A DNA stretch of 64,000 bases from an uncultured Bacilli bacterium. GTDB lineage: Bacteria; Bacillota_I; Bacilli_A; RFN20; CAG-826. The stretch lies in contig CALVXI010000007.1 in the NCBI GenBank assembly GCA_944368975.1, forward strand, positions 1 to 64,000, read 5' to 3'. The notes under the pieces were generated by a model. That model was not told the origin of the DNA. It ran no database searches and worked only from the letters and a program-made list of their open reading frames with translations. Within the stretch, counting starts at the first letter, position 1. Each line of letters opens with the position of its first letter. This document shows positions 1 to 64,000 of the stretch, in pieces. A program made the position numbers and the translations under genes.

Positions 1-45
1 AGCACTTAGGATTAACCTTACCAAGATATAAATATTATATCTCAT
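1..45 (-). CDS. Possible N-terminus of an unknown gene, cut by the window edge
   Basis: An ATG at position 45 opens a 15-codon frame that stays open to the left edge and encodes a hydrophobic start (MRYNIYILVRLILSA). An AGG lies about 11 bases upstream, a weak ribosome-binding site. In many Bacilli yqeY follows rpsU, but these residues do not resemble YqeY. It lies just beyond the rpsU terminator. Support is thin because only 15 residues are visible. Confidence 0.25.
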   Translation of the reverse strand, partial: MRYNIYILVRLILSA

Positions 46-68
46 AGAAGATTTACCTGTATTTATGG

Positions 69-98
69 TAAAAAAAAAGTGAACTTTTCGTTCACTTT
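69..98 (-). terminator. rpsU intrinsic terminator
   Basis: A 9-bp stem (AAAGTGAAC with GTTCACTTT, positions 76-84 and 90-98, loop TTTTC) is followed on the minus strand by a run of T. It sits just after the rpsU stop codon. Confidence 0.85.
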
Positions 99-103
99 AT
101 TGC

Positions 104-277
104 TTATCTATATTTCTTTCGAGCGTTTTCAGATTTTAATTTTCTCTTAAGATTTTTCTTAAGATAAAATTCTCTCTTACGACATTCTTGGATAATTCCA
201 GCCTTATTTACTTGACGTTTAAATCTACGTAAACCTTCATCAAGACTTTCACCCTCTCTAATGACAATCTTTGGCAC
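104..277 (-). CDS. rpsU: 30S ribosomal protein bS21
   Basis: Small basic protein of the 30S subunit that sits near the mRNA exit and helps initiation. The sequence starts [19 protein letters not shown], the family signature, and ends in a Lys/Arg-rich tail. I chose the GTG at 277 over the in-frame GTG at 286 because bS21 normally begins MPK, and GAGG lies about 8 bases before it. This gives 57 residues, the usual length in Bacilli. The gene has its own promoter (308-336) and terminator, so it is probably monocistronic, downstream of deoC. Confidence 0.95.
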
Positions 278-307
278 CCACTTCACCTCACTTCCGTCAA
301 CTTGATA

Positions 308-336
308 ATATTACTAAATATTTTTCATCTATTCAA
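308..336 (-). promoter_or_regulatory. rpsU sigma-A promoter
   Basis: On the minus strand, TTGAAT (331-336), a 17-bp spacer and TAATAT (308-313) precede rpsU. The fit to the TTGACA/TATAAT consensus is good. Confidence 0.6.
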
Positions 337-348
337 GATAAAATTTAT

Positions 349-984
349 TTACATCAATTTAGGTCCACTGCTTGTTCCAATTCGGGTTGCACCAGCTTCA
401 ATCATTTCTATCATTTCTTCTTTAGTTCTTACGCCACCAGCAGCTTTAACACCCATATTAGGCCCAACGGTCTCTCTCATTAATTTAACATCTTTTAAAG
501 TAGCTCCATGAAGAGAAAATCCAGTACTAGTCTTAACAAAGTCAGCATTAGCCTCTTTAGCAATTTTTGAAGCACGAACTATTTCTTCATCAGTTAATAA
601 GCAACATTCTAATATAACTTTCAAAGTGTGTGTTCCACATGCTTCTTTTATTTTTTTGATTTCGTTATAAACATATTCATTTTCCTTATCTTTAAGTTTA
701 GATATGTTTATAACCATATCAATTTCATCAGCTCCTTTTTCTATTGCATCTTTTGTTTCAAAAATTTTTGCTTCAGTTGTCATACTGCCTAAAGGAAATC
801 CAATAACTGTGCAAACTAAAACATCACTTCCTTTTAAACATTCTTTAGATAATTTTATATAATCAGGGTTAACACAAACAGATTTAAAATTGTATTTTTT
901 AGATTCTTCACATAATGAAACTATTTGCTCTTTTGTAGCATCAGCTTTTAATAAAGTGTTATCAATGTATTTATTGTAATCCAT
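349..984 (-). CDS. deoC: Deoxyribose-phosphate aldolase
   Basis: Class I aldolase that splits 2-deoxyribose 5-phosphate into glyceraldehyde 3-phosphate and acetaldehyde, feeding deoxynucleoside carbon into glycolysis. At 211 residues it has the compact bacterial TIM-barrel length. The Schiff-base lysine is in DFVKTSTGF and the second catalytic lysine in [10 protein letters not shown]. No clear ribosome-binding site precedes the ATG, and the rpmF terminator lies only 14-37 bases upstream, so expression may rely on read-through or a weak local promoter. It works with the pdp product (27996-29249) in deoxynucleoside salvage. Confidence 0.95.
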
Positions 985-996
985 ATTTGTTTACCA

Positions 997-1021
997 TTAA
1001 AAAAAGGCTTAATAAAGCCTT
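997..1021 (-). terminator. rpmF terminator
   Basis: Stem AAGGCTT/AAGCCTT (1004-1010 and 1015-1021) with loop AATA is followed on the minus strand by a T run. It overlaps the rpmF stop codon by two bases. Confidence 0.75.
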
Positions 1022-1208
1022 ATTTTTCTTCCTTTTTAAGATGTAAGACATCCTTACCATCATAATATCCACATTTTGGACATACAGTATGTTGTTTAAT
1101 CATTGCTCCGCAGTGTTCGCAAATTGTAACACCATTTACTTTTAATCCAATGTGAGATCTTCTTAATCTTTTAGCTGTTTTACTAGTTCTTCTTTGTGGT
1201 ACTGCCAT
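1020..1208 (-). CDS. rpmF: 50S ribosomal protein bL32
   Basis: Structural protein of the 50S subunit. The 62 residues begin MAVPQRRTSKT, typical of bL32, and carry a complete zinc ribbon (CEHCGA and CPKCGYY). AAAGGGGG lies about 8 bases before the ATG. The gene has its own promoter (1235-1262) and a terminator touching its stop codon, so it looks like a single-gene unit between mtaB and deoC. Confidence 0.97.
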   Translation of the reverse strand: MAVPQRRTSKTAKRLRRSHIGLKVNGVTICEHCGAMIKQHTVCPKCGYYDGKDVLHLKKEEK

Positions 1209-1234
1209 TATTCTTTCCCCCTTTGTGCCCTATT

Positions 1235-1262
1235 ATTTTACTAATTTTCAAAATACTTGCAA
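1235..1262 (-). promoter_or_regulatory. rpmF promoter
   Basis: Minus strand TTGCAA (1257-1262), 16-bp spacer, TAAAAT (1235-1240), just upstream of the rpmF ribosome-binding site. Confidence 0.5.
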
Positions 1263-1273
1263 TATAAATTTTT

Positions 1274-2569
1274 TTACACTGTAAAATTTTCAGCATCTAT
1301 GTCTTTATTAAATTGAAGATTTAATATTTGATCTTTTAAATTTTTATCAGAATTAACAATAACTTCTAAATAATTTGAACTATGCCCTTTAGAAATATGA
1401 GTCTTTTTATTATAAGTTTCCATTAAAAAATCAATATTTGATCCATAAAATCTTGATGAATATTGCTTTTGTAATTCTTTAGAAAGTTTTAAAAGTTTTA
1501 AAACACGCTCATGTTTTATATTATTTGGGATTTTATTTTCTAATTTACTAGCTTTAGTGCCATTTCTATCGCTGTAAGGAAAAACATGAACTTTTGAAAA
1601 ACCAATTTGTTTAATAAAATTAAATGTTTCCATGAAATCTTCATCAGTTTCACCAGGGAAACCGACAATTACATCTGTAGTAATAGAAATATCATTTCGA
1701 ATTTCTCTTATTTTATCGATTGTTTCCTTAAATTCATCTAAATTATATTTTCTATTCATTGCTTTTAATATTTTTTTAGAACCACTTTGCAATGGAATAT
1801 GTAAATGATTAGCTATATTAGGATATTGTTTGAGCAATTTTAAAAATTGTTGATCAATTTGACTTTCTTCTATTGAAGAAATTCTAAGGCGATATAAATT
1901 AGGAAACGTTTCTAATATTTTTTTAAGTAAATTAGAAAAACTCGACTTAATTTCAAAATCAATCCCATAACTTCCTTGATCTATTCCAGTTAAAACTATT
2001 TCTTTATAACCATTATTAATTAAATCATTAATTTCATTAATTATTGAATCAACATTCCTACTTCGAGATATTCCGCGTATATATGGAATTAGACAGTATG
2101 TACAAAAATTATTGCAACCGTCTTGAATTTTAACAAAAGCCCTAGTCTTTTCAAAATAATTATTAATACTTAAATTTTCATACTTTCTTTCGTTGAAGGA
2201 CTCATTAATCTTTACTATATTTTTTCTATTTGTAATGAAATCGTTGATAAACTCATAAATTTTATCTCGATATGATGTTCCAATAACGATATTAGCTCCA
2301 ATTTCTTTTGAGATTAGTTCACTTGAATATTGCGAATAACAACCCATTACAACAATTATTGATTCAGGATAATTTCTCCTATATTGACGAATAAGCTTTT
2401 TTGATTTATTTGCGCTAACTTCAGTAACAGCACAAGTATTTATAATAAAAATGTCAGCCTCATCTTTATTATTAGTTTCGATTAATCCATTTTTAATAAG
2501 GCTGCAAGCAACTCCTTGTATTTCATAACTATTTACTTTACAACCTAAAAAAGTAGTAAAAAATTTCAT
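1274..2569 (-). CDS. mtaB: tRNA t6A37 methylthiotransferase
   Basis: Radical-SAM enzyme that converts t6A37 to ms2t6A37 in ANN-decoding tRNAs. The N-terminal UPF0004 domain begins MKFFTTFLGCKVNSYE. The radical-SAM cluster motif is GCNNFCTYCLIPYIRG, and a TRAM-like tail follows. I chose the ATG at 2569, giving 431 residues, because AAGGA lies 9 bases upstream and the codon overlaps the previous stop as TAATG. An ATG at 2578 is also in frame. It is co-transcribed with the unknown gene and rsmE upstream, the usual Bacilli order after dnaJ. Confidence 0.93.
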   Translation of the reverse strand: MKFFTTFLGCKVNSYEIQGVACSLIKNGLIETNNKDEADIFIINTCAVTEVSANKSKKLIRQYRRNYPESIIVVMGCYSQYSSELISKEIGANIVIGTSYRDKIYEFINDFITNRKNIVKINESFNERKYENLSINNYFEKTRAFVKIQDGCNNFCTYCLIPYIRGISRSRNVDSIINEINDLINNGYKEIVLTGIDQGSYGIDFEIKSSFSNLLKKILETFPNLYRLRISSIEESQIDQQFLKLLKQYPNIANHLHIPLQSGSKKILKAMNRKYNLDEFKETIDKIREIRNDISITTDVIVGFPGETDEDFMETFNFIKQIGFSKVHVFPYSDRNGTKASKLENKIPNNIKHERVLKLLKLSKELQKQYSSRFYGSNIDFLMETYNKKTHISKGHSSNYLEVIVNSDKNLKDQILNLQFNKDIDAENFTV

Positions 2570-2964
2570 TACAAACATTCCTTTTTTAATTTAGTAAATA
2601 AAAAATAACTTACAAAGCCGTTCTCATACAAAGAGTTAATAAAATCAATTTTAGTAGAAAAATAGTATTTTTCTAGTACATTTTTAGCTTTCTTCTCAAT
2701 ATCCTTTGAATCAAAAAATTTTAATTTTCTATCATATAAATATAGAATGTGATCTATATAACCATCCTTATTTATTATCATTAAAACATGAGTATGAGGA
2801 TTTAAAAAAGTATCACTTGTCTCATCGCTTGTAATATAAATATAGTTTTTTGTAGATTCAACTTTTTTATGCCTTTTATATAATTTGTAACTATGGTCAT
2901 TAACTAGTTGATTGGCATTACGATACTTATGTGTTAATTTAAAAATTGATTTAGTTTTTTTCAT
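2569..2964 (-). CDS. Unknown 131-residue protein
   Basis: I do not recognise this protein. It is Lys/Tyr-rich with no signal peptide or clear membrane segment. The middle carries a stretch around NPHTHVLMIINKDGYIDHI that suggests beta strands, followed by a lysine-rich helix. It lies between rsmE (3-base gap) and mtaB (stop and start overlap as TAATG), so it is translationally coupled in the RNA-modification part of the heat-shock operon. That context hints at an RNA-related role but proves nothing. Confidence 0.7.
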   Translation of the reverse strand: MKKTKSIFKLTHKYRNANQLVNDHSYKLYKRHKKVESTKNYIYITSDETSDTFLNPHTHVLMIINKDGYIDHILYLYDRKLKFFDSKDIEKKAKNVLEKYYFSTKIDFINSLYENGFVSYFLFTKLKKECL

Positions 2965-2967
2965 GGT

Positions 2968-3684
2968 CTATTCCTCATATTCATATCCTAGTAAGCTTAA
3001 TAAGTATATAACACTTGTTTCACTTCTTAAAATTCTTTTTCCTAAACTTATAGAATTAAATCCATTTTGTATAGCATAATTTGCTTCTTCTTTTGTAAAG
3101 CCACCTTCAGGTCCAATTAAAATTGAAATATTTTTTATGTCTTTATTACTAAGAATCTCATGTAGTTTAGTTAAAGGAGTGTCGCTTTTTTCATAAGCAA
3201 ATAAATTCAACTCACTTTTAAAACTTAAAATATCTTCAAATATCTTAACTAAAGTTAATTTAGGTAAATAATTTCTTTTAGATTGCTCTGCAGCTTCTTT
3301 AATAATCTTATTGAATCTTACAAATTTATTTTTATTTTTTTCTTCATCTAATTTAAAAACAACATGTTCGCCATTTACTAAAACAATTTGTTTAACGCCT
3401 AATTCTACAGCTTTTTGAATAGCAAACTCTAACTTCTCAAATTTTGGAAAGGCATAAATTAATGTAATATTCACTTTTAATTCGTTATTATTATTAGCAT
3501 CGATTAAATAGCTAAATTTAAAGGGATTTAAACTTAAAATTTTGCAAAGATAAACTTTATTATTTTTTACGACTTCAAAATTATCATCAATGCGCATTCT
3601 CATTACTTGTTTAATGTGAAAAATATCATCCTCAGAAAGGATGATATTATTGAAATCATTGCTTAAGTCAAAATATCTTTGCAT
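2968..3684 (-). CDS. rsmE: 16S rRNA m3U1498 methyltransferase
   Basis: SPOUT-class methyltransferase that methylates N3 of U1498 in the decoding region of 16S rRNA. The 238 residues include an N-terminal PUA-like RNA-binding part. The knotted SAM-binding motifs are GPEGGFTKEEA and LGKRILRSETSVIYLLSLL. Its ATG follows directly on the stop codon of the zinc-ribbon gene. In most Bacilli rsmE follows prmA, which is missing here. Confidence 0.95.
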   Translation of the reverse strand: MQRYFDLSNDFNNIILSEDDIFHIKQVMRMRIDDNFEVVKNNKVYLCKILSLNPFKFSYLIDANNNNELKVNITLIYAFPKFEKLEFAIQKAVELGVKQIVLVNGEHVVFKLDEEKNKNKFVRFNKIIKEAAEQSKRNYLPKLTLVKIFEDILSFKSELNLFAYEKSDTPLTKLHEILSNKDIKNISILIGPEGGFTKEEANYAIQNGFNSISLGKRILRSETSVIYLLSLLGYEYEE

Positions 3685-4137
3685 TTACTTAAGAAACACT
3701 CCATTACTATCTTTTTTATTTTTAAAATTAATAACAATTAATCCCAAAATAAAATAAAAAATAAATAGAATTCCAAAAGGAATTATTAAACTTAATAAAA
3801 GTGAATAACTAGAAAAAATTTCTAAAAAATAGAATATTGAGAATAGAATTACAAAAAAGACTAAATTAACAATCAATCTAATTATGCCATTTTTAATAAA
3901 GCCTAAATAAAATAAATCTCCAGAAAACATTCCTAAAAACATCATCAATAATCCATTAGTAATTCTTTTATGTTGAACAAAGCTAGTAGATTCTTGGTCA
4001 TTTAAAACATCAATAGTTTGAGTTATATCTACTGTATTACTTTCAACTCCTTCTAATGGTCTACTACCACCACAATAAGGACATATTTCTTTATCAAATT
4101 TAGTTATATTTTTATTACAATATCTACACTTTGGCAT
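3685..4137 (-). CDS. Zinc-ribbon membrane protein with TM2-like segment
   Basis: The first 25 residues form a short zinc ribbon (CRYCNK and CPYCGG). A linker follows, then about three hydrophobic helices from residue 60 onward, the first resembling a TM2-type domain (KRITNGLLMMFLGMFSGDLFYLGF). The 150-residue protein is probably a small membrane protein with a cytoplasmic ribbon. It occupies the position between dnaJ and rsmE that prmA holds in Bacillus. Function is unknown; a link to envelope stress is only a guess from the operon. Confidence 0.75.
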   Translation of the reverse strand: MPKCRYCNKNITKFDKEICPYCGGSRPLEGVESNTVDITQTIDVLNDQESTSFVQHKRITNGLLMMFLGMFSGDLFYLGFIKNGIIRLIVNLVFFVILFSIFYFLEIFSSYSLLLSLIIPFGILFIFYFILGLIVINFKNKKDSNGVFLK

Positions 4138-4170
4138 AACATCACCATTTATAAGTATAAATTTATTTAA

Positions 4171-5331
4171 TTACTTTTTAAATGCTTTTTTAAATTTATC
4201 AAATAAACTTTCACTAGAACCACTAGCGGCTTTAAATCTTAATAAGAGTTCTTTTTGCTCTTTATTTAATTTTGTTGGAGTTTTGATATCCATATGAATG
4301 AATTCATCACCATATTTTTCTTGTCGAACATCTTTAACGCCTTTACCTTTAAGACGTAAAACGGCATTTGGTTGTGTACCACTTGGAACATCAAGTTCAC
4401 AATCTCCATAAACTGTTGGAACAACAATTTTAGTTCCTAAACATGCATCTACAAAATCAATAGGTACTGTTAAATGGATGTCATTTCCATCACGTACAAA
4501 TTGTGGATGGTTTTGGACAACAATTTCGACATATAAATCTCCGTTTTCTCCACCATTAATACCACGTTCCCCTTTACCTGCGACACGAATTTTTTGTCCA
4601 TTATTTATGCCTTTAGGTATATTGATATCAACATCTTTTTTAACTTTATTATATCCTTTACCATTACAGTCAGGACAAACTTCACGAATAATTTTACCAG
4701 TTCCATGACATCTTGGACAACTTGATTCGCTTTGCATCATACCAAAAATAGTTCTTTGCTGAGTGATAATTACACCTCGCCCATTACAATCAGGGCAGGT
4801 CGAATATGCTTCGCCATTTTTAGCGCCAGTTCCATGACAATGAGAGCAAGTTTCTTCATAGCTCAAAGGCAGAGTAATTTTAGTCCCTTCAACAGCTTGC
4901 ATAAAAGAAATTCGAACTCGCATTAAAGTATCATCGCCTCGAATTGGTCCTCTACTAGATGTTCTTCTCGAACTACTACGTGAACCGCCAAATCCAAATC
5001 CACCAAACATGCTATTTAAGATATCATTTAAATCGCCAAAATCTCCGTTGCCAAAGTTAAATCCTTCAAACCCACTTCCTCTAAATGGATTTGCGCCACC
5101 GGCATTTTGATCGAAGGCAGCTTGACCAAATTGATCGTATGTTTTTCTTTTTTGTTCATCGCCTAAAACGCTAAAAGCTTCACTTGCTTCTTTAAATTTT
5201 TCAGCATCACCAGTTTCTTTATTATCAGGATGGTATTTTTTTGCTAATTTACGATAAGCACTCTTAATCTCATCTTGTGTAGCTGTTTTAGATACACCTA
5301 ATACTTCATAATAATCTCTTTTTGCTGCCAT
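4171..5331 (-). CDS. dnaJ: Chaperone DnaJ (Hsp40)
   Basis: Co-chaperone that delivers unfolded proteins to DnaK and stimulates its ATPase. The 386 residues hold a J domain with the HPD motif (KYHPDNKE), a Gly/Phe-rich linker and four zinc repeats ([32 protein letters not shown]). The two C-terminal substrate-binding beta domains follow. GGAGG lies 6 bases before the ATG. It is the fourth gene of the HrcA-controlled operon, separated from dnaK by a stable hairpin. Confidence 0.98.
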
Positions 5332-5352
5332 ACATTACCTCCTAAACACATA

Positions 5353-5376
5353 TAAGGGAAGCTATTGCTTCCCTTA
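5353..5376 (-). other. dnaK-dnaJ intergenic hairpin
   Basis: A perfect 10-bp stem (TAAGGGAAGC with GCTTCCCTTA) and a 4-base loop lies in the 67-base gap between dnaK and dnaJ. No T run follows, so it is more likely an mRNA processing or stability element than a terminator. It may set the DnaK:DnaJ ratio. Confidence 0.6.
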
Positions 5377-5398
5377 CTTATCTTCTGATTTTTTTAAA

Positions 5399-7255
<1,857 letters not shown>

Positions 7256-7259
7256 CTAA

Positions 7260-7847
7260 TTAAGCAACATTTTTAACTTCTTCTTCATTAAGATCACTTT
7301 CTTCTTTAACATCTGGTTTTTTTGAAACAACAACACAGGCTGCACGGATTAAGTGATCATGTAATTTGTAACCTTTCATAGTCACTTGTTTAACGATATT
7401 TTCTTCGCCATCAAAATCAATTGTGTCTACAATTTGCATTGTCTTCTCATCAAATTTAGATTCAAGTGGTGGATTAATAATATTAACTCCCTCTTCTTCT
7501 AAAATTGTTTGAAGTGTATTGTAAACATATTTGAATCCTTTTAAATAATTTTTTAGTTCTTCTGAACTAGCTTCAGCTTTAAATGCCATATCAAATGCAT
7601 CCATAGTTGATATAAGTTTATCGACAAAGCCTTCAATACGATATTTAATTACATCGCGATGATCTTTTTCGATTTCTTTACGTAGGTTAGCCATATCTGC
7701 GTAAACACGATAATATTCATTTTTCCAATGCTCACAATCAGCTTTAGCTTTTTCGATTTCTTCATCTTTTTGTGCTAATTTTCTTTTTACAGATTCCTTA
7801 ATATTTTCTTTTTCTTCAGCATTTTCAACTTTTTCTTTTTCTTTCAT
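7260..7847 (-). CDS. grpE: Nucleotide exchange factor GrpE
   Basis: Exchanges ADP for ATP on DnaK. The 195 residues consist of a charged N-terminal region (to about residue 40), a long coiled coil and a C-terminal beta domain (GVNIINPPLESKFDEKTMQIV). AGGAG precedes the ATG, and the gap to the hrcA stop is only 10 bases, consistent with one transcript. The long coil dimerises and is thought to act as the thermosensor in the family. Confidence 0.96.
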   Translation of the reverse strand: MKEKEKVENAEEKENIKESVKRKLAQKDEEIEKAKADCEHWKNEYYRVYADMANLRKEIEKDHRDVIKYRIEGFVDKLISTMDAFDMAFKAEASSEELKNYLKGFKYVYNTLQTILEEEGVNIINPPLESKFDEKTMQIVDTIDFDGEENIVKQVTMKGYKLHDHLIRAACVVVSKKPDVKEESDLNEEEVKNVA

Positions 7848-7857
7848 ATTTCTTCTC

Positions 7858-8868
7858 CTATTTATTCATATGAGCAATTATTTCACTAACAATATAATTG
7901 ACATAGTTAATGACCTTACTATAATCCATACGTTTAGGTCCTATAACAGCTATTTTTCCAATGCTTTCATCGCCTGGCAAAACAACTTCTTTAGTTACAA
8001 TAGAAACTTCATTTTTAATTGATTCATCATCTTCATTATCATCGATAAGAAGCAATTCATCAGCGTTTTTTATGATTTCTTCTAACTTAACTGGATTATC
8101 GAATAGTCCAAACAATTTTTTTAATTCATTAGCATCATCACTAAATTCTGGTTGTGATAACAAATTTTCTTTGCCAATAATTTCGCTTCTCTTAGAAGCA
8201 AAATCAATGAATACTTTCATTAAAGTATTATAAAGATTGTTATAATCGTTTAAATACTTTTCCAATAAAGGCTTCATATTTATTAATTTATCGGTTAGTT
8301 CACTTACTTTAGTTCCTTTTAATCTTTCATCAAGAAATTTCAAACATTTAAAAATGTCATCCATTTTATTCTTTTTATCGATTACTATAGTTTTGTTTTC
8401 AACATAACCGGTATCTGTAATAAATATAACCGTACAAGTTGTCTCATTTAGTGGAATTAACTGAATATTAATTAATCTTTCATTATCAGCATTTGGACCA
8501 AGGACAACACTTGCCAAGTTTGTCATATGGGATAAAATTGCACAACTTTCACGTAAAACTTCTTTAATTGATTTGTTATCTTTAAAAATTTCTTGTAATT
8601 CGTTTTTAAATTTAGCATCAACTTTATTAGAACGAAGATTATGAGCGTAGTACTTATATCCTTTTGCACTTGGAACACGGCCACTACTAATATGAGTTTT
8701 TTCCAAAAAACCATCACTTTCAAGTTCAGACATTTCGTTTCTAACAGTCGCACTGCTATATGGTAAATTATATTTTTCGATTAAATACTTACTTCCAACA
8801 GGTGTAGCTGTTTGAATAAAATCCTCAACAATTAGTTTTAATATTTGGAATTTTCTATCTAAACTCAT
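7858..8868 (-). CDS. hrcA: Heat-shock repressor HrcA
   Basis: Repressor that binds CIRCE operators and is kept active by GroEL in other bacteria. The N-terminal winged helix (MSLDRKFQILKLIVEDFIQ ... SSATVRNEMSELE) is followed by the GAF-like dimer domain. I chose the ATG at 8868, giving 336 residues, because GGAGG lies 5 bases before it. An in-frame ATG at 8886 would fall inside the CIRCE. First gene of the hrcA-grpE-dnaK-dnaJ operon and probably autoregulated through two CIRCE copies. Confidence 0.97.
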   Translation of the reverse strand: MSLDRKFQILKLIVEDFIQTATPVGSKYLIEKYNLPYSSATVRNEMSELESDGFLEKTHISSGRVPSAKGYKYYAHNLRSNKVDAKFKNELQEIFKDNKSIKEVLRESCAILSHMTNLASVVLGPNADNERLINIQLIPLNETTCTVIFITDTGYVENKTIVIDKKNKMDDIFKCLKFLDERLKGTKVSELTDKLINMKPLLEKYLNDYNNLYNTLMKVFIDFASKRSEIIGKENLLSQPEFSDDANELKKLFGLFDNPVKLEEIIKNADELLLIDDNEDDESIKNEVSIVTKEVVLPGDESIGKIAVIGPKRMDYSKVINYVNYIVSEIIAHMNK

Positions 8869-8879
8869 TTTTCCTCCGT

Positions 8880-8906
8880 ATAGCACTCAATATTTCTAAG
8901 TGCTAA
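8880..8906. promoter_or_regulatory. CIRCE operator 1
   Basis: Inverted repeat ATAGCACTC, 9-bp spacer, AAGTGCTAA, close to the CIRCE consensus TTAGCACTC-N9-GAGTGCTAA. It covers the probable transcription start and the 5' untranslated region of hrcA. Confidence 0.93.
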
Positions 8907-8910
8907 AAAT

Positions 8911-8939
8911 AATATACTCATCTTAATTAGCAGTGTCAA
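8911..8939 (-). promoter_or_regulatory. hrcA operon sigma-A promoter
   Basis: Minus strand TTGACA (8934-8939), 17-bp spacer, TATATT (8911-8916). It is flanked and overlapped by the two CIRCE operators, which explains repression by HrcA. Confidence 0.88.
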
Positions 8940-8953
8940 GTAAAAAGTGCTAA
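8927..8953. promoter_or_regulatory. CIRCE operator 2
   Basis: TTAGCAGTG, 9-bp spacer, AAGTGCTAA. The right arm is exact; the left arm has lost part of its symmetry (CAGTG for CACTC). It overlaps the -35 box of the hrcA promoter. Confidence 0.8.
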
Positions 8954-9013
8954 TTTTTAAAAATAATTTTATTATCTTCGAAATTTTAAATGTAAAAATC
9001 AATATATTAAATT

Positions 9014-9051
9014 TAGTAAAAATTTAGTATATTTCAAGTAATAAATTAGTA
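9014..9051 (+). repeat. TTAGTA array A, 11-bp period, four units
   Basis: The core TAGTA (AAGTA in unit three) starts at 9014, 9025, 9036 and 9047, exactly 11 bases apart. The array ends one base from the hemW stop codon (9053) and lies about 75 bp upstream of the hrcA -35 box. It reads TTAGTA on the plus strand, opposite to the other three arrays relative to the adjoining gene. Its second and third units almost match a 17-mer shared by arrays C and D. Confidence 0.85.
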
Positions 9052-9052
9052 T

Positions 9053-10156
9053 TTATGAAATTAAATCTACTATAATACGATCCAAAATTGCCATTCCTTC
9101 ATGAGTAACTTTAAACCCATACTTATTTTCGGAAATCAATTTTTCATTTTGTAGCTTATTTATCATTTCACTTTTTTTATCTTTTAAAGAAAAAGAAAAC
9201 CTTTCCTCAAATTTTTTATAAGAAATACCATATCTAGTTCTTAAATTTAACATTATGTATTCCTCAACTTCTTCTTCAAGATTTAATAATTCATAATTTA
9301 TTTCAATATTATAACTATTAAACTTAGATAGATTTTTAGTGACTATATATCTTTTATTTCCAATATAGCCTGAGGCACCTAACCCAATACCAACATATTC
9401 ATTATCAAACCAGTAATTCAAATTATGTTTACTCTCATATTTAGGTTTTGCAAAATTGCTTACTTCATAATGAATATAACCTTTATTGATTAATTTATCT
9501 CTAATCAAATCATAAAATTCACGATTCAAATCTTCGTCAATTTCTTTGTAACCTTTATTATAAAATTCTGTGCCCTTAGATATTGTTAAAGAGTAAATAG
9601 AAATATGAGGAACATCTAAATCTAAAAATTCTTCTAAATTATTTAAAATGTCCTCTTTTTCTTCAAAAGGTAACCCGTAGATGAAATCTAAATTTATGTT
9701 TTCAAAATATTTTTTTACAAGATTAATGATACATTTAAAATTTAGGTCAGCACGATGCAACAAATTTAAGGTCCTTCTATTAAAACTTTGAATTCCAATT
9801 GATAAACGATTAATATCGTATTTTTTTAAAGTACTTAATAGTTCTTCTGTTATATCCTCAGGATTTAATTCAATGGTAAATTCACATTCTTTCTTTCTTA
9901 ATTTATTCAATTTTATTAAAAGTTTTGTCAAGTTTTCTATTTTTAAGCTAGATGGTGTCCCTCCACCTATATAAATAGTTTTAAAGCGAAAAAAATTGTC
10001 CTCAACTTTACTAAGTTCAGATAACAAAACTTTGATATATTCGTCTTCAAATTTGCTATTTTTTATAATCTTAGTAAAATCACAATAAGGACAAATTTTA
10101 GAGCAGAAAGGAATATGAATATATAAACTATTTATCCTTTTCTTCTTTGTTTTCAT
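9053..10156 (-). CDS. hemW: Heme chaperone HemW-like radical-SAM protein
   Basis: Radical-SAM protein of the HemN/HemW family. The cluster motif CSKICPYCDF, the IYIGGGTPSSL motif and a C-terminal winged helix are present. Bacterial HemW binds heme and passes it to target proteins and is not itself a coproporphyrinogen dehydrogenase. I chose the ATG at 10156 (367 residues); a TTG at 10174 is also in frame, and neither has a good ribosome-binding site. Either start overlaps the end of the upstream acidic membrane-protein gene, suggesting translational coupling. Confidence 0.88.
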   Translation of the reverse strand: MKTKKKRINSLYIHIPFCSKICPYCDFTKIIKNSKFEDEYIKVLLSELSKVEDNFFRFKTIYIGGGTPSSLKIENLTKLLIKLNKLRKKECEFTIELNPEDITEELLSTLKKYDINRLSIGIQSFNRRTLNLLHRADLNFKCIINLVKKYFENINLDFIYGLPFEEKEDILNNLEEFLDLDVPHISIYSLTISKGTEFYNKGYKEIDEDLNREFYDLIRDKLINKGYIHYEVSNFAKPKYESKHNLNYWFDNEYVGIGLGASGYIGNKRYIVTKNLSKFNSYNIEINYELLNLEEEVEEYIMLNLRTRYGISYKKFEERFSFSLKDKKSEMINKLQNEKLISENKYGFKVTHEGMAILDRIIVDLIS

Positions 10157-10424
10157 CTGTATCTGATTTATCAAGTGTAGGTTTTTCTAAATTATTATCT
10201 TGATGTTTTTCGAAATCTTCAAATTCCTTTTTTGTATTTTCATCATCAATAGTTTCTAAATATCTATTTAGATCATCTTCGACAATTTTTTCTTCATCAT
10301 CAATATCACCTTTTGGTTTAATGATATACTTTCTTATGAGCCAAACTATTAAGCAAATAATGCCAAAAACTATCAATATTAATAACAATATAAAACCTGT
10401 ATTTTCTAATAAACTTACTAACAT
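10128..10424 (-). CDS. Small one-TM protein with acidic tail
   Basis: The 98-residue protein has one membrane helix (about residues 8-30, FILLLILIVFGIICLIVWLI) followed by a Lys/Arg stop-transfer segment. A strongly acidic tail (DDEEKIVEDD ... DTDENKEEKDK) should lie in the cytoplasm. GAGG precedes the ATG. Its end overlaps the hemW start. I recognise no family; the shape is like small bacterial membrane adaptor proteins. Confidence 0.75.
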   Translation of the reverse strand: MLVSLLENTGFILLLILIVFGIICLIVWLIRKYIIKPKGDIDDEEKIVEDDLNRYLETIDDENTKKEFEDFEKHQDNNLEKPTLDKSDTDENKEEKDK

Positions 10425-10448
10425 CCTAACACCTCAATCTTTAAATTA

Positions 10449-11837
10449 TTAGTTTCTTTTAACTGGAACATATATGAACTTGTTCTTTCTAGATTCTTTC
10501 CTATAAAAACCAAGTTCAACCAATTTATCCATACTAGTTCTTGCGGTTTCATAAGCACAATTATTGCATTTTTTAAATTGAGAAATTGTATAATTCATAC
10601 CAAGTGTGCAATGTCTAGCATAGAAATATGCTTGATTGGAACTAAGTTCTGGGTATCTTTCTTTTAAGTGATTTTCAAATTTTTGAGCTTCATCTTCATC
10701 AAGCCCTACCATTATACTGCTAAATGCAATACTTTGGGTAAAAGAAACATTACTTTGATTACTTGATCCTTGTTGTTGATTATTAATTACAGCTTGTTGA
10801 ACAATAGGTTCTTTCTTAATTTCACCTTTATTTTCATTTTGATAATCTAGATTAAAGTCTTCATTTATATTTTGCTTTGTTGTTTCAAGCAAAATAGAAT
10901 TAAGAAAATTTTCAATATTATTTTCAAATTTTTTAAGAACAAAATTTAAAAAATATGTAATATCTAAATTATACTTTTGAGTTTCAATTATATATTTTTC
11001 TATTTCTTCGTTATTAGATAAAAATGATTCCATATTTAGATAACAAGCAACTTCTTCTAAGTCGTTATGGCATAAAATCATTTTAAAAACTAAAATGGCA
11101 ATTTCTTCACTATAAAACTCAAAAGGCTTAATATAGTTAAGATAATAGTAAGCAGAAACCGCTTTAACAAATAATGATTGATTACTATTTTTAATAAAGC
11201 TAATCAAATAATTCATGCTACTTTCGATACTATTTTTAGGTATGCCAATATAAAATTTATTAACTAATGTTCTATTTAATTGGTTCTCAATTTCTTGTTG
11301 CCTATAGAATTCAGTTAAGTCATCAGTTCCTAATAAAATAGAATATAATTTTCCAAAAAAATCATCATTAATATCCTGATTAAAATTATTTTTAATTTCA
11401 TCCAAAGCTTTTATGTAATTTAAAAGTATCGCATATTTAGAAGGAACTTCAGCAGCGTTTTCACGTATAATGTCGTTCAATGTTTTTTCATCTAGTTCAT
11501 AATTATATTTTTTCGCTAATGATTTAATGATTTCTTTTTTTGAACTCTCATCAAAATTAGCTTTATTTACTCGCCCTAATTTAGAATAGTTAATCATTGC
11601 ACGTGCAAGTTTTCTTTCTAAAGAACAAATTCTTTCAACCATTAATGATGTTAAGCAAACATTGTAACTTGCACCAGTAATATGTTTTAACGAAATATTA
11701 GTTCTAAAATAACGTCTAAAATCAAGGATTTTTTCCCACGTTTTATCAATAATTGGGACTTTTAAGGCTTGCATAACCTCTTCTTGAGTTGCATAAGTGT
11801 TTACACTAAACCTTGTCCCTAAATCTGTATTTTCCAT
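10449..11837 (-). CDS. Degenerate Fic-fold protein with C-terminal winged helix
   Basis: The central part follows the Fic family layout: a FYRQQEI segment (177-183), IGIPKNSIESSMNYL (197-211), then the helix that normally precedes HPFxxGNGRxxR. Here that motif reads IKPFEFYSEE (236-245), so the catalytic His is Lys and the GNGR loop is lost. AMPylation is therefore unlikely. The last 90 residues (CAYETARTSMDKLVELGFY ... FIYVPVKRN) look like a winged helix, as in Fic-linked regulators. GAGGG precedes the ATG. It follows lepA and has its own candidate promoter abutting TTAGTA array B. The Fic assignment is inferred from pattern only. Confidence 0.6.
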   Translation of the reverse strand: MENTDLGTRFSVNTYATQEEVMQALKVPIIDKTWEKILDFRRYFRTNISLKHITGASYNVCLTSLMVERICSLERKLARAMINYSKLGRVNKANFDESSKKEIIKSLAKKYNYELDEKTLNDIIRENAAEVPSKYAILLNYIKALDEIKNNFNQDINDDFFGKLYSILLGTDDLTEFYRQQEIENQLNRTLVNKFYIGIPKNSIESSMNYLISFIKNSNQSLFVKAVSAYYYLNYIKPFEFYSEEIAILVFKMILCHNDLEEVACYLNMESFLSNNEEIEKYIIETQKYNLDITYFLNFVLKKFENNIENFLNSILLETTKQNINEDFNLDYQNENKGEIKKEPIVQQAVINNQQQGSSNQSNVSFTQSIAFSSIMVGLDEDEAQKFENHLKERYPELSSNQAYFYARHCTLGMNYTISQFKKCNNCAYETARTSMDKLVELGFYRKESRKNKFIYVPVKRN

Positions 11838-11856
11838 AATTACCCTCTTGTTTATA

Positions 11857-11884
11857 ATTTTAATAAATTAGAAAATTTATTCAA
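11857..11884 (-). promoter_or_regulatory. Candidate promoter of the Fic-like gene
   Basis: Minus strand TTGAAT (11879-11884), 16-bp spacer, TAAAAT (11857-11862). TTAGTA array B begins 7 bp upstream of the -35 box. Confidence 0.4.
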
Positions 11885-11890
11885 TAAAAT

Positions 11891-11917
11891 TACTAAAAAA
11901 CAACTAAAAAAATACTA
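11891..11917 (-). repeat. TTAGTA array B, 11-bp period, three units
   Basis: On the plus strand TACTA, AACTA and TACTA start at 11891, 11902 and 11913, exactly 11 bases apart. Read on the minus strand this is TTAGTA or TTAGTT. It begins three bases after the lepA stop codon and ends just upstream of the candidate promoter of the Fic-like gene. Confidence 0.8.
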
Positions 11918-11920
11918 ATT

Positions 11921-13738
11921 TTATTTTTCATTATCTTCATCAATTGAAAGTAAGGACATAAAAGCTTCTTGTGGCAATTCAACACTTCCCACCTGCTTCA
12001 TTCTCTTTTTTCCTTCTTTTTGTTTTTCTAAAAGTTTTCTTTTTCTTGAAATGTCACCACCATAACATTTAGCAAGAACATCTTTTCTTACTGCTTTAAC
12101 ATCGGCTCTAGCAATAACTTTCCCATTAATTGCAGCCTGAATAGGTATTTCAAATTGCTGACGAGGAATTACCTCTTTAAGTTTACTTACAAGTTTTAAC
12201 GCACGATTATATGCCGATGGTTTATAAACAATTGAACTTAAAGTATCGATGATATCGCCATTTAACATTATGTCCATCTTTGCTAAATTACTTACTTTAT
12301 AATCGCTTATTTCATAATCTAATGAAGCATATCCTTTACTATAACTTTTTAATTTATCAAAAAAGTTATAAATGATTTCACTTAAAGGAATTTCATAACT
12401 TAATATCATACGAGTATCATCAAAGTACTCTAAATCTTTATATATACCTCTTTTATCCTGGCAAAGTTTCATAATAGGACCTAAAAATTCTTGAGGGCAC
12501 ATTATTTTTGCATTAGCATATGGTTCCTCTATAGATTTAATTAATGTTAAATCTGGCATTTTACTAGGATTATCAAGATTGATTGTGCTTCCATCAGTTA
12601 AATTAATTTTGTAAATAACACTTGGTGCAGTTAAAATTAAATCCAAGTTATATTCTCTTTCTAATCTTTCTTGAATAACATCCATGTGTAATAAGCCTAA
12701 AAATCCACATCTAAATCCAAATCCCAAAGCCTGTGAAGTTTCTGGCTCATAACGTAAACTACTATCATTTAAACATAGTTTTTCTAAAGCATCTTTAAGA
12801 TCCTCATAATTCCTTGAATCAGTTGGATAAATTCCACAGTAAACCATAGAATTAATTTCTCGATATCCAGGTAATGGACTAGTAGCTTTATTATTACTTA
12901 AGGTAATAGTCTCACCAACATGAACTTCTTTAATATCTTTAATTTGGGCACAAACATACCCTACTTCTCCGCAATATAAAGCATCAGATTTAATTTCATT
13001 AGGAGTTCTAATACCTACTTCAGTAACTTCATATTCTTTATTAGCACGCATTAATAAAATTTTATCGCCTACTTTAATTTTTCCTTCTTTTATGCGAACT
13101 AAAACTACTACACCTCGATACGAATCATAATAACTATCAAAAATCAATGCTTGTAAAGGGTTATCATTATCACCTTTTGGAGCAGGTATATCTGTGACAA
13201 TGTGTTCTAAAATATTTCTTACATTCTCCCCAGTTTTAGCGCTCACAGAGATAGCATTTTCTCCATCTAATCCTAATCTTTCATTTATTTCTTTTCTACA
13301 TACGTCAACCATTGCACTTTTTAAATCAATCTTATTAATAACTGGAACAATGGATAAATCATTATCAACAGCTAAGTACATATTCGCTAAAGTTTGAGCC
13401 TCGACTCCTTGAGTAGCGTCAATTACTAATAAGGCGCCTTCACATGCAGCTAAACTACGAGATACTTCATAAGTAAAATCGACATGCCCAGGAGTATCTA
13501 TTAGGTTAAAAATATATGTCTCGCCATCAAGTGCCTTATATTCTAAAGTTACTGCGTTTAATTTAATTGTAATTCCTCTTTCTCTTTCTAGATCCATCGA
13601 GTCTAGCATTTGATCTTTCATTTCTCTTTTTGTAATTGTATTAGTCAACTCTAAAATACGATCAGATAAAGTCGTTTTTCCATGATCGATGTGAGCAATA
13701 ATACTAAAATTTCTAATATTTTTTTGATTATATTTCAT
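11921..13738 (-). CDS. lepA: Elongation factor 4 (LepA)
   Basis: Translational GTPase that acts on the ribosome, proposed to back-translocate or to aid 30S assembly. The 605 residues begin with the G1 loop [14 protein letters not shown] and include DTPGHVDF (G3) and NKIDL (G4). The LepA-specific C-terminal domain is complete ([19 protein letters not shown]). The length is normal. It lies 16 bases downstream of the helicase gene. Confidence 0.98.
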
Positions 13739-13754
13739 ACGTTTATTGATTATA

Positions 13755-16118
13755 TCAATTTTTATAAAATTGAACTAAATTATTTTTAATTTCTTCAACA
13801 TCTTTTATATTTTTATAGTCTTCAAATGTTGAAGGAAATAATGTTTTATATTTTTTATATGCATATCGCTTATCAATTAATAGAATCGAACCACGATCAG
13901 TTTCTGTCCTAATTAATCGTCCAACCGCTTGTAAAACATGATTCATTCCAACATAAAGATAAGCATAATCATATCCATTAAGATTAATTGAATTAAAATA
14001 TTCCAATAATAAATTATTTCTAAAGTTTAACGAAGGTAAACCAACGCCAATCACTACAACGCCAATTAATCTATCATCAACTAAATCAATTCCTTCACTA
14101 AAACTACCACCTAAAACTGCAACGCCAATTGTCGTTTTTTTTGGAGAAATTACAAAGTTAGAAAGAAAATCTTCTTTTTCTTTATTATTCATTTCTTTCC
14201 TTTGATAAATAAAATTAGCATCGTTGTTTTTAAATATTTTCTTAAATTGAAATAAATATTCAAATGACGGAACAAATATTAAATAGTTTCCAATCTTTTC
14301 AGAAACAAAACCCTGGATTAAATTAATAACATCAAATATACTTTTTTCTCTGTCTTTATAAAAAAGTGACAAGCTTGTATTGATCATCACATTAAGATTT
14401 TCTTTTTTAAAAGGTGAATCTAAAAGCAAAACATCAGATTTTTTCTCTTGTAAAATTAATTTTTTATAGTATTCAATCGGAGTTAAAGTGGCACTAAAAA
14501 ATAATGAACCTTGGACTTTATAGAAAGTATCTAATAAAAAGTTACTAGCATCTAAACAAAAAATATTAATTTCGAAATTTTCTTTTGCTAAATCTCGATG
14601 AATATAAATTTTAAAATTTTCATCTATTAGTTCATAAATTTTTAAAAATTTAAAAATATCTATAAAAAATTGGTTACATAATTGATTTGAGTATAAAGGA
14701 TGATTATTTAAATATTCTTTATATTTATCATGTGCTGTTTTTAAGGCATTAATAAAATTTGCATCTAGAGTTTGTAAAACTAAATCGTCGTGTTCCTTCC
14801 CATTAATATCACTAAAATCAAGTTTTTTAAATAAATTAAAATACTTAGTTAAATTTTTAATAGCATTTCTTATATCAACATTTTTTAATTTGCTTAATTC
14901 TTTTTTAACTTCCAAGAAATTTTTATAAGTTAAAACTTGAGAATACATGTCACGGCTTCGAGAAACTAAATTATGAGCTTCATCAACTAAAAGAAACATC
15001 TTATAATTTTTATCCGGATTTTCAAAAAATCTTTTTAAATGCGCAATTGGATGAAAGACATAATTATAATCACAAATTATAACATCAACATATAAACTTA
15101 AATCTAAAGAAAATTCAAATGGGCAAATATCATACTTAAAAGCGTATTCAATAAGTTTATGTTCGTCAATTATAGAGTTATTTATAAGAATTTCTATAAT
15201 TAATTTATTTAACTTTTCGTAGTATTTTCTTGCAAATGGACAATTATCAGGATTGCATTTTCTCTCAGCTGATAAACACATTCTTTCTTTACTACTTATT
15301 GTTATAGCTTTTAAACCTTCATACTTAGAATTTAGAATTTTAATAGCATCGACTGCATTTTTAAAACCACTGTTTTTAGGAGTAAGATAGAATATTTTAT
15401 CTATAATTTTATCCTTACACCCTAAAAGTGTACCATATATACTTGCCATTGTTTTACCAATTCCCGTAGGAGCAACTGCAAAATTATTTTCTACATTTAA
15501 TACTGTTTTTTTTGCAAAATTAATAAATTCATCTTGCCCTTTACGTTTATCATTAAAAGGAAAAGATAGATTTTCTAAAAATTTATTCTTTTTTTCATTT
15601 AAGTCATTGAGAATATTTAAAAATCCAAGGTAATCAAAAATATAACTAAAAACTTTTTCTTCAAGCTCAGAATAAGTGAAACTATATTTAAAAATGTTCT
15701 CTTTTTTTGTGTCTTGAGAAATATATGTTAAATATATTTCAATATTTTTTAAATTAAACTGCTTTGAATAAATGTAACCATAACAAATAGCTTGTCCTAA
15801 ATGCCAATCACCATTATTTTCAAAAAAAGTGTCTAATTCTCCAACATAACTTTTAATTTCATCTATAACAACTCCATCATTTTTTTTAATTATTCCATCA
15901 CATCGGCCTTCTAAATCAATAATGTAATCTTTTGTTGTTATTGTTGTCTTTAAGCTAACTTCAGCTTCATAATTTTCATTTTGTTTTGCTTGATAATATT
16001 GATGTATCGCTACTCCTTCAGCCATCGTCATATTATTAAAATAACGATCATCTAAATCGCCTTTTCTTAAAACAAAATCAACAAGTTGATGAACACTTAA
16101 GTTATATTTTTTAATCAT
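13755..16118 (-). CDS. PD-(D/E)XK nuclease-XPD/DinG-type helicase fusion
   Basis: Residues 30-115 carry a RecB/Cas4-like nuclease core: His39, Asp74, DEIK (86-89) and Q109xxxY113. From about residue 190 a superfamily 2 XPD/DinG helicase follows, with Walker A APTGIGKT (216-223) and DEAH (379-382). Cys281, Cys288, Cys293 and Cys332 probably bind a 4Fe-4S cluster. The end has the expected [10 protein letters not shown] and [18 protein letters not shown] motifs. It likely unwinds 5'-3' and cuts DNA in repair. It overlaps the fmt end by 8 bases. The domain pair also occurs in other Bacillota; its precise role is unclear. Confidence 0.85.
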
Positions 16119-17067
16119 TGTTTACAAAATCATTAATAATAAATAAATCTGGTTTTCCAATAAAGAAATCTTTGATCTCTAAAATTTTCTTTCCTTGTCT
16201 TTGTATTTTAGTAATTCTTAGTGGATAATCTTTAGTACCTATCACTAAGCCATTTTTATCATATGATAAAATTTGACCTGGTTTGGTAGTTGAGAAATTA
16301 ATTATTTCTGCATTAAACACTTTAAATTTTTCATTATTATAAATAAAGTAACAACCAGGTTCATTTGTAAGAGCACGAATAATGTTTTTAATATGTTTAG
16401 CGCTATCATTAAAATTTAACTTTTCTATATCTCTATTAATTTTATGAGTAAAAGTTACTTCTTTGATATTTTGTTCTTCCCCTAAATTTTCTTTGTTAAT
16501 TACAGCGTCAATTCCAGTGTCAAAACATTTAAAAGCACTATCAACCATTTTATCTGTCAAAGTTGTATAATTATCATTATCATCAATTTTAATAATAGTT
16601 TTATAATACATCTTACCGGCATCCATCTCGTCGACCATTTCCATTAAAGTCACTCCAGTTATACTATCTCCATTTAAAAGAGAATATTGTATAGGGGCAG
16701 CTCCTCGATATTTTGGAAGTAAGGAGCCATGTAAATTTAAGCATCCTAATTTTGGAATTATTAAAAGATCATGTGGAATAATTTGTCCATAAGCTAATGT
16801 TAATATTAAATCTGGGTTAAGTTCCTTAATAAATTCAAAATCATTTCTTATTTTTTCTTTTTGAAAGACAGGAATATTATACTTATTGGCCACAACTTTA
16901 GTTGGAACCGGTATTAATTCTTTCTTTCTATTTAATTCTTTATCGCATTGAGCCACTACTCCAATTATGTTATATCCACTTAAAATTAACTTTTCTAAAA
17001 CTTTAGCACTTAATTCAGGAGTTCCTAAATATAATATTTTAATTTTTTTCTTATCTAAATTTGACAT
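16111..17067 (-). CDS. fmt: Methionyl-tRNA formyltransferase
   Basis: Formylates initiator Met-tRNA using 10-formyl-THF. The catalytic motif is NLHGSLLPKYRGAAPI and the SLLNGDSITGVTLMEM motif follows; a C-terminal OB-like domain completes the protein. I chose the ATG at 17067 (MSNLDKKKIKILYLGTPE, 318 residues) because GGGAGG lies about 9 bases upstream. It diverges from rpsT and precedes the helicase gene. Confidence 0.96.
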   Translation of the reverse strand: MSNLDKKKIKILYLGTPELSAKVLEKLILSGYNIIGVVAQCDKELNRKKELIPVPTKVVANKYNIPVFQKEKIRNDFEFIKELNPDLILTLAYGQIIPHDLLIIPKLGCLNLHGSLLPKYRGAAPIQYSLLNGDSITGVTLMEMVDEMDAGKMYYKTIIKIDDNDNYTTLTDKMVDSAFKCFDTGIDAVINKENLGEEQNIKEVTFTHKINRDIEKLNFNDSAKHIKNIIRALTNEPGCYFIYNNEKFKVFNAEIINFSTTKPGQILSYDKNGLVIGTKDYPLRITKIQRQGKKILEIKDFFIGKPDLFIINDFVNND

Positions 17068-17116
17068 TTCCCTAACCTCCCGCCAATAATTATTATACAT
17101 AAAAAGTAAAAATCAT

Positions 17117-17145
17117 TTCACAATTTAATAATTGTTTGGTATAAT
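17117..17145 (+). promoter_or_regulatory. rpsT promoter
   Basis: TTCACA (17117-17122), 17-bp spacer, TATAAT (17140-17145). The ribosome-binding site AGAGG and the rpsT ATG follow at 17174. Confidence 0.75.
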
Positions 17146-17173
17146 TTTTTTCGTATCGAAAGAGGTAAGTATT

Positions 17174-17437
17174 ATGGCAAATATTAAATCACAAAAGAAA
17201 AGAATTAAGACAAATGAAAAAGCAAGAATTAGAAACGTTTCCTACAAATCAAAATTAAGAACTGCTATGAAAGCTGTAAGAGTAGCTTGTGAAAAGAACG
17301 ATAAAGCAAATGCAATTGAACTTAATAAAAAAGCTTGTTCAATTATCGATAGAGCTGTTGTTAAAGGAATTGAACATAAGTCAACTGCTGCTCGTCAAAA
17401 AGCTTCTTTACAAAAATTAATTAACAAATTAGCTTAA
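17174..17437 (+). CDS. rpsT: 30S ribosomal protein bS20
   Basis: Primary 16S rRNA-binding protein. It begins MANIKSQKKRIKTNEKAR, typical of the family, and has the normal 87 residues. I chose the ATG at 17174, preceded by AGAGG; a frame open from 17132 would start upstream of the transcription start. Monocistronic on the plus strand, it ends one base before the end of the opposite gene holA. Confidence 0.97.
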   Translation: MANIKSQKKRIKTNEKARIRNVSYKSKLRTAMKAVRVACEKNDKANAIELNKKACSIIDRAVVKGIEHKSTAARQKASLQKLINKLA

Positions 17438-18418
17438 TTAAAAATTTAAAATAAACATTTCAAAACTGTAAAATCTATCTACAGTGTTATGTTTGATGGC
17501 CTTATCGAGATTATATAAATCATGTAAGGCTTTTTTAATGTTACCAATATCTACTTTTTTAAGATCGTTGGTAGCATAATAGATTCTTCCTGTGCTTACT
17601 TTTAATTTCACAGCAATTTCTTCATTAGTATACTTTAAAGATTTTAGATAATTCACCTCATCAAGGAAGATTAGTGAACTTGTTAATAATGCAATTAATT
17701 GAACGGGTTCAATATTTTGTAAATCCCTAAGATCTCGATAAGTTTTTAACGCTTCTTCTTTTTTATTAGCAATTAAAGCAGAAGACAATGCCAAAATATC
17801 ATTATTCTTTTTTGAAGAAAACACTAGATTAACATCATCTTTAGTTATAACTTTATTATCACAATAAAGAATCAATTTTTCGCTTTCTTTTATAAATGTA
17901 TTCAAATTTTTATCGATTCTATCGATTATTTCATTGATAGCATCTTTGTCTATTTCAAATCCTTTTTTTACAAAATATTTTTCAACATATTGAGGCCATT
18001 CGTCATCTAATAAAGGCTTCAAGAGTTTTCTATTTTCTTTATTAATGGAATTTACAATTTCATTTTCCAAATTGATTTCATTCTTATAAACAATAAAAAT
18101 AAGTAAAATATTTTCATCATTATCTTGTTTAATATATCTTACAATATTTGAATAATCATTCTTTTTTATTATTCGAGCATCTTTACTTTTACTATATTTT
18201 GTTTTATTTTCTAAATAAGTTGCATTATCAATAACAACTACTTTTTTATTGAATGATAATGAAAGTTGATTAAGTTCATTTAAAGCATCATCAATTAAAG
18301 AATCTTGAGCATTAAAATTTATTACATTATGTTCACTATCAGAAAAAAATTTATTTAAAAAGTTTTTTAAATACATTTTAATACGCTCACTATCCGAACC
18401 AAAAAATAAATATGTCAT
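17438..18418 (-). CDS. holA: DNA polymerase III delta subunit
   Basis: Clamp-loader subunit that opens the beta clamp. It starts MTYLFFGSDSERIKMYLKNFL, the usual delta N-terminus. The degenerate AAA+ fold and a C-terminal helical collar (PVQLIALLTSSLIFLDEV) follow. At 326 residues it has a normal length. It follows comEC by 19 bases as in Bacillus (comEC-holA-rpsT region). No Shine-Dalgarno is seen, but a TATAAT sits 8 bases before the ATG. Confidence 0.92.
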   Translation of the reverse strand: MTYLFFGSDSERIKMYLKNFLNKFFSDSEHNVINFNAQDSLIDDALNELNQLSLSFNKKVVVIDNATYLENKTKYSKSKDARIIKKNDYSNIVRYIKQDNDENILLIFIVYKNEINLENEIVNSINKENRKLLKPLLDDEWPQYVEKYFVKKGFEIDKDAINEIIDRIDKNLNTFIKESEKLILYCDNKVITKDDVNLVFSSKKNNDILALSSALIANKKEEALKTYRDLRDLQNIEPVQLIALLTSSLIFLDEVNYLKSLKYTNEEIAVKLKVSTGRIYYATNDLKKVDIGNIKKALHDLYNLDKAIKHNTVDRFYSFEMFILNF

Positions 18419-18426
18419 ACCACTAA

Positions 18427-18432
18427 ATTATA
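18427..18432 (-). promoter_or_regulatory. -10 box next to the holA ATG
   Basis: Minus strand TATAAT ends 8 bases before the holA ATG, and no ribosome-binding site lies between. Transcription would begin at or next to the A of the ATG, giving a leaderless mRNA. No good -35 is seen. Confidence 0.4.
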
Positions 18433-18437
18433 CAATA

Positions 18438-20459
18438 TTAAATTAAAAACTCATAACTTATTGTGCCTTCATAATCCGTTCGATGATATTCAATGTTTAA
18501 TTTTTTTAAATTTTCAATAACTTCATCGTTTGGATGATTATATCTATTATTTAAACCGCAGGAAATAATAGCAACTTTAGGGTCTATTTCTTTTAAAAAA
18601 TCATATGACGATGAGCTTTTACTACCATGATGTCCTAATTTAAGATAATCGATATCTAAATCGTAATTTTCTAAAATATAATTTTCAATCTTAGTTGTTG
18701 CATCTCCCATGAATAAAAAATCATTATCTTTTATTTTTAAATATAAGACCAAACTTTGATCATTTTCATCATCGATTAGATGCTTATCATAAGTATTAAG
18801 ATTATAAAATTCAATGTTTCCGTCATTTATTGGAAATATTGAATTATAGTCATAAATATTTTTAACATTAAAATTATTTTTTAAAGATTCTAGAGCCCCA
18901 TAATGATCAAAATCATAGTGAGTGATGAAAATCGCTTCTAAGGAATAAATTCTTTTACTTTTTAAATACGGTATTAAAGAATTAGTCGCTAAATCATAAT
19001 TAACTACTCCACCAGTATCAATTAAATATGCTTTATTTTTATATCTTATCAATGTAGAGTCACCTTGAGAAACATTTATAAAACTTACTTCATAAGTGAA
19101 AGAATTTCTTAAAGGCAAAATATATAAAACTAAACAACTTAACGAAAAATAGAGACTGAATCGATAAAATTTCTTAAAATTAATTTCTTTAAAATAAATA
19201 AAAATCAAAAATAATACATAATAAATAATTAAGTAGAATTGATTTAGTTCTGGTAAATTAATATTAAACAATGAAAAATTAATTTTATTTAAAAAATTGA
19301 AAGAAAAAGTATAAATATCATCAAAAAAAGGAAAATAGATTCCATAAAAACTTATTAATGCGATAATAAATAATACTTTAAAAAAGAAAATAAATGTAAG
19401 ACCAAATATTAAATAAATTAGATTAAAGCCATGATAGACTTTAATCGTATATGGAAGAAAAGTAAATAAAACAATTATCTTTGTTTTAATAGATTTAACA
19501 ATTTTACTTTTACTTTTTAAGAAAAGATTAGATATTCGGAAAATAAAACCAATTAATAATGGTAAATAATAACCAGCATTATAAATTAAAGTTGGGGAAA
19601 TAATGAGAATGACCAAATAAATCAAATAAATAAAATTAGTTTTATCATACTCTTTTAATTTTCCTAAAGTAAATAAATTGAAAAGATAAAAAATTAAAAC
19701 GCGAAGAAAACTAAATCTATAAATATTAAAAATAAAAAACGGAGCTAGTATTAATAAGCTCAATATTCTACTAACTTTTTTCTCACAAAATAAATTAAAA
19801 ACCCTGCTAATTCCATATAAAATAAAATTTAATAATAATCCACTAGTAGATAATAAATTGGATATCATTAAATTATTTGAGATATTTTTAAGTTCACTTT
19901 TATAGTCTAAATCACCAAATAAAAGGCTACTAACAAATTGCTTACTAATCTCACTATTAAAATTACTAAGTATTTTTTCTTTATAAGAATTAAAGTCAAA
20001 AGGAAAATTAAAAATTAAAGAAAAATTTTCAATATTTAATGTTCGATTAATCCCAAGTTTATTTAAATAATCTTTAAAAGAAAATGCACTTTCATATTCT
20101 TTAAAGTTTAATGAACCAAAATATCCATCAACTTTAATAATATCGTATAAGCTTATATCGGCGCTGGTATAACAATAAAACTTTTCATTGAAAGTTCTTA
20201 AAATAATATAATTTTCTTCCTTTTTTATTACGATACCAACTAAATCATAAGAACTATTTTCTTCAAATGTTATTAAGTTATGACTTAATCCAATTAAGAA
20301 AAATAAAACAATAAAAATTAATAATTTCTTGCGATTTGTTTTATTCTTATAAACTAAAAATAAAGAAATTAATAATAGCAAAATACCTAAAGCTAAAATG
20401 TTTATATTAAATATTATTAGCCCTGATATCAGGGCTAATAATAATGGCAAAATAAACAT
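18438..20459 (-). CDS. comEC: DNA uptake channel ComEC/Rec2
   Basis: Inner-membrane channel for single-stranded DNA uptake in transformation. The 673 residues comprise an N-terminal soluble OB-like part after two helices and a hydrophobic competence domain with many helices. A C-terminal metallo-beta-lactamase domain (VSQGDSTLIRYKNKAYLIDTGG, FITHYDFDHYGAL, LGHHGSKSSSS) keeps its metal ligands. Slightly shorter than Bacillus ComEC. The start overlaps the comEA stop by one base, so the two are coupled. Confidence 0.93.
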   Translation of the reverse strand: MFILPLLLALISGLIIFNINILALGILLLLISLFLVYKNKTNRKKLLIFIVLFFLIGLSHNLITFEENSSYDLVGIVIKKEENYIILRTFNEKFYCYTSADISLYDIIKVDGYFGSLNFKEYESAFSFKDYLNKLGINRTLNIENFSLIFNFPFDFNSYKEKILSNFNSEISKQFVSSLLFGDLDYKSELKNISNNLMISNLLSTSGLLLNFILYGISRVFNLFCEKKVSRILSLLILAPFFIFNIYRFSFLRVLIFYLFNLFTLGKLKEYDKTNFIYLIYLVILIISPTLIYNAGYYLPLLIGFIFRISNLFLKSKSKIVKSIKTKIIVLFTFLPYTIKVYHGFNLIYLIFGLTFIFFFKVLFIIALISFYGIYFPFFDDIYTFSFNFLNKINFSLFNINLPELNQFYLIIYYVLFLIFIYFKEINFKKFYRFSLYFSLSCLVLYILPLRNSFTYEVSFINVSQGDSTLIRYKNKAYLIDTGGVVNYDLATNSLIPYLKSKRIYSLEAIFITHYDFDHYGALESLKNNFNVKNIYDYNSIFPINDGNIEFYNLNTYDKHLIDDENDQSLVLYLKIKDNDFLFMGDATTKIENYILENYDLDIDYLKLGHHGSKSSSSYDFLKEIDPKVAIISCGLNNRYNHPNDEVIENLKKLNIEYHRTDYEGTISYEFLI

Positions 20460-20998
20460 TAATCAGTAAGAATTATATAATTTCTTAATTTTGTGTAAGT
20501 TGCATTTCCGATGCCTGATACATTCATTATATCTTCTATTGTTTGGTATAAACCGTTTTCGTCTCGATAAGAAATGATTGATTTACTAATGGATTCACCT
20601 ATACCGTCAATAAAAGTTAAAGCATTAGGATCAGTTACAGAGTTAATATTTACTTTTTGAATTTCTTCATCGGAACAAATATCAGTTGGATCATATCTTG
20701 GTGGGATATAATATTCAACATTTTTTTCAACAATAGCTGATGGTAAGAAAGCTCTAGTATCAGCACGATCTGTAATTCCGCCTGCTTTTTCTATAAGATC
20801 TTGCATTGTAGAGTCTTCATCAAGTAAATAATTCCCTGGGCTTACGACATAACCAGAAATTCCTATTGAATTTCTAATAACTTCGTTTGTCGGATCAACA
20901 ACACTTTGAGCATTACCAAAGTCAACAAACTGCATTACTAATAGTCCAATAATTGTCGTAATGACAACACCAATAATTATTTTAATTGTTAATGACAT
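20459..20998 (-). CDS. comEA: Competence DNA receptor ComEA
   Basis: Membrane-anchored DNA-binding receptor for transformation. The 179 residues have an N-terminal anchor helix (about 4-27, IIIGVVITTIIGLLVMQF), an SLBB-type domain (ISGYVVSPGNYLL) and a C-terminal helix-hairpin-helix pair (NALTFIDGIGESISKSI and DIMNVSGIGNATYTKLR). The ribosome-binding site AAGGGGG, 6 bases from the ATG, is inside a long hairpin, suggesting translational control. Confidence 0.93.
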   Translation of the reverse strand: MSLTIKIIIGVVITTIIGLLVMQFVDFGNAQSVVDPTNEVIRNSIGISGYVVSPGNYLLDEDSTMQDLIEKAGGITDRADTRAFLPSAIVEKNVEYYIPPRYDPTDICSDEEIQKVNINSVTDPNALTFIDGIGESISKSIISYRDENGLYQTIEDIMNVSGIGNATYTKLRNYIILTD

Positions 20999-21002
20999 AA
21001 AT

Positions 21003-21050
21003 TACCCCCTTCTATTAACAAGTAGTGAAAAAATCGACTTGTTGGGGGTA
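21003..21050 (-). promoter_or_regulatory. Hairpin that hides the comEA ribosome-binding site
   Basis: Minus strand TACCCCC (21044-21050) pairs with GGGGGTA (21003-21009), the comEA ribosome-binding site. An inner stem AACAAGT/ACTTGTT (21037-21043 and 21017-21023) extends it across a 7-base bulge. In this fold ribosomes could not bind. Confidence 0.65.
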
Positions 21051-21051
21051 T

Positions 21052-21081
21052 AAAAAATAACTAGACGCGCTAGTTATTTTT
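21052..21081 (-). terminator. greA terminator
   Basis: A 12-bp stem (AAAAATAACTAG/CTAGTTATTTTT, 21053-21064 and 21070-21081, loop ACGCG) follows the greA stop codon and ends in a T run on the minus strand. Confidence 0.8.
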
Positions 21082-21103
21082 ACTTATTAATTTATTTAAC
21101 TAA

Positions 21104-21571
21104 TTATTTAACTTCGATAATTTCAATATCGTAAGGTTGTAAAGCATTAACTGTTACTCTATCACCAGCTTTATGGCCAATTAATGCAGCACCTAGAGCA
21201 CACTCATTAGAAATTTTCATCTTATCTGGGTCAGTTTCAACACTAGAAACAATTCTAATAGTAACCTCTTCATCTAAATCTAAATCTTTGTAAGTAACGG
21301 TATTTGAAACACCAATAGTTTTACTTTTTTTATTTGTACTAATAATTTCACAATTATCTAAAATTTCACGAATTTCTTTTTCTCTTTGATGCAATTTAGC
21401 TTGTAAATCTCTAGCGGCATCATAATCAGCGTTTTCAGAAAGATCGCCCATAGCACGAGCTTCTTGAAGTTGTTTAATAACTTTTGGATTTTCAACATCT
21501 AAAATTTGACGATATTCACGTTCTAACTCTTCTTTACCTTCAGCTGTTAATTTATATTTTTCACTTGCCAT
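21104..21571 (-). CDS. greA: Transcript cleavage factor GreA
   Basis: Binds the RNA polymerase secondary channel and stimulates cleavage of backtracked RNA. The 155 residues show the N-terminal coiled coil with its acidic tip (ARAMGDLSENADYDAARDLQAKL) and the C-terminal FKBP-like domain (ECALGAALIGHKAGD). GAAGGAG precedes the ATG. It follows the DUF1292 gene and is closed by a strong terminator. Confidence 0.97.
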   Translation of the reverse strand: MASEKYKLTAEGKEELEREYRQILDVENPKVIKQLQEARAMGDLSENADYDAARDLQAKLHQREKEIREILDNCEIISTNKKSKTIGVSNTVTYKDLDLDEEVTIRIVSSVETDPDKMKISNECALGAALIGHKAGDRVTVNALQPYDIEIIEVK

Positions 21572-21621
21572 AATAAACTCCTTCTTTGCCTAAAAATTAT
21601 ATACTTAAAATCTTTTATTTT

Positions 21622-21882
21622 CTAGTCATTATTATGCATCATAGGTTCATTATTGTAACAATCTAAAACTTCCTCGCCCATAGCCAAAGTTTCATCGTCT
21701 GTTACTTCTTCAATTGAACCATCTTCATTATATTTCATCATAATAATTTCATCAGGTGAAGATTTATCATAAATGAAAGCATAACTATTATTATTTTGAT
21801 CTTCAAAAGTAAATAAAATTTCCATTAAATACTTATTTCCTTCTTCATCATAAATTTCAATTTGATTATCATTTAACTCCAT
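21622..21882 (-). CDS. DUF1292 (YrzB-like) protein
   Basis: An acidic 86-residue protein of the DUF1292 family, recognised by EIYDEEGNKYLMEILFTFE and the EEVTDDETLAMGEEVLDCYN end. The family is conserved next to ruvX and alaS in Bacillota (yrzB-ruvX-yrzL-alaS in B. subtilis); its function is unknown. The start overlaps the ruvX end by 14 bases, so it is translated from the same mRNA. Confidence 0.88.
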   Translation of the reverse strand: MELNDNQIEIYDEEGNKYLMEILFTFEDQNNNSYAFIYDKSSPDEIIMMKYNEDGSIEEVTDDETLAMGEEVLDCYNNEPMMHNND

Positions 21883-22303
21883 CTTTTTCCATTCTCCTTA
21901 TAAATCTTTCTAAAATTACGATAGCTGAAAACATATCAATTAATTTATCTTGTTTATTTTTTTTAATTCCAGCTTCCTCCATTTTTTCTCTTGCTTCAAT
22001 TGTAGAATATCTTTCATCTTCATAAAAGATTTTTAAATCTTTTTTGTATATTAAAAGATCTTCAATAAATTTCTTTGTCGAAGCACATCGTGTTTGTTCT
22101 TCTCCATTAATCATTAAGGGATACCCAACAACTAAATTTTTAATATTTTCAATTTCTAAATAATTCAATAAATGTTCACGCGCTTTTTTAAAATTATTTT
22201 TTTCAAAAAGAAAGTTTTCACGCCCATGAACAATTCCTAATGAATCATTTGTTGCGATGCCTAATGATGTTGTACCTAAATCAATAGCAAGATATTTTTC
22301 CAT
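21869..22303 (-). CDS. ruvX: Holliday junction resolvase-like RuvX (YqgF)
   Basis: RNase H-fold nuclease linked to 16S rRNA 5' end maturation (E. coli YqgF) and to junction cutting. The acidic residues lie in AIDLGTTSLGIA, YEDERYSTIEA and LIDMFSAIVIL. I chose the ATG at 22303 (MEKYLAIDLG, 144 residues), which overlaps the alaS stop; a TTG at 22324 is less likely. Essential in several Bacillota. Confidence 0.93.
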   Translation of the reverse strand: MEKYLAIDLGTTSLGIATNDSLGIVHGRENFLFEKNNFKKAREHLLNYLEIENIKNLVVGYPLMINGEEQTRCASTKKFIEDLLIYKKDLKIFYEDERYSTIEAREKMEEAGIKKNKQDKLIDMFSAIVILERFIRRMEKDGVK

Positions 22304-22304
22304 T

Positions 22305-24905
22305 TTAATCGAGTAAATCCTCAATCTTTAAAGAATTAAATTTATTAATATCAGCTATATTGCCTTGGCTTAATTCTTCTTTTCCGCCGCCGTTGCCGCC
22401 ACAAACTAAGCAAATTTTCTTAATAATTTCTTTAGCCTTATATTGATTAGTAAGATTCTTACTAACACCCACAATAATAGGATGTTTATTTTCATCATTA
22501 CCAACTAAAACAAAAATATAATTTGTTTGATTGACTTTTAAATTGTCATAAACGTTAATTAAATCTTTCTTACTATATTCATTAAAGTATTTGATTAAAT
22601 AATTAATGTCATTACTTTTCCTAATTTCGTCTTTTATAGAATTAAGTTGAGATTTAATAGCTTTTTCAGTTAATTCTTGAATTTTTTTATTAAGTTCAAT
22701 AACCATTTGCTTTTCGGCATTAATTTTATTTACAATATCTTCCTCACTAAAAGCGGTAATACTTTCTTTGATTTTATCTAATAAAATTGACTTTGCTTTT
22801 AATAGTTCGTAAGCCTTAATTCCGGTTAAAGCTTCTATTCTTCTAACTCCGCTAGCAATAGATTCTTCACTCTTAATAATGAATAAACCAATTTCATTAG
22901 TATTGTCAACGTGGCAACCACCGCAAAATTCAATAGATTTATTTCCAAATTTTACAACTCTTACAGTTGAACCATATTTTTCACCAAATTCAGCAATTGC
23001 ACCAGTCTTTTTAGCTTCTTCAATAGGTAAAATTTCAGTAACACGTTTAATATTTTCATTAATCATCTCATTTACTTTAGATTCAATTTCGATTAATTGA
23101 TTTTTTTCAATCTTTTTTGGATAAGAAAAATCAAAACGCAAATAATTTTCGCAAACATAACTTCCTTTTTGTTTAACTCCATTACCTAAAACTTCAATTA
23201 AAGCACTTTGTAAAAGGTGAGTTGCACTATGATTTTTCTTAATATTTTCATGTTTAACTTTATTTAAGGCTAAAGTTAAAACATCATTTAATTTTAATAT
23301 TCCCTTTTTTACTTCAATATGATGCAAATGTTGCTTGTTAGGAGCTTTTGTTACATTATATACGTCAGCTAAAAAATCATTATTAAAAATTGTTCCAGTA
23401 TCACTAACTTCTCCACCCATTTCAGCATAAAAATTAGTAATATCAAAAATAACTTCTCCAGAATCACTAATTGAATCAACTTTCACACCATCTTTAAATA
23501 ATCCAATTACTTTACCTTGAATATCATCATCAAGATATTCAAAATGTGATTCCTCTTTAAATTCTAGTAAATCTTTTGATTGTTTATTAAATGATTCAAT
23601 TACCTTTCTTGAATTTCTTGCTAATTCTTTTTGTTTTTCTAAGCATTTTTTAAATTCTTCTAAGTCAATAGATATACCATGATCTTCACAAATTTCCATA
23701 GTTAATTCAATTGGAAAACCATAAGTATCATAAAGTTTAAAAGCATCACTTCCTAGTATTTCCTTTTTGCTAGCAATTAATTGATTTAAAATACTTTCTC
23801 CACTATTTAAAGTTTTTATGAACTTTTCTTCTTCAGCTTTAATTTTTTCTTCAATTTCTATTTGTTTATCGATTAAATAAGGATAAAAATCTTTCATTAC
23901 TTTTATTACAGAAGAAACAAGTTTATATAAGAATGGTTCATTTAATCCTAGTTTTTGACCATAACGCATTGCTCTACGTAATAATCTTCTTAAAACATAT
24001 CCTCTTCCTTCATTTGAGAAATTAGCACCATCTGCTAAAGCAAACGTACAGGCACGAATATGATCAGCGATAACTCGATAAGGCATTAAAAATTTCCCTT
24101 CATAAGGTTTTGAAGTAATTTTCATTGTATCTTCAATAATTGGGAAAAATAAATCCGTTTCAAAATTTGTTTCTGTTTCTTGAAGAACACAAGCGATTCT
24201 TTCTAAGCCTGCTCCAGTATCAATATTTTTATGAGGTAATTCTTTATAATCCTCTCTTTTAACACCATTTACAGCATTAAATTGTGAAAAAACTATACCC
24301 CATATTTCAATATAGCGATCATTTTCAATATCATCTTGTAAGAGTTTAATCCCTAAGTGATTTTTATCGTATTTTTCACCACGATCATAGAAAACTTCAG
24401 TATTTGGTCCGCATGGTCCTTCACCAATTTGCCAAAAATTTCCTTCTAATGGAATTAAATGATCTTCTTTTAATCCTTCTTTAATCCATAATAATTTTGT
24501 TTCTAAATCGTTAGGATGATATGTGACATATAATTTTTCTTTATCTAAACCAAAATATTTTTCGTTAGTTAATATATCAAAAGCCCAATTAACAATTTCT
24601 TTACGAAAATAGTCTCCAATAGAAAAATTGCCTAACATTTCAAAAAATGTATGATGTCTAGCTGTTTTTCCAACGTTTGTTATATCATTAGTTCTAATAC
24701 ATTTTTGAACATTAACAATTCTTTTACTTTCAGGAATTTCACTTCCATCAAAATATTTTTTTAATGCGCTTACACCAGCATTAATCCAAAGTAAGGTTGG
24801 ATCATTTTGTGGAATTAAACTTGCGCCAGGTTCAATCATATGACCCCTTTCTTTAAAAAAGTTTAACCAAATGTTTCTAATTTCTTGACTAGATAAATGT
24901 TTCAT
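22305..24905 (-). CDS. alaS: Alanyl-tRNA synthetase
   Basis: Charges tRNA-Ala. The 866 residues include the class II catalytic domain (RIVNVQKCIRTNDI, TARHHTFFEMLGNFSIGDYF), the tRNA recognition helices and the editing domain (HSATHLLQSAL and the CGGCHVDNTNEIG zinc motif). A C-terminal coiled coil and C-Ala domain with a Gly-rich end (LVCGGNGGGKEELSQG) follow. AAAGGGG precedes the ATG. An Ala-specific T-box upstream controls it. Confidence 0.98.
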   Translation of the reverse strand: MKHLSSQEIRNIWLNFFKERGHMIEPGASLIPQNDPTLLWINAGVSALKKYFDGSEIPESKRIVNVQKCIRTNDITNVGKTARHHTFFEMLGNFSIGDYFRKEIVNWAFDILTNEKYFGLDKEKLYVTYHPNDLETKLLWIKEGLKEDHLIPLEGNFWQIGEGPCGPNTEVFYDRGEKYDKNHLGIKLLQDDIENDRYIEIWGIVFSQFNAVNGVKREDYKELPHKNIDTGAGLERIACVLQETETNFETDLFFPIIEDTMKITSKPYEGKFLMPYRVIADHIRACTFALADGANFSNEGRGYVLRRLLRRAMRYGQKLGLNEPFLYKLVSSVIKVMKDFYPYLIDKQIEIEEKIKAEEEKFIKTLNSGESILNQLIASKKEILGSDAFKLYDTYGFPIELTMEICEDHGISIDLEEFKKCLEKQKELARNSRKVIESFNKQSKDLLEFKEESHFEYLDDDIQGKVIGLFKDGVKVDSISDSGEVIFDITNFYAEMGGEVSDTGTIFNNDFLADVYNVTKAPNKQHLHHIEVKKGILKLNDVLTLALNKVKHENIKKNHSATHLLQSALIEVLGNGVKQKGSYVCENYLRFDFSYPKKIEKNQLIEIESKVNEMINENIKRVTEILPIEEAKKTGAIAEFGEKYGSTVRVVKFGNKSIEFCGGCHVDNTNEIGLFIIKSEESIASGVRRIEALTGIKAYELLKAKSILLDKIKESITAFSEEDIVNKINAEKQMVIELNKKIQELTEKAIKSQLNSIKDEIRKSNDINYLIKYFNEYSKKDLINVYDNLKVNQTNYIFVLVGNDENKHPIIVGVSKNLTNQYKAKEIIKKICLVCGGNGGGKEELSQGNIADINKFNSLKIEDLLD

Positions 24906-24921
24906 AATTTCCCCTTTAAAA

Positions 24922-25107
24922 ATAAAAAAGCTCCTAATTTAGGAACGATTTATCGCGGTACCATCCTAATTCCTAGTAAATAACTAGGCTCTTAATTTAG
25001 TATTTAATTTTGATTTAATAGAAATTGGCCCGTATTAATTTTATTACATGCCTTTTCACCATTTAGCACTCTCTATAGAAATAAAAATTAATACTTCTTT
25101 TTCCGCT
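24922..25107 (-). promoter_or_regulatory. Alanine T-box riboswitch
   Basis: The minus strand carries the T-box sequence AGGATGGTACCGCG (24954-24967), which base-pairs with uncharged tRNA ends. Stem I is closed by GTATTAATTTT/AAAATTAATAC. Its internal loop holds GGGCCAA, so the specifier is most likely GCC (25027-25029), an alanine codon. The terminator stem (24930-24946) followed by six T (24924-24929) is the alternative fold. The upstream TATAAT is at 25111-25116. Confidence 0.92.
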
Positions 25108-25115
25108 AAAATTAT

Positions 25116-25143
25116 ATAAAAACTATTTACTTAAGTAAATAGC
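25116..25143 (-). terminator. mnmA terminator
   Basis: A palindromic stem CTATTTACTT/AAGTAAATAG (25123-25142) follows the mnmA stop codon, then TTTTTAT on the minus strand. It overlaps the likely -35 region of the alaS T-box transcript. Confidence 0.7.
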
Positions 25144-26274
25144 TTAATTTTTTAACTTACCTTTATAATAAACTTTATCTATAATGCCTCCACCTAAACA
25201 AATTTCACCATCATATAAAACAGCCGCTTGTCCAGGAGTAACAGCTTTATATGGTTCATCAAAAATTAATTTAATAGTGTTACTATCAATATTAAATAAA
25301 GTTACACCTAAATCTTTCTGCCTATATCTAAATTTTGCAAATAAATGGGTATTATCATTAACGTGTTCATTAAACAAATTAACACGGTTAATAATACAAT
25401 AATCACTAAATAAATGTTCATCTTCAGAACCACTTGCTACATAAAGAATATTGTTTTTAACATCTTTTTTGCAAACAAACCAGCCTTTAGCAATTTCATT
25501 TTTAATCCCGCCAATACCTAATCCTTTTCTTTGCCCAATTGTATAATACATTACTCCATCATGGGTTCCTAAAATTCTTCCTGTTTCAATATCGACAATG
25601 TTCCCTTTAGTGGCAGGTAAATAATTTTTTAGAAATTCCTTAAAATTTCTTTCGCCTATAAAACAAATTCCTGTTGAATCTTTCTTATCCTCAACACTTT
25701 CTAAGTCCAATTTATGTGCTATTTCTCTAACTTCCTCTTTTAATAAATCACCTAAAGGAAATAAGCAACTCTTTAATTGTTCTAAACTAATTTGACTTAA
25801 AAAATATGTTTGATCTTTATTTTTATCTTTTGCTTTATATAAATAGGTTTTATCATTAACATCAACTCTTTTAGCATAATGACCCATAGCAATCATATCG
25901 CAGCCATTTTGTTTAGCAAACTTTAAAAACGAATCAAATTTAATATATTTATTACAAAAAATATCAGGATTTGGTGTTCGACCTAATTTATATTCATCAA
26001 GAAAGTAAGTGAAAACATTGTCCCAATATTCTTTAATAAAATCAATTCTTAATAAAGGTAGATTTAATTTTTCACATACTTTTTTTGCATCATTATAATC
26101 TTTTTCTTGTGGACAAATATCATCATTTAAAGTTGGATTTCCTAAAAAATCATTATTCACATCGCTATCCCAATTACGCATGAAAGCACAAATTACGTCA
26201 TATCCTTTTTCTTTTAATAAATAAGCGCTTACTGCACTATCAACTCCTCCACTAAGTCCAAGCATTATTTTCAT
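25144..26274 (-). CDS. mnmA: tRNA 2-thiouridylase
   Basis: Adds sulfur to C2 of U34 in Lys, Glu and Gln tRNAs. The 376 residues start with the PP-loop GLSGGVDSAVSA. The two catalytic cysteines lie in NPDIFCNKYIKF and STGICFIGERNF. A C-terminal beta barrel follows. The start overlaps the dtd stop by 4 bases, so it is coupled to dtd. Confidence 0.96.
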   Translation of the reverse strand: MKIMLGLSGGVDSAVSAYLLKEKGYDVICAFMRNWDSDVNNDFLGNPTLNDDICPQEKDYNDAKKVCEKLNLPLLRIDFIKEYWDNVFTYFLDEYKLGRTPNPDIFCNKYIKFDSFLKFAKQNGCDMIAMGHYAKRVDVNDKTYLYKAKDKNKDQTYFLSQISLEQLKSCLFPLGDLLKEEVREIAHKLDLESVEDKKDSTGICFIGERNFKEFLKNYLPATKGNIVDIETGRILGTHDGVMYYTIGQRKGLGIGGIKNEIAKGWFVCKKDVKNNILYVASGSEDEHLFSDYCIINRVNLFNEHVNDNTHLFAKFRYRQKDLGVTLFNIDSNTIKLIFDEPYKAVTPGQAAVLYDGEICLGGGIIDKVYYKGKLKN

Positions 26275-26720
26275 TTTAAATCCTCACTATCAATTACCAA
26301 AGTAAATGGTCCATCATTAACTAAACTTACTTTCATATCTTCTCCGAAAATACCAGTTTTTACTAAAAACCCTTCAGATTCCATATATTTATTAAAATAT
26401 TCATATAATTCTTTAGCTTTTATAAAATCTAAACTTTTTATAAATGATGGTCTATTTCCTTTTGAAATATCGCCATATAAAGTAAATTGAGAAATAGATA
26501 AAATTTCTCCATTAATATCTTTAAGTGACAAATTTGTTTTACCATTTTCATCCATAAATACTCTTAATTTAGTTATCTTTTTAGCAACTTTATTTACTGT
26601 CTCTAAATCATCGCCTTCTTTAAATCCTACTAAAAGAAGAAAGCCTCTATTTATTTCATTATATAACTCCCCATTTATTTTAACATTTGCTTCTAACACA
26701 TTTTGCAATACGATTTTCAT
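26271..26720 (-). CDS. dtd: D-aminoacyl-tRNA deacylase
   Basis: Removes D-amino acids (and glycine mischarged on tRNA-Ala) from tRNA. The 149 residues carry the active-site motif SQFTLYGDISKGNRPSF and the cross-subunit Gly-cisPro motif NDGPFTLVID. It is divergent from rarA with only a 23-base gap between start codons, so the two promoters overlap. Confidence 0.95.
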   Translation of the reverse strand: MKIVLQNVLEANVKINGELYNEINRGFLLLVGFKEGDDLETVNKVAKKITKLRVFMDENGKTNLSLKDINGEILSISQFTLYGDISKGNRPSFIKSLDFIKAKELYEYFNKYMESEGFLVKTGIFGEDMKVSLVNDGPFTLVIDSEDLK

Positions 26721-26731
26721 GCTTTTTATTA

Positions 26732-26737
26732 TATAAT
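26732..26737 (+). promoter_or_regulatory. -10 box next to the rarA ATG
   Basis: TATAAT ends 6 bases before the rarA ATG, with no Shine-Dalgarno between. Transcription from it would start at the A of ATG, giving a leaderless mRNA. Confidence 0.5.
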
Positions 26738-26743
26738 ATTTTC

Positions 26744-28006
26744 ATGTTAAAACCACTAGCATTTAGAATTAGACCTAAAAATTTAAAAGATATAATCGGG
26801 CAAGAACATATAATCGGCGAAAAAGGCATCTTAACTAATAGTGTTAAACAAAAATTACCTTTATCTTTTATTTTATATGGTCCTCCAGGTATTGGAAAAA
26901 CAACAATCGCTGAAGCTTATGCAAATGATTTAAATATTAAATTTATTAAATTAAATGCTGTAAGTTCAAATAAAAAAGATTTAGAAGAAGCAATAAACAA
27001 TGCTAAATTAAATCCACCTTTATTATTAATTATCGATGAAGTTCATCGTATTAATAAAGATAAGCAAGATATTTTACTTCCATATATTGAAGATGGAACT
27101 ATATGTTTAGTTGGCGCTACTACCGCAAATCCATATATATCAATAAATAAAGCTATTAGAAGTCGTTGCCATATATTGGAAGTAAAAAAATTAACATCTG
27201 AGCAAATTGTTTTAGGCTTAAATAAAGCCATTAAATCTCCTGAAGGATTAAACTCAAAAATTAATATTAGCCAAGATGTCCTTGAATTTATTGCAAAAAG
27301 TTCAAATGGAGATTTTCGTTTTGCTTTAAATTATCTTGAAGTTTTATCATTAACATATGTCGATACTTTAATCACACTTGATATGGCTAAAGAAATAACT
27401 AAAGTTTCTAATATTCAAATGGATAAAAACGAAGATGATCACTATAATGCAGTTAGTGCTTTACAAAAATCCATACGTGGAAGCGATGTTAACGCTGCAT
27501 TATATTATTTAGCTCGATTATGTGCTGCTAATGATTTAGAAAGTATCGCTAGACGCTTAATCGTTACTGCTTATGAAGATATCGGATTAGCTAATCCTAA
27601 TGCTTGCTTAAGATGCAAAGTTGCTATCGATGTTGCTAGAGAGGTTGGCTTCCCTGAAGCCGTTATTCCTTTAAGCGACGCAGTAATTGATTTAGCTTTA
27701 TCGCCAAAATCAAAAGCTGGTGCCTTATCTATTTATAAAGCATTAGATGAAGTAAATTCACGACCATTAGAAGTTTTAGATTATTTAAAATATACACCTG
27801 TAAACACCTTAGAAATCGATAAATATCCTTATGATCGTCCTGATCTTTGGAAATATATGCAATATTTGCCTGAACTAATTAAAGATTATGAATTTTATGA
27901 ACCTAGCGATCATTCTCAATATGAAAAAGCACTAAACGAAAACTACCGTAAACTTAAACAAATTGAGAGAACTTCAAATTTAAGAAAACTAAAAACTAAT
28001 AAATAA
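26744..28006 (+). CDS. rarA: Replication-associated recombination protein A
   Basis: AAA+ ATPase of the RarA/MgsA/WRNIP1 family that acts at stalled replication forks. It begins PLAFRIRPKNLKDIIGQEHI, with Walker A GPPGIGKTT and Walker B IIDEVHR. The MgsA tetramer domain follows (IRGSDVNAALYYLARL, YEDIGLANP, LSDAVIDLALSPKS). I chose the ATG at 26744 (420 residues), as the longer frame from 26687 lies in the dtd gene. Its 3' end overlaps the opposite pdp gene by 11 bases. Confidence 0.96.
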   Translation: MLKPLAFRIRPKNLKDIIGQEHIIGEKGILTNSVKQKLPLSFILYGPPGIGKTTIAEAYANDLNIKFIKLNAVSSNKKDLEEAINNAKLNPPLLLIIDEVHRINKDKQDILLPYIEDGTICLVGATTANPYISINKAIRSRCHILEVKKLTSEQIVLGLNKAIKSPEGLNSKINISQDVLEFIAKSSNGDFRFALNYLEVLSLTYVDTLITLDMAKEITKVSNIQMDKNEDDHYNAVSALQKSIRGSDVNAALYYLARLCAANDLESIARRLIVTAYEDIGLANPNACLRCKVAIDVAREVGFPEAVIPLSDAVIDLALSPKSKAGALSIYKALDEVNSRPLEVLDYLKYTPVNTLEIDKYPYDRPDLWKYMQYLPELIKDYEFYEPSDHSQYEKALNENYRKLKQIERTSNLRKLKTNK

Positions 28007-29249
28007 AGGCTTCTTTAACCTCTTTTATTATATCTTCTACTTTTTCTTTATTAGTATAAAGTGTGCAAAGTAATTCACCTTTTTTAACTGCATCACCAAC
28101 TTTTTTATTAAGAACTATTCCTGCTGACATATCTATAGTATCGGTGATAACTTCTCTTCCACCACCTAAATGCATAGAACCTTTCCCAATTGCAAAAGCA
28201 TCAATACGTGCAATTTTCCCATTTTTCTCTGCATAAATTGGTATTTGATATTTACTAACGCTAAATTTAGATGGATCAAGAATATAAGAAATATCACCTT
28301 TTTGATATTTAACAAATTCAACAAATTTGTTAAAAGCTTTGCCATTTTTTAAATTATTTAGCAAGGCTTCATAAGCTTTATCGTAATCATCATATATTTT
28401 AGATTGGATCAACATAATAGCTCCGCTATTTAAACATAATTCAGTTAAATCTTTTGGACCTTCATTATGTAATGTTTTAATAACTTCTTTAATCTCGAGA
28501 TTATTTCCAACTGCATAACCTAAAGGTTCATTCATATCAGTAACTTCATAACGGACATCTTTATTAAGGTGCTTACCAATTTCGCTCATCAAATCTCCAA
28601 GTTTTTTCGCTTCTTCTTTTGTTTTCATAAAAGCGCCGGAGCCATATTTAACATCAAGCAAAATACAATCTGCACCACTAGCAAGTTTTTTTGACATGAT
28701 GCTAGAAGCAATTAATGGGATGGAGTCAACTGTAGCAGTAACATCTCGCAATGCATATAACTTTTTATCAGCTGGATCAAGATTTTCATTTTGACCAATT
28801 ATAGCCATTCCAATTTCATTTACTTGTTTTTTAAATTCTTCTTTAGTTTCATATATATCAAAGCCAGGAATAGATTCAAGTTTATCAAGCGTTCCGCCAG
28901 TATGTCCTAATCCTCTTCCACTCATTTTTGCAAGTTTTGCACCGCAACTTGCAATCATAGGTCCAAGAACTAAAGATACCTTATCACCAACTCCGCCTGT
29001 CGAATGTTTGTCCACTTTTAAACCATCGATATCACTTAAATCCCAAACTTCTCCACTATCCCTCATTTCTTTAGTTAAAATGCTTACTTCATAACTAGAC
29101 ATTCCTTTAAAATAAATAGCCATCAATAAAGCACTAGCTTGATAATCAGGTATCTCGCCATTTACATAATTTTTAATAAAAAAATGAATTTCTTCACTTG
29201 TTAAAGTTAAACCATCACGTTTATGTTCAATAATTTCTTCCATTAGCAT
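27996..29249 (-). CDS. pdp: Pyrimidine-nucleoside phosphorylase
   Basis: Splits thymidine, uridine or deoxyuridine with phosphate for salvage. The family signature appears as GLKVDKHSTGGVGDKVSLVLGP and KMSGRGLGHTGGTLDKLES. I chose the ATG at 29249, with GAGG 9 bases upstream (417 residues); an ATG at 29243 is also possible. The product deoxyribose 1-phosphate can enter the DeoC route, although no deoB is in this window. Confidence 0.95.
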   Translation of the reverse strand: MLMEEIIEHKRDGLTLTSEEIHFFIKNYVNGEIPDYQASALLMAIYFKGMSSYEVSILTKEMRDSGEVWDLSDIDGLKVDKHSTGGVGDKVSLVLGPMIASCGAKLAKMSGRGLGHTGGTLDKLESIPGFDIYETKEEFKKQVNEIGMAIIGQNENLDPADKKLYALRDVTATVDSIPLIASSIMSKKLASGADCILLDVKYGSGAFMKTKEEAKKLGDLMSEIGKHLNKDVRYEVTDMNEPLGYAVGNNLEIKEVIKTLHNEGPKDLTELCLNSGAIMLIQSKIYDDYDKAYEALLNNLKNGKAFNKFVEFVKYQKGDISYILDPSKFSVSKYQIPIYAEKNGKIARIDAFAIGKGSMHLGGGREVITDTIDMSAGIVLNKKVGDAVKKGELLCTLYTNKEKVEDIIKEVKEAFIY

Positions 29250-29310
29250 AATCAATAACCTCAAAAAGATTTTAACATATTTATTATAGATTTTTCACTT
29301 AAATTCGATA

Positions 29311-29316
29311 TATTAT
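29311..29316 (+). promoter_or_regulatory. -10 box next to the RsmF-like ATG
   Basis: TATTAT ends 6 bases before the ATG at 29323, and no ribosome-binding site is seen. TATATT at 29309-29314 is an alternative register. A leaderless transcript is likely. Confidence 0.4.
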
Positions 29317-29322
29317 ATCGAT

Positions 29323-30609
29323 ATGGACTTACAAATTTTTAAAAATCATCTTTTAAAATATCTATCTAATGATGAAATAAATAATTTAATAGAATCTTTT
29401 GATAAGGAAGAAAATCATTCTTTAATCATCAATCCTAAGAAAATCAATATTGATAAATTAGAGAAATATTTTCCTAATTTAGAAAATCACCCTTTTATTA
29501 AAAATGTTTATTATTTTAATAAAAGTAATGAGTTAGGAAAACATTTTTTATTTGATAATGGCGCTTACTATATTATGGATGCTAGTAGTCTATTAATTTC
29601 CCATTTTTTAAAATTAGAGGATAATGTCAATATTTTAGACATGTGTAGCGCTCCTGGTGGGAAATCAATTTCACTAGCTTTGAAAAATCCAAATATAAAT
29701 ATCATAAGTAACGATCTTTCTTTTAAAAGGTTACTTGAAATGGAAAAAAATATCGAAAGACTTGGATTAAGTAACATCACTTTAATCAATAATGATTTTA
29801 AAAATGTATTTCAATATTATAAAAACTCTTTTGATATTATTGTTTTGGATGCTCCTTGTAGTGGATCTGGAATGTTTAGGAAAAATGACCTAGTTAAAGA
29901 AGATTGGTCACTTAATAAAGTATTGTCTTTAGCTAAAACTCAAAAAGAATTAATTGAATATGCTTATTATATGCTAAAAAATGGTGGTCTATTAGTTTAT
30001 TCTACATGTTCTTTTAGTTATGAAGAAAATGAAGAAGTTTTAATCTCTATTCTTAATAACCATGATGATTTAAAACTAATTGATTTACCTCATATTGATG
30101 GCGAATATCGTTCTAAGAATTTTAAAGAAGCAATTCATTTATTTCCTAATTTATATAAAGGTGAGGGATTTTTCCTTTCTTTTATAAGAAAATCTAATAA
30201 TGAAAATAATAAAACATTTAAAATTAAGAACATAAAACCCAAACAGTATCTATCTAATTACACTCTTAATTTTAATAATGAAATAATAAGTAAAAATAAA
30301 ATATATAACACTAATAACACAATCGATTTAAGTCATTTTAATGTCATAAAATATGGCCTAGAAATTGGCGAAATAAATAAAAATATTTTTACTCCATCTT
30401 TCCATTTGGCGCATTATCTTGATAGCACTAATTCTATAAAACTAAATGAAGAAGAGAAAAATCAATATATCCACGGTGATACATTAATAAATAAAAATAA
30501 TTTAAAAAGCGGTTATTATATCGTTTCTTATGATGGTATTAATTTAGGTTTTGTTAAAGCAACAAATAATCAATTAAAGAATTTTTATCCAAAAGGATTA
30601 AGACATTAA
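29323..30609 (+). CDS. NSUN/RsmF-type RNA m5C methyltransferase
   Basis: SAM-dependent RNA cytosine-C5 methyltransferase. The SAM motif is DMCSAPGGKSISLAL, and the two catalytic cysteines sit in LDAPCSGSGMF and YSTCSFSYEENEEV. The 428 residues include the RsmF-like C-terminal PUA-type region (YIHGDTL ... GYYIVSYDGINLGFVKA), so a 16S or 23S rRNA target is likely, but the exact site cannot be told. It converges on plsC with a 4-base overlap. Confidence 0.92.
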   Translation: MDLQIFKNHLLKYLSNDEINNLIESFDKEENHSLIINPKKINIDKLEKYFPNLENHPFIKNVYYFNKSNELGKHFLFDNGAYYIMDASSLLISHFLKLEDNVNILDMCSAPGGKSISLALKNPNINIISNDLSFKRLLEMEKNIERLGLSNITLINNDFKNVFQYYKNSFDIIVLDAPCSGSGMFRKNDLVKEDWSLNKVLSLAKTQKELIEYAYYMLKNGGLLVYSTCSFSYEENEEVLISILNNHDDLKLIDLPHIDGEYRSKNFKEAIHLFPNLYKGEGFFLSFIRKSNNENNKTFKIKNIKPKQYLSNYTLNFNNEIISKNKIYNTNNTIDLSHFNVIKYGLEIGEINKNIFTPSFHLAHYLDSTNSIKLNEEEKNQYIHGDTLINKNNLKSGYYIVSYDGINLGFVKATNNQLKNFYPKGLRH

Positions 30610-31376
30610 TCATTTAGTTTTCTTAATAATTCATCATCGATTTTTCGAAGCTCTTTAATCTCATTATTAATATAACTATAAGTTTTATCAGCTAAAGATG
30701 CAGTAGTTTCATTTTTAAAGTCATTAGTATCAAATTTTGAAATATATTTAACTTCTACAGGGTTTTTATTATATTTTGAATGAATATCAAGCACTCTAAA
30801 TGTTCCAAAAATGGTAAAAATATAAATGTTTTTATTCGACTTAAAAGCTGGTCTAAATGTTCCATGATGCAAAGGCAAAATGTCCTCATATGGTTTTTTA
30901 TTTCTAGTTCCTTCAGGAAAAATAATCCAATCAAGATTCTTATTATTTGCTAATGAATTTTCGATTCTTTTCATTTCTTTTAATTGCTGTTTTAAATCAT
31001 TTCTATCTAAAAAGGCTCCTTCAAGAATTCGTAAAACTCTACCAATTAATGGATAATGTTTAACACTATCTTTAGCAGCAAAAGTTACTGGTTTTTCGCT
31101 TAATGCAATAAAAATTAAAGGATCAATATCACTTAAATGATTTGAAACAATTAAGCAACTATCATCTTTTTTAGTGTTAATATAAGAGTCAATATTTATC
31201 TTATTAAATTCAACATGAAAATGTTTCAATACACGTAATACCAAAAAACGAATCTTTTTATATCGCTTTTCTAATGGATACTTTGAAGGATGATTTGAAT
31301 ATCGAATCATCCATGCAAAATAAGAATACAAAATAATCCATCCATCAAAAAATATAACTCTTAAATATTTAATCAT
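30606..31376 (-). CDS. plsC: 1-acylglycerol-3-phosphate acyltransferase
   Basis: Adds the second acyl chain to make phosphatidic acid at the cytoplasmic membrane. The four acyltransferase blocks are visible, notably VSNHLSDIDPLIF (NHx4D) and WIIFPEGTRNKK. The 256-residue protein has a hydrophobic N-terminus (VIFFDGWIILYSYFAW) for membrane binding. The ATG lies 2 bases after the pulA stop, so translation is coupled. acpS in the same operon also serves lipid synthesis. Confidence 0.92.
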   Translation of the reverse strand: MIKYLRVIFFDGWIILYSYFAWMIRYSNHPSKYPLEKRYKKIRFLVLRVLKHFHVEFNKINIDSYINTKKDDSCLIVSNHLSDIDPLIFIALSEKPVTFAAKDSVKHYPLIGRVLRILEGAFLDRNDLKQQLKEMKRIENSLANNKNLDWIIFPEGTRNKKPYEDILPLHHGTFRPAFKSNKNIYIFTIFGTFRVLDIHSKYNKNPVEVKYISKFDTNDFKNETTASLADKTYSYINNEIKELRKIDDELLRKLND

Positions 31377-31378
31377 AT

Positions 31379-33526
31379 TTATTTTCTTTTATAAAAACAG
31401 TTTAAGCACTTATCTTCTAAAATTATATTGCGAGTATATATATCACTATTTTTAAGTTGTCCTGCAACACCAATAATAGCTTTATAGTAATCGCCCAAGT
31501 CATTATACTTGTTTTCATTAGTGACATTAAATGCTACTAGATATTCTTCAATTCTATTCTCTTCAACTTCGACATTATTAATTAAAAAAGCAAAAGAATC
31601 ATTATTAAACTCTTTAAATTCTGTATTTTTAATGACACAATCTTTAGCATATTCTTTATTTTTAACAACATTTTTACGATAGTCTAATAAGGATTTAAAA
31701 TATAAATAGTTATCATATCTTTCGTCTAATAAATTCCATCTAAACATATTATATTTGTCACCTTTATTATATGTATTATCTACTTGAAATTTAGTTAAAC
31801 CAATCTCTTGACCTGCATGATAAAAAGGGACACCAATTGATAAAGCAATCGTACCATTAATTAAATTTAATATCCTCAATTTCTCACTTAATTCAACATC
31901 TTTTCCACAATAATCATCAATTTTATCGAAAATTGTTTTATTATCATGACATTCAACGTAATTTATTGACTGATTAGCATTTTCAAAACGAGCTTTATAT
32001 TCAAAATGATCAATAATACTACCCATTAAAGAAAATTGAAAACCATTTTTAAGAGCTAGATTTCCAAGTGCATAGCCTTTACTTCCGCCGAAATTGCTTC
32101 CTCCAACGACATCACGATAAGTATCATTAAAAAAAGCAACTTCAGGTATTTTAAATGAATTATAAATCGTTGTTTTTTTATCATAAGGCAATTCAGTTGC
32201 CATATCCCAACCTTCTCCATAAATCATTACATGAGGATTAATTTTCTTTAAAGTTGTTAAAATCTCTTTAGTTGTTTCAATATCAGTTAAGCCAAATAAA
32301 TCAAATCTAAAGCCATCAACCTCAAACTCTTTTAATAAATATGTTAAGCTATCAAGTATCAATTTTCTACACATTGGCTTTTCACTTGCAAAATCATTTC
32401 CACAGCCACTTCCATTACAAAGTAAACCGTTCTTTTGTCTTCTAAAATAATAATTTGGAACTATCTTTTCAAATGTAGACATTTGATAATCATAAACATG
32501 ATTATAAACAACATCGAGATTAACTCTTAAGCCGGCCTTATGTAAAGCGCTGATCATTTTTTTAAATTCAATAATTCTTGAATATGGATCATTTGGATTA
32601 GTGGAATAACTTCCTTCTAGAGTAAAATATTGATAAGGATCATATCCCCAGTTATAGGTTTTATCAGGATTTTCTTCATCAACAGTTTTAAAATCAAGAA
32701 CTGGCAATAATTGAACATGAGTAATATTTAAACTTTTTAAATAATCGAGTCCTGTAGGATTTCCTTTAACAGTTTTAGTTCCTTCTTCAGTTAATCCCAA
32801 ATATTTTCCTCTATTTTTAATATTAGAATGCTCATCAATTGTAAAATCGCGAATATTTAATTCATATAAAACCGTATCAACATTATTACTATAAGTTTTA
32901 GGAACGTTGCTATACATATTAATTTTGGTTTTGTTTAAATCGATAACAACACTGTTTTTCCCGTTTGCATCGCTAGATTTTCCATAAGGATCTATCGAAA
33001 TAGTTGTTATACCACTATTAGTAACCTGATAGCGATATTTATAACCATCTAAATCACCATCCATAGTAATTGTGTAAACACCTTTTTCAATGCGTTCCAT
33101 TTTATAAGTTTTAAATTTTTCATTATCTTTTTTTAACATTAAGATAACTTTGCTAGCTAAAGGAGCCCAAACCTTGAATGTAGTTCTCTCTTTAGTATAA
33201 GTAGCGCCTAAATCATCTTTGTCATAATAATATAATTCATTAAAACCTTCACTAAAAACCAAATCATTGACATTTAAAGGAATCATTCCAAAAGATTCAA
33301 TGGCTATGTAATAATCATTACCAAGTTCAATCTTATTTTTGGTTTTACATTCATATACAACTAAACCATTTAAAAAAGATTGATTAGTAATTAATAATTT
33401 TTCTAAAAAACCATGGTTATCATAAAGATTAATAGGGACATTATCCGCTTTCCCTACACTTGAAAATAAAACAATTTTAATTGTGTTGTAATTAATTAAT
33501 TTTGCACTAAAAAAAGCATTAATCAT
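31379..33526 (-). CDS. pulA: Type I pullulanase
   Basis: Cuts alpha-1,6 branch points in pullulan, glycogen or limit dextrins. The type I signature YNWGYDPYQYF is present, as are the GH13 catalytic residues in GFRFDLFGL (Asp), MIYGEGWDM (Glu) and YVECHDNKTIFD (Asp). A CBM48-like N-terminal domain (ATYTKERTTFKVWAPLASKV) precedes the barrel. No signal peptide is seen in the 715 residues, so it acts on intracellular glycogen or imported dextrins. AGGAG precedes the ATG. Confidence 0.96.
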   Translation of the reverse strand: MINAFFSAKLINYNTIKIVLFSSVGKADNVPINLYDNHGFLEKLLITNQSFLNGLVVYECKTKNKIELGNDYYIAIESFGMIPLNVNDLVFSEGFNELYYYDKDDLGATYTKERTTFKVWAPLASKVILMLKKDNEKFKTYKMERIEKGVYTITMDGDLDGYKYRYQVTNSGITTISIDPYGKSSDANGKNSVVIDLNKTKINMYSNVPKTYSNNVDTVLYELNIRDFTIDEHSNIKNRGKYLGLTEEGTKTVKGNPTGLDYLKSLNITHVQLLPVLDFKTVDEENPDKTYNWGYDPYQYFTLEGSYSTNPNDPYSRIIEFKKMISALHKAGLRVNLDVVYNHVYDYQMSTFEKIVPNYYFRRQKNGLLCNGSGCGNDFASEKPMCRKLILDSLTYLLKEFEVDGFRFDLFGLTDIETTKEILTTLKKINPHVMIYGEGWDMATELPYDKKTTIYNSFKIPEVAFFNDTYRDVVGGSNFGGSKGYALGNLALKNGFQFSLMGSIIDHFEYKARFENANQSINYVECHDNKTIFDKIDDYCGKDVELSEKLRILNLINGTIALSIGVPFYHAGQEIGLTKFQVDNTYNKGDKYNMFRWNLLDERYDNYLYFKSLLDYRKNVVKNKEYAKDCVIKNTEFKEFNNDSFAFLINNVEVEENRIEEYLVAFNVTNENKYNDLGDYYKAIIGVAGQLKNSDIYTRNIILEDKCLNCFYKRK

Positions 33527-33833
33527 AACAAACTCCTATACAATAATCTTTTTCATGAGATAAACTTGCTTTATAAATATTAACTCCATCGCTAATACAA
33601 ATAGCACCACTTTCCTTCTTAATAACTTCAATTTTCCTTAGATCTACTCCTAAAATACTTAGCTCTTTCATTTTAATATAAGCTTCTTTTAAAGCAAATC
33701 TACTTGCTAAAAATTCTTCTTTTCTTGGACTATTTAAATAAGTTTTATATTCGTTATCAGAAAGAATTTTTTTAGCTAGATTACTTTTATCAATAAATCT
33801 TGGTATATAAGTTAAGTCGATGCCTAAATTCAT
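33519..33833 (-). CDS. acpS: Holo-ACP synthase
   Basis: Transfers phosphopantetheine from CoA to acyl carrier protein. The 104 residues start NLGIDLTYIPRF with the conserved Asp and contain SRFALKEAYIKM with the conserved Glu/Lys. Slightly shorter than the usual 115-125 but complete at both ends. It overlaps the pulA start by 8 bases, an uncommon pairing. Confidence 0.93.
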   Translation of the reverse strand: MNLGIDLTYIPRFIDKSNLAKKILSDNEYKTYLNSPRKEEFLASRFALKEAYIKMKELSILGVDLRKIEVIKKESGAICISDGVNIYKASLSHEKDYCIGVCYD

Positions 33834-33864
33834 AATATTTAATAATATAATTCCTTAGTTTCAA

Positions 33865-36525
33865 TTATTTACTTTCAAAAGTTGATTGTGAATAACTTCC
33901 AGGATTTGAACTTTGTTCGCTGCTTCCTTTAAATCCATTTATATGAATTAAAACTTTAGCTCCTTTAGCATTATTACTAGTAGCAGCTTTTTCTATAATT
34001 CCTTCTTCTAGAAGTTGATTAAAAATTTTCATACTACGAGTATATCCAAATTTGAATTCTCTTTGAATCATAGAAATACTACAATATTCCTTACTTTCCA
34101 TAATATATGTTTTTATAGTTTCATAAGCTTCATCTTCATCATTATTAGGGTGAATAACACCAAAATCATTATTCGCTTTAGACTTAGTAAGTAAATCAAC
34201 AAAAGTATCATTATATTCTAATTCATATTTAGATTTTAAATGCTCAACAACTCTTCGAATTTCATTATTATCAACAAAACAACCTTGAACACGTGGCTTT
34301 TCAGTTTTTGATATGTTAGAACAAAGTACTAACATATCGCCGTTTCCCAATAATTTTTCCGCTCCGCCTTCACCTAATATGACCATACTATCCGTTACAC
34401 TAGATGTAGTTAAAGCTACTCTACAAGGCAAATTAGCTTTAATACTACCAGTAATAACATCGGTTGAAGGTCTTTGTGTAGCAATAATCATATGTATACC
34501 AGCTGCACGAGCTTTTTGACCCAATCTTTGAACAGGTTTATCAATAGTTTTGACACTTTCAATTAAATCAGCAAATTCATCAATAATTAATATAATGTAA
34601 GGAATTTTCTCGACGCCTACTTCTTCAGCATATTTATTATATTGTTTAATATTACTAACTCCAGCAATTTCAAAACTAGTAAATCTCGACTCCATTTCAT
34701 CAACAAGTCTAGTTAATGTCGCACTAGCTTCAGTTGGCTCACTAATAATTGGACATAATAAATGAGGCATTTCACGATATTTAGAAAACTCAACTCTTTT
34801 AGGATCAATCATCACTAAACGAATGTCGTTTGGAGAATAACGCATAATCATCGATAAAATTAATGAATGCATAAAAATAGATTTTCCTGAACCAGTTGTA
34901 CCACAAACCAACATATGTGGAAAATCAAATAAATCAGCTTGAATAAAATTTCCACTAATATTTTTTCCAAAAGGGACATATAATTCACCAGGTTTTGGTT
35001 TTGGCAAATTATTAAAAACATCTTTAAAATTAACTATTGCACGATTAGCATTAGCGATCTCAATTCCACTAGTAGACTTTCCTAAAACGATAGGAACAAA
35101 ACGTACATCAACGCCTCCTAATCGAACTGATATATCATTCATATATTTTTCAATACCATTAATTGATACATTTCTTTCAGTTTCAAGATCAAAACGTGTA
35201 ACACTTGGCCCAATAGTATAACTTACAATATGTGCTTTAATATTTAAATCGCTTAAAATTTGATTAATTTGCTCTTTTCTTTCTTCACAAACTTCAATGT
35301 TACGCTTTTTATCTTCTTCGCTATCACGATCATCTAATAAATCAATTGGAACCTCTTTAAAACTAGTTGAATTTGTTTTATTTAAATTTTTATTAATTGA
35401 TTTATTTATTGGTTTATTTATTGGATGTGTATCTAACGAGGTATTATTAGCCTTTTTAACTTCAATTGCTTCATTAGGAATATCATGTATTGCCTTTTCA
35501 ATTTCTTCATCTTGAATTTCATTATTTACTTCATTAGCATTTACTTGATTATTTGGAGTGTCATTATTCTCTTCTTTAATTTTTTCAGTAAATGTAGGAT
35601 AAGCTGTCCTATTAGAAAATGCTTCACTATAAGACTTATTTGTAGATTCTTTTATTGGATCAAAATCATCATTATCATCAAAACTAATCTTAACTTTTTC
35701 TAAACTAGTATTAATAAAGTTGTTATTTAGTACTTTATTAGTATTTATTGATGGTTTTATTGTTTCAATAACAGGTTCTTGCTTAATAGGAACTGCTTCT
35801 TCTTTAATTATAGTAATAGGCTTTGTTACAAAATCACTAGATTTTAATTCTTCTTTGTCTTTATCATAATATTCATTATATGCTCCATCACGAATTAAAC
35901 TTCTTTCACTAGATTCATCTTTATCAAAGCTTTCAATAACTTTTTGATTCAAACTTTTTTCACTTTTATCACTATTGATAGATTTTATTAAAAAATAAAA
36001 AGGTCTAAATAACGCAAAAATAACACCAATAGCAATAAGACAAATTGAAAAAATTGAAGTTCCTAAGCTAGTTAAAGCACTATTTAAAGCAGCTACTAAA
36101 AAACAGCCAATAACGCCAATACTATTTTCAATATTAACATTAGGAAACTCACTAAGATTTAATGAATTTACAAAAATATCACTAAAATTATTAAATGTTA
36201 AACTAGTTCCACCAACACTTGTAATTGAATTAGTTATTCCAATTAAAATACCAATAGCAGCAATTGAAATACCAATAATTATAAATTTAATATTATGTAA
36301 AACAATTTTCTTTTTAACAATAAAACTTAAGCCATAAATAAAAAGCAAAACCCCAATAATATAAGTAAAAACGCTTCCAAACACGAGTGAAATACACCAA
36401 AACAAAAATTTACTTATATATCCATGGTTTAATAAAAGGATAATTGCAATTAATGAAATTGCAATACCACACGATGCTTTTAGAGTATAAGAATTTATTT
36501 TGTCTTTTAACTTACTTTGCTTCAT
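33865..36525 (-). CDS. ftsK: DNA translocase FtsK/SpoIIIE
   Basis: Septal DNA pump that clears chromosomes during division. The 886 residues have four or more N-terminal membrane helices (to about residue 180). A long Asn/Asp/Glu-rich linker (190-400) and the RecA-like motor follow, with Walker A CGTTGSGKS and Walker B LIIDEFADLI. The C-terminal gamma winged helix (FGYTRSMKIFNQLLEEGIIE) reads KOPS/SRS-type signals. No Shine-Dalgarno is seen; TATAAT ends 9 bases before the ATG. Confidence 0.96.
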   Translation of the reverse strand: MKQSKLKDKINSYTLKASCGIAISLIAIILLLNHGYISKFLFWCISLVFGSVFTYIIGVLLFIYGLSFIVKKKIVLHNIKFIIIGISIAAIGILIGITNSITSVGGTSLTFNNFSDIFVNSLNLSEFPNVNIENSIGVIGCFLVAALNSALTSLGTSIFSICLIAIGVIFALFRPFYFLIKSINSDKSEKSLNQKVIESFDKDESSERSLIRDGAYNEYYDKDKEELKSSDFVTKPITIIKEEAVPIKQEPVIETIKPSINTNKVLNNNFINTSLEKVKISFDDNDDFDPIKESTNKSYSEAFSNRTAYPTFTEKIKEENNDTPNNQVNANEVNNEIQDEEIEKAIHDIPNEAIEVKKANNTSLDTHPINKPINKSINKNLNKTNSTSFKEVPIDLLDDRDSEEDKKRNIEVCEERKEQINQILSDLNIKAHIVSYTIGPSVTRFDLETERNVSINGIEKYMNDISVRLGGVDVRFVPIVLGKSTSGIEIANANRAIVNFKDVFNNLPKPKPGELYVPFGKNISGNFIQADLFDFPHMLVCGTTGSGKSIFMHSLILSMIMRYSPNDIRLVMIDPKRVEFSKYREMPHLLCPIISEPTEASATLTRLVDEMESRFTSFEIAGVSNIKQYNKYAEEVGVEKIPYIILIIDEFADLIESVKTIDKPVQRLGQKARAAGIHMIIATQRPSTDVITGSIKANLPCRVALTTSSVTDSMVILGEGGAEKLLGNGDMLVLCSNISKTEKPRVQGCFVDNNEIRRVVEHLKSKYELEYNDTFVDLLTKSKANNDFGVIHPNNDEDEAYETIKTYIMESKEYCSISMIQREFKFGYTRSMKIFNQLLEEGIIEKAATSNNAKGAKVLIHINGFKGSSEQSSNPGSYSQSTFESK

Positions 36526-36573
36526 AACAAAATAATTATATAGTTATCAAATTTATTTTTCTATACATTAAAG

Positions 36574-38265
36574 TTAATCAACTATAATAACATTTGACTT
36601 TATAACTGGATTCCTTCCGTTTTGTCTAAATAAAAACTTAGAAATAGCATCATTTAATCGATCTTGTATACGATTAACATCAAAATCTTTCGTATCTTTA
36701 AGCCAATCATTTACACCATCTAAAAATAGTTTATTTACTTCTTTTAAAATAAGATCAGCATCTTTATCTTTTAGAAATAAGAATCCTCTCATTTGTACAT
36801 CAGGTCCATAAACAATTTTTCTCGCATTTCGACTTACACCACATCCTAAAACTATTACGCCATCTTCACTAAGTCTAGTACGATCTTGAATAATTTCATT
36901 AACGACATCGCCAATACCAATACCATCGATCATAACATCACTAATCTCAACATGACCATCATTATTGAAATCAACCTTAGCACCTTTCTCATTCATACAT
37001 AAAGTTTGACCATTATCTAATAAGAAAATATTACTATGACTTAAACCAATATGCATATCAATTGCGATTTTAGCATTAGCTAATAAATTGACATAATAAC
37101 CTTCGACTGGAAAATAGTATTTTGGTTTAAGTAAACTTAATAACATTTTGATGTCTTCTTCATAAGCATGCATTTTACTAAGCATTTTTCCAGTTAAATA
37201 ATTTACATGACATCCACTACGATAAAGTTCATCTATTGTAGTCGTAAAAATAACTTCATTAGCATCATTTGGTGGACAAGCTAAAATAAATGTATCATTA
37301 TTCGTTAATTTTATTTGTTTTAATTCATGCTCGTTATTTGCTAATAAGCTAGCTTTTTGATATAACTCTTCTTTTTCACCAAAAAGTAAAATAACTAATT
37401 CATCTTCTTTAACACGAAGTATATTCTCTAATTCAATAATTGTATTAGGAATTAATGGCTCTGTTTTAGTACGATGGTCTTTTAACTTATAAATATCAGA
37501 GGTTTCTTTATCATAAAAACAAATTTTTTTATTCATTTCATGACAAATTTTAAACACTTCTTCTAAGCGATAGAAATTATCATCATCTAAGGCAATAAAA
37601 ATTCTTCCAGGTGCACTTTTAAAATATCTTTGTAGATAAGGATATAATCTATTGTTTGGTGAACAATAACCTTTTTTGGTAGCATTCACTGATTCACACA
37701 TTAATAATAAAGTTTTATTTTCAGCAATTTTACCGATAGTGTTTAAATCGAAATTAAAATATGAACTATTATTGTATTCAACAACAAAATCTCCACTATA
37801 AACAATATTCCCTAAATCTGTTCTTAAACTAAACCCAAAAGAATAAGGAACACTACTACAAGTAGAGAAAAACTCAAAAATATAGTCACCAATTTGAACT
37901 TTACTAGGTAAACTAATTTCATGAATATCAAAATCGCTTTCTTGTTTATATTGTTTTGCAAAATCTAAAAAGAATAATTTAGTTAATTTAGTACAATATA
38001 TTGGTGCAGGACATTCTTTATACATATATGGTAAGGCACCAAAATTATTTTTCTTACCCTTTGGTAATATATAACCTTTAATACGATCTTTATTTTCTCT
38101 TAAATATGTAAAATCACTAATAATAAAATCTATTCCTGGAGTAAATTTTGTTGGATATTTAAAACCAGCATTTACAACAAATAAATTATCATTAACCTCA
38201 ATACAATAAAGGTCTTTTCCTTCCTCATCAAGACCACCTAACGCTAAAACTTTTATTTCATCCAT
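36574..38265 (-). CDS. rnjB: RNase J paralogue lacking metal ligands (RNase J2-like)
   Basis: The 563 residues follow RNase J along their whole length: beta-lactamase core, beta-CASP domain and C-terminal domain. The HGHEDHIG motif is replaced by PKGKKNNFG (68-76), and the later SGH by LTGK (357-360). The HGE-type ligand is replaced by PVEGYY (386-391); only SGDF (157-160) persists. It should not bind the two catalytic metals. In B. subtilis rnjB also lies near spoIIIE, so this is probably a non-catalytic partner of an active RNase J encoded elsewhere. AGAAGG precedes the ATG. Confidence 0.85.
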   Translation of the reverse strand: MDEIKVLALGGLDEEGKDLYCIEVNDNLFVVNAGFKYPTKFTPGIDFIISDFTYLRENKDRIKGYILPKGKKNNFGALPYMYKECPAPIYCTKLTKLFFLDFAKQYKQESDFDIHEISLPSKVQIGDYIFEFFSTCSSVPYSFGFSLRTDLGNIVYSGDFVVEYNNSSYFNFDLNTIGKIAENKTLLLMCESVNATKKGYCSPNNRLYPYLQRYFKSAPGRIFIALDDDNFYRLEEVFKICHEMNKKICFYDKETSDIYKLKDHRTKTEPLIPNTIIELENILRVKEDELVILLFGEKEELYQKASLLANNEHELKQIKLTNNDTFILACPPNDANEVIFTTTIDELYRSGCHVNYLTGKMLSKMHAYEEDIKMLLSLLKPKYYFPVEGYYVNLLANAKIAIDMHIGLSHSNIFLLDNGQTLCMNEKGAKVDFNNDGHVEISDVMIDGIGIGDVVNEIIQDRTRLSEDGVIVLGCGVSRNARKIVYGPDVQMRGFLFLKDKDADLILKEVNKLFLDGVNDWLKDTKDFDVNRIQDRLNDAISKFLFRQNGRNPVIKSNVIIVD

Positions 38266-38392
38266 ATCTTTTATTTCCTTCTAATCGTCTAGATTATACA
38301 TAAATTTAATAAACACTTAAACAATTTTATTTAAAATTCCTGTAAATAAAGAGAAAAACCATAAATTAGTCTTTATTCTTTGATTTAGTAAA

Positions 38393-38419
38393 GAAAACAG
38401 TTCAATTCGAACTGTTTTC
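38393..38419 (-). terminator. pnp terminator
   Basis: An 11-bp stem (GAAAACAGTTC/GAACTGTTTTC, loop AATTC) lies just after the pnp stop, followed on the minus strand by TTTA. The T run is short, so it may also act as a 3' stabiliser. Confidence 0.65.
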
Positions 38420-38427
38420 AATTAATT

Positions 38428-40578
38428 TTATTTTCTAAATAATTTCTTTTTCTTTGTTGGTTCTCCAGAATCTACAAATTCTTTATGAGATAACTTAATC
38501 TTACCATGATCATCAACATCAATTACTTTAACTTTAAATTTTTCACCAACTCTAACAAATGATTTGGCAGTTTCGATTCTTTCATTAGCAAGTCGTGATA
38601 CATGGCATAACCCTTCCTTATCGCCAAATAAACTAACGAATGCACCATAATCTTCAACACGTGTCACGACGCCTTCATAAATTTCGCCTACCATAACTTC
38701 TCTAGTAATATTTTCAATAATTGATCTTGCTTTTCTAATAGCTTGAGCATTTGTATGATAAATTGTTACTTTTCCATCATCTTCAATATCTATCTTAACA
38801 TTATCACACTTTTCGATAATATCATTTATGACTTTACCGCCACTACCAATTACATCTTTAATCTTATCTTTATCAATATAAATGGTATCAAATTTTGGAG
38901 CATATTCAGAAAGTTCACTGCGTGGTTCACTTATTGCTTTAGACATAACTTCACGAATTTGAGCACGTGCTTTATTTGCTTGATATAAAGCGTCATGAAG
39001 AATTTCACGAGTTACACCTTTAATCTTAATATCCATTTGTAAGGCTGTAATACCATTTTTAGTGCCAGCAACCTTAAAATCCATATCTCCAAAGTGATCT
39101 TCTAATCCTTGAATATCAGTTAAAATTGTATATGGATGCTTTCCATCAAGTGGTCCACTAGTAATTAATCCCATAGCAATACCACTAACCATATCTTTAA
39201 TAGGAACGCCAGCAGCCATTAAAGCCATACAAGAAGCACAAATTGAAGCTTGTGAACTACTTCCATTACTTTCAACAACTTCACTTACGCATCTAATAGT
39301 ATAAGGGAAAGATTCTTCACTAGGAATAACATAGCTTAATGCTCTTTCACCAAGGGCACCATGACCAATTTCACGTCTACCAGGTGTGCCAGTACGACCT
39401 ATTTCACCAACAGCAAATGGTGGGAAATTATAATGATGCATAAATCTCTTATTATCTTCAGGAGTTAAATTTTCAATAATTTGTTCATCATTTTTAGTTC
39501 CAAGAGTAACTGTAGAAATAACTTGAGTTTGACCTCTAGTGAACATTGCACTTCCATGAACTCTAGGTAATAAATCAATTTGGGCATCTAATGGTCTAAT
39601 TTCATCTATTTTTCTTCCATCAGGTCTTATCTTTTCTTCAGTAATAAGTCTTCTTACTTCATCAGCGACCATTGTTTCAAGAATATCATTAACCATTAAC
39701 ATAGTTAACTTATGATCATTTTCTTTTTTATAATCACGATTATCATAATCATCAATAATCTCTTTTTTAAGAGCATCGATAGCATTTTGCCTTTCAAGCT
39801 TATCAAAAATAGAAATAGATTTAATCATTCTATCGTATATTCTTGAATAAATATCTTTTTTAATTTCCTCGTCAACTTCATAAAGTTTAACTTGTCTTTT
39901 TGGTTTTCCAATTTCTTTAGCGATTTCTTTTTGGAATTCACAAAGTTTTTTAATGGCTTCATGTCCAAACATCATAGCGTCAAGCATTTCTTCTTCGCTT
40001 AATTCATTAGCACCTGCTTCGACCATATTAATTGCTTCTGTAGTACCAGCAATTGCTAAATTTAAATCGCTTTTCTCTTTTTCTTCAACTGTTGGATTAA
40101 TAATAAGTTGACCATTAACTCTACCTACATAAACTCCAGCAATAGGGCCATCAAATGGAATATCACTAATACTTAAAGCAAGTGAACTACCAAACATTGC
40201 AGTCATTTCTGGTGTAGCATCCAAATCAACTGACATAACAGTATTAATAATTTGTACTTCGTTTCTAAACCCATCACTAAACATTGGTCTAATTGGACGA
40301 TCAATTAATCTAGCAGTTAAAGTAGCATGTTCTCCAGGTCTTCCTTCTCTACGTAAAAATCCGCCTGGTATTCTACCTATAGCATATTGTTTTTCTTCAT
40401 AAGTTACTGTTAGTGGAAAGAAATCTCCTTCTTTTGGTTCATCACTACAGCATGCAGTTGATAAAACAACTGTATCATTAAATCTTGTAAAAACGGCACC
40501 ATCAGCTTGTTTTGCTATTTCTCCAGTTTCAACAACGAGTTTTTTTCCATAAAACTCTAACTCAAATTTTCTTTTCAT
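38428..40578 (-). CDS. pnp: Polynucleotide phosphorylase
   Basis: Phosphorolytic 3'-5' exoribonuclease of the RNA degradosome. Two RNase PH domains are present (GRIPGGFLRREGRPGEHATL in the first; TPGRREIGHGALGERAL in the second). They are followed by KH (KIKDVIGSGGKVINDII) and S1 (EIYEGVVTRVEDYGAFVSL) domains, 716 residues in all. A purine-rich site with AAAGGA precedes the ATG. The usual rpsO neighbour is separated by two ABC-transporter genes here. Confidence 0.98.
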   Translation of the reverse strand: MKRKFELEFYGKKLVVETGEIAKQADGAVFTRFNDTVVLSTACCSDEPKEGDFFPLTVTYEEKQYAIGRIPGGFLRREGRPGEHATLTARLIDRPIRPMFSDGFRNEVQIINTVMSVDLDATPEMTAMFGSSLALSISDIPFDGPIAGVYVGRVNGQLIINPTVEEKEKSDLNLAIAGTTEAINMVEAGANELSEEEMLDAMMFGHEAIKKLCEFQKEIAKEIGKPKRQVKLYEVDEEIKKDIYSRIYDRMIKSISIFDKLERQNAIDALKKEIIDDYDNRDYKKENDHKLTMLMVNDILETMVADEVRRLITEEKIRPDGRKIDEIRPLDAQIDLLPRVHGSAMFTRGQTQVISTVTLGTKNDEQIIENLTPEDNKRFMHHYNFPPFAVGEIGRTGTPGRREIGHGALGERALSYVIPSEESFPYTIRCVSEVVESNGSSSQASICASCMALMAAGVPIKDMVSGIAMGLITSGPLDGKHPYTILTDIQGLEDHFGDMDFKVAGTKNGITALQMDIKIKGVTREILHDALYQANKARAQIREVMSKAISEPRSELSEYAPKFDTIYIDKDKIKDVIGSGGKVINDIIEKCDNVKIDIEDDGKVTIYHTNAQAIRKARSIIENITREVMVGEIYEGVVTRVEDYGAFVSLFGDKEGLCHVSRLANERIETAKSFVRVGEKFKVKVIDVDDHGKIKLSHKEFVDSGEPTKKKKLFRK

Positions 40579-40698
40579 GTTTTCTTTTTTCCTTTTTCCT
40601 CAAATTTTCAACACTAAAAATATAGCACTTTGAAATCATAAATACCATTTAAAAAATATAAAGCTCAACAATTAATGAATTTAGCTAATTTCTTTAAA

Positions 40699-40736
40699 TA
40701 CTAGAAATATACTAATAATATACTAAAAATCAACTA
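40699..40736 (-). repeat. TTAGTA array C, 11-bp period, four units
   Basis: On the plus strand TACTA, TACTA, TACTA and AACTA start at 40699, 40710, 40721 and 40732, exactly 11 bases apart. The outermost unit contains the TAG stop codon of the ABC gene (40734-40736). A 17-mer on the minus strand (TTAGTATATTTCTAGTA) is identical in array D. The array lies about 120-160 bp upstream of the pnp ATG. Confidence 0.88.
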
Positions 40737-42488
40737 ATTAAATTGAGAGTAATATAGTTTGCTATAAAAGCCTTGTTTTAGTAATAATTCTTCGTGTTTT
40801 CCTTTTTCAATAATAGCTCCATCTTTCAGAACATAAATTAAATCACTACTTTTAATTGTAGATAATCGATGAGCTATGACAATCGAAGTTCTCCCTTTCA
40901 TTAAATTATCCATTGCCTGTGATATTTTTAACTCAGTTCTCGTGTCTACATTACTTGTTGCTTCATCTAGAATTAAAATATCACTGTCCTTTAACATCAT
41001 TCGTGCAATGCATAATAATTGCTTCTCACCATTACTAAGTCCACTTTCATCATCAATTACAGTATCAAATCCTTTAGGTAACCTCTTAATAAAATCATAA
41101 CAATTAGCTTTTTTACATGCTTCTTTTACTTCTTCTAATGAGGCATCAGGTTTAGAAAATTTAATATTATCTAAAACAGTTCCGTGAAAAATCCAAGTAT
41201 CTTGTAAAACCATAGATAAATTATTTCTTAATGAAGACTTCTTAATATCTAAATTATTAATATTGTTAATTAATATTTCGCCACTATTAGGATCATAAAA
41301 TCTTAGTAATAAGTTAATGATAGTTGTTTTTCCACATCCTGTAGGACCAACTAATGCTACCTTTTTTCCTTTAACTATCTCTAAATTAAGATTTTTAAAT
41401 ATTTGTTTTTCATCATTATACTCAAAGCAAATATTTTTTAATTCAATTTTATTAATTTGCGAAACTTCTGTCTTACCATTATCTATATCTTCATCTAAAT
41501 CGATAATTTCTTTAATTCTTTTTAAACTATTCATTCCAGTTTGAATTTCACTAACACATCCTGAAACTTCATTTAGAGGTTTTGAAAATTGATTAGTATA
41601 TTGTAGAAAACTCATAATTCCACCAATTGTTAAATCAATTCCTAAATATCCTAAATTTCCACTATAAACAACTAATAATGCCCCAATAAGTCCAACTATT
41701 CCATAAATTGAATTAGTTATAAGTCTAGTTGATGGATTAACTAAACTTGAAACAAATTGAGCTTTTTGTCCCGCTTTATATAACTTTTTATTACATTTTT
41801 CAAATTTAATAAAACTTTCATCTTCGAAATTAAAAGATTTAATAACTTCAATATTATTAAAACTTTCTAATACAATAGAAGATAAATCTCCCGTTTCTTT
41901 TGCTTGCTTTTTAAAATACTTATTTCCATATTTAATGATTAAATAACTAATAAAAAATCCAAATGGTGTAAAAACTAAAACAATTAAGCCTAGTAACCAG
42001 TTTTGAAAAAACATAAAGAATATAGTAAAAATGACAGTTATAATTCCTTGAAATAATTGCTTATACCCGCTAATTAATCCAGTTGAAACATTATCAACAT
42101 CATTAATGCAACGGCTAATTAAATCACCATGAAGATGAGAATCGATAACTTTAATAGGTAAGGAATTCAATTTACTATATAAATCGTTACGTATATTAAC
42201 AATGATTCTTTCAATAAAAATGTTTACATAGCTTTCAAAAATATATTGAAATATAACTACTAAAATAATACATAGCGAAATATAAATAATGTAGTTAATC
42301 TCAAGATTAATATATTCTTGATAAGTAATCTTATTTTCGATAATCAAAGTAAAAACATCTACTACTTTACCAGTTAAAAATGGAATTAATAAAGTACAAG
42401 GAACAAAAACTAATGCACATAAAAATGAAAGAATTAAGTTTAATTTTGAATTTTTAAAATATTTAAATAAAAACTTTAAATTTTTCAT
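40734..42488 (-). CDS. ABC exporter half, subunit with intact Walker B
   Basis: Six-helix membrane domain fused to an ATPase domain, 584 residues. It has Walker A GPTGCGKTT, Walker B ILILDEATSNVD with the catalytic Glu, and the switch His (VIAHRLST). Its signature is degenerate, LSNGEKQ. It pairs with the next gene upstream, which has the opposite pattern, to form a heterodimeric type IV exporter of the LmrCD/TM287-288 kind. The ATG follows the partner's stop by 2 bases. The substrate (drug, lipid or peptide) cannot be told. Confidence 0.9.
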   Translation of the reverse strand: MKNLKFLFKYFKNSKLNLILSFLCALVFVPCTLLIPFLTGKVVDVFTLIIENKITYQEYINLEINYIIYISLCIILVVIFQYIFESYVNIFIERIIVNIRNDLYSKLNSLPIKVIDSHLHGDLISRCINDVDNVSTGLISGYKQLFQGIITVIFTIFFMFFQNWLLGLIVLVFTPFGFFISYLIIKYGNKYFKKQAKETGDLSSIVLESFNNIEVIKSFNFEDESFIKFEKCNKKLYKAGQKAQFVSSLVNPSTRLITNSIYGIVGLIGALLVVYSGNLGYLGIDLTIGGIMSFLQYTNQFSKPLNEVSGCVSEIQTGMNSLKRIKEIIDLDEDIDNGKTEVSQINKIELKNICFEYNDEKQIFKNLNLEIVKGKKVALVGPTGCGKTTIINLLLRFYDPNSGEILINNINNLDIKKSSLRNNLSMVLQDTWIFHGTVLDNIKFSKPDASLEEVKEACKKANCYDFIKRLPKGFDTVIDDESGLSNGEKQLLCIARMMLKDSDILILDEATSNVDTRTELKISQAMDNLMKGRTSIVIAHRLSTIKSSDLIYVLKDGAIIEKGKHEELLLKQGFYSKLYYSQFN

Positions 42489-42490
42489 TT

Positions 42491-44236
42491 CTATTCTCCC
42501 TTTGCTAAAGTTTGAGAATCATAAATCTCTTTATAGATTTTAGATTTATTAAGTAGTTCTTCATGTTTTCCGATTGAATCTATCTTTCCATTATCAACGA
42601 CTATAATTTTATCAGCATTCATTAAACTTGTTGCTCTTTGAGAGACAATAATAAGAGTAACATCTTTCCTTTTTAAAATATTTTCTCTTACTTTTTTATC
42701 AGTTAAATAATCTAAAGCACTTGTAGAATCATCCAATATTAAAACTTCACTATTTTTAAGTAATGATCTAGCTAAAGATAATCTTTGCTTTTGACCACCA
42801 GAGAAATTTTTACCACCTTCAAGAACTTCATGATCAATATAATCATTATATTCTTTAACAAATGAATAAGCTTCACTATCTATTAAAGCCTTAGTAATTT
42901 CTTCATCAGTAGCATCTTTTTTCCCCATTAATAAATTAGACTTAATCGTTCCATTAAATAAAACAGATTTCTGATTAACTAAGGAAATATCTTCTCTAAG
43001 AGTTTTAATATCATAATCTTTGACATTATAACCTTTATAAAGTAGTTCACCCTCACTTACATCGACAAATCTTTCAATTAATTTAATTAAAGTAGTTTTA
43101 CCACTTCCTGTACCGCCAATAATTCCAACAAATTCACCTTTATTAATTGTTAAATTTATTTTTTCTATAACATTATTTTCACTGTCTAAATATTTAAAAG
43201 ATACATCTTTAAAGCAAATTAATTCATCACCTTTATTAATTTTATGATTTTCAACTATTGGATTATTTTTAATTGTTGGCCCATAAGTTAATAAAGCATC
43301 AACTCTTTTCATACTACTAAGGGCTCTTGTAAAATTAATAACTAAATTGCTGACGACAATTAATGCCATTAAAATTTGATTTAAATAACTAATTAAGGCA
43401 ACTAAATCCCCATCATCTAATTTACTATTTAAAACAAAATCACCACAAAAATAAATAACTAAAATTATTGCAATATTAACAATTAAAAATGTTAATGGAT
43501 TTATAAAAGCTGCAATAATATTAGCAGTTTTACTCTCTTTAAAATATTCAAAATTATATTCTTTATAGTTTTGTATAACGATATCTTGTTTATTTAACGC
43601 TCTAATTACTCGGCTACCTTTAAGACTATCATTAGTATATCCTGTCATTTTATCCACTTTTGACTGAACTTTTAAATATTGTTTACCACTAAAATATAAA
43701 ATTAAGCCTAAAATGATTGAAACTAGAGGAACTATAGCTAAGAAAATAAAGCCAATTTCAACATTAATAATAAAAGAGCAAATTAAACTTCCAATTACTA
43801 AAACAGGAGCTCTAATTACTAATCTAATTAATAAAGCTACACCCAGTTGAATTCTATTACTATCATTAGTAATCAAATTAACTAAATTTCCTTTGTTAAA
43901 TTTTTCAATGTCGTCTAGTGATAATCCACAAACTTTTTGATAAATTCTATTTCTTAAATCAGTTCCAAACCCTTGAGAAGCAATACTAGCTAAATATTGG
44001 CAGACTAACGTCGAACAAAATCCGACTATAACAAAGCATAAAATAATAACTCCTGGAATTATAATTTTATTTAATCCTTCACCATTATTGGCACTTTTTA
44101 TGCCAACATCAATCATATATTTCATTAAAAAAGGAATTAATAATTCAAAAATAACCTCTATTACCTTAAATAAAGGTCCGAATATTAATTCTTTTTTGTA
44201 ATTTCTTAAACTGTATAGTGTTTTTTTCATAAACAA
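42491..44236 (-). CDS. ABC exporter half, subunit with degenerate ATP site
   Basis: Six-helix membrane domain plus ATPase domain, 581 residues. Walker A is GGTGSGKTT and the signature is canonical (FSGGQKQRLSLARSLL). The catalytic Glu after Walker B is Asp (LILDDSTSALD) and the switch His is Gln (IIVSQRATS). With the downstream partner this leaves one active and one degenerate ATP site, the hallmark of heterodimeric exporters. The pair sits between rpsO and pnp. Confidence 0.9.
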   Translation of the reverse strand: MFMKKTLYSLRNYKKELIFGPLFKVIEVIFELLIPFLMKYMIDVGIKSANNGEGLNKIIIPGVIILCFVIVGFCSTLVCQYLASIASQGFGTDLRNRIYQKVCGLSLDDIEKFNKGNLVNLITNDSNRIQLGVALLIRLVIRAPVLVIGSLICSFIINVEIGFIFLAIVPLVSIILGLILYFSGKQYLKVQSKVDKMTGYTNDSLKGSRVIRALNKQDIVIQNYKEYNFEYFKESKTANIIAAFINPLTFLIVNIAIILVIYFCGDFVLNSKLDDGDLVALISYLNQILMALIVVSNLVINFTRALSSMKRVDALLTYGPTIKNNPIVENHKINKGDELICFKDVSFKYLDSENNVIEKINLTINKGEFVGIIGGTGSGKTTLIKLIERFVDVSEGELLYKGYNVKDYDIKTLREDISLVNQKSVLFNGTIKSNLLMGKKDATDEEITKALIDSEAYSFVKEYNDYIDHEVLEGGKNFSGGQKQRLSLARSLLKNSEVLILDDSTSALDYLTDKKVRENILKRKDVTLIIVSQRATSLMNADKIIVVDNGKIDSIGKHEELLNKSKIYKEIYDSQTLAKGE

Positions 44237-44286
44237 ATAAAAAACTCTATTACATTATAGAGTTTTTTAATTAGATTTTCTTTAAC

Positions 44287-44556
44287 TTATTTTCTTAAGC
44301 CAAGTTCAGCAATTAATTTTGCATAAGCTTCACGATCTTTTCTTTCTAAATAAGCAAGTAAAGATTTTCTTTGTCCAACTAAGACAAGTAAAGCTCTACG
44401 GGCGCTGTTGTCTTTGTCATTTGCTTTTAAGTGTGCAGTTAAAGCTTTAATTTTACTTGTAAGTAAAGCAATTTGAACTTGAGCAGAACCAGTGTCTTTT
44501 TCACTTTGAGCAAATTTCTTAACGATTTCAGCTTTTGTTTCTTTTGCTAATGCCAT
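44287..44556 (-). CDS. rpsO: 30S ribosomal protein uS15
   Basis: Primary 16S rRNA-binding protein. The 89 residues contain the family signature region (DTGSAQVQIALLTSKI, LIGQRK-like LLVLVGQRKSLLAYLERKD). GGAGG precedes the ATG. Its own promoter and a structured leader upstream fit the known autoregulation of rpsO. Confidence 0.98.
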   Translation of the reverse strand: MALAKETKAEIVKKFAQSEKDTGSAQVQIALLTSKIKALTAHLKANDKDNSARRALLVLVGQRKSLLAYLERKDREAYAKLIAELGLRK

Positions 44557-44630
44557 TTTGTAGTCCTCCTATATAATACGCTTTATTCTAAGAAATAATC
44601 TGGACTAAAGGTTAATCCCTGGAATAAAGT
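44557..44630 (-). promoter_or_regulatory. Putative S15 autoregulatory leader
   Basis: The leader folds by pairing CTTTATTC (44622-44629) with GAATAAAG (44581-44588). Inside is a hairpin GGATTAA/TTAGTCC with a short loop around 44604-44619. Bacterial S15 leaders often use such a multi-helix junction just before the ribosome-binding site to mimic 16S rRNA. The class was not matched by computation. Confidence 0.5.
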
Positions 44631-44636
44631 CGCTTT

Positions 44637-44665
44637 ATTATAAAACTAATACAATGTTTTTTCAA
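44637..44665 (-). promoter_or_regulatory. rpsO promoter
   Basis: Minus strand TTGAAA (44660-44665), 17-bp spacer, TATAAT (44637-44642). TTAGTA array D begins 83 bp further upstream. Confidence 0.8.
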
Positions 44666-44747
44666 TCTTTACTTTTGATTTTACTGCTTTTAGAAAATTT
44701 TAATTTTATAAAAAATTACTTTAAAATTAAATTTTGAAAATGAATAA

Positions 44748-44785
44748 TACTAACAAACTACTAGAAATATACTAAAATATTACTA
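44748..44785 (-). repeat. TTAGTA array D, 11-bp period, four units
   Basis: On the plus strand TACTA starts at 44748, 44759, 44770 and 44781, exactly 11 bases apart with the core intact in all four. The array begins two bases after the ribF stop codon (44788-44790) and lies upstream of the rpsO promoter. It shares the 17-mer TTAGTATATTTCTAGTA with array C. Confidence 0.9.
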
Positions 44786-44787
44786 AA

Positions 44788-45684
44788 TTAATCAAAATAT
44801 TGTCTAACAATTTCTCGATTTCGAGATAATTCTTCTTTAAGCTCGTCGATAGAATTAAATTTAATTTCATTTCTAATATAATCTAAAAATTTGATTTCCA
44901 CTTCTTCACCATATAAAGTTTCGTCAAAATCTAAAATATGAGTCTCAATAATTGCTTCATTTAACTCATCAATTGTTGGGTGCGTTCCAACATTAGTCAT
45001 TGAAGGATAAAGCTTATTGCCAATTTTTGTTTTAGTTATATAAACACCAGTTTTAGGTATAACATAATTTGTATCAAGCTTTAAATTTATAGTTGGAAAT
45101 CCAATTTTTCTGCCATTTCTTTTTCCTTTAACGACAATTCCTTTAATATAATATTCATATCCTAGGAATCTATTAGCGTTTTTAATTTCTCCTCTTGAAA
45201 TATATTCTTTAATAATACTACTACTTATTTTTGTACCATCATAATCATTAACATAATTCAAAACTATCACATTATTAAAACTTTGTTTCAATACATCTAC
45301 ATTACCTTGAGCTTTATATCCAAAGCGAAAATCAGGACCACAAAAAATCTTATTAGGTTTAAATGTTATAAGAATTTTATCAATAAAATCAAAACAACTC
45401 ATAGATTTAAAATTTTCATCACATTTAAAAACGTAAACGTCATCAACACCAAGTTCATTAAACTTTTTAATTTTATCATCAAACGATAATAAAACATGTT
45501 TATCATCATTTTTTAATGAACTATCAAAAGTAACAATCGCTAGTCTTCCTTTTGTAGAATATCTAGCAAAGCTAATCAATTGGTAATGTCCAATATGAAC
45601 CCCATCAAAATTACCAAGTACTAAACTTGAACCAGGAGTTATATCTTTTAAATCTATAAAATCTTTTAAATAAACAACACTCAT
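44788..45684 (-). CDS. ribF: Riboflavin kinase/FAD synthetase
   Basis: Bifunctional enzyme making FMN and then FAD. The 298 residues have an N-terminal adenylyltransferase (LGNFDGVHIGHYQLI, KISSSIIKEYISRGEI) and a C-terminal kinase (GFPTINLKLDTNYVIPKTGVYIT). AAAGG lies 9 bases before the ATG. In Bacillus ribF (ribC) also precedes rpsO, but truB, normally before it, is absent here. Confidence 0.96.
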   Translation of the reverse strand: MSVVYLKDFIDLKDITPGSSLVLGNFDGVHIGHYQLISFARYSTKGRLAIVTFDSSLKNDDKHVLLSFDDKIKKFNELGVDDVYVFKCDENFKSMSCFDFIDKILITFKPNKIFCGPDFRFGYKAQGNVDVLKQSFNNVIVLNYVNDYDGTKISSSIIKEYISRGEIKNANRFLGYEYYIKGIVVKGKRNGRKIGFPTINLKLDTNYVIPKTGVYITKTKIGNKLYPSMTNVGTHPTIDELNEAIIETHILDFDETLYGEEVEIKFLDYIRNEIKFNSIDELKEELSRNREIVRQYFD

Positions 45685-45733
45685 ATCAAAAAACCTTTAA
45701 TATTATAAATATTAAATCATGAAAAATAAAGAC

Positions 45734-45756
45734 TTGAAATTAGCCATATATTTCAA
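45734..45756. promoter_or_regulatory. Inverted repeat between ribF and the TtcA-like gene
   Basis: TTGAAAT, 9-bp spacer, ATTTCAA lies in the gap between the divergent ribF and TtcA-like genes. It could be an operator, but no regulator is known for it. Confidence 0.3.
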
Positions 45757-45788
45757 ATCATTTTATATACTTGTTTCTCACTTTTTAT

Positions 45789-45794
45789 TATAAT
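45789..45794 (+). promoter_or_regulatory. -10 box next to the TtcA-like ATG
   Basis: TATAAT ends 8 bases before the ATG at 45803, and no Shine-Dalgarno is seen. This fits a leaderless or nearly leaderless transcript. Confidence 0.4.
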
Positions 45795-45802
45795 TTAAAC
45801 CT

Positions 45803-46837
45803 ATGAAAGCAATTAGAAAAATCTTAGCATTAATAAGAAAGGCCGATAAAGACTTTAACTTAATTCAACAAAACGACAAAATTGTTATAGGAATCAGTGG
45901 TGGAAAAGATAGCATGGCTTTGCTCTATGCTTTAAACTTATATAAAAGATTTTCAAAAAACAATTTTGAAATATACCCTTGTATGATTAATTTAGGATTT
46001 GATAATTTTAATCCTTCTATTATTGAAGACTATGTAAATAAACTTGGTTATAAATTAGAAATATTAAATGAGCCTCAAGTCTATGAAATTTTAAAAATTC
46101 AAAAAGAAAAACAAAAATTAACTCACTTACCATGTTCAATATGTTCTAGAATGAAAAAGGCAATTATTAATAAATATGCTAACACAATTAACGTAACAAA
46201 AGTTAGCTTTGCTCACCATAAAGACGATGCTATTGAAACTTTATTTTTAAACGAAATATATGGAGGTAGAATTGCAACTTTTTCTCCAAAAATGTTATTA
46301 GAAAATGAAAATATTAATTTTATTCGCCCTTTTATTTATGTAAGTGAACAAGATATTAAAAAAATGATTAGTGAAGAACATATTCCTACCTTAGGTATTG
46401 TTTGCCCTAATGATAAACATACTGAAAGAGAGAATATTAAAAACATATTATTAAATATTTATGAAAAATATCCTGAAGCCAAACAAAATTTTTTAAATAT
46501 GTTAAAAAATAAAGAAAAGGAAGATATATTTTATCTTCATGAAGATCACCAAATTGAAAATACAAAATTAACTTATCATCAGGTAAAAGAAATAAATGAC
46601 TTTATAATTTATAAAGAATTTAATAATGAACCTATTACTGAAATAGATAAAAAAAGTTTTAAATTTTTAATTTATTTAAATAATAAACTAATTGGTACTT
46701 CTTCAATTATTAAATTAAAAGAAAGAGAATATAAATTAAATTCAATAAATATTGATGAAAAATATAAACAAATCTTCTTAGATGATTTAAAAAAAGAATT
46801 ATTTCAAAGATTTAATCCTTATACTTTTATTGACTAA
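45803..46837 (+). CDS. TtcA-family tRNA thiolase-like protein with extra C-terminal domain
   Basis: PP-loop ATPase with SGGKDS (32-37), the cysteine pair PCSIC (Cys111, Cys114) and a third Cys in GIVCPND (Cys201). These ligands resemble TtcA, which uses a 4Fe-4S cluster to make s2C32 in tRNA. The last 100 residues or so (from about 240) are not part of standard TtcA. Their pattern (FLIYLNNKLIGTSSIIKLKE ... EKYKQIFLDDLKKELF) loosely recalls a shortened GNAT fold. It sits alone on the plus strand where truB usually lies. Confidence 0.75.
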   Translation: MKAIRKILALIRKADKDFNLIQQNDKIVIGISGGKDSMALLYALNLYKRFSKNNFEIYPCMINLGFDNFNPSIIEDYVNKLGYKLEILNEPQVYEILKIQKEKQKLTHLPCSICSRMKKAIINKYANTINVTKVSFAHHKDDAIETLFLNEIYGGRIATFSPKMLLENENINFIRPFIYVSEQDIKKMISEEHIPTLGIVCPNDKHTERENIKNILLNIYEKYPEAKQNFLNMLKNKEKEDIFYLHEDHQIENTKLTYHQVKEINDFIIYKEFNNEPITEIDKKSFKFLIYLNNKLIGTSSIIKLKEREYKLNSINIDEKYKQIFLDDLKKELFQRFNPYTFID

Positions 46838-46840
46838 TAA

Positions 46841-46873
46841 AAAATAGTGGTCATTAATAAAGCCCACTATTTT
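46841..46873. terminator. Bidirectional terminator between TtcA-like gene and rbfA
   Basis: Stem AAAATAGTGG/CCACTATTTT (46841-46850 and 46864-46873) lies between the converging ends of the TtcA-like gene and rbfA. Each arm gives an A/T run on either strand. Confidence 0.65.
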
Positions 46874-46896
46874 AATAAAACTAATAACTTGATTAA

Positions 46897-47256
46897 TTAA
46901 TTATTATTCTTTTTCATCTCTTCAAGTTCAACTTTATCTTTATTTAATAAATTGTCTAACTTTTCCATCTTAAAGAATGAATCATCTAAAATAAAACTTA
47001 TTTCAGGAGTTCTTCTAAGCTTAATACGACTTGCTAAAGCTTTACGAACAAAACCTTTAACTTTATTAAGTTTTTCAATATTCTTTGTTGGCTCTTTTAA
47101 AAAACTTACATAAACTTTAGCATATGAATGATCACTACTAACATCAATATCAGTAATTGTGAAAAAATCAAGATTAGGAATATTTAATTCATATTGCATT
47201 ATTTCACGAATATTTTTAGAAATATTCGCTTTTATTTTTTCAACATTATTTGCCAT
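46897..47256 (-). CDS. rbfA: Ribosome-binding factor A
   Basis: Late 30S assembly factor with a KH-like fold. The 119 residues contain the IREIMQYELN start region and the RIKLRRTPEISFILDDSF core. The start overlaps the infB end by one base. It is the last gene of the rimP-nusA-rnpM-infB-rbfA operon; truB does not follow. Confidence 0.95.
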   Translation of the reverse strand: MANNVEKIKANISKNIREIMQYELNIPNLDFFTITDIDVSSDHSYAKVYVSFLKEPTKNIEKLNKVKGFVRKALASRIKLRRTPEISFILDDSFFKMEKLDNLLNKDKVELEEMKKNNN

Positions 47257-49085
47257 TATTCTTTCTCTCTTAATTCATAATTCTCAATAATATCCCCTTC
47301 ATGAACATCATTGAAATTCTCAACCTTAATTCCACATTCAAAACCACTAGCAACAGTTTTAGCATCATCTTTAAATCTTTTTAAAGTTTCGATCTTACCT
47401 TCATAAACAACGACGCCATCTCGAATAACTCTACATAAAGCATCACGATGCATTTCACCATCAATAACATAGCTTCCTGCAACTGTACCAACTTTACTGA
47501 CTTTAAAAATATTTCTAACTTCAGCTTGACCTAAAACATGTTCAACTTCTTCTTTCTTAGTTAAACCATTAATCGCATCTTCGACTTCTTCTATAAGAGC
47601 ATAAATAATTCTATGAAGTCTAATTTCAACTTTATCTTCTTCGGCTTTCTTTCTAACAACGGCTGTTGGGCGAACATTAAATCCATAAATTATCGCACCA
47701 CTAGCTTTTGCTAATAAAATATCACTTTCAGTTATTCCACCACTTGCAGCTCTAATTACATTAATTTTAACTTGATCATTTCCTAATTTTTCTAAACTAG
47801 CCTTACAAGCTTCAGCACTACCTGTACTATCAGTTTTTAAAACAATATTAATTTGACTGAGTGTTCCTTCATGAATCTTATTGTATAAATCATCCAAACT
47901 TGTAACACCGTTATTTGCAGCTCTTTCTTCTTCAAGCTTTTTAAGTTGACGTTTACTAGCAATATCTTTTGCTTGCTTTTCAGTTGGGAAAGCCATAAAG
48001 CGATCACCAGCTAAAGGAACTTCACTTAAACCGATAACACTAACTGGGGTACTTGGAAGAGCTTCTTTTAATATTTGATTATGTTCATTAGTCATACGAC
48101 GAACTTTACCAAAACTTGTACCACAAACAATATAGTCATTACTTGTTAAAGTGCCATTTTGTACTAATAAAGTAGCCTTTGGACCTTCTCCTTTATCTAA
48201 ATTAGCTTCAAGAACAGTTCCAATTGCATAACGTTTTGGGTTTGCTTTTAGTTCAAGCATTTCAGCTTGAACTAAGATTGCTTCTAAAAGTTCATCAATA
48301 CCTTGCTTTTTCTTAGCACTAATTTCACAAACAATATTTTCACCACCATATTTTTCAGCAATAATATCATATTTCATTAATTCATTAATAACTTTTTCAG
48401 GATCTGCTCCAGGCATATCCATTTTATTAATAGCAACAATAATAGGGACTTTAGCGGCTTTAGCATGATCAATTGCTTCGATAGTTTGTGGCATAACTCC
48501 ATCATCAGCCGCAACGACTAATACAACAATATCAGTAACACTAGCTCCTCTCATACGCATTGCACTAAAAGCTTCATGCCCAGGAGTATCAATAAAAGTA
48601 ATTTTTTTATTTTTACAAATTTTTTGATAAGCACCAATTTCTTGAGAAATGCCGCCAAATTCTTCACCGGCTAAATTAGAATTACGAATTGCATCGATTA
48701 AAGTAGTTTTACCATGATCGACATGTCCCATAATAGTAACAACAGGAGGTCTTTCAACTAAATCTTTAGCGTCATCTTCAATATTTATTTTTTCAAAATC
48801 TACTTCATCAACTATTTCTTCTTTTTTAAAATCAAAGCCATATTCTAAGCAAATTTCTCCAATGGCATCATCATCGAGATACTGATTGATATTAACCATT
48901 TTGCCTTGCATAAATAATTTTTTAATTATATCACTAGCATTAACTTCAAGTTTTTTTGCAAGTTCTCCAACTGTTATAGATTTAGTAAAAACAAAAACTC
49001 CACTATTTACCTTAGCATAATCTTTATTTGCTTTATTGTCATTTTGTTTGACATTACTTATACGTTCATCATTTTTCTTTTTCAT
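47256..49085 (-). CDS. infB: Translation initiation factor IF-2
   Basis: GTPase that places initiator tRNA on the 30S subunit. The G motifs are [20 protein letters not shown] and NKMD. One N-terminal IF2N module ([20 protein letters not shown]) precedes the G domain; domains III-IV follow ([21 protein letters not shown]). At 609 residues it is short because the long N-terminal linker of larger IF-2s is missing. AGGAGG precedes the ATG. Confidence 0.98.
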
Positions 49086-49097
49086 ATTTTACCTCCT

Positions 49098-49355
49098 CTA
49101 AACATCTAAAAACATATACATACGATCATAAATCTCATTAGGAACTTCAATTTCCAAACTTCGATTTAAAACCTTAGTTTTGCGGGCTTTTTCAATAGAT
49201 TCAGGATCTTTATGAATATAAGCACCACGTCCATTTAACTTCCCAGTAATGTCTAAAACTACTTCATTACTAGGTGTTTTGACAACTCTAAAAAGTTCCA
49301 TTTTAGGATAGGATTTATTATTGACTAAACATCTTCTTAATGGAACTTTTTTCAT
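49098..49355 (-). CDS. rnpM: RnpM/YlxR RNA-binding protein
   Basis: Small DUF448 protein; in B. subtilis YlxR (RnpM) binds RNase P RNA and modulates its activity. The 85 residues contain the signature KLNGRGAYIHKDPESI. It lies between nusA and infB as in other Bacilli. The usual next gene ylxQ (an L7Ae-like protein) is absent. Confidence 0.93.
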   Translation of the reverse strand: MKKVPLRRCLVNNKSYPKMELFRVVKTPSNEVVLDITGKLNGRGAYIHKDPESIEKARKTKVLNRSLEIEVPNEIYDRMYMFLDV

Positions 49356-49368
49356 AGTTATCTCCTAA

Positions 49369-51141
49369 TTAATCTTCGTAATAAGAATCGCTATCGTACT
49401 CACTATAATCTTCATCTAACTCGTCTTCATCATCGAGTTCAGCATCAATTTCAGCGAGTTCTTCTTCAGTATAAATGTCCATCTTTTTGACATCTTTTTT
49501 AATATAAGAATCTTCTTCAGAAGCTTTTTCTTCCTTATGTTCTTTTTTCTTCTTATTCTTATAATTTTCTTTAGTTTTCTCTTTAGCTTTTTCTTCTTCT
49601 AAAGATTTTTCTAAAGATTCAAGAGTTGTAGTTGTCTTAACTTCAGTTTTTTCAATAGGTTCCTCTTCTTTATGAGGCTTAATAATTTCTTCTTTGGCCT
49701 TTTCTTCTTGAATTGGTTCAATAATTACCTCTTTAGGTTCTTCAACAATTTCTTTATTAACTGGCTCAGTAGAAACTGTTTCAATCTCTTCATCTAATTC
49801 TGGTAAATCAATGTCTTCATCATCGCCTTTAATTTCAAAGTTATTTTTAGTTTCATAATCTTTCTTAACTTCAATTTCTTTATGTTTAAGAGATTCTTCT
49901 CTAAATTTACGTTTTTCTTCTTCACGAGCCTCGATTCTAAATTCTTCCATTGTAGTATATTCAATACCATCTCTTAAAGCTTCGGACTCATCTTTAACAT
50001 CAATTTTATTTAAACCAGTAAGCTCGCGTGTTAAAGCGACGTTATATCCTTTAACACCAATAGCTAAACTACTTGTTCCTTCTTGAGTTACAACAATAGC
50101 TTCTTTATTTTCATAATCAATTTTAGCACCAATCATAACTCCAGGTTTAAGACATTCCTCTAAATAAAGTCCTAAGTTTGGTTGATAAGTTATAACATCA
50201 ATTTTTTCCTTACTATCTTTTGCGTTACCAAGTTGAGAAACGATAGCTTGAATTCTACTACCATTAGGTCCAATACAAGCACCACTTGCATCAACATTAG
50301 GTTCATTGCTATAAACACTAACTTTACTTTTTACACCAGCTTTTCTTGCAATATCTTTAATTATGACGGTTTGATCATAAATTTCATGGACTTCATTTTC
50401 AAATAATTTCTTTAAGAATCCTTTACTTGAACGGGAAATTTTGATTAAATTTCCTTTCTTATCATCTTTTCCAATGCTTTCAATATAAACTTTAATTTGA
50501 TCACCTGGCTTAAATGTTTCATTGCCAATTAAATCATTTTTAAATAAAGTAGCACTTGTTCTTCCTAAATTAACGATTACGCTATGTAAATCTGCTTTTT
50601 CAACTGTTCCAGTAACAATTTCACCAATACGGTTACTATAAGTTTCAAGTAAAGCATCTTTTTCAGCTTTAGAAATCTTTTGAAGGAAAGTTGTTTTAAA
50701 TCTATTTACATCACTTGGTGAAAAATCTTGAATACTAATTGGTACTTCATAAAAATCACCTACTTTAAGATTCTTATCAATTTTTTGAGCTTCAGTTAAA
50801 CCAATTTCGATAAAATCATCCTCAATATCATCGTCATTAACAACTTTGAATTGATGATATAAATCAATTTTTCCAAGTTTTAAGTCAATATCACATCTAA
50901 CTAAAGCATCATCAAGTTTTAATGTTTTATTCGCTAATAATTTTTTATTATCTTTAACTTTTTTAGAGTTATAGAAAATACGATCTTCATCTTCTAACTT
51001 CTTTGTAAAAGCAATTTTAAAAGAATCACTAATTGCTTCAACAATTACATCGCTAGAAATTCCTTTAGCACTTCCTAATTGTTCAAGTGCACTTAAGAAT
51101 AACTTTTCATCAAACTTTTTTTCTTTTCCTTTTCTTGGCAT
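49369..51141 (-). CDS. nusA: Transcription factor NusA with long acidic tail
   Basis: RNA polymerase-bound pausing and termination factor. The N-terminal RNAP-binding domain, S1 domain (IGEIVTGTVEKADLHSVIVNL) and two KH domains (GACIGPNGSRIQAIVSQL) reach about residue 365. The remaining 220 residues are a low-complexity Glu/Lys/Asp-rich tail ending DEDYSEYDSDSYYED. B. subtilis NusA stops near the KH domains, so this extension is unusual. It may act like the acidic repeats of E. coli NusA in binding partners, but that is inference. Confidence 0.95.
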   Translation of the reverse strand: MPRKGKEKKFDEKLFLSALEQLGSAKGISSDVIVEAISDSFKIAFTKKLEDEDRIFYNSKKVKDNKKLLANKTLKLDDALVRCDIDLKLGKIDLYHQFKVVNDDDIEDDFIEIGLTEAQKIDKNLKVGDFYEVPISIQDFSPSDVNRFKTTFLQKISKAEKDALLETYSNRIGEIVTGTVEKADLHSVIVNLGRTSATLFKNDLIGNETFKPGDQIKVYIESIGKDDKKGNLIKISRSSKGFLKKLFENEVHEIYDQTVIIKDIARKAGVKSKVSVYSNEPNVDASGACIGPNGSRIQAIVSQLGNAKDSKEKIDVITYQPNLGLYLEECLKPGVMIGAKIDYENKEAIVVTQEGTSSLAIGVKGYNVALTRELTGLNKIDVKDESEALRDGIEYTTMEEFRIEAREEEKRKFREESLKHKEIEVKKDYETKNNFEIKGDDEDIDLPELDEEIETVSTEPVNKEIVEEPKEVIIEPIQEEKAKEEIIKPHKEEEPIEKTEVKTTTTLESLEKSLEEEKAKEKTKENYKNKKKKEHKEEKASEEDSYIKKDVKKMDIYTEEELAEIDAELDDEDELDEDYSEYDSDSYYED

Positions 51142-51150
51142 AACATTCTC

Positions 51151-51612
51151 CTAAAATTTAATTGCAAATCGACATTTATCGATGTTATTTTTACTAATAT
51201 TAACTTCTTTATAACGAGTTTTAATTCGATATTTTAATGTAATTTCATCTTCAGTAACATTTATTAAGTCCCCTTCATAGCTATTTAAACCATCAATAGG
51301 ATTAATAATATGAACATAAATATAACGATTGAGGTATTTATCAAGTTTAGTAATATCTAATGGTTTTTCAGCTCCTAAACTACTAACATCTAAATTATAA
51401 GAATCATCTGTAAAATCGTGATTATCAAGAAATTCACTAATCTTATTAGATATATCAACTATATCATTCATTGAAATGTCATCATCACGATCAACAACAA
51501 TCTCTAAGATATTTTCTTTATGTTTTTTAATATAATTAAATGAACATAAATCATAACCATAGCTATTAATAAACTGTTTAACTTCTTCTTTTACTAGATT
51601 AATGTCTTCCAT
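51151..51612 (-). CDS. rimP: Ribosome maturation factor RimP
   Basis: 30S assembly factor. The 153 residues show the RimP N-terminal domain (VDRDDDISMNDIVDISNKIS) and the SLGAEKPLD hinge before the C-terminal Sm-like barrel. It is the first gene of the nusA operon. GGGGG lies 6 bases before the ATG, right after a terminator-like hairpin. Confidence 0.93.
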   Translation of the reverse strand: MEDINLVKEEVKQFINSYGYDLCSFNYIKKHKENILEIVVDRDDDISMNDIVDISNKISEFLDNHDFTDDSYNLDVSSLGAEKPLDITKLDKYLNRYIYVHIINPIDGLNSYEGDLINVTEDEITLKYRIKTRYKEVNISKNNIDKCRFAIKF

Positions 51613-51628
51613 TAAATACCCCCTATAA

Positions 51629-51653
51629 AAAATAAAGATGCCTTACTGGCATC
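51629..51653 (-). promoter_or_regulatory. Terminator-like hairpin in the rimP-nusA leader
   Basis: Minus strand GATGCC-AGTAA-GGCATC (51637-51653) is followed by TTTATTTTTTA and then the rimP ribosome-binding site. This looks like an intrinsic terminator placed before the first gene, so it could attenuate the operon. Confidence 0.5.
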
Positions 51654-51738
51654 CCTTAGGATCAACTTTTTTCAAAGTCAATATTATAATATAGAAATTC
51701 AAAATATTTTTCAATACTTTTAGTACTCTCATAGTTTA

Positions 51739-51781
51739 GATTCATTGAATTAGCTAGGCTTAATGGCTAATTCAATGATTC
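51739..51781 (-). terminator. Long hairpin after the dehydrogenase gene
   Basis: A 16-bp stem with one mismatch (GATTCATTGAATTAGC with GCTAATTCAATGATTC) follows the stop codon of the dehydrogenase. No T run follows, so it may stabilise the mRNA 3' end as much as terminate. Confidence 0.45.
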
Positions 51782-51791
51782 AAATTTATGG

Positions 51792-52736
51792 TTAATATTT
51801 ATAGAATCCTTCTTTAGTAGACATTCCAAGTTTACCTTCATCAATATATTTTTTAAGTAACTTAGCCATACCTTTAAAGTTATAAGGCGCTAAGAATGAA
51901 GGAACTTTTAAATACATACTAACAATATTATAAGCAGTTTTTAAGCCAACTTTATCAAGAATTCTAAATGGTCCAATTGGAGCACCTGTTCCTTGAGTCC
52001 AAGCAATATCGATACTTTCTGGATCACTAATTCCATTAACATATAAATCTAAGGCACTAAATAATAATGGAATTAGCATTGAATTAAGCAAATAACCAGC
52101 TTTTTCTTTTTTTACTGGAAGAGGTAACATTCTAATCTTCTTAGCAAAATCAACAATTAAATCGAAATATTGTGGATCAGTTTTAGCTTGAACCATAACT
52201 TCTGTTACATTGTGTAACCAAATACTATTTGCAAAGTGGAGTGATAAATATTTATTTGGTCTACCAGTATATTTAGCAAATTTTGAAGGTAATAAACTAC
52301 TTGAATTAGTAACTATAACTGTTTTTTCAGGCATTAATGGAGCAGCTTTTTTATAAAAAGCAGTCTTCTCTTCAACATTTTCAGCCATTGATTCAATAAC
52401 TAAATCAGCATCTTTTAATGCTTCTTCTAAAGATGTTGTTAATTTAATTGAAGAATAAGCTTTTTCAACTTTATTTAAGCATTCTTCTTTATTGAATGTT
52501 TCTAAATCAGCTATGCCTATTGCCCAAACACCTTTAGTTTTTCCTTCAGGAGTGGCCATTTTTTCTATAGTTTCTGTGTAAACTTTCTTTAAATTGTCTA
52601 ATTTTGGTTGGCATCTAGTAATACTTCCTTCGCTTCTAAGCCAAATCGTAACATTAAAGCCACAATAAGCACTTTGGAAAGCGATTTGACTACCAAGAAC
52701 ACCCCCGCCAATAACAACTACATTTTTTATTTCCAT
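51792..52736 (-). CDS. 3-hydroxyacyl-CoA dehydrogenase
   Basis: NAD-dependent dehydrogenase with an N-terminal Rossmann fold (VVIGGGVLGSQIAFQSAYCGFNV). The catalytic region (SSLLPSKFAKYTGRPNKYLSLHFANSIW) matches the 3-hydroxybutyryl-CoA dehydrogenase pattern, and the helical C-terminal domain is complete, 314 residues. No thiolase or crotonase lies nearby, so the pathway is unclear. It has its own promoter (52758-52786) and GAGGAG ribosome-binding site. Confidence 0.87.
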   Translation of the reverse strand: MEIKNVVVIGGGVLGSQIAFQSAYCGFNVTIWLRSEGSITRCQPKLDNLKKVYTETIEKMATPEGKTKGVWAIGIADLETFNKEECLNKVEKAYSSIKLTTSLEEALKDADLVIESMAENVEEKTAFYKKAAPLMPEKTVIVTNSSSLLPSKFAKYTGRPNKYLSLHFANSIWLHNVTEVMVQAKTDPQYFDLIVDFAKKIRMLPLPVKKEKAGYLLNSMLIPLLFSALDLYVNGISDPESIDIAWTQGTGAPIGPFRILDKVGLKTAYNIVSMYLKVPSFLAPYNFKGMAKLLKKYIDEGKLGMSTKEGFYKY

Positions 52737-52757
52737 ATAAAAATCTCCTCACCCATA

Positions 52758-52786
52758 ATTATTTTTTATATTAATACTTTTGTCAA
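52758..52786 (-). promoter_or_regulatory. Dehydrogenase gene promoter
   Basis: Minus strand TTGACA (52781-52786), 17-bp spacer, AATAAT (52758-52763). Confidence 0.6.
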
Positions 52787-52840
52787 TGTTTAATAAAATA
52801 TTCTGTGTCAATTTTTTAAGAAAACTTAAATTAAAGGGAA

Positions 52841-52846
52841 TATAAT
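52841..52846 (+). promoter_or_regulatory. SDR gene -10 box
   Basis: TATAAT lies about 20 bases before the ATG of the SDR gene, with GAGGAA between. No clear -35 is seen. Confidence 0.45.
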
Positions 52847-52865
52847 AAATTTTGAGGAACGTAAT

Positions 52866-53642
52866 ATGAAAAAATTTAGTTTAATTACTGGTAGTGCTAG
52901 TGGTTTAGGAAAAGAAATTAGTAAATTATTAGCTAAAGAAAATCATAATCTAATTTTAGTTGATATTAATGAGAATTCATTAAAAGAAACTAAAAAAGAA
53001 ATTACTGAAATAAATAAAGATATTGAAATAATTACCTTAACATATGACTTATCAAATAAAGATAATCTTAAGGAAATATATGAATATACTAAATCTAATG
53101 GATATTTTATTAATTATGTTATTAATGCCGCTGGATTTGGTGATAGAGAAGATTTTATTAAAATGAATATCGATAAACAAATGAAAATGACCGATGTTTG
53201 TTGCAATGCTTTACTTTATTTTTCACAAGTCTATCTTGAAGATATGCTTAAAAATAATGAAGGACATATATTAAATATATCTTCTATTGCTGGATTTATG
53301 CCTGGTCCATATATGTCTACTTATCACGCAGTTAAATCTTATGTTTTATTTTTAGGTGAAGCAATAAGTTATGAATTAAGAAATACAAATATTAAGGTGA
53401 CAACTTTATGTCCTGGTCCTTTCTTATCAAATTTTGTTAAAGTGGCAGGCAATGATTATACATTTAAAAAGATTAAACCTTTAACTAGTGAAAAAGTTGC
53501 CTTGATTGGATTAAAAGCTTTAAAGAAAGGAAAAACTTTAAAGATTATTGGATTTAAAAATAAACTTATGATTTTTGCTATTAGACTTGCACCAAGGTCA
53601 CTAGTAAGATCTATTAGTGCTCATAGTCTGAAGAAATTTTAA
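52866..53642 (+). CDS. Short-chain dehydrogenase/reductase
   Basis: Rossmann-fold oxidoreductase of 258 residues. The cofactor motif is TGSASGLGKEI, and NAAG follows. The catalytic Ser-Tyr-Lys set is visible as ISSIAGF ... YHAVKSY. The C-terminal part (ALKKGKTLKIIGFKNKLMIFAIRLAPRSLV) resembles the YqjQ/DltE-like group acting on lipids or sugars. The substrate is unknown. It directly precedes the infC promoter with no terminator between. Confidence 0.88.
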   Translation: MKKFSLITGSASGLGKEISKLLAKENHNLILVDINENSLKETKKEITEINKDIEIITLTYDLSNKDNLKEIYEYTKSNGYFINYVINAAGFGDREDFIKMNIDKQMKMTDVCCNALLYFSQVYLEDMLKNNEGHILNISSIAGFMPGPYMSTYHAVKSYVLFLGEAISYELRNTNIKVTTLCPGPFLSNFVKVAGNDYTFKKIKPLTSEKVALIGLKALKKGKTLKIIGFKNKLMIFAIRLAPRSLVRSISAHSLKKF

Positions 53643-53649
53643 ATTTATC

Positions 53650-53677
53650 TTGAATTAGAACGTGATTTGAGTATAAT
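53650..53677 (+). promoter_or_regulatory. infC operon promoter
   Basis: TTGAAT (53650-53655), 16-bp spacer, TATAAT (53672-53677). Confidence 0.75.
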
Positions 53678-53683
53678 ATTTGC

Positions 53684-53822
53684 GTACGTAGAAAGAAGGG
53701 CGCCTGCTTCTCACCAGATTAATCTTAATTAATTGGTCAACTGCTACTTAAATTAATTTTATTTAGAAGTTTAATGGGCGCACTACTTGCGTCCATTTTT
53801 ATTTAATTTTAGGAGGAAAACA
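53684..53822 (+). promoter_or_regulatory. infC-rpmI-rplT leader (L20-type) with attenuator
   Basis: The 140-base leader ends in a terminator: GGGCGCA (53776-53782), loop CTACT, TGCGTCC (53788-53794), then ATTTTTATTT. A second copy of GGGCGC at 53698-53703 can pair with the same GCGTCC, giving mutually exclusive folds. This is the plan of the Bacillus infC leader, in which L20 binding favours termination. Confidence 0.8.
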
Positions 53823-54392
53823 ATTATAGCAAACAATCAAAATCCACAACAACAGGATAGAAATCGTAAAAATGACAAATTTAGTGGCGACATTGTAAAT
53901 GAAAGAATTCATTTCAAAGAAATGCTCGTTATCGGACCTGATGGTGAATCACTTGGAAAAATGAGTCGATATGAAGCTTTTAAAAAGGCTGATGAATATG
54001 ATTTAGACTTATTATGCGTAGCTCCAAATGCTAACCCACCAGTATGTAAAATCATCAATTATGGAAAATATCGTTTCGAAGCTCAAAAGAAAGCTAAAGA
54101 AGCTAAGAAAAATCAAAAAATAATTGAAATTAAGGAAGTTCAATTAACTCCACAAATTGGTGAACATGATATTCAAACTAAAGTCAAACAAGCTATACGT
54201 TTCCTCGAAGAAGGAAATAAAGTTAAAGTCGGCGTAAGATATAGAGGTCGTCAACTAGCTCATGTCGAAGTAGGTGAAGACGTTCTAAACAAATTTATCG
54301 ACTGCGTAAAAGATTACTCAGTAATCGAAAAAGCTCCATCACTTGATGGAAAATGGCTTACTTGCACTCTTGCAAGTAAAACAAAAAAGTAG
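53823..54392 (+). CDS. infC: Translation initiation factor IF-3
   Basis: Binds the 30S subunit and proofreads the start codon. The N-terminal domain (NERIHFKEMLVIGPDGESLG) and C-terminal domain (EVQLTPQIGEHDIQTKVKQA) are complete. No ATG suits the AGGAGG at 53811-53816. The best starts are ATT (53823) or ATA (53826), 6 or 9 bases downstream. IF-3 rejects such codons, so this suggests autoregulation as in E. coli infC (AUU). The length from ATT is 189 residues. Confidence 0.95.
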   Translation: MIANNQNPQQQDRNRKNDKFSGDIVNERIHFKEMLVIGPDGESLGKMSRYEAFKKADEYDLDLLCVAPNANPPVCKIINYGKYRFEAQKKAKEAKKNQKIIEIKEVQLTPQIGEHDIQTKVKQAIRFLEEGNKVKVGVRYRGRQLAHVEVGEDVLNKFIDCVKDYSVIEKAPSLDGKWLTCTLASKTKK

Positions 54393-54410
54393 AAAGAGGA
54401 GGAATAGGTT

Positions 54411-54605
54411 ATGCCAAAAATGAAATCAAAGAAAGCCTTAACAAAAAGAATTAAAGTTACAGGCAGTGGAAAGGTTGTAAGACATCACGCATATGTTTCA
54501 CACTTAGCTCCACACAAAACAACAAAACAAAAAAGACATTTAAGAAAACAAACTTCTGTTAGCGCAAGCGATATGAAGAGAATTAAATATCTTATTCAAG
54601 GTTAA
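54411..54605 (+). CDS. rpmI: 50S ribosomal protein bL35
   Basis: Structural 50S protein of 64 residues, beginning [20 protein letters not shown] and rich in Lys/His as usual. AGGAGG precedes the ATG. Middle gene of the infC-rpmI-rplT operon, 18 bases after infC. Confidence 0.97.
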
Positions 54606-54623
54606 GCATAGGAGGATAAAGTT

Positions 54624-54974
54624 ATGAGAGTAAAAGGTGGACCACAAACACACGCAAGAAGAAAGAAAATTTTAAAACAAGCTAAAGGATATTTTGGTAG
54701 TAAACATCTTCTTTTTAAGACTGCTCGTGAACAAGTAATGCGTTCTCATATGTATGCTTACATTGATAGACGTAATATTAAAAGAGACTTTAGAAAATTA
54801 TGGATTAAGAGAATCAATGCAGCTTGCAGAATGAATGATATTTCTTATTCAAGATTTATCCATGGTTTAAAACTTGCTAAAATCGACATCAATAGAAAGA
54901 TGTTAAGTGAAATCGCAATTCACGATGAAGCAGGTTTTAAAGATTTAGTTAAAATTGCTAAAGAAGCAAAATAA
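54624..54974 (+). CDS. rplT: 50S ribosomal protein bL20
   Basis: Early 50S assembly protein and the autoregulator of this operon in other bacteria. The 116 residues begin [25 protein letters not shown]-type sequence and contain the [10 protein letters not shown] region. AGGAGG precedes the ATG. Last gene of the operon, followed by a terminator. Confidence 0.98.
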
Positions 54975-55004
54975 TTAACTACTACCACTTTTATTGAATA
55001 ATTA

Positions 55005-55028
55005 GGCTAACGAAAGTTAGTCTTTTTT
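55005..55028 (+). terminator. infC operon terminator
   Basis: Stem GGCTAAC-GAAA-GTTAGTC (55005-55022) with a GNRA loop followed by six T. Confidence 0.92.
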
Positions 55029-55062
55029 ATTTTTTAATTAATCTTGAAAGTTTTGAAATAAA

Positions 55063-55093
55063 TTAAAATCCTTGCAATTTGCAAGGATTTTAA
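55063..55093. terminator. Long palindrome, likely bidirectional terminator
   Basis: A near-perfect palindrome (15 bases each arm around one T; TTAAAATCCTTGCAA and its complement) is flanked by A/T runs on both sides. It separates the plus-strand infC operon from the minus-strand decayed locus. Confidence 0.65.
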
Positions 55094-55116
55094 TATTTTT
55101 AATGTGTTTAAATAGT

Positions 55117-55804
55117 TTATTCTACTGCTATCCAGCTTTGCGAAGCATCATCCCATTGAATAATAGTATCTTCGCAAATGAGCCTTCCATACTTGACCCG
55201 TAATAAACTTCGTAACGCCCAATTTGATCACTAATTTCTGAAACTCTTAAATATCTTCCGGTACTATCGATTATATATATAATTGTATCTGCCAAAAGTA
55301 TAAATGTGATTTACATTATCGTAAATAAAGTTATCACATATTTCTACGAATTCAAATGAATCTCTTTTATTAACAATTGCGAATTCGACTTCAATATCAT
55401 TGTCAATACCAATCATGGTACTATTATTTTCTTCTTCCATCATAAGCTATCTTTTATATATCGAAGAAAAATAATACTTATTTCCTTCGTCATCTTGAAT
55501 ATAATTGTTTACTCCTTGAAGTTCAGTATAATTTGATATTATTTTTACACTATTATAAGTCATTTTAGGAGTTTTATTATCATACGTTACAACAGATACA
55601 CTTAAATTTTCTATTACCTCTGCATTTTCTATACCTGTAGTTGCATAATAATATTTAAATGAAGAATCAGAAACATAATAATATCCTTCATTATCTACAT
55701 AATATCCTTTAAAAGCTCCGTTATTAGCAACTGCTTTTCGATAAGCTTTTATTGCATCTGTAGGAACTTCTCTTTCTGTATTTTCTACACCGTTATACCA
55801 AACT
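55117..55804 (-). pseudogene. Decayed gene truncated by the IS607 element
   Basis: Reading leftward from the transposon, a frame without a start encodes VWYNGVENTEREVPTD and continues to SSIYKR before a TAG at 55447-55449. After the stop the same frame resumes (MMEEENNSTMIGID). It then shifts (ADTIIYIIDSTGRYLRVSEI) and shifts again to end in EDTIIQWDDASQSWIAVE with TAA at 55117-55119. So one in-frame stop and at least two frameshifts are visible, and the 5' part is lost at the transposon. Tyr/Asn-rich repeats of strand-like character suggest a surface or secreted protein; the family is not recognised. Confidence 0.75.
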
Positions 55805-55960
55805 TATAAATAATTATAAATTAATATAAAAATTATGTTGGTTTCTTGTTTCTACCTTACTGGTTGATAAACGATTTACATCGAAATCTTTTATCAGAGC
55901 CGTTAAGTCCGCAAGCGTAAATTCGGCAGTAACTCTACCTACTTTTTTAATTAAATAATT
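55800..55960 (-). ncRNA. Possible omega RNA (reRNA) of the TnpB element
   Basis: TnpB guide RNAs are encoded at the 3' end of tnpB and run past the element edge. Here the last part of tnpB is unusually GC-rich and folds: GCCG/CGGC (55899-55902 and 55924-55927) around CGC-AA-GCG, and GATTT/AAATC (55873-55877 and 55884-55888). The guide would come from the decayed gene just beyond the right end near 55803. The exact ends are not determined. Confidence 0.4.
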
Positions 55961-57094
55961 ATATAAATTTATTGCAGCATTAAAATCACGATCAATTGTA
56001 ATGTTGCAGTTATCACAAATAAATTTTCTATCACTTAATTTTATTTGAGAATTATAATTACCGCAATTTGAACAAATTTTAGTACTAGCAAAAAATCTAT
56101 CCGCGGAAAGAAAATATTTTCCAACCATATCACATTTTGAATGTATCTTTTCTTTAAGTTTATAAAAAGATACCTCACTAATAGCTCTTGCTAAATGATG
56201 ATTTTTAAGCATTCCTTTAACATTTAAATCTTCCATGCAAATAAAATCAAAGTTTTTAACAATTACGGATGAAACCTTTTCAATAAAATCGGTTTTCATA
56301 TTTAAAATACGTAAATGTTTTTTCGCTAGGCGAAAGGAAGCTTTTAAATAATTTTTAGACTTTTTAGTTTGATCCCCCTTGGTTCTTGGGTGAATCTTTC
56401 TATCAAGTTGTCGAGATAATTTAATAAGCTTTTTGCTTTCTCTTTTTATGCCTTCAGGCAAATGAATACTAAATGGAACTGAAAGAGTTAAAGCTGACTT
56501 AACTCCTAAATCAATTCCAAGAGCTTTTTCTTTAAAAATAGCAAGTTTAGCTTTCTTATTTAGTAACTCTTCTTCAGAAATTGCAAAAGTAAAAGAAACA
56601 AAATATATTGAATATATATGAGAAATTGTACAAGATAAAATTTTTCCATCATATTTAATTTTTTCAGTTAATTTTATAGGTTTATCAAGTAAAGGAATTT
56701 TTATATACTGCTTATTTGAATGAGGTTTTGTAACGATTTTAATTTGATCTCCGCCAATATAAAAACTTTCATTATTTGACTTCTTTTTAAAAGCAAGCTC
56801 AATTGGTTTACCTCCTTTTTTTAAAGTATCCTTAATAGCTTTATTTAGATGAATAAAAGGTTGTTGGGTAGCATATTTTGTAACGTCGTAAACAAAAGGA
56901 AATTTCTCTCTTTTTAAAGAATTAAATTGCTTTTTTAAATCATAACCATTTTTAAACATACCTTTCTTAATGTTTTCGTTATATTGCTCTACACCCCAAT
57001 TATATGCAAAGCGTTTACAACCAAAACATTTATTAAGATATGTTTTTTGTATATTATTTGGTTCAATTTTTATTTTCTGTGAGATTTGTTTCAA
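55814..57094 (-). CDS. tnpB: TnpB RNA-guided nuclease
   Basis: Ancestor-type RuvC nuclease of IS605/IS607 elements. The RuvC residues are all present: Asp195 in GIDLGVKS, Glu288 in ICMEDLNVKG, and Asp370 in DRDFNAAINL. The zinc ribbon (Cys341, Cys344, Cys360, Cys363) is complete, and the 426 residues have a normal N-terminal region. It begins at TTG (57094) with GGAG 7 bases upstream, overlapping tnpA. It likely cuts DNA next to a short TAM under omega RNA guidance, promoting element retention. Confidence 0.94.
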   Translation of the reverse strand: MKQISQKIKIEPNNIQKTYLNKCFGCKRFAYNWGVEQYNENIKKGMFKNGYDLKKQFNSLKREKFPFVYDVTKYATQQPFIHLNKAIKDTLKKGGKPIELAFKKKSNNESFYIGGDQIKIVTKPHSNKQYIKIPLLDKPIKLTEKIKYDGKILSCTISHIYSIYFVSFTFAISEEELLNKKAKLAIFKEKALGIDLGVKSALTLSVPFSIHLPEGIKRESKKLIKLSRQLDRKIHPRTKGDQTKKSKNYLKASFRLAKKHLRILNMKTDFIEKVSSVIVKNFDFICMEDLNVKGMLKNHHLARAISEVSFYKLKEKIHSKCDMVGKYFLSADRFFASTKICSNCGNYNSQIKLSDRKFICDNCNITIDRDFNAAINLYNYLIKKVGRVTAEFTLADLTALIKDFDVNRLSTSKVETRNQHNFYINL

Positions 57095-57710
57095 CTACTT
57101 TCTCCAAATCACTAATAAGTTTTTTATTCTTCTCACTGCGACTTCCATATAATCGAGCAGAAAAAACTGTAATGATTTCTAAAACATCCTTAGCAAGTTC
57201 TTCTTCAAAAGAAGGAGTTTCATCACCTTGATTTATAATAATGATTTCAACATTTTTTGCTTCGCATATTGAGAAAACTAATTCTGCACCGAAACGTAAA
57301 AGCCTATCCTTATGAGTTAAAATTAATCTTTGAACCTGATTATCTAAAATTAAATCAATAAGTTTTGTTAATCCCTTTTTATAGTAATTCATTCCAGAAC
57401 CAATATCTTGAATTACTTCATACTTATAGCCATGTTTTGCACAATAGAGTTCCAATAATTGGACTTGTCGATTTAAATCTTCTTTTTGATCATGAGAAGA
57501 AACTCGAGCATAAGCAATTGTTTTTAAATCATCTTTAGTAAAAATAATATTTCTGTTTATATTTCGTAATGATTCAATTCTATATCGCCTTGCTTTCCCC
57601 TTTGTAAGCTCATCAGGCTTTAAAAGTCCTTTCTTATCCCAGTTACGAAGTGTTGTTGTTGTAACACCTAAAATTCTTGCTGCTTCACTAATATTAACTA
57701 ACTTTCCCAT
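57063..57710 (-). CDS. tnpA: IS607 serine recombinase TnpA
   Basis: Small serine recombinase that moves the element. An N-terminal MerR-like helix-turn-helix (VNISEAARILGVTTTTLRNWDKKGLL) precedes the catalytic domain. The nucleophile Ser is in AYARVSSHDQKEDLNRQ, and the Arg pair is in LILTHKDRLLRFGAEL. I chose the ATG at 57710 (215 residues); an upstream TTG would fall in the -10 box. TATAAT ends exactly 6 bases before it with no Shine-Dalgarno, suggesting a leaderless mRNA. Confidence 0.94.
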   Translation of the reverse strand: MGKLVNISEAARILGVTTTTLRNWDKKGLLKPDELTKGKARRYRIESLRNINRNIIFTKDDLKTIAYARVSSHDQKEDLNRQVQLLELYCAKHGYKYEVIQDIGSGMNYYKKGLTKLIDLILDNQVQRLILTHKDRLLRFGAELVFSICEAKNVEIIIINQGDETPSFEEELAKDVLEIITVFSARLYGSRSEKNKKLISDLEKVVETNLTENKN

Positions 57711-57716
57711 ATTATT

Positions 57717-57722
57717 ATTATA
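57717..57722 (-). promoter_or_regulatory. -10 box next to the tnpA ATG
   Basis: Minus strand TATAAT ends 6 bases before the tnpA ATG. No good -35 is seen. Transcription would start at the ATG. Confidence 0.5.
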
Positions 57723-57916
57723 GCACAATTGATATAAAAATTACATAAAATTTTATAATTTTTTATAATAAATATATATCAGTTAAAAACCCTAGAACTG
57801 TTAGAAAGGAAGATAAGATTAACAATTTTTTTATAAAAAATTCTCCTTTTAAGGTTTTGATTATTATATTTTGTATACACCAAAAAGTAAAATTTTATGC
57901 CTTGAAAAAAATTAAT

Positions 57917-57948
57917 ATAAAAAAATCAAGGACTGAATCCTTGATTTT
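57917..57948 (-). terminator. cvpA terminator
   Basis: An 11-bp stem (AAAATCAAGGA/TCCTTGATTTT, 57922-57932 and 57938-57948) lies downstream of cvpA on the minus strand and ends in a T run. Confidence 0.75.
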
Positions 57949-57970
57949 AATTTTGCATTAAAATTTAAAT

Positions 57971-58507
57971 TTAAATACTTCCAAATAACTCAATTACATA
58001 ATTTAGCATCATTTTACTAAAAGTAAATTCGTTCGTTTGAAGTGCTAAATCATTAACAAAGAATGCTCCAATATTATTATCAACATTAGCTAATCCATAG
58101 AAAATCAATAAGTAAACAGTCGCAATAAATACCCCAGTTAGAAAACCTAAAACTCCTCCTAAAAGCTTATTTATTACATTTAAAATTTTACCTTTATTTA
58201 ATAATCGGATAAAAATACCTTTTATTATTTTTAAAACAATAAATACTAGAATAAAAACTATCAACCCAGATATAACTAATAAGATTGCACTAGCTCCATT
58301 ACTTCCAATTGCATTAGCCATATTATTATAAAATGATGTATCAATAAATAGACTTGAAATTGGACTAGCAACATAAAAAGCAATGACTAAGCTAATAATA
58401 AAGTTCAAAAAACCAAGGATTTTAGTCATTATTCCTTTAGCTAAACCTATAATTGTCGATATAACAATTATTAGAAGTATAATAATATCAGTAATTGAAA
58501 AAGCCAT
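57971..58507 (-). CDS. cvpA: CvpA family membrane protein
   Basis: A four-helix membrane protein of 178 residues. It starts FSITDIIILLIIVISTIIGLAKG, the CvpA signature of an Ile-rich first helix then a glycine, and helices follow near 28-50, 72-95 and 120-150. In E. coli CvpA is needed for colicin V production; in Bacillota it is a small envelope protein of unclear role. It lies after gpmA. Confidence 0.85.
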   Translation of the reverse strand: MAFSITDIIILLIIVISTIIGLAKGIMTKILGFLNFIISLVIAFYVASPISSLFIDTSFYNNMANAIGSNGASAILLVISGLIVFILVFIVLKIIKGIFIRLLNKGKILNVINKLLGGVLGFLTGVFIATVYLLIFYGLANVDNNIGAFFVNDLALQTNEFTFSKMMLNYVIELFGSI

Positions 58508-58529
58508 AATTTTAATTAATTAAAATATA

Positions 58530-59285
58530 TTATTTTGCTTTACCTTGATTTTTAACAGCTTCCATCTTTGCTTTAATAGCGTCTTGATTTCCTAAATAAT
58601 ACTTATCTAAAACTTTAAAATCTTCACTTAATTCATAAACAAGTGGAACACCTGTAGGGATGTTTAAATTAATGATATCTTCATCGCTAATATTTTCAAG
58701 ATATTTAACTAAAGCTCTTAAGCTATTACCATGAGCGGCAATAATTACGCTTTTACCAGCAACGATGTCTTTTTTAATAACTTCTTCCCAATAAGGAACA
58801 ACTCTAGCTACTGTATCTTTTAAACATTCTGTTAAAGGTAAGTCCTTTTTATCAACAGTTGCATAAGCTCTTTGTAAAGCTGGATTTCTTGGATCAGTTT
58901 CACTAAGTGCTGGAGGTTGAACATCATAACTTCTTCTCCAAATTTTAACTTGTTCTTCACCATATTTTTCAGCAGTTTCAGCTTTATTTAAGCCTTGAAG
59001 AGCTCCATAATGTCTTTCATTTAATCTCCAAGTTTTGATTACTGGAATATATTCTTCATCCATAGCTTCAAGTACTCTATTTAGGGTATGAATTGCTCTT
59101 TTTAAATAAGATGTATAAGCAACATCAAAATGATATCCACCTTCTTTAAGTAACTTTCCACCATTAGTAGCTTCTTCTTTACCTAATTCACTTAATTCAA
59201 CATCAGTCCATCCTGTAAATAAATTTAATTTATTCCATTCACTTTCACCATGTCTAATTAAGACTAACTTATAAGTTTTTGCCAT
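58530..59285 (-). CDS. gpmA: 2,3-bisphosphoglycerate-dependent phosphoglycerate mutase
   Basis: Interconverts 3- and 2-phosphoglycerate in glycolysis. The phosphorylated His is in [10 protein letters not shown]. The GpmA-specific [14 protein letters not shown] segment and the second His ([15 protein letters not shown]) are present. AAAGGAG precedes the ATG. At 251 residues the length is normal. It is probably co-transcribed with cvpA. Confidence 0.96.
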
Positions 59286-59350
59286 ATTAAATCTCCTTTT
59301 GATTACTCAATTATTTTATACTTGTTATTAAGTTTTTTCTATAAATATAT

Positions 59351-60301
59351 TTATTGTTCAATAAATCTAAAAGTAGATAAAGACGTTGATGCATCATCAA
59401 TAACAAAACTTACTACTAAAGGTGAGTGTGTAAAGTATAAATAATATGCATGAGGTTCTTCACTAATGAGAATTTCACCTTTAAGTATTTCGCCATTACT
59501 AATCGCAAATCCTTCGCTTTGTGAAGATATGTCAATTAAAGTATTTGTAAAATTAACATAATAGTAATTGCCTTCTAGTGAATCGTCTTTTATAACTAAG
59601 TCAGCTTCGCCATCGTAATCATTAGCTTCAAATCTTAAAGTCGATTCACTTGTAAATATATTTTTATCAAATGTCCTTACTTTATAAGTTGTATCACAAC
59701 TCAACTTAATAAAATCATGATAATCTTTTTTATTTGGTGGTAAAGTAACTGTGAAGAAGATATATAAGAATAAAATTGCAGGAATTAATATAGCAATTAT
59801 AATAATAGTGATTAATGAAAAAATAAAAAAATGTGTAGGTTTTACTGGGTTTTTAGGCAAAATAATATCATTAAATTCAAGATTTACATTTTTAAATTCA
59901 TAATTTTTAAAATCCTCACTATGTTTAAATTCATCAATTATTCTTTTAATTTCACTATTTTTTAGATAAGTGATTTTATGAATTTTACTAATTTTAAAAT
60001 TAAAATAACTACTTAAAACAATAATAAATTTCTCTTTTAAATTTTTAATATCATGTAAATTATTTAATAGATATGAATAAATAATTTGATCTATTTTAGT
60101 AAGATTGGTTTTAAAAGAAAATGCTCTATATATTTCACTAAAAATATCTAAAGTCAACTTTTTAGCATCATCTTCATCAATATCTAATAATAAAAGTATA
60201 TTGAATACAAAATCTTTCTTTTCGTTAAATATTTTTTTATATTCTTCAGTGATATATTTATCTTTATTAAGAAAATATAACTTCAAATAATTATTATACA
60301 T
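59351..60301 (-). CDS. Membrane protein with a sigma-like cytoplasmic domain
   Basis: I do not recognise a named family. The N-terminal 125 residues resemble a worn ECF sigma factor: EDDAKKLTLDIFSEIYRAF (43-61) looks like region 2, and LKEKFIIVLSSYFNFKISKI (88-107) followed by LKNSEIKRIIDEFK looks like region 4. One membrane helix follows (about 157-184). The remaining 130 residues are polar and beta-rich and lie outside. GGAGG precedes the ATG. It may sense an extracellular signal, but activity as a sigma factor is doubtful. Assignment by pattern only. Confidence 0.55.
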   Translation of the reverse strand: MYNNYLKLYFLNKDKYITEEYKKIFNEKKDFVFNILLLLDIDEDDAKKLTLDIFSEIYRAFSFKTNLTKIDQIIYSYLLNNLHDIKNLKEKFIIVLSSYFNFKISKIHKITYLKNSEIKRIIDEFKHSEDFKNYEFKNVNLEFNDIILPKNPVKPTHFFIFSLITIIIIAILIPAILFLYIFFTVTLPPNKKDYHDFIKLSCDTTYKVRTFDKNIFTSESTLRFEANDYDGEADLVIKDDSLEGNYYYVNFTNTLIDISSQSEGFAISNGEILKGEILISEEPHAYYLYFTHSPLVVSFVIDDASTSLSTFRFIEQ

Positions 60302-60311
60302 ATTTTACCTC

Positions 60312-60476
60312 CTAACGTTGAATTCTTGTCCCACAAGAACAATACCATTTAATACTTCCATTTGAATCGGGATATTCAAAGTAGGCTCTATGTTGACTAT
60401 GCTTTTGATTTACATAATGAAATTCCACCACATAAAAAACTTAAACTAAATAAACAAATTATTTTTTTGCTTTCAT
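60312..60476 (-). pseudogene. Decayed small secreted protein gene
   Basis: A good ribosome-binding site (GGAGG at 60483-60487) precedes ATG at 60476, but the frame stops after five codons at a run of seven A. With one more A it would give a signal-peptide-like sequence (KIICLFSLSFLCGGISL). A second shift is needed to reach a frame encoding YPDSNGSIKWYCSCGTRIQR. It is either dead or a phase-variable gene caught in the off state. It lies just upstream of the sigma-like membrane gene. Confidence 0.5.
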
Positions 60477-60487
60477 AAGATACCTCC

Positions 60488-60661
60488 ATTATTTAAGCAA
60501 CACATAAATTACATATTATTGTAAGCAATATGCACAAATTTCTTCTATCGGCTTCATTTTAAATTATTTAAAAATTACTGTAAAGATGCACACTAGACAC
60601 ATTAAATTTATTGCAATTTTTACTTATGGTCGTATCATTATTAAAAAAATAAAGAATTTTC
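60488..60661. other. Intergenic stretch without recognised features
   Basis: Together with the flanking decayed gene, rpsD promoter and leader this makes a gap of over 350 bases without an intact gene. The sequence here is AT-rich and I see no open frame, strong stem or repeat in it. Confidence 0.5.
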
Positions 60662-60690
60662 TTGAATTTTATTACTTAAAGTAGTATTTT
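60662..60690 (+). promoter_or_regulatory. rpsD promoter
   Basis: TTGAAT (60662-60667), 17-bp spacer, TATTTT (60685-60690), about 160 bases before rpsD. Confidence 0.5.
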
Positions 60691-60696
60691 ATTAAA

Positions 60697-60853
60697 GCAT
60701 TGTAAATGCAGCAGTTAAATACTTCTTGTCCGACGAAGTGAACAAATGTAAGTAAGTAGTCTAAGCTACAAGATGAAAACCTAATCACTTCACCCGAAGA
60801 AAGGAATTTAATTCTTCATTTATTAATGTTATTAATAAAGGAGATTTTAGAAC
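60697..60853 (+). promoter_or_regulatory. Probable S4 leader RNA
   Basis: The 157-base leader holds a GAAGTGA segment (60735-60741) that can pair with the later TCACTTC (60785-60791), plus further stems around GAAGAAAGG. Bacillota rpsD is autoregulated by S4 through a structured leader of this size. I could not test it against a covariance model. Confidence 0.45.
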
Positions 60854-61465
60854 ATGAGAAATTTAGACTCAAAATTCAAACGTTCAAGAAGACTTCAATT
60901 TTCATTAAGTGAAACTGGTAAAGAATTAGCTAATGATAATAAAAGAAAAGGTCTTCCAGGACAACACGGTGCTGATAAGAAAAAATTATCAGAATATGGC
61001 AAACAACTTCAAGAAAAGCAAAAATTAAGAGATATGTACGGAGTTAATGAAAAACAATTCCGTAGATTATTCATTCTTGCTACTAAATCTAAAGATGTTA
61101 CAGGTACTGCTTTCTTTAGAATTCTTGAATCAAGACTTGATAATTTAGTATTTAGACTTGGCTTTGCTACAAGTAGAGCTCAAGCTAGACAACTAGTTAA
61201 CCATGGACATATTTTAGTTAATGGTAAAAAGATTGATATTCCTAGTTATTTATGTAAGGTTAATGATGTTATTTCTGTTAAAGAAAAATCAAAAGACTTA
61301 GTTATTATTAAAGCTGCTATTGAAGCAACTCCTACTACTGTTGGTTATGTTTCAAGAGATACAGAAAATAAATCAGGTGTCTTTACACGTTTACCAGAAA
61401 GAAACGAATTAACTCAAGATATTAAAGAAGCTCAAATTATTGAATACTACAATAGAAGATTATAA
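60854..61465 (+). CDS. rpsD: 30S ribosomal protein uS4
   Basis: Primary 16S rRNA-binding protein and, in Bacilli, repressor of its own gene. The 203 residues contain the S4 RNA-binding domain (RLDNLVFRLGFATSRAQARQ with LVNHGHILVNGKKIDIPSY). AAGGAG precedes the ATG. The N-terminal zinc cysteines are absent, as in many Bacilli. It is a single-gene unit with leader and terminator. Confidence 0.98.
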   Translation: MRNLDSKFKRSRRLQFSLSETGKELANDNKRKGLPGQHGADKKKLSEYGKQLQEKQKLRDMYGVNEKQFRRLFILATKSKDVTGTAFFRILESRLDNLVFRLGFATSRAQARQLVNHGHILVNGKKIDIPSYLCKVNDVISVKEKSKDLVIIKAAIEATPTTVGYVSRDTENKSGVFTRLPERNELTQDIKEAQIIEYYNRRL

Positions 61466-61487
61466 TTTAAACTTTAAATGTAGCACT

Positions 61488-61517
61488 AATAACTCTCCTC
61501 GTGAGAGTTATTTTTTA
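61488..61517 (+). terminator. rpsD terminator
   Basis: Stem AATAACTCTC/GAGAGTTATT (61488-61497 and 61503-61512), loop CTCGT, then a T run. Confidence 0.9.
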
Positions 61518-61684
61518 TTCTCTTATAAGTCTAATTATTTCTTTTTTTAAACGAAATAAAGTTAGTAAATAAAGTAGTATTAAAATGATAATAGCAGGTA
61601 GAATAGTTATTAAAAGTAGTTTTCCTTACATCATTATCACCACATATTAAATTAACTTTTTATTTAAAAGCTTTCGTTAAATTA

Positions 61685-62449
61685 TTAATTGATATTTTCA
61701 TAAATAGTTAATTTAATAGGACAATGATCGCTACCATAAATTTCGTTTAAAATCTCACTATCTTTAATTTGACTTATAAATTCTTTGTTAACAATAAAAT
61801 AATCTATTCTCCATCCAGCATTATTCTTTCGACTATTAAACATATAACTCCACCAACTATATTTAATAGTATTTGGATAAAAATATCTAAAAGTATCAAT
61901 GAATCCACTTTCTAATAATTCACTAAATTTTGTTCTTTCTTCTATTGTAAACCCTGCAGATCTTAGATTATTTTTTGGATTTTTAATATCTATTTCTTTA
62001 TGAGCAACATTTAAATCACCACATAAAATAACATTTTTCTTCATTTTAAGATTAGTCAAATATTCTTTTAATTTTTCTTCAAATATCATTCGATAATCTA
62101 ATCTAAGTAATTCTTTTTTAGAATTTGGCGAATAAACATTTACTAAATAAAAATCATTAAATTCAAGTGTAATTATTCGACCTTCATCATTATATTCATC
62201 ATTTATTCCATATATAACATTAAGAGGTTTTAATTTTGAAATAATTAAGGTCCCACTATAACCTTTTTTAATAGCGTTATTAAAATATATAAATGGATAA
62301 TCTTTAAAAACGTTATAAATACTAGCATCTATTTGCATTTTTGTTTCTTGAAAACAATAAATATCACTTTTGTCATTATTTATAAAATTCATCAAATCTT
62401 TATTTAGAATTGATCTTAATCCATTAACATTAAAACTTACTATATTCAT
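61685..62449 (-). CDS. xth: Exodeoxyribonuclease III / AP endonuclease
   Basis: Mg-dependent AP endonuclease for base-excision repair. The 254 residues begin MNIVSFNVNGLRSIL and show CFQETKMQ, GDLNVAHKEIDIKNPK and the final GSDHCPIKLTI, which hold the metal and catalytic residues. It is of the ExoA/XthA type. The start overlaps the stop of the upstream six-TM gene by 4 bases. Confidence 0.95.
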   Translation of the reverse strand: MNIVSFNVNGLRSILNKDLMNFINNDKSDIYCFQETKMQIDASIYNVFKDYPFIYFNNAIKKGYSGTLIISKLKPLNVIYGINDEYNDEGRIITLEFNDFYLVNVYSPNSKKELLRLDYRMIFEEKLKEYLTNLKMKKNVILCGDLNVAHKEIDIKNPKNNLRSAGFTIEERTKFSELLESGFIDTFRYFYPNTIKYSWWSYMFNSRKNNAGWRIDYFIVNKEFISQIKDSEILNEIYGSDHCPIKLTIYENIN

Positions 62450-63384
62450 TGATTAATTCCTTTTAATATTTTATAAATGAAAACTCCACATAAAGGAATC
62501 ATTAAAAATAAAAATGATGATAAACCTAGTGAGAAAATAAAGCCAACACTTGGTTCAATATTTGTATTCGGATTATTAAAATTACAAATCGTAATCACTA
62601 AATAAGTGCAAATTATAATAACCCATATAACAGCTAAAGATATAATAACCGCCTTTAAATAAATTAAATCACCTTCAAAGGTTTGACTACGTACTTTAAT
62701 TGCAAAATTATAAATTCTTTTATTAAAGCTATAAGATAAACATATACAAGAAATAAATAAAAAAACAAGTCCAAAAGTTAAAATAAAGCATGTTAATAAT
62801 TCAATTGAAAGTATTATTTTTGTATCACCTGAAACACTAAAAGCATTAGAAAAACTTGATATAACGATCGCTCTATAAGTCGAATTATTCGTACTAATTA
62901 AGCTTTCAAATATTGAGAAGGTCTCTCCTCCTGCTATTTTAAAAGAAGGCACAAAAATAGCTAAAAAGCAAAATACAAATAATAAGAAAAATAAAATTGA
63001 AGAAATAATAAATACTAATCTTAATAAATCAATTTTATCTTTGGATATTTCTTCACTACTTTTTAAATATTCTAAATTAACTGATTCATAATGCATTCTA
63101 TCAACTATTTCTTCATCATAAACATCTACTAAATTTGAATCTAAATCATTAAGATTCTTATTTTCTTTTCCATAGATATGAGTAACAATCCATAGTGAAA
63201 TAGTCGATACTAAGGTAATCATTAAACTAATTATTCCCCCAAGTAACCAGTTTTTCCCTCGACCTAATCCCACTAAAAGCATTATAAAACCTATTGTTAA
63301 ACTAATAACAGTGATTAAAGAAAATAATCTTCTAAATAATGCTAAATGACTTAATTTTTTCTTTATTAAATTAATTTCTTCCAT
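62446..63384 (-). CDS. Six-TM membrane protein, unknown
   Basis: The 312-residue protein has six likely membrane helices (about 20-42, 50-70, 122-146, 195-222, 240-265 and 280-305). A charged cytoplasmic linker (NLNDLDSNLVDVYDEEIVDRM) lies between helices 2 and 3. No transporter or enzyme motif is recognised. Its start lies one base after the stop of the M6-protease-like gene, so they are probably co-transcribed. A processing or secretion role is only a guess. Confidence 0.7.
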   Translation of the reverse strand: MEEINLIKKKLSHLALFRRLFSLITVISLTIGFIMLLVGLGRGKNWLLGGIISLMITLVSTISLWIVTHIYGKENKNLNDLDSNLVDVYDEEIVDRMHYESVNLEYLKSSEEISKDKIDLLRLVFIISSILFFLLFVFCFLAIFVPSFKIAGGETFSIFESLISTNNSTYRAIVISSFSNAFSVSGDTKIILSIELLTCFILTFGLVFLFISCICLSYSFNKRIYNFAIKVRSQTFEGDLIYLKAVIISLAVIWVIIICTYLVITICNFNNPNTNIEPSVGFIFSLGLSSFLFLMIPLCGVFIYKILKGINQ

Positions 63385-63385
63385 A

Positions 63386-64000
63386 TTAACTAATCCTTAT
63401 TGTCGCACTATCTTCATTTATATTTGTAATTTCTATATTATAAGAGCATGAACTTCCATCATTAAATTGAGAATTTGGAAAATAAGCTTCATAGCTAGAA
63501 AAGCTAAAACTATCACCTTCACAAAATAAAGTGTTATCAAAAGGAATTATCTCATCATTTAAAGTTCCATATTCATTACTTATTAAAGTTATTAACGAAT
63601 AGCCTGTCGCTGAATAACTTTCGGTATTACTACTTCCAACTTGAATAAAACGATTAGAATTACTGTGTGGTAATTTATATTCATATAAATTTAAGTAATT
63701 ATAATAATTATAATTAACTTCGATTAATCGAGCGTCAATATGATAAATAATAATCCCATAATCTTGATACATTAAATCAAGTCCATCGCCATAAGGAATT
63801 TGACTATCTAAAGAATTTAAAGAAGTCGGTGTATAAAATTCAATTAATAAATATTCTCCAAAAGGATTATCGTAATAAGATTCACTAGGAATTAATAAAA
63901 AATCACCTGTTTCAGTAAACGATCTTAAAGTATAAATTCCTTCATTTTTTATAATTTCCGGTTTAACCCAGCCTAAAGCATATTTTGAATAACTATCATG
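63386..64000 (-). CDS. M6 metalloprotease-like protein, 3' part
   Basis: The frame is open to the right window edge, so only the last 204 residues are seen. HDSYSKYALGWVKPEII and the following YTLRSFTETGDFLLIP and YHIDARLIEV match the region after the zinc site in M6 (immune inhibitor A-like) proteases. The HExxH motif would lie beyond the edge. The C-terminal end carries a jelly-roll-like strand pattern (SYNIEITNINEDSATIRIS). M6 proteases are usually secreted. The assignment rests on pattern only. Confidence 0.7.
   Translation of the reverse strand, partial: HDSYSKYALGWVKPEIIKNEGIYTLRSFTETGDFLLIPSESYYDNPFGEYLLIEFYTPTSLNSLDSQIPYGDGLDLMYQDYGIIIYHIDARLIEVNYNYYNYLNLYEYKLPHSNSNRFIQVGSSNTESYSATGYSLITLISNEYGTLNDEIIPFDNTLFCEGDSFSFSSYEAYFPNSQFNDGSSCSYNIEITNINEDSATIRIS

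Follow-up and report, generated by a model that had tools for sequence, protein, structure and literature searches.

A Fic-fold protein without its active site and 11-bp repeat arrays around dif: a probable terminus-marking system in an uncultured order of Bacilli

Background

What does a Fic-fold protein that has lost its catalytic motif do beside a tandem array of TTAGTA repeats at its own promoter? The question is raised by a window of 64,000 nucleotides, the whole stretch of DNA analysed here (contig C7 of the 1.3-Mb genome G000 of an uncultured member of the Bacilli). A sequence-only reading of this DNA had proposed that the protein, here called X, is a catalytically dead Fic regulator that binds such arrays and controls its own expression. 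Comparison across related genomes points elsewhere: the best reading is that X and the arrays form a system that marks the replication terminus and that evolved independently of MatP, ZapT, Tus and RTP.

Protein X, its fold and its neighbours

Gene X stands in the order lepA-X-Y-hemW, which recurs in relatives and is followed in the window by an hrcA-grpE-dnaK-dnaJ cluster. The features of the locus are as follows.

10449-11837, minus strand: gene X, 462 aa, dead-Fic and winged-helix protein, flanked by lepA and gene Y
10848-11648, minus strand: Fic-like helical domain of X, residues about 64-330 (AlphaFold model, Foldseek and PDB profile match)
11103-11132, minus strand: residues 236-245, the Fic motif decayed to IKPFEFYSEE where HPFxxGNxR would stand (30-sequence alignment)
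10452-10697, minus strand: C-terminal winged helix of X, residues 381-462, modelled over 381-458 (DSSP on the model)
10128-10424, minus strand: gene Y, 98 aa, immediately downstream of X, a membrane protein with a single span
11857-11884, minus strand: candidate X promoter, with -35 box TTGAAT (11884-11879), 16 nt, and -10 box TAAAAT ending at 11857
11891-11918, minus strand: Array B, three 11-bp units (TTAGTA, TTAGTT, TTAGTA) at the X promoter, kept in 74 of 80 named relatives

At the level of one sequence the Fic relationship is faint. Against the Pfam Fic family X alone gives a sub-threshold E of 0.053, its 14.8 bits falling short of the PF02661 gathering cut-off of 24; E<=0.01 against PF02661 is reached by 6 of 30 relatives, and neither X nor Y has a Pfam or NCBIfam match above cut-off that would name it. 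A search of the genome contigs with the X sequence alone returned no relatives and an alignment-based search returned 216; Candidatus Onthovivens merdipullorum is among the named ones. A profile of 30 orthologs matches the Fic structures 4rgl (E=1.6e-9) and 8cil (E=1.2e-6) in the PDB, and the AlphaFold model of X (mean pLDDT 83.5) has Coxiella Fic2 (CbFic2) as its best Foldseek match (E=1.6e-7), the leading matches all being Fic proteins. Structure prediction and comparison had been set beforehand as the test of the fold, and the Fic helices are present; the helix layout read earlier from the letters is thus borne out by the predicted structure, Foldseek and the family profile, as is the closing winged helix by the model and DSSP. 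Conservation within X is highest in the winged helix, which is mostly 46-59% identical, as against 28-41% for the N-terminal part and the rest, in split matches of relatives from the genus and family.

The active site, on the other hand, is gone. The Fic catalytic motif HPFx[D/E]GN[G/K]R is absent from the X family, HPFxxGNxR being found in 0 of 30 aligned orthologs and 0 of 80 named relatives, which confirms the earlier observation that HPFxxGNGR has turned into IKPFEFYSEE. X is a Fic-fold protein by descent and, by the defining motif, no Fic enzyme. No paper came up in a literature search on Fic proteins serving as winged-helix regulators of transcription. As for the neighbour, a small hydrophobic open reading frame of about 70-100 aa follows X in 78 of the 80 named relatives.

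Tandem arrays with an 11-bp period

Besides Array B, the window holds the following arrays.

9013-9051, plus strand: Array A, four units in the hemW-hrcA interval, directed away from dif
40699-40737, minus strand: four-unit array upstream of pnp
44748-44786, minus strand: four-unit array between ribF and rpsO
2651-2678, plus strand: three-unit array within a coding sequence, a possible site or chance

The unit consensus across arrays is TTAGTAnWWWW, in which only the flanking positions are independent, as the TAGTA core served to find the arrays. Chance or AT-richness as the source of the arrays is ruled out by three kinds of control: three-unit arrays number four in the window at period 11 and none at periods 8-10 and 12-15, none arises in 10 Markov shuffles of the window, and the whole own genome has 15 exact TTAGTA pairs against 3 of the reversed control pattern.

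Array B stands 6 nt upstream of the candidate -35 box; the sequence-only reading had its position right and the distance, given as 7, slightly off. A TATAAT-like box lies a median of 29 nt past the promoter array in 62 of 71 relatives.

Two further observations in the window may be recorded. A single TTAGTA pair (two units), possibly due to chance, lies at 35727-35743 within an ftsK/spoIIIE-type gene. At 55814-57728 a TnpB-like gene adjoins a serine recombinase with a MerR-type helix-turn-helix, an arrangement that resembles an IS607-type element.

X and the arrays occur together

Co-occurrence across genomes had been set as a test of the link between protein and repeat, and the association holds. 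In 47 X carriers there are 340 exact TTAGTA-n5-TTAGTA pairs and 85 reversed controls; in 11 relatives lacking X the figures are 7 and 19. The latter set leaves out G016, a 70% complete genome of the window's genus with 10 pairs and no X detected, whose X is probably unassembled. With a threshold of three units and at most 3 mismatches in 15, an array lies upstream of X in 74 of 80 named genomes, 72 of these on the X strand, and the downstream control region gives 0 of 80 at the same threshold. In the two X-carrying families, f1 and f3, about 22 of 39 genomes have three-unit arrays, compared with 5 of the 257 other genomes of the class. Because of the relatedness of the genomes, counts over them are not independent. 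Some X carriers have few or no strict three-unit arrays away from dif; G288, for example, has no strict three-unit array at all, just a two-unit array at dif and a degenerate promoter array.

Family f25 of the same class has X orthologs beside lepA without such a promoter array, and a different gene lies there between X and hemW from that of the window group. These orthologs have just 282-311 aa (L281:4825-5742, L284:4403-5338, L285:3697-4545, L288:4303-5181), and their promoters share a TTTTGTCG-like sequence; X there is possibly a further reduced form with another site. Multi-unit TAGTA arrays with an 11-bp period also turn up outside the main group, at L290:4940-5010 (G095) and at L282:4400-4437 and L283:4139-4187 (G246). 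G246 has a short X ortholog, and G095, 55% complete, is without an X match in the class search.

Arrays gather around dif

A point absent from the earlier reading is where the arrays lie on the chromosome: they are mainly clustered at the terminus and are not mainly a regulon. The GC-skew maximum is ringed by arrays in G019, G099, contig C6 of the own genome, G009 and G018. In G099, 10 of 12 arrays are within 65 kb of dif (expected 1.6, P=7e-8), and arrays near dif make up 9 of 11 in G009 (P=2e-8), 5 of 6 in G018 (P=5e-5) and 6 of 13 in G019 (P=0.002). Each of six skew maxima (the five just named and that of G288) has the Xer dif form ACTTCgtATAATnnnnATTATGTtAA at or within about 1.4 kb of it. 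Of 59 relatives, 45 have exactly one such dif-form site, and the control has no match. In G288, assembled as one contig, the skew minimum is near dnaA (about 200 kb) and the maximum at 719 kb, 43 kb from X; the distance between X and dif is 29-57 kb in more than 40 genomes compared with both on one contig.

At all six maxima an array lies about 85-130 bp beyond the XerD arm of dif. A pattern search for a two-unit array within 80-140 nt of dif, carried through 196 genomes of the order, finds it on the XerD side in a fixed orientation in 103; 3 genomes have it in the opposite orientation and 8 on the XerC side, and every reversed-pattern control gives zero. X is detected in 177 of the 196, and the dif array accompanies it, being present in 100 of the 177 with X and 3 of the 19 without (Fisher P=6e-4). 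The three exceptions, G382, G415 and G449, belong to the window's family, and since other members of their genera mostly have X, the gene was likely missed or unassembled in them. Outside the window's family, the array is present in 20 of 43 X carriers and 0 of 12 genomes without detected X (P=0.002). Of these twelve, G370 (75% complete) carries an XerC-side array, and G042 has a divergent X under the search threshold.

These counts bear on whether another protein binds the arrays, X being merely a target or partner. The links between X and the arrays are all positional and phylogenetic, as such an arrangement would also produce; it appears unlikely, given that X itself carries a winged helix, that this is its most conserved part, and that none of the 12 lineages without detected X outside the window's family has the XerD-side array.

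The constancy of spacing, side and orientation relative to dif, together with the ftsK/spoIIIE-type gene at 33865-36525 of the window, would also suit an accessory role for Xer recombination or for the FtsK/SpoIIIE translocase, the dif-adjacent array building a complex that controls dimer resolution. This is quite improbable as the whole account, for it leaves unexplained the other arrays, spread over about 100-200 kb, and the array at the X promoter.

Other elements are seen in the dif flanks. A GATn2-5ATC palindrome between an A tract and a T tract follows dif at an almost constant 21-23 nt in 21 of 38 genomes (1.9 expected in shuffles; G000:C6:24881-24903 in the own genome), and may be terminator-like or a further binding site. 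DnaA-box-like sequences lie between dif and the array, with TTATCCACA exact in G018 (L276, G018:C16:119300-119320) and near matches in the dif flanks of the own genome, G099 and G288.

Position rather than gene control

If the arrays served a regulon they should track genes, and if they served the terminus they should track dif. When the own genome, G019 and G099 are compared, two arrays prove conserved, one at the X promoter and one at dif; most of the rest switch gene neighbours yet remain around dif. Moreover, 28 of 34 arrays are intergenic, though the genomes are more than 92% coding (by ORF count), and 7 of the 28 lie in convergent gaps with no promoter to control. A positional role is favoured because of this neighbour turnover, intergenic bias and placement in convergent gaps.

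The earlier idea of an ordinary regulon, with X controlling other genes as well as itself, draws on the array directly upstream of the X promoter in 74 of 80 genomes, on the window arrays upstream of pnp and rpsO, and on array neighbours common to the own genome and G019 or G099, which are slightly above chance (5 genes each). It is nevertheless very unlikely, since the arrays track dif, not genes, and one of them adjoins dif itself; as the main function a regulon is ruled out by gene turnover, the convergent-gap sites and dif adjacency. What stands of the dead-Fic regulator is thus the dead fold, the winged helix, the association of X with the arrays and the array at its own promoter; what falls is transcriptional regulation as the main role. 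Autoregulation through the promoter array is plausible as a secondary function, by analogy with RTP and Tus.

Relation to known terminus systems

MatP has a ribbon-helix-helix fold, and its site matS is one 13-bp palindrome. X, as a putative site-specific protein, and its arrays share with them many sites confined around dif, over a similar fraction of the chromosome, the clustering at dif in G099, G019, G009 and G018 being of the kind that defines matS. They differ in protein, a Fic fold with a winged helix instead of a ribbon-helix-helix with a four-helix bundle, and in site, arrays of 11-bp direct repeats instead of one palindrome. In the MatP system 23 matS sites lie in 800 kb (PMC3330122), and MatP has been reported solely from enteric bacteria (PMC7188993). 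ZapT of Caulobacter is a DNA-binding protein of a regulator-like family reused for terminus marking and a link to division (PMC7188993), and X would resemble it as a DNA-binding protein put to such use; unlike X, ZapT is of the MerR family, with low sequence specificity in vitro and no repeat arrays described.

The closest relative in structure is CbFic2 of Coxiella (PDB 8cil), which binds DNA through its winged helix (PMC10628234) and shares fold and domain order with X; CbFic2, however, is an active enzyme that binds random DNA sequences, whereas the X family is without the catalytic motif.

Layout brings X nearest to the fork-arrest systems RTP-Ter of Bacillus subtilis and Tus-Ter of Escherichia coli, and the strongest rival reading is that X on its arrays is a polar barrier against forks leaving the terminus, a third independent system of this kind. 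RTP, like X, is a winged-helix protein. X lies 29-57 kb from dif with an array at its promoter in 74 of 80 genomes, much as tus and rtp are near the terminus, have a site in their own promoter and are autoregulated (PMC10331603); arrays occur on both sides of dif, and the dif-proximal one has a fixed orientation (103 against 3 genomes). The polarity, however, is loose and incomplete, with just 7 of 11 arrays pointing toward dif in G099 and 6 of 9 in G009, and X's own array reversed in G099. Overall 36 of 49 point toward dif, little above the 61% predicted from isolated hexamers and composition (P=0.04), so that polarity was rejected as proof of a fork trap; overall orientation is only weakly informative, the dif-proximal array excepted. 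Tandem direct-repeat arrays are also unlike known Ter sites, and X is an unrelated protein, with no RTP or Tus homology among the Pfam/NCBIfam matches, PDB sequence matches and structural matches listed. A fork trap is a serious possibility, if a doubtful one.

X and its arrays thus resemble MatP-matS, ZapT and RTP/Tus in layout and are a member of none, because X does not share the fold of MatP, the sites are arrays of direct repeats, and the searches gave no sequence relationship to RTP or Tus.

A proposed mechanism

Probably X binds DNA site-specifically, at the arrays, and thereby marks the replication terminus. Its winged helix would recognise the 11-bp unit TTAGTAnWWWW, and since units recur about once per helical turn, several X molecules may line up next to each other, perhaps cooperatively, along the same face of the DNA. 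The arrays, of 2-9 units each, are found at dif, at the X promoter and elsewhere within about 65-130 kb of dif, mostly between genes. X bound to them would cover the terminus region and flag it for the machinery of division or segregation. Most likely this would organise or tether the dif region, possibly through Y, and the promoter array would let X set its own level. Y, as a conserved neighbour, is possible as a membrane anchor; nothing links it to DNA. All told, there is a reasonable likelihood that a Fic enzyme, minus its catalysis, became a self-regulating binder of dif-centred 11-bp arrays that organises the terminus or blocks forks, perhaps with a membrane partner.

Significance

Protein-plus-site terminus systems (MatP-matS, Tus-Ter, RTP-Ter and ZapT) are each limited to some groups of bacteria (PMC7188993). 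A large uncultured, gut-associated order of the Bacilli now appears to own such a system, whose protein, sites and dif context can be read from sequence, and a precise 11-bp site is offered for testing. The comparison suggests repeated origins of terminus proteins, from unrelated folds but with the same autoregulatory layout, and it would give a catalytically dead Fic protein a new role. For genomes of this order, the dif sequence together with a terminus marker may also serve in assembly and orientation.
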